29,524 nt of DNA from a virus, in IMG/VR virus record IMGVR_UViG_3300005589_000082, positions 1 through 29,524 of that record; one strand, given 5' to 3'. Below the pieces are notes generated by a model. The model worked only from the letters and a program-made list of their open reading frames with translations, was not told the DNA's origin and made no database searches. Below are positions 1 to 29,524 of this stretch, in pieces (within the stretch, counting starts at the first letter, position 1; every line of letters begins with the position of its first letter). The position numbers and the translations under genes are program-made.

Positions 1-147
1 AAAGGATTTAGTAGAGGAAACTGTCCTGAGTGTACTTGTGTTGATGGTGTACTGAAGGCAACAAAGAAAGACAAGCGTAACTGGAAAGACAGATACGATA
101 AGTACGAGGATCGGATGCGGCTAAGAAAAGTCGAGGAAATGCAATAA
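1..147 (+). CDS. 3' end of a small early protein (partial)
   Basis: The frame is open from the first base and stops with TAA at 145-147, giving the last 48 residues of a protein whose start lies outside the window. The visible part contains CPECTC near its beginning, a Cys-x-x-Cys-x-Cys cluster that could bind zinc, followed by a strongly charged stretch rich in Lys, Arg, Asp and Glu (for example KKDKRNWKDRYDKYEDR). I do not recognise the family. The stop codon is followed within two bases by the inverted repeat and promoter at 149-181, so this is the last gene of an upstream early unit. Coding status rests on the open frame, the composition and the position only. Confidence 0.5.
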   Translation, partial: KGFSRGNCPECTCVDGVLKATKKDKRNWKDRYDKYEDRMRLRKVEEMQ

Positions 148-148
148 A

Positions 149-181
149 GGGGTGGACACGCCACCCCGCCTGTGGTATACT
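149..181 (+). promoter_or_regulatory. Promoter with -35 inside an inverted repeat
   Basis: TGGACA (153-158), a 17-base spacer and TATACT (176-181) form a good sigma70-type promoter, and TG upstream of the -10 (GTGGTATACT, 172-181 region) makes it an extended -10. The -35 overlaps an inverted repeat, GGGGTGG (149-155) and CCACCCC (161-167) around ACACG. The repeat follows the stop codon of the preceding gene immediately and has no U-tract on this strand. It would drive the gene at 225 with a leader of about 37 bases. Confidence 0.75.
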
Positions 182-224
182 AGTGGTGTCGGTCACGGGG
201 ATTGACGCACAACCGGAGAATTAA

Positions 225-638
225 ATGGAAACCTATGATGAATATGAAGGCTGGTCGCTTCACGATCTCGCCGCTGAAATGAAGGCTACCCGCAAGGAGT
301 TGGATGTAGCTAAGGCTGAAGCCACCCGCCTCCAGAACCAATGGGATTATCTGCGCAAGCAAGCCATCCCCAATAAGATGGAATCTGAGGGCATTAACTC
401 AGTGTCCTTCAAGGGGATCGGCAGAGTTCAGCTTGGTTCTGATATGTACACACAAACCGTTGACCCTGAAGGTCTGGCTAAATGGCTGCATGAACGCGAT
501 TGCGATGCACTCATTAAGCCGTCAGTCAATGGTTCGTCGCTCAAGTCCCTCATCAAGGAACGGATTAAAAATGGTGAGGATATCCCTGATGAAGCAGTGA
601 AGATTACGCCCTTCACACGTGCCTCGATCGTAAGCTGA
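225..638 (+). CDS. Conserved-type phage early protein, coiled-coil N-terminus
   Basis: The product is 137 residues and soluble. Residues 10-50 are a likely coiled coil rich in Ala, Lys and Glu (MKATRKELDVAKAEATRLQ). The C-terminal third has a Ser/Leu/Lys stretch, SLKSLIKERIKNGEDIP, followed by KITPFTRASI. This resembles the ending of uncharacterised small phage proteins found near recombination and SSB-like genes; that resemblance is from memory and is not a functional assignment. The ATG is preceded by GGAG at 214-217, about seven bases away, and by a strong promoter, so the start is secure. It sits alone between that promoter and the 334-base gap, which suggests early expression. I do not assign a function. 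Confidence 0.8.
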   Translation: METYDEYEGWSLHDLAAEMKATRKELDVAKAEATRLQNQWDYLRKQAIPNKMESEGINSVSFKGIGRVQLGSDMYTQTVDPEGLAKWLHERDCDALIKPSVNGSSLKSLIKERIKNGEDIPDEAVKITPFTRASIVS

Positions 639-972
639 TTCGGTGCACCCGTGGTGTTAACCCTACCATGTCCGGCAAAAGGGAGTGCGCCCAAGCCACG
701 TCCGCAACGGATAGGCGGAAGCCCCAACAGGATTGACCCCCCTGTGCACAGCAACGGGTCACTAAATTCGACTCAGCGAAACTGCGACCCCCACTCGCAA
801 CCTCCCACCACCCCAAACGCTGAGAGTTACGGCAGGTCAGACCCACCTGCGAATACAACGGGTCGCCTAATTCCAAGGCGGTGTTATAGCACTCGGTTCA
901 ACCCCGCCTGAGTAACGGACTCGCCCACCGTGGAATAAAACGGGCTTTTAATAACGAGTAAAGGAAAGTAAA
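639..972 (+). other. Structured 334-base gene-free region
   Basis: No convincing gene lies here. ACGG-type words recur: GCAACGG (704), GCAACGGGTC (751), CAACGGGTC (856), GTAACGGAC (911) and AAACGGGC (938). At least three hairpins can be drawn: GCAGGT/ACCTGC around seven bases (about 832-850), CGCCT/AGGCG around seven bases (about 864-880), and GAGT/ACTC around AACGG (about 910-922). The segment ends in a clean ribosome-binding site, AAAGGAAAG, for the gene at 973. It could be an untranslated leader with RNA structure, an origin-linked element or a decayed gene. I see no clear promoter or terminator in it. Confidence 0.5.
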
Positions 973-1734
973 ATGTCAAGTAAAAAAGTAGCAAAAGTTG
1001 AAGAAACGCAGTTGGATTTGTACAGCGAAGACCGCCCCGCATTTTTGGGTGATTCGGAGCGCGGCTCTGATAACGTGACCGTCGATGATTTGACGATTCC
1101 ACGTATCGAAATTATTCAGGACTTGAGTCCTCAGCGCAAGAAGAATGAAGCTGAGTACATTGACGGTGCTGAAGAGGGTATGGTGTACAACACCGTGAGC
1201 AATGCCCTGTACGCCGATGCCCAAACTTCGGGCATCATGGTGATTCCGGTCTATTTCCGCATTGAATATCTGGTGTGGCGTGACCGGAACAAGGGTGGCG
1301 GCTTTGAAGGCAGTTTTGACACTGAAGCCGAAGCCGTTGCCTATCTGGAATCGGCGGATTGTGAAGATCCGAATGACTGCGAAATCCAGAAGACCGACCA
1401 GCAGTTTTCCATGGTTCTTTCTCCTGAAGGCAAATGGGAAGCGGCTGTCATTTCAATGTCGAAGTCCAAACTCAAGGCGTCTCGTCAGTGGAATTCACTG
1501 ATTAACATGGCTGGTGGCGATCGCTTCAGCCGTGTATACCGCCTCAGCACCGTTACCGTTGACGGTCAGAAGGGTGCGTACTTCAATTGGAAGGCAAGCC
1601 CTGTTGGGTATGTAACCGAAGACGCGTACCGCAAAGCAGAAGAACTGTATGAAGCAGTTGTGCGCGGTCAACGCGGTGTGTCCTATTCGGAAGGTGGTAG
1701 CAAACAGGAAGAAGTTGCTGACACAATCGGTTAA
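973..1734 (+). CDS. Probable phage ssDNA-binding or replication accessory protein
   Basis: The product is 253 residues and soluble. After a Lys/Glu-rich start it has VDDLTIPRIEIIQDLSPQRK (residues about 37-56), then a compact beta-rich core (IMVIPVYFRIEYLVWRDRNK, about 87-106), and an acidic, Ser/Glu-rich C-terminus. This pattern matches a widespread family of phage proteins often labelled ssDNA-binding or recombination-associated, but I have no catalytic motif to prove a role. The context fits: it heads the replication block, has a strong ribosome-binding site (AAAGGAAAG) and is followed directly by a strong terminator, so it can be made in larger amounts than the polymerase genes downstream. 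That expression pattern suits a stoichiometric DNA-binding protein. The alternative is a recombination cofactor. Confidence 0.7.
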   Translation: MSSKKVAKVEETQLDLYSEDRPAFLGDSERGSDNVTVDDLTIPRIEIIQDLSPQRKKNEAEYIDGAEEGMVYNTVSNALYADAQTSGIMVIPVYFRIEYLVWRDRNKGGGFEGSFDTEAEAVAYLESADCEDPNDCEIQKTDQQFSMVLSPEGKWEAAVISMSKSKLKASRQWNSLINMAGGDRFSRVYRLSTVTVDGQKGAYFNWKASPVGYVTEDAYRKAEELYEAVVRGQRGVSYSEGGSKQEEVADTIG

Positions 1735-1745
1735 GGGGAGAGGCT

Positions 1746-1776
1746 GGGAGTCCCGATGTCGGGACTCCCTCTTTTT
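1746..1776 (+). terminator. Strong rho-independent terminator / attenuator
   Basis: A perfect stem with arms GGGAGTCCCG and CGGGACTCCC around ATGT (1746-1769) is followed by TCTTTTT (1770-1776). The ribosome-binding site of the next gene (AAGGAG, 1777-1782) begins immediately after the T-tract. Read-through would therefore set the level of the polymerase operon relative to the 253-aa gene. The core stem is identical to the one at 22989-23010. Confidence 0.9.
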
Positions 1777-1789
1777 AAGGAGTTAAGGG

Positions 1790-2041
1790 ATGGCAGAGTT
1801 CCAAGAAATTTTCAATGGTGCGTTGTTCAAGAACCAATATAAAGACAACGACGCTAAGCCTGATTACACAGGCAGGGCTACGGATTCGGACACAGGCGAA
1901 GAGTTACAAGCCGCCGCATGGATTCGTGAAGCACGCGGCACAGGCAAGAAGTACCTCTACTTCAACATTACCCGCAAGCTGGAAGACGGTTCGACCCAGC
2001 CTGTAGCACAAGGCGATATTGATGATGACATCCCGTTCTGA
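1790..2041 (+). CDS. Small protein with SSB-type C-terminal tail
   Basis: The product is 83 residues with a compact core containing GALFKNQYKDNDAKPDYTG (residues about 10-28) and GTGKKYLYFNITRKL (about 50-64). It ends in an acidic tail, GDIDDDIPF. The last six residues, DDDIPF, are the same as the terminal peptide of Escherichia coli SSB, which is the docking site for exonuclease I, PriA, RecQ, Pol III chi and other repair and replication proteins. The core looks like small phage proteins of the DUF736 type and may be a reduced OB-like fold; this is inference. It has a strong site (AAGGAG, seven bases before ATG) and overlaps the polymerase start by one base, so the two are translationally coupled. 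A minimal SSB or an SSB-partner decoy are both possible. Confidence 0.85.
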   Translation: MAEFQEIFNGALFKNQYKDNDAKPDYTGRATDSDTGEELQAAAWIREARGTGKKYLYFNITRKLEDGSTQPVAQGDIDDDIPF

Positions 2042-3897
2042 TGTTAGGCCAATATGACAGAATCGGACTTGACACAGAGACAACAGGGCTTCAATATCCA
2101 AGAGATAAAGCCTTTTGTGTCGGAATTGCGACCCCTGATGGGCGGAATATCTCATTTGATTTCCGGTCAGAAGGAACTGCTAGATTTCAGGATCTTATCA
2201 AGCACTATAGCGGAAGGATCATATGCCACAACGCGAGTTTCGATTATCGAATGTTGTTGTCTGCAGGGGTTCAAATTCCTATTCAAAATCTCGACTGCAC
2301 TGCGGTCAGAGCAACCCTCATCAATGAACACGAGTCAACGATCTTTCCATGGACTCGTAAAGTCGGGAACTATCAGCTCGATACATTATGTCAAAGATAT
2401 ATTGGTCATAAGAAAGTCGACGAAATCTATACCCAACTCGCTGAAATCTTCGGCGGACTCCCGACCCGTAACGTCCAAATCACCAACCTTCAACGCGCCC
2501 CTTGGGAAGTTGTCTTGCCCTACCTCGATGGAGACGCCACTTTGGCTCTTAAACTCTGGGAATGGCAAGAAGACGAAATCGAACGGCAAGACATCAGGAA
2601 GATTGTCGATTTTGAACGGCGGCTCATGCCAATCATCATCAAGACGGAAGTCGCCGGAATTAGAGTTAATCTTGACAGAGCGGAGCAAGCCAAAGAACCT
2701 CTGACCCATTTACTGGGGCAAAAACAGGCGGAATTAAATAAAATAGCGGGGAGAGATTTCAATGTCAATTCACCTAAGCAAGTCAGGGAGCTATTCAACC
2801 CAACGCATCGGGACGAAACTTGGTGGGTGGGGGACTACCCAATTGGGACTACGGCGAAAGGGGCTCCTTCCTTCGGCGGGGATTACCTTAAAGAAATGCC
2901 AGACCCCCGTGCTGAACTTATTGGCGATATCCGCTCCCTACTCAAAACACGCGACACCTTCCTGCAGCGCCACATTATTGAGCATTCCCATGGAGACCGT
3001 GTATATCCAAACATCAACCAAACGAAAGGCGAGGATGGTGGCACGGGAACAGGACGTTTATCTTACACAGATCCTGCCCTTCAGCAAATCCCCTCCCGAA
3101 ACAAGGCAGTGGCGGCGATCGTTAAGCCCTGTTTTCTACCCGACGAAGGGCATGTATGGGCGGACAGTGACCTCGCTTCTTTTGAGGTTAGGATTTTCGC
3201 GCACTTGGTCGCGGCGTTTGATGGTAGGATTGCGGAGCGCTACGCCAACCAACCTGACCTTGACTTCCACCAGATGGTCGCGGACATGACCGGACTTGTG
3301 CGCAATGCGACGTACAATGGTCAACCTAATGCCAAGCAGCTCAACCTGAGTATGATCTTCTGTCAAGGTAACGGAGCAACCGCTGCCAAAATGGGCATGC
3401 CTTGGGAATGGGATCAGTTTAAGTCCGGCGAAATCGACGAAAATGGTGATCCCGTTATGATTCGCTACCAGAAGGCTGGGCGCGAAGCAATGGATGTAAT
3501 TAACCGCTATCACCGTGAATTGCCTGGGGTTAAGAAATTAGCTGAAAAGTGCAAGGAAATTGTAGGTGAACACAGCTATATCAAGACCGAATATGGTCGT
3601 AAGCTGCGATTCCCGAAGCAGTACAAAGACTATAAATCGTCTGGGTTGGTGATCCAATCAACCAGCGCGGACATAAATAAAGAGAACTGGATGTTGGTCG
3701 ACGATGCATTGGATCAAGGTCGTCTACTACTTAACACACATGACAGTTACGGGCTTTCGCTGCCTGAGGACACTTGGGAGCGTGAGTATAAAAATGTGAA
3801 GGAAGCAATAGAGAGAGATAATTTCAGAGTTCCCATCTTGCTCGACTTTAACGGGGTCGGTGCAAATTGGTGGGAAGCTTTATCAGGAGATACGTAA
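2041..3897 (+). CDS. dpoZ: Family A DNA polymerase with 3'-5' exonuclease, DpoZ-like
   Basis: The product is 618 residues. The exonuclease domain comes first: DTE (D11, E13), HNASFD (N64, D68) and YLDGD (Y161, D165), all DEDD-type metal ligands present, so proofreading should work. The polymerase domain has TGRLSYTDPALQQIP (337-351), motif A DLASFEVR (D377, E382, R384), motif B KQLNLSMIF (K432, N435) and motif C THDSYG (H567, D568). Three positions differ from E. coli Pol I: the F762 site is Leu436, the Y766 site is Phe440, and the motif C HDE Glu is Ser569. The domain order and length fit the DpoZ polymerases reported to accompany PurZ in Z-genome phages. That this enzyme prefers dZTP over dATP is inferred from the neighbours. 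It overlaps the gene before and the gene after by one base each. Confidence 0.93.
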   Translation: MLGQYDRIGLDTETTGLQYPRDKAFCVGIATPDGRNISFDFRSEGTARFQDLIKHYSGRIICHNASFDYRMLLSAGVQIPIQNLDCTAVRATLINEHESTIFPWTRKVGNYQLDTLCQRYIGHKKVDEIYTQLAEIFGGLPTRNVQITNLQRAPWEVVLPYLDGDATLALKLWEWQEDEIERQDIRKIVDFERRLMPIIIKTEVAGIRVNLDRAEQAKEPLTHLLGQKQAELNKIAGRDFNVNSPKQVRELFNPTHRDETWWVGDYPIGTTAKGAPSFGGDYLKEMPDPRAELIGDIRSLLKTRDTFLQRHIIEHSHGDRVYPNINQTKGEDGGTGTGRLSYTDPALQQIPSRNKAVAAIVKPCFLPDEGHVWADSDLASFEVRIFAHLVAAFDGRIAERYANQPDLDFHQMVADMTGLVRNATYNGQPNAKQLNLSMIFCQGNGATAAKMGMPWEWDQFKSGEIDENGDPVMIRYQKAGREAMDVINRYHRELPGVKKLAEKCKEIVGEHSYIKTEYGRKLRFPKQYKDYKSSGLVIQSTSADINKENWMLVDDALDQGRLLLNTHDSYGLSLPEDTWEREYKNVKEAIERDNFRVPILLDFNGVGANWWEALSGDT

Positions 3898-6134
3898 TGC
3901 AAATGGACATGAAAGCCCTGAACCAAATAGGGCAGGTGGCTGATTACAATGATCGGCTATTCAGTGCGGCGATCTACTATGCTAAATGTGGCATACCAAT
4001 CGTCCCAATCAGAAAGAATGGCAAAGCCTTACCGCCCACCAGTAGGGGCATAACATATGCCAATGCTACCACTGATATTGAAGTAGTTAAGTCTTGGTGG
4101 GGAACCAATGGAAAGTTCCGTGGCTACAACATAGGCATAGCCTGTGGCGGTAAGGATGGCGTGTTTGCCCTCGATATCGACACCAAAGACGACGGGATCG
4201 AAAACTTCCGTCAATTGGTCGACCAGTTCGGGGAGCTGGTAGCCCCCATCCAGAAAACGCCATCAGGGGGTATGCACTTTCTTTTCCGGTGGGTCGAGGA
4301 GGCTGTCTCATCCACATCGAAGATAGCAGCAGGGATAGACACTCGCGGGAGCAGAGAACCACGTCCGAGTAGCCACATCGTCGCTTTCCCGTCACAGGTA
4401 GAGGGCGGTTCGTATGTCTGGGTAGGGGCTGGCGAAATCGACGAGCCCCCCGATTGGATCCTTAAACCTATTAAACCTTGGAATCGCGGAAGTGAGAATG
4501 TTGGGGATGAAGATGTTGAGAACCAATACACACTCGAACAGCTTGATGAAGTAATTGCACACATCCCGCCTGATAAACTGGACTACACCCAGTGGCTTCA
4601 TATTGGGATGGCTATTAAGACACAACACCCCGCCGCCGATGGTTTGGCTCTGTGGGATAAATGGTCTAAAGATGGTAAGCGCTACGTGGAAGGCGAGTGC
4701 AATGAGCGGTGGAAGGGATTTGACCCAATGGGGACAATCCGGATGGGGACGCTATTCCATTACGCTAAAGATTTTGGATATAACCCAAGTGAACATGCCG
4801 ATCTTGGTGAATTTGCTGACGTTATAAAGAAGTACAATGGTATGTGCGCAATGACAGTAGTAGGCAATAAGCCTCGCGTTGCGATGCGTGATTTATCCAC
4901 TAAAGGGATCAATTTGTTCAGTAAGGAAGACTTCTTCACTTGGATGGGCAATGACGTCGTATTCGTAGCCGATGCCAAAGGTGATGCTAAACCCTGTCTC
5001 GCTGCTAAAGTCTGGATGGGCAGTGAGCATCGGAATGTGGCACGGCGCGGAATTGGATTCTTCCCCGACAGACCCTTCATCTACAAAGACTACGTTAATC
5101 TGTGGCGCGGATGGGAAATCGAGGAGGAACAGGGTGATTGGTCATTATATGACGCTCACGTTAAAGACATAATATGCGATGGCGACGAGGAACTTTATAC
5201 CTTTGTTCTTGATTGGCTAGCCCATATGGTTCAGAAACCAGAGGAATTGCCTGGCAGTTGCATCGTGATGTCCGGCATTGAAGGCTGCGGTAAGGGCACA
5301 TTCGTAGATTTTATGGGTCGGGCGTTAGGTCAGCACTATTCACACATCGTGAACTCATCACATCTTTTGAGCAACTTCAACTCGCACCTTATGGATAAGA
5401 TGTTCATATTCGCGGATGAAGTAACTTATGGGGGCGATCGTAAGGTCGCAGGTCTACTTAAAGGTATCGTAACAGAAAAGGAACTTACGTGTGAAAAGAA
5501 AGGATACGAAGCATTCAGCTACGAAAACAGAGCCCGACTTGTGGTTGCGAGTAACGAAGATTGGTTTATTCCAGCAGGAGCGGAATCCCGTCGATGGCTT
5601 GTTCTTCGGGTTTCAGGAAAGAGAGCGAACGACAGAGAGTATTTTAATAGACTTTACCATCAAATGGAAGAAGGTGGTATTGCTGCGATGCTCTATGATT
5701 TGCGAAGAAGAACAATTACATCAAATCTCCGACTAGCACCGGAGACTGAAGCTCTTATGATCCAACGGGAGCTGTATATTGGAGCTGGGGATATCATCAC
5801 CCAATGGTGGGCTCAAACCATAGACAAGGGTAGAGTTGAATGTGCCTATTCAGGTGAGCCCGTGACCGAAGAGATAGCACAGCAGACCGACACGTGGTAT
5901 ACTATATGTGACCGCCCCGCCCTATATGAGGAATTCACTCAATGGGCGTTAGGTCGTGGGTATAAGGGAGGACAAATCAAATCAGCAGCATTTTTCTACC
6001 GCAAGATGCGGAATTTTGGGTTGAAAGACAAACGAACCTCCATTGGTTCAAAACGGGGCTATGTATTCCACATACCGGAGTACGAAGACGCATTGAGAAT
6101 ACTTAAATCTATAACAGGAGAGAACATTGAGTAA
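3897..6134 (+). CDS. Primase-polymerase / superfamily 3 helicase
   Basis: The product is 745 residues from ATG 3897. This start is chosen over an in-frame ATG at 3867 because AGGAGA lies at the right distance and the ATG overlaps the polymerase TAA. Residues about 20-190 form an archaeo-eukaryotic primase domain, with catalytic LDID (D93, D95) and SGGMHF (H127). Residues about 210-290 resemble a PriCT-type linker, with WLHIGMAIK. Then comes an SF3/D5-like ATPase: Walker A GIEGCGKGT (460-468, K466), Walker B MFIFADEV (D507, E508), sensor ASNED (N553) and arginines SRRW (565-566). It should prime and unwind at the fork. In phage S-2L a PrimPol is a replicative enzyme for Z-DNA; here it stands beside a full DNA polymerase, so it may act mainly as primase-helicase. 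Its last eight bases overlap purZ. Confidence 0.92.
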   Translation: MQMDMKALNQIGQVADYNDRLFSAAIYYAKCGIPIVPIRKNGKALPPTSRGITYANATTDIEVVKSWWGTNGKFRGYNIGIACGGKDGVFALDIDTKDDGIENFRQLVDQFGELVAPIQKTPSGGMHFLFRWVEEAVSSTSKIAAGIDTRGSREPRPSSHIVAFPSQVEGGSYVWVGAGEIDEPPDWILKPIKPWNRGSENVGDEDVENQYTLEQLDEVIAHIPPDKLDYTQWLHIGMAIKTQHPAADGLALWDKWSKDGKRYVEGECNERWKGFDPMGTIRMGTLFHYAKDFGYNPSEHADLGEFADVIKKYNGMCAMTVVGNKPRVAMRDLSTKGINLFSKEDFFTWMGNDVVFVADAKGDAKPCLAAKVWMGSEHRNVARRGIGFFPDRPFIYKDYVNLWRGWEIEEEQGDWSLYDAHVKDIICDGDEELYTFVLDWLAHMVQKPEELPGSCIVMSGIEGCGKGTFVDFMGRALGQHYSHIVNSSHLLSNFNSHLMDKMFIFADEVTYGGDRKVAGLLKGIVTEKELTCEKKGYEAFSYENRARLVVASNEDWFIPAGAESRRWLVLRVSGKRANDREYFNRLYHQMEEGGIAAMLYDLRRRTITSNLRLAPETEALMIQRELYIGAGDIITQWWAQTIDKGRVECAYSGEPVTEEIAQQTDTWYTICDRPALYEEFTQWALGRGYKGGQIKSAAFFYRKMRNFGLKDKRTSIGSKRGYVFHIPEYEDALRILKSITGENIE
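5895..5904 (+). promoter_or_regulatory. Possible internal promoter upstream of purZ
   Basis: GTGGTATACT here is identical to the extended -10 of the promoters at 172-181 and (minus strand) 29180-29189. It lies inside the PrimPol-helicase gene, about 220 bases before purZ. The -35 is poor: TAGCAC at 5875-5880, with an 18-base spacer, matches only weakly. Extended -10 promoters can work without a good -35. If active it would lift purZ, mazZ and datZ above the polymerase genes. It could also be a chance codon pattern. Confidence 0.4.
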
Positions 6135-7161
6135 AGCAGACGTAATCATCGACCTTCAGTACGGGTCGACGGGTAAGGGGCTATTGGCTGGTTATTTGGC
6201 TCACGAACGCCAATATGACATCGCAGTAAGTGCCAATATGCCGAATGCGGGTCACACCTACATAACAAAGGAAGGCATCAAATTCATCAACAAGGTGCTA
6301 CCATCGGCGGCTACAAGCCCCAAAGTGAAAAAGGTGTTCATTGGACCAAATGCCGTGTTCAGCAAAGAACAACTGTTCAAGGAAATCCGCGATCTTGAGG
6401 ACGCCGGTATCAAAATTCGTAACCGGCTTGTGATCCACCCTAATGCGGTAGTTTTAAGCGAAGAACACATCAAATCTGAAGCCTCACTTAGCGGGATTGC
6501 CAGCACCATGCAGGGGTCAGCCGCTGCTACTGTTGATAAGATGATGCGCACAGCCGGTTCTATGCCGGTGGCTGCCAGCAATAAGGATTTGCACCCTTAT
6601 TTGATTTATCAGGAAGATTGGCTTGAGGAAATGTACAGAGCCAATAAAATCCTCGTTGAAGGCAGTCAGGGTTACAGCTTAGGCATCAATACCCAGTTTT
6701 ACCCATACACCACTTCACGTAGTTGTACCCCCGCCGCGTTCATGGATTACTGTGGTGTCCCTATCCGGTTTCTCGCCAATGTGTATGGCGTAGCCCGTAC
6801 ATTCCCGATCCGTGTCGGCAATACCGAGAACGGAACAAGTGGACCAGTTTATGGTGACCAACATGAACTCGAATGGGATGAACTTGAGCAGGAAGCTGAA
6901 ACCACCACAGTCACCGGTCGTATTCGTCGCGTGTTCACGTTCTCAAATGAACAAATCCTCGATGCTATGCGTGAATGCCAGCCCAACGCTATATTCCTTA
7001 ACTTCGCCAACTACATGACCCGCGAGGAACTGAAGGAATTGATCGGTACTCTTATCGCTCTCGGTCAGCAGCTCGATTTGTCAAGTCAGATTGTGCGCTG
7101 GACAGGGCATGGACCAACTCATAATGACGTGAAGAAGGTGAAAAATGGCAAATTATCATAG
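6127..7161 (+). CDS. purZ: N6-succino-2-amino-2'-deoxyadenylate synthase (PurZ)
   Basis: The product is 344 residues, a shortened relative of adenylosuccinate synthetase (E. coli PurA has 432). PurZ joins dGMP to L-aspartate with nucleotide hydrolysis, giving the succino intermediate that host PurB converts to dZMP. The decisive mark is QYGSTGKG (11-18): the PurA catalytic Asp13 (QWGDEGKG) is Ser14 here, as in characterised PurZ enzymes. Other PurA-family features remain: NAGHT with H43, EGSQG (178-182), YPYTTSR (192-198), the Asp-loop-like VTGRIRR (262-268) and GPTHNDV (329-335) near the end. The start is TTG 6127, preceded by AGGAG and overlapping the PrimPol end by eight bases. Its 3' end overlaps mazZ by 17 bases. 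PurA itself is unlikely given the Ser and the company of MazZ- and DatZ-like genes. Confidence 0.95.
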   Translation: MSKADVIIDLQYGSTGKGLLAGYLAHERQYDIAVSANMPNAGHTYITKEGIKFINKVLPSAATSPKVKKVFIGPNAVFSKEQLFKEIRDLEDAGIKIRNRLVIHPNAVVLSEEHIKSEASLSGIASTMQGSAAATVDKMMRTAGSMPVAASNKDLHPYLIYQEDWLEEMYRANKILVEGSQGYSLGINTQFYPYTTSRSCTPAAFMDYCGVPIRFLANVYGVARTFPIRVGNTENGTSGPVYGDQHELEWDELEQEAETTTVTGRIRRVFTFSNEQILDAMRECQPNAIFLNFANYMTREELKELIGTLIALGQQLDLSSQIVRWTGHGPTHNDVKKVKNGKLS

Positions 7162-7456
7162 CTTTAAGGTAGCGACAAAGGACATCGTTGATTGGGCTGA
7201 CAAGGTAATCGGCGCTGACCGGAAACTTGAGCAAACCTTGTGGAAGCTAGTAATGGAAGAAATTCCGGAACTCGCTCAAGAGTACAATAAAACCGGCGAA
7301 CTTGATAAGGGTGAAGTCGGCGACGTCCTCATATTGGTTCTTGATCTCTGCCATTTGGCTGGTATCGACGCGTCTGAAGCCATAGCCGAAAAGATGGAAG
7401 TCAACAAGCAACGGACTTGGAAAGCTGGACATTCAGGGATCATGAGCCATGAATAG
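7145..7456 (+). CDS. mazZ: MazG-like (d)NTP pyrophosphohydrolase, MazZ-like
   Basis: The product is 103 residues, the size of a single MazG-type domain. The four-helix metal site is visible: EEIPE (E38, E39, E42) and EVGD (E57, D60), followed by the helix ASEAIAEKMEVNKQRTW (residues 76-92). In Z-genome phages MazZ converts dGTP (and dATP) to the monophosphate and pyrophosphate, supplying dGMP for PurZ. The assignment to that role follows from the motif plus position between purZ and datZ; the sequence alone shows only the MazG fold. The ATG lies inside the end of purZ with AGAAGGTG upstream, so translation is coupled to PurZ. Its stop is about 26 bases before datZ. Confidence 0.88.
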   Translation: MANYHSFKVATKDIVDWADKVIGADRKLEQTLWKLVMEEIPELAQEYNKTGELDKGEVGDVLILVLDLCHLAGIDASEAIAEKMEVNKQRTWKAGHSGIMSHE

Positions 7457-7481
7457 ACGAAATCAAGGTTGAGGAAAGAAA

Positions 7482-7982
7482 TTGAAAATTCATGATATCT
7501 TAAGAGCCGGAGACGTTAAGCGGTGGCATATTGTTCGAACCATAAAAGAACAGTCACTGGCTGAACATTCGTTTAATGTGTGTATGATTGCACGCGCTAT
7601 AGCCAAGGAGGCTTGTATTGATGACAAAGAAATTACCAAAGCTGCGCTTGCTCATGATCTTGATGAAGTTCTGTTGGGTGATGTTCCAACATCTGTCAAA
7701 GACAAAGCCAGAGAACAAGGTTTTGACATTAACAGCCTATATGAGCGAGTTACCGGACGTGTATTGGCGACCAACGAAGTCCAAATACTTCGAATTGCGG
7801 ATCGCCTTGAAGCATTCTGGTGGATTACATTTAATGCAATGGGAGAGCATGCTGATTTGGTGCGAAGAGACTGCGCCCACCGATACGAACAAGGAATCGC
7901 AGACCCTGAGCTGAACCCAAACATAATGTTAGCATCACGCAAAGTAGAGGAGTTAATTTTTCATGCAAAACATACGCTGTGA
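7482..7982 (+). CDS. datZ: HD-domain dATP triphosphohydrolase, DatZ-like
   Basis: The product is 166 residues with a complete HD-domain metal site: H29 (AEHS), H58-D59 (LAHDLDE) and D107 (IADRLE). Conserved RW (R14, W15) near the start matches the YfbR-like 5'-deoxynucleotidase branch to which DatZ belongs. DatZ strips dATP to deoxyadenosine, so that adenine is kept out of phage DNA. YfbR-type nucleotidase activity on dNMPs is the main alternative; the purZ-mazZ context favours DatZ. The start is TTG 7482, supported by GAGGAAAG about five bases upstream; no better ATG exists in frame near it. The 3' end overlaps the nuclease gene by 20 bases. Confidence 0.88.
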   Translation: MKIHDILRAGDVKRWHIVRTIKEQSLAEHSFNVCMIARAIAKEACIDDKEITKAALAHDLDEVLLGDVPTSVKDKAREQGFDINSLYERVTGRVLATNEVQILRIADRLEAFWWITFNAMGEHADLVRRDCAHRYEQGIADPELNPNIMLASRKVEELIFHAKHTL

Positions 7983-8382
7983 AGACGATCTACGTAAACT
8001 GATCTTAGGCAAACTAAGCAATAGCCGGTGGCACTGGCAGCCTGTTGAGAACATTGAAGTCGGAGCCGGTACACCTGATCTTAATGGTTGTTACGTGTAT
8101 GGCATAGAAGTTTGGCTGGAACTAAAAGTCGAACCAAAGCTGCGAAAGAGCCAATATATCTGGATGAAGAAAGCCGCACGCGTAGGGCGCAATGTCTGGG
8201 TGGCTTGGTGGGATAACGGTAACATCTACCTCATCAAAGGTGAAGATGCCGTTAAATACCGACTGCATGAGACCGGAATCCGAGACCTCTGGGAGGATGC
8301 CACGCATTACGTGTTCTGTGGTATCGATTGGAACAATTTTGCTAAGGAGATCCTTTATGGACAAAGCAGTGCGCAAGAATGA
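7963..8382 (+). CDS. VRR-NUC-type (PD-(D/E)XK) nuclease
   Basis: The product is 139 residues. The core shows the PD-(D/E)XK arrangement as used in VRR-NUC domains: GTPD (D39), WLELK (E53, K55) and a downstream Gln in LRKSQYIWM (Q64), then VWVAWW and IYLIKG strands. All catalytic positions are present. VRR-NUC nucleases are structure-specific or DNA-degrading enzymes; many phages encode a stand-alone copy near replication genes. Here it lies directly after datZ, with overlapping frames, so it is made with the Z-nucleotide enzymes. Roles could include branch resolution before packaging or degradation of host DNA, which would feed dGMP to PurZ. The second idea is inference. The start has AGAGGAG upstream at about ten bases. 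Confidence 0.8.
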   Translation: MQNIRCEDDLRKLILGKLSNSRWHWQPVENIEVGAGTPDLNGCYVYGIEVWLELKVEPKLRKSQYIWMKKAARVGRNVWVAWWDNGNIYLIKGEDAVKYRLHETGIRDLWEDATHYVFCGIDWNNFAKEILYGQSSAQE

Positions 8383-8668
8383 AGGTAAGCCCAAATTAAC
8401 ACTAGTGCTCAGCGCACCTGATGCAATAATCGCCATCACTAAGGTTATGCAATTCGGGTTGGAAAAGTATGCCCGCGATAACTGGAAAAAGGGGTTTGAG
8501 AAGAATGAGGGAATTGACTCTGTTCTGCGCCATTTACTGGCTCACCAGAATGGTGTACTTATTGACGAAGAGTCAGGACTCCCCCATCTTCATTTGGCTT
8601 TAACGGGGCTTATGATGTATGTGGACAACGAAGCCCGTGGAACTAACTACCTTTCCGATAGCCTTTAA
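8357..8668 (+). CDS. dATP/dGTP diphosphohydrolase-like protein (DUF5664 type)
   Basis: The product is 103 residues from ATG 8357, chosen because AAGGAG lies seven bases upstream; a longer open frame to 8192 lies inside the nuclease gene and lacks a site. The protein starts with EGKPKLTLVL, then MQFGLEKYARDNWKKG (residues about 31-46), then LRHLLAH and a Glu-rich loop ending SGLPHLHLALTGLMMY (73-88). This is the pattern of the phage family annotated as dATP/dGTP diphosphohydrolase N-terminal domain, related to MazG-type all-alpha pyrophosphohydrolases. It is the second such candidate in the cassette after mazZ. It ends the plus-strand operon, and its last 26 bases overlap the holin gene on the opposite strand. 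Confidence 0.75.
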   Translation: MDKAVRKNEGKPKLTLVLSAPDAIIAITKVMQFGLEKYARDNWKKGFEKNEGIDSVLRHLLAHQNGVLIDEESGLPHLHLALTGLMMYVDNEARGTNYLSDSL

Positions 8669-8945
8669 TTTTACCAAGCCCGAAAACTGCAGAAACAATT
8701 GCAATTAGTAGGGCGACGTACCATTCAGGCATCGCCTCAAGGTTGGCAATCCATGCATTAGATCGTTCCGGTGAGAACCATGCAATAACTAGCGGGGCGA
8801 AGAACACAATGACAATAAATTCATCAGTCCACGTCCGCCCCATGCTGGCAATTCGTTTTTCGGCTTCCGCTTTAGCAGCCTTGCCTCGTTCACCAAATAG
8901 ACTCAATGCCTGAGTTATAAGCGTCAATCCTGCTTGTACAACCAT
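8643..8945 (-). CDS. Holin-like membrane protein
   Basis: The product is 100 residues: an amphipathic, Ala/Lys/Glu-rich N-terminus (about 1-38), a first membrane segment FIVIVFFAPLVIAWF (43-57), a short loop with two Trp, a second segment WYVALLIAIVSAVFGLG (75-91) and a basic tail KIKGYRKGS. Size, two membrane segments and charged tail fit a holin that permeabilises the inner membrane; a loop motif MPEWY resembles other phage holins. It is the last gene of the lysis group, downstream of the endolysin, with AGGAG eight bases before ATG. Its stop lies within the end of the plus-strand nucleotide operon. Sequence alone cannot exclude another small membrane protein. Confidence 0.75.
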   Translation of the reverse strand: MVVQAGLTLITQALSLFGERGKAAKAEAEKRIASMGRTWTDEFIVIVFFAPLVIAWFSPERSNAWIANLEAMPEWYVALLIAIVSAVFGLGKIKGYRKGS

Positions 8946-8954
8946 AATACTCTC

Positions 8955-9281
8955 CTAGAAAGGGTAATCCTGATAGCGACGTGAATAGTGGTTTCCGTCG
9001 CCGAAGTTACCGCCCCAAACATTGTCCGGATGGAGCGATTCCCAATACTCACCTAATGGGCGATGATCTTCAGTTTGGGTCTTATACTCGCCGTCGATGA
9101 AAAGATTGAAGTCAACAGCAAGACGTCGACCATGATTACTGTCAGGATGTCCACGGCGTGAACGGGTTTCAGAATCTCGATATGCATCGCCGAATGTCAG
9201 TTCCATTTCCAGTTCATTAGCATGGATGATAAGTAAGGCGATATCTTTTGTGAATTCCCGTTGTGCTGCACTTAATGACAT
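8955..9281 (-). CDS. Endolysin, M15-type peptidase
   Basis: The product is 108 residues. Zinc-ligand pattern of the VanY/M15 peptidase group is visible: SNHGRRLAVDF gives H50 and D57 (SxHxxxxAxD), and GNHYSRR gives H98. LTFGDAYRD near residues 28-36 fits the start of the fold. It should cut peptide cross-links or stems in peptidoglycan after the holin opens the membrane. No signal peptide or membrane anchor is seen, so release depends on the holin. The ATG overlaps the stop of the upstream membrane coiled-coil gene (TAATG) and nine bases separate it from the holin gene, so the three form one lysis unit. Confidence 0.87.
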   Translation of the reverse strand: MSLSAAQREFTKDIALLIIHANELEMELTFGDAYRDSETRSRRGHPDSNHGRRLAVDFNLFIDGEYKTQTEDHRPLGEYWESLHPDNVWGGNFGDGNHYSRRYQDYPF

Positions 9282-9622
9282 TATTGTTGTCCCCTTGTTG
9301 CACGTTCCATTAGGAGGCGGCTAAGCCTGTGTTTTTCATTGATCCAAAAATTTAACTCAGCTTCTTTGACTTGAGTCCAATTTGTGCTTGATGCTTTTTC
9401 CCTTTCGAAATCATCTATGTAGCCTTTGGCTATCATATATTGTACGGCAGTATCGATTCCCTGAATTTCTTTCGATATTGCTTCTAGTTCATTTTTGTGA
9501 GCGAGATCTCCAGCCCAAAGGTAAAATTGGCTGCTTGACCACAATATGAATGCTGTCGTTAAAGCTGTGGCGACTGCCCAAGCTGATTTAGTTACCCTGT
9601 TTTCCCCGTCAGGATGATTCAT
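9281..9622 (-). CDS. Membrane coiled-coil protein, possible inner-membrane spanin
   Basis: The product is 113 residues from ATG 9622. This start is preferred to upstream in-frame ATGs at 9649 and 9667, because AAGGAG lies about 11 bases before it and the upstream codons fall in the terminator. One N-terminal membrane segment (about 13-36, AVATALTTAFILW) is followed by a helical, charged region (40-113, for example KNELEAISKEIQGID). Topology (N-in, one segment, coiled coil outside) and position in the lysis cassette fit an Rz-type spanin subunit, but the soluble part is short and I see no embedded Rz1 lipoprotein frame. Role is therefore tentative. It is the first gene after the structural-operon terminator. 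Confidence 0.6.
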   Translation of the reverse strand: MNHPDGENRVTKSAWAVATALTTAFILWSSSQFYLWAGDLAHKNELEAISKEIQGIDTAVQYMIAKGYIDDFEREKASSTNWTQVKEAELNFWINEKHRLSRLLMERATRGQQ

Positions 9623-9648
9623 GCGTAAGTGTACTCCTTGATAATACA

Positions 9649-9674
9649 TAATAAAAAGAGGGGGCAAGCCCCCT
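9649..9674 (-). terminator. Terminator ending the structural operon
   Basis: On the minus strand AGGGGG (9674-9669) and CCCCCT (9664-9659) form a stem around CTTG, followed by CTTTTTATT. It lies 20 bases after the stop of the 1725-residue gene and just before the lysis genes, which therefore need read-through or their own promoter. A weak candidate exists: TTGCCC beginning in the loop, 15 bases, then TATTAT; the spacer is short. Confidence 0.85.
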
Positions 9675-9693
9675 AAATAGCCCTACTGGAACT

Positions 9694-12600
9694 TTAAAGA
9701 TTAGCCGGCGGCAAGGACTTCTCATCTTTGTTCTCCTGTTCCAACTCATCTGCGAAACTAGCGCCGGTTGACGGAGGTATTACCGGCTTACTGAACTGAA
9801 TGATATTGCCCTTAGACTTATTGTACTCGTCTATTGCCTTAATTTGCTCCGATGTTCCTTTGTACAGGGCTCTTACGATCTCCTTAATTTCATTTTTATT
9901 GTATTCGTTTTTAATCTTAACGGTCACAGTACCGCCATTGGCACCAAATGTGCCGCCGTTGTTCTGCACGCCGCGCAGCCACTTGAGGAATTTCTTCTGT
10001 CCCCGAACCCGACCATTGGTCAGAATCTCAGCCATATCAGCCGATGCTGCACTATTTGGTCCAACGGCAATCATACCGGCTTGTGCAGCCAATATCATTG
10101 CTTCATCCCGTGCTTCAGGTGATGAATCGATGGAAACAAGTTCATTGAACCTTTTATCGTACGCCTTCTGGTAACGACGCTCGTACTTACCGCCTTCCTC
10201 GGTATACTTGTCCATCAGAAGTTTGCGCTCAGCACCAACAAATTCCTGATATTTGCTGTGGACGAAACCGAATTCATCCATGGCACGAAGGTTAAGGCTG
10301 ATTGGACCACCTGAAGGCGATTCCGGAGCCCAATCAATGCTTATCGTTTGTCCAGGTTCAGTTATGTCAGCCTGTGCCATCCACAATGCCACTGCACTAC
10401 GATCGGTATTGGTCGAGAAAGCTCTAATTGGAACCAATCCGCGCCAAACCATACCGCCTACGCCACGACCAGCGTAAGTATTTACTTCACCGTCCCAAAG
10501 GATTCGAGGCGGGAGTTTGTTCGATAATCCAGGCATTGCATTCATCCACTGTGCACGGGTCTTATCGAACAGCTGCTGGAACGGATTATCACCTTTGTTG
10601 GGGGACATAGACCGCACAACATTATCAGAGGCTGAACGCAAATCGCGATAGCCGTTGATTACCAGCATGCTATTGAGTACGCCAGATAAGAGATTCACAG
10701 CTTTCGCGTCCGATTGGCTCTGGATTGCTGAAATATGAGTCATATATGTGTTCATGAACGACCGATCCATAATCATATCGGCAGTATGGAACACAGAAGC
10801 CATAAGCAACGCGCTGCGATCGTCGTTGTCTTTCATGGTCTCCAACGTCTCAAACGTCGTAGCATGCATATTGATGATTAATGCAGCGGGGTCAAGGCGA
10901 TCCAATTGAAACGACCAGTTCATGAATTCCTCGCCGTCCTCAGCATTTCGTTCACGGAATTGAGGGCTACCGCCAAGGTAGAAGCTATTGTTGTAAATGC
11001 CCATAGCTTCACGTGAACGGTTAACACGATAGTTGGTAGAACCTTCACCAGTAATGTAGCCAGCTTCGTAAAGTTCCAATGCAGCATACATCAGACCAGC
11101 CGCAATAGGCAGTCGACTTACAAATTCAGCACGGGCGATAGGGTCATTGTGGATCTGCCGCAATCTGCCACCAGCCATGTTCATTGGTCCAAATGCTGAA
11201 TGCTGAAGGGCATAACCCAACAGATTAGCGGGGGTGTTAACGAACGGAACCAATAACTGACCAACAGGGTGACTGTGTTGCGCGGCGCTCATGCTTTTAG
11301 CGTACATGTTGACCAGACCACCATATGCCACTTTAGTATCAGCGGTGAAGGTAGCCTTAGCAGCGTGTTCATTTGCGGCACGCACCATATCAGGCGTCGG
11401 ATTGGCAAGCCAATAATTCATACGCTCCTGATAAGTCATATCGGGGCGCAAAGTACCGGTTTCATTCTGATCCATCGCTTTCGCATGGCGTTTAGCGTCG
11501 CGGTACAAGGAACGACGGAAATGGAAAGCCTTGAATGTGGTATCCATCATTTCAAGTGCGCGAACCGGAAGCCAATCGGGGTCTTCACCATTGTAGCGCA
11601 TCCGGATTCTGTCCTCCGGCATACCAAAGTTCCGATATTCCGCACCAATCTTACCGCTAACGTCAATCACATTAGCGCCGTCCAATCCCTCTTTGCGCCA
11701 CATCTTAGGGATGATGCGCAAGATGTCATGGAATGCAGCAGTATTGGATTGAACCCATTCATTAGGACTTAGCAGCCAAATGCGATCCATTTCATCCATC
11801 AGTTGTGGATTCATGACGCCATTAGTCAGCGCATCTTCAGCGCTGGTGGGGGCAATTAATTTGGGGAACTTCTTGGCGAACATGTACTCCATTTGGTTGA
11901 AACCAACCGCCATGGGGTACTTAACGCCTTCAATCATAGCAGCTGCGCCGGAGCCAATCATGTTGGCGGCGTGTGTACGGATTGAAGAGAGCATCCAATT
12001 GTAACGAGCCCGAACAATGGTGTCCCACAATCCGGCACGGCGCATACGGGCATAGTAAGCCAGTTCTGCCGGATTCTTACCGCTAGCCACAGCCTCAATA
12101 TTGCCAGTGAGCGATTTAATGCCGCCATTATACCGAATAAGTTTGCGGGTCATTTGGGCAGTTGCAGTTGGACCCATTCTGTAAGCATTATTTAGACCTA
12201 GCCCCCATTGGAACATGTTTTGCAGCGGGGTGCGTGCACCTTTCAACATCGCCTCGGTAGCGTCAAGTCGCATTTTCTCAAGGGAAAATTCAGCGATGAG
12301 AAGTGGGGTATTGCGCCATTCCCTTGTGGCTTCGATTTGACGAGCCAATGAAGACAAACGGGACAGTTGTTCCTGCCAGATAGCACCTAATGTCTCCCAT
12401 TCTTCACGTTGCCACTTCTGGCTTATCTGCAGTCCGCTCTTATGCATGAACTTGCGACGAGCCATGTGATCCTCTGGTCCAATATCAGGTTGGAATTGGC
12501 GAGTGCGGAAACGTTCCCACAATGATCGCAAGTTAGCTGACATTGGGTGGTTGAAGAAGTCAATGATCGGTACGCCTGTTTTTTCAGACTGAATCAAGTC

Positions 12601-14871
12601 TTCTTCAGTGATGCGCTCAAATTTGCGGGTCTGAGCCGGTGAAGGATCAGCATGGGGGTCTACATCGTTATGGCGAGTAGTCTTGGCTACTGCTTCACGT
12701 GTTGTAGGTTCAGGAGTGTCTTGTTTAGGTTTAGTACCTTCCTGCTCAGTTTTGGTGGTCTTGCCAGTGGTCTTAGCACTCTTGCCTTTTCCGGTTTTAG
12801 TGATGCCACGCTCTCTGAGGAGTTTCTCATATTCCCTCTCAATAAGATCAATTACACGATCGGGGTTGTCCGCATACATATCGTCAATGCGGTCTGCGTA
12901 CTTAGCCTCAACAAGCTCCCGCGCTTCATCCATAAGGGCTGAAGATTCATCAGCATCAAGAACCCGATTAGTTTTCGTTTCAACAACAGTAGGCGGATTG
13001 GGCTCATCTACAGTGTTGATAACATCAGCCGGTGATGGCTCAGGTTCAGCCTCATCGAACGGGGTCTTTTGTGTCCCCGCTGTTGGTTCATCGATGGCAT
13101 CATCCGCAAGGCGGAGTGCTTTAGCGCGAACGTTGTGTTCAACGCCATCAGCATCTACGACCTTAATCCAACCTCCACCTTTGGACTTGACTGTGAAAGT
13201 GCCATCAGTACCCTCCACAACAACACGCGCACCAACGGCAGTAGGTTCAGTTGGGGGCTTAACATCCTCCCATTTGGACAGTTTAGCCTTCCGTACGTTT
13301 CGACGATTGCCCTCACCGTCAACTAACCTGACCCAGCCGTGGTCATAGCCTTCAACGGTGTGTTTCTTGCCGTTATAATCAACCACATTACCTTTGGTCT
13401 CGATGGGGGAGTTAGCATCAAGCGTTGATTTACGGGCTATCTCATCTGTATTGGATGCCCTTACAGCCTTAAATTCCTTAACGAGTTTAGGTACTTGCCG
13501 TGCGTAGAAGGGAGAACCAATCAAAACACTGCCAGCAGCGAAACCCGCAGTCATTCCCATAGCACTAAGGGTAACATCCACAGAGCTGAACTCTTCACCT
13601 AAGCCCATTTCACGCAATTTCTCATCAGTATATGCCTGAGCAGTGGAAATGCCCGCACCTTCGATGGCACCAGCTACAGCCATTGGTGCTGCGCTGCTGC
13701 GAATATAATACTGCAACATACTTTTAGCACCGTCACGCATCAAACGCTGTAGCGTGCCCCTGCCTGCTACAGCAGCAAGTAATGCAGCAGGATCCCATAT
13801 TGTATTTTTAACTGCCCACGCAAAATCATCCCAATTGGTGATTGTTTTGCCGCGTATCTCCATAGCTTTAAGCGCAGCACGGGCATATTCAGGGGTCTTT
13901 TCATCGAGACCCATAGCAAAACCGGCGGCAAGAAGTGTGTTCCATGAAATACCGCTAAGTTCCTTACGCAAAAGGGTACTCAACTCTTCATCTGTTCCTT
14001 CGAAATGAGGGAACATGGTACGGGCAGACTGCATCCACTCTTCATGATCGGTTAAGTCTTCAACTTTGACCATATCGGTGTGTGAAGGCAACGCTTCATG
14101 TGAAACGCCTCCACCATATGAAGTCGTAACCATGCCCGACTTCTGATCTACGCCGCTGTAAAGAGAAAAAATTTCATCGAGCCAATTAGACTCTTTGGGC
14201 TTGTCGTCGTCGAACTTTGTGGCGGGAGTCTCAGGTATTTCGGGAAGGGGAGGCATTACTTCGCTATCAACATTATTGTTTTTAATGAATTCCTCTTCTT
14301 CAGCTTCTTGAGCGGCAGCAGCTTCCACTTTGGCGGCTATTTCATCATTCCAAAGTTCAACTGTTTCCTCTTCGCGCCCCTCAACCTTAGCATTTTTAAG
14401 TGCGTTATCGATATCTTCATCGGATGCACCTTGAGAACGGAGGGACTCACTTACATATTCCACTTCATCCTCAGTAATAGCCTCACCCGTTGCGAGACGG
14501 TACAGAGCGCCAGTTGAGGGGGTGGTTTGGGCGGGGTCTCCCGTGTCCTCCTCCGTCCCGACGTCGGGACTATCGGCAGTAGCGGGGGCATCCTCTGTGT
14601 CGACAGCGACGGCGGCGGCAGGAGACGTGTCCTCGCCGACAGACGCATCCGCCACGCCCCCCGTGGTCTGTTCTTCGGGCGGCGGGGTCAGTAGCTCAGG
14701 GTCAGACACCATTTCAATGATGCCAACATCTTCCGCAACATTATTGCCTGGACCTACGCCACCAGCGTCGTAAAATTCATTTATCGCTTCAGGCTGAGTA
14801 GCCGCATTCTTAGCTTTCTCATCCGCAGCGCGACTATCTTCATTTTTTAAAGCTTCGTCCCAAAGTCCCAT
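9694..14871 (-). CDS. Large internal virion / DNA-ejection protein
   Basis: The product is 1725 residues, by far the largest. The N-terminal 220 residues are acidic and low-complexity (Ala, Glu, Asp, Thr, Pro). A Gly/Ala-rich hydrophobic stretch (about 438-452, TAGFAAGSVLIGSPF) could be membrane-active. Two related SH3/KOW-like repeats follow, one ending HGWVRLVDGEGNRRNVR (about 509-525), the other with GGGWIKVVDADGVEHNVR (about 562-579). A Lys/Thr-rich linker (about 690-740) leads to a long helical C-terminal part containing LLVPFVNTPANLLGYAL (about 1203-1219), a phrase common in giant phage virion proteins. I see no transglycosylase motif. By order (tail tubular A, then a small Gly-rich, a mid-size, and a giant protein) it matches T7 gp16, which forms the ejection conduit. 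ATG has GGAG at eight bases and overlaps the previous stop. Confidence 0.8.
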   Translation of the reverse strand: MGLWDEALKNEDSRAADEKAKNAATQPEAINEFYDAGGVGPGNNVAEDVGIIEMVSDPELLTPPPEEQTTGGVADASVGEDTSPAAAVAVDTEDAPATADSPDVGTEEDTGDPAQTTPSTGALYRLATGEAITEDEVEYVSESLRSQGASDEDIDNALKNAKVEGREEETVELWNDEIAAKVEAAAAQEAEEEEFIKNNNVDSEVMPPLPEIPETPATKFDDDKPKESNWLDEIFSLYSGVDQKSGMVTTSYGGGVSHEALPSHTDMVKVEDLTDHEEWMQSARTMFPHFEGTDEELSTLLRKELSGISWNTLLAAGFAMGLDEKTPEYARAALKAMEIRGKTITNWDDFAWAVKNTIWDPAALLAAVAGRGTLQRLMRDGAKSMLQYYIRSSAAPMAVAGAIEGAGISTAQAYTDEKLREMGLGEEFSSVDVTLSAMGMTAGFAAGSVLIGSPFYARQVPKLVKEFKAVRASNTDEIARKSTLDANSPIETKGNVVDYNGKKHTVEGYDHGWVRLVDGEGNRRNVRKAKLSKWEDVKPPTEPTAVGARVVVEGTDGTFTVKSKGGGWIKVVDADGVEHNVRAKALRLADDAIDEPTAGTQKTPFDEAEPEPSPADVINTVDEPNPPTVVETKTNRVLDADESSALMDEARELVEAKYADRIDDMYADNPDRVIDLIEREYEKLLRERGITKTGKGKSAKTTGKTTKTEQEGTKPKQDTPEPTTREAVAKTTRHNDVDPHADPSPAQTRKFERITEEDLIQSEKTGVPIIDFFNHPMSANLRSLWERFRTRQFQPDIGPEDHMARRKFMHKSGLQISQKWQREEWETLGAIWQEQLSRLSSLARQIEATREWRNTPLLIAEFSLEKMRLDATEAMLKGARTPLQNMFQWGLGLNNAYRMGPTATAQMTRKLIRYNGGIKSLTGNIEAVASGKNPAELAYYARMRRAGLWDTIVRARYNWMLSSIRTHAANMIGSGAAAMIEGVKYPMAVGFNQMEYMFAKKFPKLIAPTSAEDALTNGVMNPQLMDEMDRIWLLSPNEWVQSNTAAFHDILRIIPKMWRKEGLDGANVIDVSGKIGAEYRNFGMPEDRIRMRYNGEDPDWLPVRALEMMDTTFKAFHFRRSLYRDAKRHAKAMDQNETGTLRPDMTYQERMNYWLANPTPDMVRAANEHAAKATFTADTKVAYGGLVNMYAKSMSAAQHSHPVGQLLVPFVNTPANLLGYALQHSAFGPMNMAGGRLRQIHNDPIARAEFVSRLPIAAGLMYAALELYEAGYITGEGSTNYRVNRSREAMGIYNNSFYLGGSPQFRERNAEDGEEFMNWSFQLDRLDPAALIINMHATTFETLETMKDNDDRSALLMASVFHTADMIMDRSFMNTYMTHISAIQSQSDAKAVNLLSGVLNSMLVINGYRDLRSASDNVVRSMSPNKGDNPFQQLFDKTRAQWMNAMPGLSNKLPPRILWDGEVNTYAGRGVGGMVWRGLVPIRAFSTNTDRSAVALWMAQADITEPGQTISIDWAPESPSGGPISLNLRAMDEFGFVHSKYQEFVGAERKLLMDKYTEEGGKYERRYQKAYDKRFNELVSIDSSPEARDEAMILAAQAGMIAVGPNSAASADMAEILTNGRVRGQKKFLKWLRGVQNNGGTFGANGGTVTVKIKNEYNKNEIKEIVRALYKGTSEQIKAIDEYNKSKGNIIQFSKPVIPPSTGASFADELEQENKDEKSLPPANL

Positions 14872-16643
14872 TATTTAGGCTCCCTGAAGGGTGAATCCCA
14901 GTTTTCTTCTAATATGGCGATAAAGTCTGCTTCGCCTTCTTTCATTTTTCTGATGCGAAGGTCTGAATTGCCCATGAAAACAGAATCTTCAAACGCTTCG
15001 ACTTCAGCTTGTGCAGCTGCCAATTGATCTGGGGTGGGGTTAGTTGCAACAAAAGCTCGAATCCGTTCTTGAATCAATGTTCTTAGCGCAGCTCTACCGC
15101 CGGTTTTGTTGGCTTTGTGGATTTCTTCCCACTGGAAACTAAAACCCAATATAGGGCTGTTGTACGAAGGAGGATGGCTAAGTTTAAAATCACCCATTCT
15201 CCTGTCTAATATGGAAATCTCCATATCTGCAGCATCAAAGGATTCACCAATCTCATATTTGTCCTTGTTTTCTTCAAACCACTTTACATAATCAGCATTG
15301 CCGCCTATTCCATCGCCATAGCGAAGCATTTCGGCGACCATCAAATCTTTCGCCATAGCTTTAACATCAGTTGATGTTGGACCCCATTCACTGACACCCA
15401 AGTAGTTATCGATCATTCTCATCGCAAGAGAAAATGAATTGGTCTGAAGCATTTGCTTCTCGATATCTTCCAATTGACCTATACGAGTAAGGAAAATGGC
15501 TGAATATCCGGGGTTATTTTGGGCTTCTTTAAGAAGTTTACGCTTCGCCGCTTCTATTTTCACTTTAAGAGTGGCATTAGGCACATCAGACTGTTGAATA
15601 GCCACAAGAATCTCAGATGTTTCATTCAACAGGAGATTTTTGCCATACTCGTATTGTTGGGACTTGTATACAGGAACACGTTGCCAGCGATCCAATAACT
15701 GGGTGGGGTGGCGTTCAGGGTCAATGCTCCCATCAAGGGTTGCCTGTTGAATCGCATCTTGCAGTTCTTTAGCAGATGCATACTTACCGGCATCGATGTC
15801 AAAAGCCATCTGCTGAAACTTTTCATTCTCATCGCGATCCTTACGACCACGAATAAAATTCTCGCGATTAGTTAATCCGTTGATAACAGCAGTTTTTGAC
15901 TCGGACGTGAGCAATGGGTCAGTCGACAGATTCAGCCGGATATTGTCAAGTTCCTCAATGCTCTCAGCTGAGTTCGTATCATCAAAATAGCCGCGACTCA
16001 CAACTCTCTGTTCAGAAGATTTGTATAACTTGTCAGCATTTACAGGATCAATGGTATCATTAAGTATGGCACTCTCAAGAGTATCTTGAATACCAGCAAG
16101 ATTACCGATCTGTTCATCAACAGCAATACTTCCCATCATGGCAGTATGTGCCTCACCTAAGGTCTTATTGTACCGGCTTACGGCAACGGAAGCTTGGTCA
16201 GGGGCTTGCTTTTGGGATATTAACTCTGAACGTACTTTGGCATTGATATCATCATGACCTTCACCGTGAGCAGTATATTTATCGATGATGCCATCAGAAC
16301 CAATTTGGTACACCTTGTCCATGACATGGGCGGAAGGCATAACTTTTTGACCATCTACTTCAACAAGTTTGGACTCGTCATATTCGACGCCCATGTAGTT
16401 CAATTCCAACTCGGAATAGAATGGGGTCTGGTCAACAAGAGTTTTAAGGTTCGAAAGTTCAGCTACTGCACGACCCTTGTTATCGTAGTATTGGGTTTCA
16501 CGCTCATTTCTCTCAGCTTCAATACCGAGAGTTGTGAGAGTATTACCTAGAGACTCTAATCCTTTGCCAGCAACACCGCTATCGCGGTGGGTTACAGGAG
16601 AGGAAGAACCGTAAGGTTTTGATCTTGAGTCAGGTAACTTCAT
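14871..16643 (-). CDS. Internal virion protein, T7 gp15-like position
   Basis: The product is 590 residues, soluble and largely helical, with many Gln, Asn, Glu and Lys. No enzymatic motif is visible. The N-terminus (KPYGSSSPVTHRDSG) and the following LGNTLTTLGIEAERNERE are typical of phage ejection proteins with a mobile N-tail and a long helical body. It lies between a small Gly-rich virion protein and the giant 1725-residue protein, the same order as gp14, gp15 and gp16 in T7, whose products leave the head to build a trans-envelope tube. The assignment is from context and composition. Both ends overlap neighbours (ATGA with the gene before, TAATG with the gene after), and GGAGG lies 12 bases upstream. 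Confidence 0.72.
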   Translation of the reverse strand: MKLPDSRSKPYGSSSPVTHRDSGVAGKGLESLGNTLTTLGIEAERNERETQYYDNKGRAVAELSNLKTLVDQTPFYSELELNYMGVEYDESKLVEVDGQKVMPSAHVMDKVYQIGSDGIIDKYTAHGEGHDDINAKVRSELISQKQAPDQASVAVSRYNKTLGEAHTAMMGSIAVDEQIGNLAGIQDTLESAILNDTIDPVNADKLYKSSEQRVVSRGYFDDTNSAESIEELDNIRLNLSTDPLLTSESKTAVINGLTNRENFIRGRKDRDENEKFQQMAFDIDAGKYASAKELQDAIQQATLDGSIDPERHPTQLLDRWQRVPVYKSQQYEYGKNLLLNETSEILVAIQQSDVPNATLKVKIEAAKRKLLKEAQNNPGYSAIFLTRIGQLEDIEKQMLQTNSFSLAMRMIDNYLGVSEWGPTSTDVKAMAKDLMVAEMLRYGDGIGGNADYVKWFEENKDKYEIGESFDAADMEISILDRRMGDFKLSHPPSYNSPILGFSFQWEEIHKANKTGGRAALRTLIQERIRAFVATNPTPDQLAAAQAEVEAFEDSVFMGNSDLRIRKMKEGEADFIAILEENWDSPFREPK

Positions 16644-17179
16644 GAGGACATAAATCCTCCGGCTGCTGAACCTAAGCTATAGCCTACGCTTGCGCCAGCT
16701 GGACCACCTGCAAAAGCACCGAATACAGCACCAACAACACCGAGACCTGTAGCCATTACGCCGCCTTTAGCAGCATTTTCAATGTTGGTAGCACGATGCA
16801 TTTCAGTAGTGTACAAAAATCTCGCTTCATCGCGACCATATTCACGATAGGCGTCGTAGTAATTGGACGTAGTACCAGAAATGACAGAACCACGACCACC
16901 TCGAACTGAACCCGTGCCGGATACTGACAAGCCAGATGCCGCCGAACGAGCGTTAATAGAGGCGAGGTCAATCTTCAATGTGCGCATGTTATTGTAGTAA
17001 TCACGTGCGGCAACACGACGAATGCTATCAGCATCCGCTTGCGCCGTAGATTGGGCTTGAAGGGCAGAAGCGTAATCACCTATGCCCTTCAATATAGTGC
17101 CAGCTGCCTCAAGTTTCTGAGAGCCGGTAGCCTTGCTCCAATCATACCCTTCAACATTACCAATTTTAACTTGTGCCAT
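16640..17179 (-). CDS. Small internal virion protein, T7 gp14-like
   Basis: The product is 179 residues from ATG 17179. An in-frame TTG six bases earlier is less likely because the ATG overlaps the preceding stop (TAATG) and GGAG fits it. The first half is helical (LEAAGTILKGIGDYASALQA), with repeated YYNN and YYDAYREYG stretches, and the last 45 residues are a Gly/Ala-rich hydrophobic segment, GVMATGLGVVGAVFGAFAGG, ending AAGGFMSS. This is the usual look of phage gp14-type core proteins, which insert into the outer membrane during ejection. No enzymatic motif is present. Order after tail tubular A supports the call. Confidence 0.75.
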   Translation of the reverse strand: MAQVKIGNVEGYDWSKATGSQKLEAAGTILKGIGDYASALQAQSTAQADADSIRRVAARDYYNNMRTLKIDLASINARSAASGLSVSGTGSVRGGRGSVISGTTSNYYDAYREYGRDEARFLYTTEMHRATNIENAAKGGVMATGLGVVGAVFGAFAGGPAGASVGYSLGSAAGGFMSS

Positions 17180-17808
17180 TACCAACGTACTCCATAGCCA
17201 ACACGTGCACCAACAAGCGAATTAGCCTCAAACACTTCGGTTATTCCTTGAGCACCATCGAGGGCGGCGGCTTCAGAGAGTTTTTCTTCATACTCAGCCC
17301 AAAGCTTCTTCTCAAGGTCTGTATTTTCAGTTGAATCAACACATATGGTAGCTGCCAAATGGCAAGCTAATGCCTGAATCATATTGGCACTGAAAAGCGT
17401 TGTGTCAGTCTGTTGTTTGATGCCAAGCACCCAAATCGTTTCAACTTCAGGCGCAAAAATCCATTTCTCTTCCTTACTCCAACGCTCATAAAGATTTTCC
17501 ATGCGCACATTATCAAACACACGATGGACTCTCAAAATGTCAGTCGGAACAAGAAAGTAACCTTCCTGATTGTTGTATGCCGGTAAATCAGGTGAAGACG
17601 TATCCCTTGCCAATTCCCGTCGAACCATAGCAAAACTCCAAGGGCGTGACTCAAGCACGGCATCCCTGCAAGGCGCATATTGGGTCTTAATCAGGCGGGA
17701 ATCTTTATCAGTACCTTGAATATTGGCAATGGTATCATCTGTACTTGTAACGGGGGAGATACCTAATTTGACGCAAGCAATATTAGCAATTTCAATTTCA
17801 GTAGTCAC
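17179..17808 (-). CDS. Tail tubular protein A (gatekeeper)
   Basis: The product is 209 residues and begins TEIEIANIACVKLGISPVTS, followed by CRDAVLESRPWSFAMVRREL (residues about 47-66) and a pattern ending in an Ala-rich helix. This is the tail tubular A / T7 gp11 family: NxxLxxLG near the start and RDxxLxxxPWxFA are its marks. It forms the ring under the portal, to which the nozzle binds. Start is GTG 17808, overlapping the stop of tail tubular B (GTGA), with AAGGAG nine bases upstream. Confidence 0.9.
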   Translation of the reverse strand: MTTEIEIANIACVKLGISPVTSTDDTIANIQGTDKDSRLIKTQYAPCRDAVLESRPWSFAMVRRELARDTSSPDLPAYNNQEGYFLVPTDILRVHRVFDNVRMENLYERWSKEEKWIFAPEVETIWVLGIKQQTDTTLFSANMIQALACHLAATICVDSTENTDLEKKLWAEYEEKLSEAAALDGAQGITEVFEANSLVGARVGYGVRW

Positions 17809-20384
17809 CGGTTGCTACTCCTTACAACGCCAAAGAATCCTGCAACTTCTACAGGTAGTGATTTTTCTTGTGACAATTTTATCACACCATCGCTATATCC
17901 GTCAAGGCGAATGAATATGTCACCCGTAACAATAGGATTATCCTCAACAACGCCTTCGAAAAAGTCATCATTGGGGTTGTACTCAGACCCGTTAACCGTC
18001 GGAATAGAGGAATTAATGAGCCTCAATCCGACTTCTGAAAATTTGCGCTTGTCAATTTGAGAAGTACCAATGTTGGAACTGCCCTCAAGCGGCAATGATT
18101 CGACATTCATCTTGAACGGAGCACCAATAGAATAATCACCGACAACAGTTCCTGGGATTATGATATCACCGTTGACCACAGTAACCATACCTAATGTGTG
18201 GTATGCGCCTTCAGGGTCACGGACAATAATATCAACCGGAAAACCGTTCCAAGGGTCAAGACCGGATACTTTACGGTCGTTTGGTACTTGACCAATTACC
18301 GCACCGTCATGTAAGGATTGGGGCAGTCCTTCTTCAGCATAAAGTTCTATCATGTGAATTCCCTCATCGACATACTTGCGGGAGATCCACATAACTGAAC
18401 CATCAGCATCCGCCGTAACGGATATGCTAACTATTGGGTAGCCAGACGGGGAAGTGAATTGGAATGCGGCTTGTGTGGCGGAATCAGGGTCAAACACCAT
18501 GCCTACCACGTCAATCGCGCTGAGCATCATAAGCATATGGTGCGGGTCGTCAAGATATCCCAATTCGCTGATACCAGAACGGAACAAATGTTCTGCACGT
18601 TGGGTTATATCCTTGGATGCATAGCCATAAGACTCGTCGCCTTCATCCCGCATAGAACGTACTTTAGACGGGGGAGCTTGGATATACACGATGTCACGAC
18701 CAACAATCTTAGGGATATGGATTCTTGATCCCCAAGCGGATTGTTTGTTGAATTGGCGGTCAGCATTGGATATCACGCCGGATACTGAAGTACCAATCCA
18801 CTCATCACGGGATGTGCCAATCACTAATTCTTTGTGTGCCTTCAGCCAAGCAATATTACCAGTAACAGCCAACGGGAATGCCATTGGATCTGTTTCCAAC
18901 GCGGGATCGCTTGGGTTGGGCGCAAAATCCATGAACGTACCGGTGCGGGACGCAAGCAAACGACCGCCCTCATTTTTACACCCGCCAAGCCACAAACGAC
19001 CTTGGAAAAATGCCGGTGCTACGGGGTAATCACCAGCAGCCCAAGCCGCAGGGGGAACCCAGCCGGTTACATCAGAAAACTTTTCAAATGTCCAATTGCC
19101 GTTAGTGTCACGTTTTAACCAGCGAGGTTCACGATCCTGATGGCACAATGCCATTACTTGATTGGAAGGATCAACGTCAACAACAATATCAAAAATATGA
19201 GTTTGAGACCAATCATGATCAAAAATTGCTTGTGTCCCGCCAGAGCTTTGAACTGGACCCAAAAACGGAGCGGATACTTCACCATAAACCACTGCCCTTT
19301 CAATAGGAGTGGCATCCGTAGATGCCATATCAGTCATTTCAATCCACGCACGTATATAATATGCTTGCCACACCCAGCCTGCTGGTAACACGTGATCTGA
19401 AGGATCCCATTCAGGCGTTACTATGTTGTATACATCCCCCACGGTCTGTATATCAACAGTCATATCAACATGGATGTAACTTGAGGAGGTGCCTGGATTT
19501 GCCTGCTCGTACATTTGAGATTTTACCTGTACACGCAACTTATGAGTAGGTTGACTCGTAGCTACCTTGCCTCGGCTGCTATTTATGTCATTATCAGTGG
19601 GGGCTGGCGGAATCGGCGTACCATCGGACCAAGACTCTTGATTAAAACCCGCATCATCTAATTGACCGACATATCGAAAAGTGAAAAAGGCGATATGTTT
19701 ATTGGGCACTTCATCTAAATCAACTTGAGCACTTAATGACATATTAGACGCACCAACAACCGCTACTTCAGAATTATCAGTTTTGTCATATACTGTAGGC
19801 ACACATTTACAAGACGCGCCTACGACAGACGGCCAAAAACGCTGTCCGTAGTGTTTATATCTAGAGGAGGTATAATAATCAGTTATGTCATACGGGCTGT
19901 AGTTACCGAAGTAATAAAGATTACCTGAGCCACTGGCTCCATCGGGGTTTCTACTATCATCAATGAGGACATTGCCGCCGCCATAATGTGTAGAAGGCGC
20001 ATCAACTTTGTATACTTGACCTCCGCCCCACACAGTACGGCGTTCAAATGTCGGGTCTTCAAGAAGATTGTTACCGGTTACACCATCTTCAATAGTTACT
20101 TCAGTACCAATGCGCTTATAGACGGTCAATTTGGATTCTGTTATTTCAACGCACCAATCATTGCCCTCACGGTTAGGGAAATTGAAAAGGCGAGATACAG
20201 CCAAGCCGCCTGACAATCGAGCAGATAATGTGCCTTGACGTCGACGTACGGAACCCTGAATAGTAGGGATAGCATTCTGACATACAGCCAAGCCCTTGGC
20301 ATAGATCTCAGAATCTACAGCGCCTTGAGCGGACGGGGAAATCTCCCCACCTAAAAAGCTTGTTTGTACTGCTGCTACTCTCAT
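17805..20384 (-). CDS. Tail tubular protein B (nozzle)
   Basis: The product is 859 residues. The N-terminus has the family signature FLGGEISPSAQGAVDSEIYA (residues 10-29) and CQNAIPTIQGSVRRRQGT (35-52), typical of T7 gp12-like nozzle proteins of podoviruses. Later segments include PVAPAFFQGRLWLGG (about 452-466) and VIGTSRDEWIGTSVSG (about 511-526), also found in that family. The protein forms the tail tip around the channel and carries fibres or spikes. It overlaps the tail-fibre gene before it by four bases (ATGA) and tail tubular A after it, so all three are coupled. Confidence 0.92.
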   Translation of the reverse strand: MRVAAVQTSFLGGEISPSAQGAVDSEIYAKGLAVCQNAIPTIQGSVRRRQGTLSARLSGGLAVSRLFNFPNREGNDWCVEITESKLTVYKRIGTEVTIEDGVTGNNLLEDPTFERRTVWGGGQVYKVDAPSTHYGGGNVLIDDSRNPDGASGSGNLYYFGNYSPYDITDYYTSSRYKHYGQRFWPSVVGASCKCVPTVYDKTDNSEVAVVGASNMSLSAQVDLDEVPNKHIAFFTFRYVGQLDDAGFNQESWSDGTPIPPAPTDNDINSSRGKVATSQPTHKLRVQVKSQMYEQANPGTSSSYIHVDMTVDIQTVGDVYNIVTPEWDPSDHVLPAGWVWQAYYIRAWIEMTDMASTDATPIERAVVYGEVSAPFLGPVQSSGGTQAIFDHDWSQTHIFDIVVDVDPSNQVMALCHQDREPRWLKRDTNGNWTFEKFSDVTGWVPPAAWAAGDYPVAPAFFQGRLWLGGCKNEGGRLLASRTGTFMDFAPNPSDPALETDPMAFPLAVTGNIAWLKAHKELVIGTSRDEWIGTSVSGVISNADRQFNKQSAWGSRIHIPKIVGRDIVYIQAPPSKVRSMRDEGDESYGYASKDITQRAEHLFRSGISELGYLDDPHHMLMMLSAIDVVGMVFDPDSATQAAFQFTSPSGYPIVSISVTADADGSVMWISRKYVDEGIHMIELYAEEGLPQSLHDGAVIGQVPNDRKVSGLDPWNGFPVDIIVRDPEGAYHTLGMVTVVNGDIIIPGTVVGDYSIGAPFKMNVESLPLEGSSNIGTSQIDKRKFSEVGLRLINSSIPTVNGSEYNPNDDFFEGVVEDNPIVTGDIFIRLDGYSDGVIKLSQEKSLPVEVAGFFGVVRSSNR

Positions 20385-22081
20385 CTGCCCATTTGCCTTA
20401 TGAGACGGAACACGATAGAAGCAAAACTACGATTCTCTGCGGCAGTCAATTCACCGCTACCCATGATAGCCAAAGCAAACGTACCCGCACCGTCCGAATA
20501 TCGCATCGTCGGAATTTCATTCGCCGCACCAAGGTAAAATTCAATGTTGGTGTTGTCAGATTTCGGGACAAAATGGCTCATTGTGAGTTCATTTACCGTA
20601 GTACCGATTGAGTAATAAACCGGTCTATTGCTTTGAACCCATTGTCCTCTGCCGCCAACCAGAACCAATGCATCATTCCAATCACTAGAGTCACCACCAG
20701 CAACATTTGAGCCTGATGGAACTGAGTCTTGGAATACTGATACCCGACTGTTAGTATCTACGTCACGTACATCATTCGCGCCGGACGCGTTGTAGTCTTT
20801 TGATGCACCCATCGCAGAAAATGTCCCTGCTGAATCAGTGCTGAAACTACCGCCAAAGAAACCGAACCACCATGGATCATTGATACCAAGCCCCATGTCC
20901 TCTTTGTTGAGTTTCGACTGAATGTAACTGGCGACGCCAGATACGGTCGCCACGCCGGATTTGGTTGTGAATGTGCCGGAACTAACAGCGGTTTGCTGCC
21001 GTTTCATGGTTGTCAGCGCATTGGCTTCGGTCACCATACGCAGCAACAGCACATCAAAGATGCGATTCCAAATTGTCAGAGTGCTTGACCGGCTACCAAA
21101 GGCGCGAAGGATATCAGTTTCAACTTGCGTCAAGCCAGTGTAACCACCAAATGCCTGCTTGCCGTCAGCAATTGCCTGATTCGAATCAAAACGGTTGGCA
21201 ATGTCGGCACTGATCGCACCGCCACCGGCTGTAGCACCGGATTCAGTATAGTGACCTTGAGATTCTGCGTATGCGGAAAGCTTGCCGTCATTGGGGTATT
21301 TAGGAACAGGGTTCGGATCGCGAACCGCGTCATAATAAGTACGGGAGAACGAAACGCCTGCGGTTGCGTCTGCCCATTCTGCCATCAATGCATTCCACTG
21401 GTCTGTGGTGTCCTGCATTTTGTGACCAACCTCACCGCTTTCAAGATCAGCCCAACTACTGTCCGCCATGGGTGGAATTTGGCAAAACATAACAGGAAGC
21501 CCACGGTTCAAACATTCCGTAGCCACAGTTTGTGCCCAACCGAATATATCACGAGCACTTGCTTGACCATCTTGACCATCCGTCGGTCTTTGAACGTCAT
21601 TAGTGCCGCAATGGACAATGGCGGCGTTGGCATTGGACCAATTGTCGAGCTGCGTACCGACATTGGTCGCCAACTGTTCCATCGTTTGACCGGAAAACGC
21701 TTCTTGCCGCTTGGTCGTTGGGTTGGTGATGTAGTCGCCTACGCCATAATGCGCTGGCGGTGCGCCCACCATGTTGGAATCGCCGAGCAGCACCACTTCC
21801 TGAGTGAACGGATCAACAACCGTACCGCCACTTGCCCAAAACGCGTGCCACCGGTCGCTTATAGTACCGGTAAAGCCCAAATCGCCGAGCCATGTGTATT
21901 GCATGTCACCCAGCGAACCGGAATAGCCTTGACCAGTTAGGTACTCCCACCATGCGTCGGGGATTGTGTTAGCGGTAGCTCCTAAAGACTTAAGCCATGC
22001 CAGAGTCATATCCGACATGGCTTGAGCTGGAATACCTTGGTTCAGTAAAGCTTGACGCTTTAGGTCATTCCGGTGGGACAC
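20381..22081 (-). CDS. Tail fibre/spike with SGNH hydrolase domain
   Basis: The product is 566 residues from GTG 22081, preceded by AGGGGGTG. Residues about 25-90 hold a repeated motif of about 17 residues (LKSLGATANTIPD, LTGQGYSGSLGD, LGDLGFTGTISD), as in other phage tail adaptor segments. An SGNH/GDSL hydrolase domain follows: VVLLGDSNMVG (block I, S102), a block II Gly at about 131, CGTNDVQ (block III, N161) and GHYTESG (block V, H277). The usual Asp three residues before the block V His is Ser274, so it may use a Ser-His dyad. A Gly/Ser-rich C-terminal part carries FGFFGGSFSTDSAGTFSAMG-like sequence. It likely deacetylates or de-esterifies a surface glycan to let the phage bind. It sits before tail tubular B rather than after the ejection genes. 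Confidence 0.82.
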   Translation of the reverse strand: MSHRNDLKRQALLNQGIPAQAMSDMTLAWLKSLGATANTIPDAWWEYLTGQGYSGSLGDMQYTWLGDLGFTGTISDRWHAFWASGGTVVDPFTQEVVLLGDSNMVGAPPAHYGVGDYITNPTTKRQEAFSGQTMEQLATNVGTQLDNWSNANAAIVHCGTNDVQRPTDGQDGQASARDIFGWAQTVATECLNRGLPVMFCQIPPMADSSWADLESGEVGHKMQDTTDQWNALMAEWADATAGVSFSRTYYDAVRDPNPVPKYPNDGKLSAYAESQGHYTESGATAGGGAISADIANRFDSNQAIADGKQAFGGYTGLTQVETDILRAFGSRSSTLTIWNRIFDVLLLRMVTEANALTTMKRQQTAVSSGTFTTKSGVATVSGVASYIQSKLNKEDMGLGINDPWWFGFFGGSFSTDSAGTFSAMGASKDYNASGANDVRDVDTNSRVSVFQDSVPSGSNVAGGDSSDWNDALVLVGGRGQWVQSNRPVYYSIGTTVNELTMSHFVPKSDNTNIEFYLGAANEIPTMRYSDGAGTFALAIMGSGELTAAENRSFASIVFRLIRQMGR

Positions 22082-22094
22082 GAATCACCCCCTT

Positions 22095-22517
22095 TTAGTT
22101 ACCAGCAGTTTTTTCAATAAGAACCAATAAAAGCTGGTCGACAGTTTCTTTGATGAAGTGACTTTCCTGATAGTCGGTGAACGAACTGTGCACAACAATG
22201 GCGATATCATCTGCTGCGATATTAGCATCAGTGGTTTCCATCACAATGTTGGTGTCATTGACCTGCAGGTAAGGGCACCGCACAATGAGGTGATCACTTG
22301 CTGTGTGTTCATTCAAACGGGATAGCAGGTAAGTCAACAGCTTCTGAAAACCAGCAACTACAGTGGTCTTCTTAGCAAGGTCGACGTTTGCGCCCATAAA
22401 AATAGACAATTTATTGGGGTCAACAACCGACGCAGAACCGCGAGTAGCTTCACGCTTGTCCTTATTCTTTTCAAGCTTGAAGTTGCGTGGCGTCGTTTCG
22501 GGGGCGATTAAGTCCAT
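22095..22517 (-). CDS. Unrecognised structural-region protein
   Basis: The product is 140 residues and soluble. The N-terminus is basic and probably disordered (FKLEKNKDKREATRGS), then comes a mixed alpha/beta body (LSIFMGANVDLAKK, LLTYLLSRLNEH, DDIAIVVHSSFTDYQ) ending in a hydrophobic helix, QLLLVLIEKT. I do not recognise the family. It lies between the acidic HTH-type protein and the tail fibre, with GAGGAT before the ATG overlapping the previous stop. A minor virion, head-completion or fibre-assembly role is possible from position only. Confidence 0.72.
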   Translation of the reverse strand: MDLIAPETTPRNFKLEKNKDKREATRGSASVVDPNKLSIFMGANVDLAKKTTVVAGFQKLLTYLLSRLNEHTASDHLIVRCPYLQVNDTNIVMETTDANIAADDIAIVVHSSFTDYQESHFIKETVDQLLLVLIEKTAGN

Positions 22518-22520
22518 AGG

Positions 22521-22958
22521 TTAATCCTCGTCGTTAATTTCCTGTGACTGAGGAGAATCCTGACCGGTTTCTGCAGCGTATTCCTTAACAAAATCAGGAA
22601 TTTCACCGTCTGCGGCTTCACCATCGGGAGAAACTTTAGCTTCTGACTCGTCAATCATTTTTGACACATCATAAGCGGAAATATCACTTGATTCAACATC
22701 AAGCTGTACCTCATTAAGTTCATCCGGTTCGGATTCCTCAAGAGTTACACGCGGCGCATTATCGATGCCCATATGTTTGGCGGGGTTGTATTTACCTGAT
22801 TTGTAGGTTTCACGTGCCTCTTTTACGAGACCTGCCAAAGTTTCCGGTGCGATCTGAAAGTGAGCGCAAAGCTGTGCTTCACTGTGTTCACCTGCGTGCA
22901 GCAATCGGATCAATTCAAATTTCTCATTGTCCCGAATGCCTGAACGTAAAATTGCCAT
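22521..22958 (-). CDS. Acidic protein with N-terminal helix-turn-helix-like region
   Basis: The product is 145 residues. The first 50 (KFELIRLLHAGEHSEAQLCA, then LAGLVKEARETYK) look like a helix-turn-helix, with a turn near HFQIAPETL. The rest is strongly acidic (many Glu, Asp and Ser) and likely disordered, ending QEINDED. I do not recognise it. It follows the capsid terminator, with GGAG seven bases before ATG. Candidates are a late regulator, a DNA-mimic-like protein or a head-associated protein; none is proven. Confidence 0.7.
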   Translation of the reverse strand: MAILRSGIRDNEKFELIRLLHAGEHSEAQLCAHFQIAPETLAGLVKEARETYKSGKYNPAKHMGIDNAPRVTLEESEPDELNEVQLDVESSDISAYDVSKMIDESEAKVSPDGEAADGEIPDFVKEYAAETGQDSPQSQEINDED

Positions 22959-22975
22959 AGGGCTTCTCCAATATT

Positions 22976-23010
22976 ATTATAAGAAAAAGGAGTCCCGATG
23001 TCGGGACTCC
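22976..23010 (-). terminator. Capsid-gene terminator overlapping a possible promoter
   Basis: On the minus strand arms GGAGTCCCG and CGGGACTCC around ACAT (23010-22989) are followed by TTTTTCTT, 14 bases after the capsid stop. It should end most capsid transcripts. The same DNA also reads CCGACA (23004-22999), 17 bases, TATAAT (22981-22976), a sigma70-like promoter whose -35 starts in the stem and runs into the loop. Its transcript would begin only about 11 bases before the next ATG, just covering GGAG, so the promoter is less certain than the terminator. Confidence 0.85.
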
Positions 23011-23023
23011 TTCCAATGGGAGC

Positions 23024-23896
23024 TTATGAGCCAGCTCCGGTTTCTTTCACTTTACACCAGACCAGATGCTTGTCCTCGATGCGTGAAACGCCGAAGTTAG
23101 CATGGCTGTAGATTACCCACAGGAAGCTACGGGTCGGGTCAGGGGCAATCTTGGCACTGATGTCCTGATTGACCTGCATGCCCAAAGCTTTCTTGGTCAT
23201 TGCAAAGATATCACGCTGGTTGGCGGCAGGGGACATCAGACGAGTAGAAACTACCCAAGTGTAGCCCATCCAAGACTCAACATAGCCTTTGGACGCCAGA
23301 GGACGCAGCGTGTTGTAATCGCCAGAAGTGGCTTCAGTAAGCTGCAGAAGCTTCCGAGCCATGGCGGGTGAAATAACAAATACCTTCTGAATATCAGGGT
23401 CGATGTCGTTAGCCATGAACTTCTCAGATACGGCAGTTACCATATCGAAAGAGAAGTCTTGACTATAATCACCGATTTCCTGATTGCTGTCAAAGGCAAC
23501 AGGACCGGCGTTGTTTTCAGAAGTACCGGTTGCGGCGGCGATGATTTTATCATCGAAAGCACGTTTCATTGCCATAGCCTGAGTATGGGCAATGTTGCTG
23601 TTCGGATCAACGATCATCATTGAAGGATCTTCAATTTCAACCGTGTCACCGACGTGCATAACACCAGGACGAGTAATGCGGCGATCCCAAGGAGTATCCA
23701 TAATCGGGGTAGTCACACGACCTGTAGTTGCCTTGGGTACGGCATCAACAGAATTCGCGGTTTCCCAGTTATGAGCCTCCGAGTTCACAGCCTTTTCCAT
23801 TACCCACGGACGCAGACGCGAAATGCCCTGCTGCGCCAGATGGCGTACGATGTTTTCGTACGTCCGGACGCGAACGTTGGAAATAGTAATAGCCAT
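23024..23896 (-). CDS. Major capsid protein
   Basis: The product is 290 residues and starts MAITISNVRVRTYENIVRH, with segments typical of podovirus coat proteins: GDTVEIEDPSMMIVDPNSN (residues 83-101), AMAMKRAFDDKIIAA (107-121) and a C-terminal SFLWVIYSHANFGVSRIEDK (256-275). An HK97-like fold is expected, from family knowledge. It follows the scaffold gene, has its own promoter and a leader of about 130 bases, a good GGAG site and a terminator immediately after its stop. That gives a separate high-level transcript, as expected for the most abundant virion protein. Confidence 0.92.
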   Translation of the reverse strand: MAITISNVRVRTYENIVRHLAQQGISRLRPWVMEKAVNSEAHNWETANSVDAVPKATTGRVTTPIMDTPWDRRITRPGVMHVGDTVEIEDPSMMIVDPNSNIAHTQAMAMKRAFDDKIIAAATGTSENNAGPVAFDSNQEIGDYSQDFSFDMVTAVSEKFMANDIDPDIQKVFVISPAMARKLLQLTEATSGDYNTLRPLASKGYVESWMGYTWVVSTRLMSPAANQRDIFAMTKKALGMQVNQDISAKIAPDPTRSFLWVIYSHANFGVSRIEDKHLVWCKVKETGAGS

Positions 23897-24033
23897 TTTT
23901 AATAAACTCCAAAGAAAAAGGCAAATAAAAGAAAATTCACTTTCGCTTTGAAGCTACCCGTATTCAGAGACGGACCCCGTGCTTACTTACTTTACGGACG
24001 TTTGATCGCTACCCGTTTTTTCAGTATATGAAA

Positions 24034-24070
24034 AGTATACCATACGAAGGGGGGTCATGTCAACCCCCCT
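24034..24070 (-). promoter_or_regulatory. Capsid promoter with -35 in an inverted repeat
   Basis: On the minus strand TTGACA (24063-24058), an 18-base spacer and TATACT (24039-24034) with TGG before the -10 make a near-consensus extended promoter. The -35 starts at the end of one arm and fills the loop of the inverted repeat AGGGGGGT (24070-24063) / ACCCCCCT (24055-24048). The repeat lies six bases after the scaffold stop. It has no long U-tract, so it may act as a weak terminator, RNA-processing hairpin or operator. The predicted transcript has a leader of about 130 bases (24026 to 23897) containing ACGGGTAGC twice. Confidence 0.85.
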
Positions 24071-24075
24071 CAATA

Positions 24076-24942
24076 TCAGCGATGGTCAACGCCCCCAGCA
24101 ATAGACGCAGCGGTAAGTTCTTCAACTTCCATTACGGCGGCTTTATGACCGGTTTTGCCCTGATCCCAATACGGGTGATCCATGTTGCTCATGATTTCAT
24201 CAAGGCGCGTTTGGGCATCGAGGGGGGTCATTACCTCTGTTTCCTCATTGAACAGGTTGCCGCCCTCAGTGCCAATGGCAGCAGAAATGTCATCCAACCA
24301 CTTAACAAGAGCAGTATCCATGGCGTTCTCTTTGAACGCGTTCTTCAAAGGCTCAGGGGCTTCCATGATTTCGAGAAGTGCACCAACACGACCTATCTTC
24401 TCGTCAAAGGCAAGACCCCAATCTTTCTTGAGGTTCATGAGGTTTTCGGTCTGTTGAAGTGCTGATACTTCATTGTCCGAATTCATCTTATCAAATGTGC
24501 CCTTGACCAAACCCTCATATTGACTCTGAGTCAGGTTGAGGTTAAATGCCAATTCCCTGAGGTCTGCGCCATTGGGCAATTCCATGCCTTCAGGATCTTT
24601 ATATTTACCTGCGGCTTCCGGCTTACCCATACGGGTCATGATGTCATTCACAGAATCTTTGTCCGTGAAATCAGGCGTAGGCATCAAGTTAGGCACGCGT
24701 TCAACAAGACGGCTGTGGAACTTAGACCAATCTTCCTTACTGGCGTCTTCACTTGGGATACGAATACTTGCACCGACATGCTTACCGCGTTCGATGAAGT
24801 TTTCAGCCAGAGCTTCAACTGACTTGATATCCTGCAGATCAGGTGAGATTTGCAGTTCCTCTGGCAGAGAGGCAAGCCAACTTTCGCCGCCTTCACCCTC
24901 AGGATCAGAGTTCAATTTTCGTGTATACAGATTCTTCAACAT
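24076..24942 (-). CDS. Scaffolding protein
   Basis: The product is 288 residues from ATG 24942. An ATG six bases earlier is only one base from GGAG, so the second ATG, seven bases away, fits better. It is acidic and helical, with LASLPEELQISPDLQDIKS near the start, AGKYKDPEGMELPNGADLR in the middle (about 132-150) and KKDWGLAFDEKI (about 192-203), a pattern shared by phage scaffolds. It ends with a basic residue. It should direct assembly of the procapsid and then leave. Position between portal/Bbp19 and capsid is the standard one. Confidence 0.88.
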   Translation of the reverse strand: MLKNLYTRKLNSDPEGEGGESWLASLPEELQISPDLQDIKSVEALAENFIERGKHVGASIRIPSEDASKEDWSKFHSRLVERVPNLMPTPDFTDKDSVNDIMTRMGKPEAAGKYKDPEGMELPNGADLRELAFNLNLTQSQYEGLVKGTFDKMNSDNEVSALQQTENLMNLKKDWGLAFDEKIGRVGALLEIMEAPEPLKNAFKENAMDTALVKWLDDISAAIGTEGGNLFNEETEVMTPLDAQTRLDEIMSNMDHPYWDQGKTGHKAAVMEVEELTAASIAGGVDHR

Positions 24943-25171
24943 TATCATACTCCAGTAGTTTGTTGATATATTTTATTGGGTCTCTCGCCCCAAGGTTGAA
25001 ATGAGTTTCTTCGTTTGTTGATCCACGATAATCCTCTTTCAAGAATTCGTCTTCAAGATGCTTGATTACACGTTGACCATCTGGTGTTCCAAAAACTCTG
25101 CGGAAAAGATTAGCCTTGCGGACTAATGCCCGCTTCATTTCCTCCAGTTCCTGCTCTGATTGGGACGACAT
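24905..25171 (-). CDS. Bbp19-like small phage protein
   Basis: The product is 88 residues and helical. The core NLFRRVFGTPDGQRVIKHLE (residues 16-35) and a later LGARDPIKYINKLLEY (60-75) match the Bbp19-like family found between portal and scaffold/capsid genes in podoviruses; its function is unknown. The ATG lies 62 bases inside the portal gene, with AGGAG upstream, and the 3' end overlaps the scaffold gene by 38 bases. Confidence 0.85.
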   Translation of the reverse strand: MSSQSEQELEEMKRALVRKANLFRRVFGTPDGQRVIKHLEDEFLKEDYRGSTNEETHFNLGARDPIKYINKLLEYDNVEESVYTKIEL

Positions 25172-26837
25172 TTTCTGCTCCTGTTCCTGTTGGGGCTGCT
25201 GCTACCGCCTGTGCTCCTTCACCAGCCGCTTTCATGGCGTTACCGGTGGCTTCGGCATCGGCTACTTGTTGGCGCTCACTTCTGTCAGCGCGTATTTTCT
25301 TAACTGTTTTCGCGTCGTTGAGAAGAACTGAATCAATACTACCATGCTTAGCTGTCATTTCAGCAAAACCATCAGGGTTGATATTATCCAGAACTTGTTC
25401 AAATCGAGGGTGGGTATTGGCGAGTTCAGCCAACTGACCAGCCCATGCAAATGCTGAGTTGATCTTGTCAGAGCGTTGTGCGCGTGCCATTGGACCAGTG
25501 TAATAGAAATCAATCTCAGGAATACCGTCCTCTGAATAGGCTTCCTCAGGGATGGGATCAATCACACCGTTACGGTACAGGATTTTAAACGTACGCTCAG
25601 ACATCGGATTAAGGAAGTCATGCTTCATCCGACCAAATGTTGGACCCAATAAACGCTGCATCATTTCATACCGGATGTTGGCTTCGGTAGCCGTCATAGC
25701 CGGAGAATCCTTCAACTGCAGCTGATCAACATAAAAAATGCGATTGATGCTGGATTGTAGCTGGTCGCGTTCCAATGAACTGACGTCGAAACGCGCCTTG
25801 GATTCATATGGCTTCATTGACCGCTCGATGTCGCGCACAACCGTAAAACCAGCGGGCTGGAAGTTGGGGTTGGAGAGCAGACCACGCTCCGTAACAAGGT
25901 TAGAGGGGTCGATTACTTTCTCGGTAGACTTCAGTACGAGTTCCACAAAACGGTTGACGGTTAGAATATCCGGCAACGCGATCATTGCAGGGCTATTGCC
26001 GTACTTGGATTGGTTGGTTTTGCGCCAACGGGGGACAAAACAGGGCATTTCATAGTACCCCTGCTCATCGCCGATCATTTCCGCAGAATCGTGCAGTATG
26101 AACTTAGCACCAAATGGGCGCTCTTTTGGAGCAAGAACACTGAACGAGTCAACATTCTTAGCCATTTTAGGACGCGGGAAAATGCAGAAAGTTACCTTAT
26201 GCTTAATGACGGAACGCTGGTTGGTGGCATAAAGATCTTTAATCTTGTCCGGACATTTATCCAAACCAAAACGGGAAACGATCTGAGCCGCTGTCCAACG
26301 ATATTGGCGGTAGAACACGTGGGGCTGACCCTTATGGTCTTCCTCAAATAGTGCTTCTTTCACCGGCACGGATTGGAAATTCAATGAGTCAAACCGTCCG
26401 CCCTTGAGAACTTCCTCCTCCATGATGAAACCAGTACCATAGGAGGGGAGGTCAAGGTATAACTCGTTCGCTTCAAGGTCGAAGTTACTATCATATAGAG
26501 CATAGTACATCTGCTCAGCTGCATGCTGCGACCACTCCATGATTTTCTTAATGGGGCGAATCTTGGGGTTGCGCATCATGACGTCCATCCACTGGTAAGC
26601 AGGGTTCGTCAATGCCGAATGAATAGAACTTGCCAACAGGTTATTAGCCATTGGCGCTGTTGAGTCGTAGATGTTGCGTTGTTCGTGCCAATTGATGGCA
26701 TTTTCATTTGAGTTATCACGCCAGAAACTGCCACGGAAAGGCACAACAAGATGCGCGATCGTGTCCCAAGTCTGCTGGATTGTTGTTTGCTCGGAGTACA
26801 TCGTTTCGTACCCAAGCCGAATTCTTTCACATTTCAT
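25110..26837 (-). CDS. Portal / head-tail connector protein
   Basis: The product is 575 residues of the T7 gp8-like connector family. The N-terminus has TIQQTWDTIAHLVVPFRGSF (residues 18-37), then DSTAPMANNLLASSIHSALT (58-77) and PAYQWMDVMMRNP, which fit the conserved start of these proteins; later come a Pro/Gly-rich clip region and, at the C-terminus, an Ala/Gly-rich tail (AAAPTGTGAENVVPIRAGTG). The dodecameric ring is the DNA channel and docks the terminase. ATG overlaps the large-terminase stop (TAATG) and is preceded by AAGGA. Confidence 0.93.
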   Translation of the reverse strand: MKCERIRLGYETMYSEQTTIQQTWDTIAHLVVPFRGSFWRDNSNENAINWHEQRNIYDSTAPMANNLLASSIHSALTNPAYQWMDVMMRNPKIRPIKKIMEWSQHAAEQMYYALYDSNFDLEANELYLDLPSYGTGFIMEEEVLKGGRFDSLNFQSVPVKEALFEEDHKGQPHVFYRQYRWTAAQIVSRFGLDKCPDKIKDLYATNQRSVIKHKVTFCIFPRPKMAKNVDSFSVLAPKERPFGAKFILHDSAEMIGDEQGYYEMPCFVPRWRKTNQSKYGNSPAMIALPDILTVNRFVELVLKSTEKVIDPSNLVTERGLLSNPNFQPAGFTVVRDIERSMKPYESKARFDVSSLERDQLQSSINRIFYVDQLQLKDSPAMTATEANIRYEMMQRLLGPTFGRMKHDFLNPMSERTFKILYRNGVIDPIPEEAYSEDGIPEIDFYYTGPMARAQRSDKINSAFAWAGQLAELANTHPRFEQVLDNINPDGFAEMTAKHGSIDSVLLNDAKTVKKIRADRSERQQVADAEATGNAMKAAGEGAQAVAAAPTGTGAENVVPIRAGTGGNEAGISPQG

Positions 26838-28237
26838 TACAGATTCCTTTTCACACTAAACCCTGCAATAGAGTTGTTAACGAGTCCAGCAGCACCATGA
26901 CTGCTAAGAGCGCGAGTGGCAGTAAAATTGAGACTACTATGGCGAGACACGCCCCCATGGTAATCCCAAGAAATCGCGCAGTACCTCGCCATATCCGAAT
27001 CATGAGACGACCAATCGTGTACCGGTTTGTCTCTAAAAAGTTGAAGCTTTTCATCATATTCTCTCCTGTAGGAGGCTAATGAATCCAGCATTTTTTGAAC
27101 CAATGGGCGGTGAAAATAGGCACGCCGAATCATCTTACGCGTTTGGTCGATGCCATCTGGAACAGGAATCTTAGGGGCTACTTCAAAGTCGAAGTTTAGT
27201 TCAGCCGCAAAATCAATACGGGCTTTACCTGAAGTATACTCCCGTTGCTCCAAATCATGTGGTCCGGTGTGTAAGTCATAATCATATGGCATACTCCGGA
27301 CGTCTCTAATCCACGTGTCGAGGGATTTGTTACGCCCCGTCATGTGGTCAATAAAAATTGGTGCACCATTTTCATGGCGCTGGGTAAATCCAACAGATGT
27401 TTTGTCGCGCAAACCCAAGTCCCACCATGTTTGCACGGTCTTTCCTGGATCCCAAGGGTAATCCCCTACACGCCCTTCCTTCTCCGCCAATGCGAGTTCT
27501 TTCGTGAAGAACGCCCCTTCGAGCCCCGCGTCCCACGAGCAGTAATACTCTTGGTTGACCTTCTCTTCAGGCATTCCGGAATCGCGTTCTTCTTGGATAT
27601 CCTCGGCTGAAATGAGAGGTCGCCCATCTGGGTAGCAGGTATCATCAACAGTAAGCAGAGAAGAGAAATAACTTTTATTTTTTTCCGCAAGTTGTGCAAA
27701 ATTATCGTACGTCGTTTTGCCATGATTCTTACCACGGGGGGTGTAAATGAAGAGAGCCCAACCGCCATTCTCCCTTAAGATCGGTCGTATATAATCCCAT
27801 GCGCTGGGATCTGCAATCGACCATTCTGAAAAAATGACACCAATAGGGTTAGTACCAACGAGAGAATCATAGTTGTCTGAACCCACCACTTGATATACCG
27901 ATCCATTCTTCAATCGAATCTGCATATCTGAATTATTTTGCGTTTCCCTTATCTCCGGCGGAAACGCTTGGTCAATCATACGTCGACCATACCGATCAAT
28001 ACCGTCCCAAATAACACGACGACCCTGCTTCAACGTCGGTAACATATGCCATATAGTACCAATACGCATCTGAGACGCCACAGCACTGAAGTTTAAGCAA
28101 CACGAATCCTTACCTGCACGGCGATGCCAAACACAAGCTGCCCGCTTTCTGTCCAAGCCACCATCAAACATATGAGTGAAAAGCGGGATTTGATAATCAC
28201 GCGCTTCCCAATCATTAGGTAGGATTATATCACTCAT
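26837..28237 (-). CDS. terL: Terminase large subunit
   Basis: The product is 466 residues. The ATPase half has Walker A-like HRRAGKDSCC (38-47), the adenine-side YQIPLFTHM (15-23) and a Walker B-like VIFSEWS (133-139). The C-terminal nuclease half shows WDLG (about 270) and HDWSSHDSDMARYCAISW (about 419-436) with acidic metal ligands. Together these are the T7-like packaging motor plus headful or site-specific nuclease. It overlaps the gene before by four bases and the portal by one. It should dock on the portal. Confidence 0.94.
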   Translation of the reverse strand: MSDIILPNDWEARDYQIPLFTHMFDGGLDRKRAACVWHRRAGKDSCCLNFSAVASQMRIGTIWHMLPTLKQGRRVIWDGIDRYGRRMIDQAFPPEIRETQNNSDMQIRLKNGSVYQVVGSDNYDSLVGTNPIGVIFSEWSIADPSAWDYIRPILRENGGWALFIYTPRGKNHGKTTYDNFAQLAEKNKSYFSSLLTVDDTCYPDGRPLISAEDIQEERDSGMPEEKVNQEYYCSWDAGLEGAFFTKELALAEKEGRVGDYPWDPGKTVQTWWDLGLRDKTSVGFTQRHENGAPIFIDHMTGRNKSLDTWIRDVRSMPYDYDLHTGPHDLEQREYTSGKARIDFAAELNFDFEVAPKIPVPDGIDQTRKMIRRAYFHRPLVQKMLDSLASYRREYDEKLQLFRDKPVHDWSSHDSDMARYCAISWDYHGGVSRHSSLNFTATRALSSHGAAGLVNNSIAGFSVKRNL

Positions 28238-28569
28238 TTACGCTTGATATTCCCAGTGTTAGGCTTGCCATCATTATCGTAGTCACGGCGCTCACGAAAT
28301 ATGCCCGAAGCACGAACCTTACCCTTCTCCCCAGCCTTGCGCTTGACCGGCACTATCTTGCCCTCCGCCAAACGCTTCTTGATAATTGCCTTGTTCTTCT
28401 TAACCTTCTTGCGAAGCTTCTTCTTGTCCTCAGTGTGCTTACGCCCACGGGCATAGTACTCCCGCAACTCCCGCGCCTTGCGCTTATGGGGGTCTTCATC
28501 CGAACGCTCATTCTCAAACGACGGTACCGGCAGTGTCTTTCTACCTGAATAATACGGGGCTGTAGGCAT
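28234..28569 (-). CDS. Basic Lys/Arg-rich protein between terminase genes
   Basis: The product is 111 residues. It is strongly basic, with clusters KDDKKLRKK-like (EDKKKLRKKVKKNKAIIKKR, about 47-66) and a C-terminal KPNTGNIKRK. I do not recognise a family. Its position between small and large terminase, with overlaps to both (TAATG and ATGA), ties it to packaging. A DNA-binding packaging factor or minor head protein is possible. The composition is driven by lysine codons, and a low-complexity artefact is unlikely because both ends fit the operon. Confidence 0.75.
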   Translation of the reverse strand: MPTAPYYSGRKTLPVPSFENERSDEDPHKRKARELREYYARGRKHTEDKKKLRKKVKKNKAIIKKRLAEGKIVPVKRKAGEKGKVRASGIFRERRDYDNDGKPNTGNIKRK

Positions 28570-29063
28570 TAATCAATCTCCTTTGACTCACCTTCAATTG
28601 TTGCACCGCCTTGGACACCCAAAGCTCCGAAATTTAAATTGATACTGACACCGCCCGACGCCTTTTCAATGCCAGCATGCTTGCCCAACTCACTCGCCAA
28701 CCTCAACGCAGTTGGTCCATCAAAACGGCGACCCATAAACTCCCCACCCTGATAAACCTGAGCTACCTCCTCCTCGCCCGTAACCTTGGGAACCAATGAA
28801 AGCAGATAACGCTCGACAACTACCTTGTTTATTAACGATACCTCCGCCAACTGATCTGTTACAGCATTTACATACTCACGTACAAGCGGACGCATTAATA
28901 TAGCCTCCGCCTCCGTACGCTTAATGCCTACCTCTTTCGCCGCTTTATATACGCTTACATATTCAACGTATTTAATTGCCAGCAACTTTTCGCGAGACTC
29001 CAACGGGGCGAACTTCGCTAAAAGCTCCTCGGACATAACCAGCGCTGAGCTTTGATCGGGCAT
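28569..29063 (-). CDS. terS: Terminase small subunit
   Basis: The product is 164 residues. The N-terminal part has a helix-turn-helix region, YVSVYKAAKEVGIKRTEAEA (34-53), followed by a helical oligomerisation part and a C-terminal SINLNFGALGVQGGATIEG. The pattern (DNA-binding HTH, coiled-coil, flexible tail) and the position before the large subunit support the call. It should recognise the packaging start. The ATG has only a weak site (GGTGG); an internal ATG at residue 10 is not better. Confidence 0.85.
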   Translation of the reverse strand: MPDQSSALVMSEELLAKFAPLESREKLLAIKYVEYVSVYKAAKEVGIKRTEAEAILMRPLVREYVNAVTDQLAEVSLINKVVVERYLLSLVPKVTGEEEVAQVYQGGEFMGRRFDGPTALRLASELGKHAGIEKASGGVSINLNFGALGVQGGATIEGESKEID

Positions 29064-29179
29064 GATCCACCAATAACCTTTTATTCAAATGTTCGATACG
29101 GAATTCCAATACAGAATCGTCCTTCAAATCGCTGTATTCAATATTTCTCAAACTTTCATGGAAAACCGACATACACAAA

Positions 29180-29209
29180 AGTATACCACACCACATACAC
29201 CCCCGTCAA
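29180..29209 (-). promoter_or_regulatory. Late promoter for terminase-structural operon
   Basis: On the minus strand TTGACG (29209-29204), 18 bases, then TATACT (29185-29180) with GTGG before it (GTGGTATACT). The same extended -10 is used at 172-181. The leader to the small terminase start is about 110 bases. Unlike the capsid and left promoters, the -35 is not in an inverted repeat. Confidence 0.8.
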
Positions 29210-29246
29210 GTCCCCCACACGCGTACACGTTTTTTAAAAAAGGTGT

Positions 29247-29308
29247 GCTCAATGTTCAGGGAATTTCGAGATGTTTTAAAAGAAAGAGAAGCTCAATGTT
29301 CGTCGAAT
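29247..29308 (+). repeat. Two-copy direct repeat (candidate operator)
   Basis: GCTCAATGTTC occurs at 29247-29257 and 29291-29301, each followed by three variable bases and GAAT. Start-to-start spacing is 44 bases, about four helical turns. It lies between the divergent promoters. Confidence 0.65.
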
Positions 29309-29495
29309 CGGAAACGCTTAAAAACGTGTGTAACCTACATATGTATATTGATGGGACCCGTTCGTTTTCGGGGGTGTACCCCATAATTATGTACATACAC
29401 TGTCCTCTTTTTTCTTGGGCGGGTAAGAGATCCCACCCTGCAAGCTCCGTGCCAGCTCTTGTGCGACCACGGGACGAACAGCTGAACCGCGAGAC

Positions 29496-29524
29496 TTGCG
29501 CCCGTCGCCTCGCCGTGTTATAAT
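29496..29524 (+). promoter_or_regulatory. Plus-strand promoter running off the right end
   Basis: TTGCGC (29496-29501), 17 bases, TATAAT (29519-29524) is a strong sigma70-type promoter. It points out of the window, so at least one rightward early gene should follow. Confidence 0.75.

Follow-up and report, generated by a model that had tools for sequence, protein, structure and literature searches.

The window analysed here is the entire virus record IMGVR_UViG_3300005589_000082 (29,524 bases), which has no direct terminal repeat and is a 29.5 kb fragment of an uncultivated virus genome. Its left part is a replication module on the plus strand; genes for the portal (head-tail adaptor), the major capsid protein, and the tail lie in the right part, on the minus strand. 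The source is an uncultivated short-tailed phage. At 2041-7982, genes for DpoZ, PrimPol, PurZ, MazZ, and DatZ form a single tight operon. The five reading frames (2041-3897, 3897-6134, 6127-7161, 7145-7456, and 7482-7982) are open, intact, co-directional, and tightly packed, and most of them are preceded by Shine-Dalgarno-like sequences. The first-pass annotation had placed these five genes in this interval, and all five were confirmed. It had also called the cassette complete; the five genes are present, but the operon continues to a nuclease gene (7963-8382) and a DUF5664 gene (8357-8668). All four Z enzymes (DpoZ, PurZ, MazZ, and DatZ) were recognized by family-specific sequence tests, and their published diagnostic residues are retained with few exceptions, mostly conservative. 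What the DNA itself shows is which genes are present, that they are intact, how they are ordered in the operon, to which families they belong, and which diagnostic residues they keep.

The dpoZ gene (2041-3897, plus strand) encodes a family A DNA polymerase with a 3'-5' exonuclease domain, predicted to be Z-selective. The protein scores 810.5 bits with NCBIfam NF038380 (DpoZ_1; cut-off 500, E=8.8e-244), and its best solved-structure match is DpoZ of phage phiVC8 (7pbk, E=3.8e-216). In the alignment, Phe440, Leu436, Gly535, Ser569, and Arg421 correspond to Phe459, Leu455, Gly548, Ser583, and Arg440 of the phiVC8 enzyme, and the clade insertions 1-3 of the phiVC8-like group are present at all three sites. 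Phe459, Leu455, Gly548, and insertions 1-3 are the features described for phiVC8-like DpoZ (PMC8599892). The family A polymerase noted earlier upstream of purZ thus carries the phiVC8-type signature, and by analogy a preference for dZTP is predicted. It should be mentioned that the polymerase of Ochrobactrum phage vB_OspP_OH, which has both PurZ and DatZ, lacks the Phe459/Gly548 signature: it (L008:3957-5783) has Tyr and Ser at these sites and is 26% identical to the window DpoZ.

The genes flanking dpoZ also belong to replication. A small reading frame directly 5' of it (1790-2041, plus strand) resembles single-strand DNA-binding proteins (PHROG SSB families, 8.1e-6 and 3.3e-5); in phages K300, VP2, and Bm1, an SSB gene adjoins or precedes dpoZ. 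The next gene (3897-6134, plus strand) encodes a PrimPol with Prim-Pol, PriCT-2, and DUF5906 domains (Pfam PF09250, 3e-23; PF08707, 1.6e-20; PF19263, 1.5e-21), and it is 40-53% identical to the PrimPol at the same operon position in ZP6, phiVC8, and the IMG/VR contig IMGVR_UViG_3300031539_000263 (L022). The presence of this gene had been reported correctly, but its start had been set at TTG 3867. The start is most likely ATG 3897, which overlaps the DpoZ stop codon by one base and has AGGAG upstream.

The purZ gene (6127-7161, plus strand), for 2-aminodeoxyadenylosuccinate synthase, needs a TTG start; a Shine-Dalgarno-like sequence is present. The protein scores 311.1 bits with NCBIfam NF038379 (cut-off 300, E=6.7e-93). 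Its best solved structures are those of phiVC8 PurZ (6fko/6fm1, E=1.1e-85), and it matches the PHROG of 2-aminooxy adenylosuccinate synthetase (3.6e-80). Ser14 aligns with the catalytic Asp of E. coli PurA (Asp13; 14 counting Met), in agreement with the earlier reading of this site. The TTVT loop, Arg141, Arg229, Arg267, Gln181, Val230, Asn292, Phe293, Asn295, and Gly329-Pro330 are conserved. The residues of the dGMP/dATP pocket, taken from PMC8342488, are kept except for Ala125 and Thr195, where characterized PurZ proteins usually have Gly/Ser and Cys/Val. These two residues, together with a score only 11 bits above the cut-off, count against the Z reading.

The superfamilies of PurZ, MazZ, and DatZ include members with ordinary metabolic roles, so that the locus might be read as belonging to a phage with ordinary A, in which a PurA making adenylosuccinate from IMP works beside housekeeping hydrolases of the MazG and HD kinds. 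Such a reading is extremely unlikely. The catalytic Asp of PurA is replaced by Ser14, the three best PurA models of NCBIfam give the protein only 108-134 bits (cut-offs 368-402), its identity to E. coli PurA is only 24%, and one operon holds four Z-type proteins together. The first-pass annotation had proposed PurZ phylogeny as a check, and the tree agrees with the PurZ assignment. It contains 29 proteins, with PurZ0 represented by Wayne and Ghobes, and PurA by the distant E. coli protein only. The window PurZ pairs with that of L022 (52% identity) inside a group with phiVC8, ZP6, BUCT555, K300, and Bm1. The support on the PurZ side was 94/95, slightly below the strict level; the PurZ0 pair forms a separate branch (96/97), and E. 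coli PurA lies far off.

The mazZ gene (7145-7456, plus strand) encodes a predicted (d)GTP diphosphohydrolase of the MazZ-1 (S-2L-like) type. Its match to the MazG-family domain (1.1e-4) is slightly above the cut-off, and its best solved-structure match is MazZ of cyanophage S-2L (7ody, 9.7e-11). In MazZ-1, Glu35, Glu38, Glu50, and Asp53 are the metal ligands, and Ile56, Asp60, and Arg83 are further reference residues (PMC8342488). All four strictly conserved ligands are present in the window protein, as Glu39, Glu42, Glu57, and Asp60; the guanine contacts Ile63 and Asp67 and the transition-state Arg90 are also kept. In the residue alignment, the SH-Ab sequence fell short of the domain and that of PMBT28 spanned only part of it; neither was used. 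The protein resembles the S-2L-type MazZ-1, not the MazZ-2 of phiVC8 or ZP6.

The datZ gene (7482-7982, plus strand), for a predicted dATP triphosphohydrolase, also needs a TTG start and has a Shine-Dalgarno-like sequence. The best solved-structure match is S-2L DatZ (6zpa, 2.4e-10); the protein also matches PHROG 7076 (dATP triphosphohydrolase, 2.5e-30) and a YfbR-like family (2.7e-15). The MazG-type and HD-type hydrolases of the earlier reading have S-2L MazZ and S-2L DatZ as their best solved-structure matches. In the reference DatZ, the metal ligands are His34, His66, Asp67, Glu70, and Asp119, accompanied by Arg19 and Lys81, and Trp20 and Ile22 exclude ribose and 2-amino purines (PMC8065100). 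In the window, the ligands are all kept (His29, His58, Asp59, Glu62, and Asp107), as are Arg14 and Lys73, and the dATP-selective positions are Arg14, Trp15, and Ile17. Two substitutions count against the Z reading. The phosphate-contacting Lys116 is Arg in both the window (Arg104) and L022; this change is conservative and keeps the positive charge, and therefore does not by itself make DatZ membership doubtful. Pro79 is replaced by Ser71, at a position that is also variable in phiVC8, OH, and Bm1.

Variation at some base-contact positions of DatZ and PurZ might point to a partial or relic Z system, in which the enzymes work with A only partly replaced, or in which one gene has decayed. This is very unlikely: other Z phages vary too at most of these positions, the frames are all open with intact catalytic residues and normal-looking overlaps and ribosome-binding sites, and a polymerase of the DpoZ type is present. 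The locus is best explained as a PurZ/phiVC8-type cassette for a 2-aminoadenine genome, and, in support of the first-pass interpretation, the virion DNA is predicted, from the sequence and with a probability of roughly 0.93, to carry Z in place of A. This is a prediction because the data are the DNA sequence of a metagenomic contig alone.

Two further genes follow datZ. The first (7963-8382, plus strand) encodes a VRR-NUC-like nuclease, a conserved neighbor of datZ, matching PHROG 2165 (2.1e-9) and PHROG 93 (endonuclease, 5.5e-4); profile matches mark the corresponding position in ZP6, phiVC8, BUCT555, K300, and IMG/VR loci. The VRR-NUC reading comes from the HHpred annotation of ZP6 (4QBN, PMC8515928), not from a domain match here. 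The second (8357-8668, plus strand) encodes a stand-alone DUF5664 protein of 103 residues, of the dATP/dGTP diphosphohydrolase type (PF18909, 3.1e-22, 78.8 bits, Pfam cut-off 27; PHROG 801, 1.6e-25). DUF5664 of phage Wayne hydrolyzes dATP, dUTP, and dGTP to the monophosphates (PMC12884076). The window protein is homologous to the N-terminal domain of a fusion protein of Acinetobacter phage SH-Ab 15497.

The slot after the VRR-NUC-like gene is occupied by DUF5664 in the window, L022, L024, and L031, and by a DUF6378-like gene in phiVC8, ZP6, BUCT555, K300, and others; the window slot was compared with L002:9210-9482, L003:9467-9763, L004:9242-9604, and L005:9208-9543. Of the DUF6378-like genes in ZP6, phiVC8, BUCT555, and K300, only those of ZP6 and K300 exceeded the Pfam cut-off. 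A search of the record for DUF6378 gave no match, but the control in the same search gave none either, and the negative therefore carries no information. Homology between DUF5664 and DUF6378 was considered and found unsupported (hhalign probability 0.3%). It is possible that DUF6378 takes part in the Z pathway of these operons.

A route to Z DNA can be proposed, in which the enzyme activities, the DNA chemistry, and the roles of DUF5664 and of host enzymes are assigned by analogy with characterized relatives. MazZ, and probably DUF5664 too, would cut dGTP to dGMP, which PurZ is predicted to join with aspartate to give 2-aminodeoxyadenylosuccinate. Host PurB would release dZMP, and host kinases would then make dZTP. 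DatZ would destroy dATP, possibly assisted by DUF5664. The genome would be primed by PrimPol and copied by DpoZ, with dZTP favored over dATP, yielding virion DNA with Z instead of A. A search of the record, itself a fragment, for PurB-type lyase and guanylate kinase families gave no match, which would be expected if both come from the host. In the PurZ0-type Gordonia phage Ghobes (L034:12090-13223), the annotation includes a phage-encoded adenylosuccinate lyase; no gene for this step was found in the window.

The window carries the full known Z-genome gene set and is a divergent member of a known system, not a new system. The order dpoZ-primPol-purZ-mazZ-datZ-nuclease is shared with Alteromonas phage ZP6 (Mareflavirus; PMC8515928), Vibrio phage phiVC8 (Enhodamvirus), BUCT555, and several IMG/VR contigs, and K300 also has a syntenic operon. 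Phages with characterized enzymes or DNA thus have this arrangement. ZP6 and phiVC8 are 51-53% identical to the window in DpoZ and 45-47% in PurZ, without DNA-level similarity (megablast); they carry MazZ-2 and, after the nuclease, a DUF6378 gene, whereas the window carries MazZ-1 and DUF5664. L022 has the same order as the window, including the stand-alone MazZ-1 and DUF5664 genes (DpoZ 69%, DatZ 65%, DUF5664 59%, and PurZ 52% identity), but is a different virus, likewise uncultivated. SH-Ab 15497 and Salmonella phage PMBT28 share DUF5664, MazZ-1 (DUF550), PurZ, DatZ, and DpoZ with the window; unlike in the window, DUF5664 and MazZ are fused into one protein, and PurZ is 40% identical. No PrimPol match was found in these two phages within the stretch examined. 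In S-2L, PurZ (35% identical), MazZ-1, and DatZ are ordered as in the window; this phage lacks DpoZ and depends on PrimPol (PMC8065100). The cassette thus combines a replication module of the phiVC8 kind with a MazZ-1 of the S-2L type, and within this phiVC8-type operon the predicted activities of DUF5664 and MazZ-1 reside in distinct genes.

By megablast, the window had no nucleotide-level match in the phage collection, and the best PurZ match in that collection was 47% identical; the window therefore represents a divergent lineage. PurZ/DpoZ phages are extended to this uncultivated lineage, which supplies distant DpoZ, PurZ, MazZ-1, and DatZ proteins for enzyme work. A search of genome contigs with PurZ found no relative, and therefore gave no prophage or host clue.

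Restriction sites were counted over the window (1-29524). GGCC occurs twice (2047 and 19831) against about 100 expected; when the codons of 22 kb of genes were shuffled synonymously, it occurred 74 times on average and never fewer than 59 times. GC-only palindromic hexamers are also depleted (1 observed, 21 expected), whereas palindromic hexamers containing A/T (351 against 376) and most A-containing tetramers are close to expectation. The scarcity of GGCC suggests past pressure by a GGCC-cutting host system, for which Z would be no shield at a site without A. The pattern is indirect evidence in favor of the Z reading. It is consistent with selection on sites lacking A but is not proof: GC-only hexamers are rare also in several non-Z phages, the comparison covered only five non-Z genomes, and several Z phages avoid GATC, a site with A. 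In L022, GGCC is only mildly low (30 observed, 49 expected). The near-loss of GGCC beside tolerated A-containing sites is a sequence-level hint on Z and restriction pressure. Tentatively, the source might be a phiVC8-type Z phage with enlarged pool control, in which separate MazZ-1 and DUF5664 proteins would act as two independent purine dNTP diphosphohydrolases in addition to DatZ, and from which nearly all GGCC was lost since Z cannot shield GC-only sites. The idea that Z phages in general tolerate A-containing sites was rejected in that form. GATC is strongly avoided in phiVC8 (L035; 4 observed, 152 expected), VP2 (L046; 5, 160), PMBT28 (L039; 2, 205), and ZP6 (L036; 32, 138), and Z therefore leaves some selection on A-containing sites.

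Two other regions of the window should be mentioned. A C-rich stretch of about 330 bases (640-970) has no convincing gene and contains a diverged 18-base direct repeat, CAACGGGTCACTAAATTC; its phiVC8 counterpart is only about 50 bases long. This stretch is possibly a regulatory or origin region. Downstream of the operon, the reading frame at 9694-14871 codes for 1,725 residues; its product matched no PHROG and, judged by its position, is probably a large internal virion protein.
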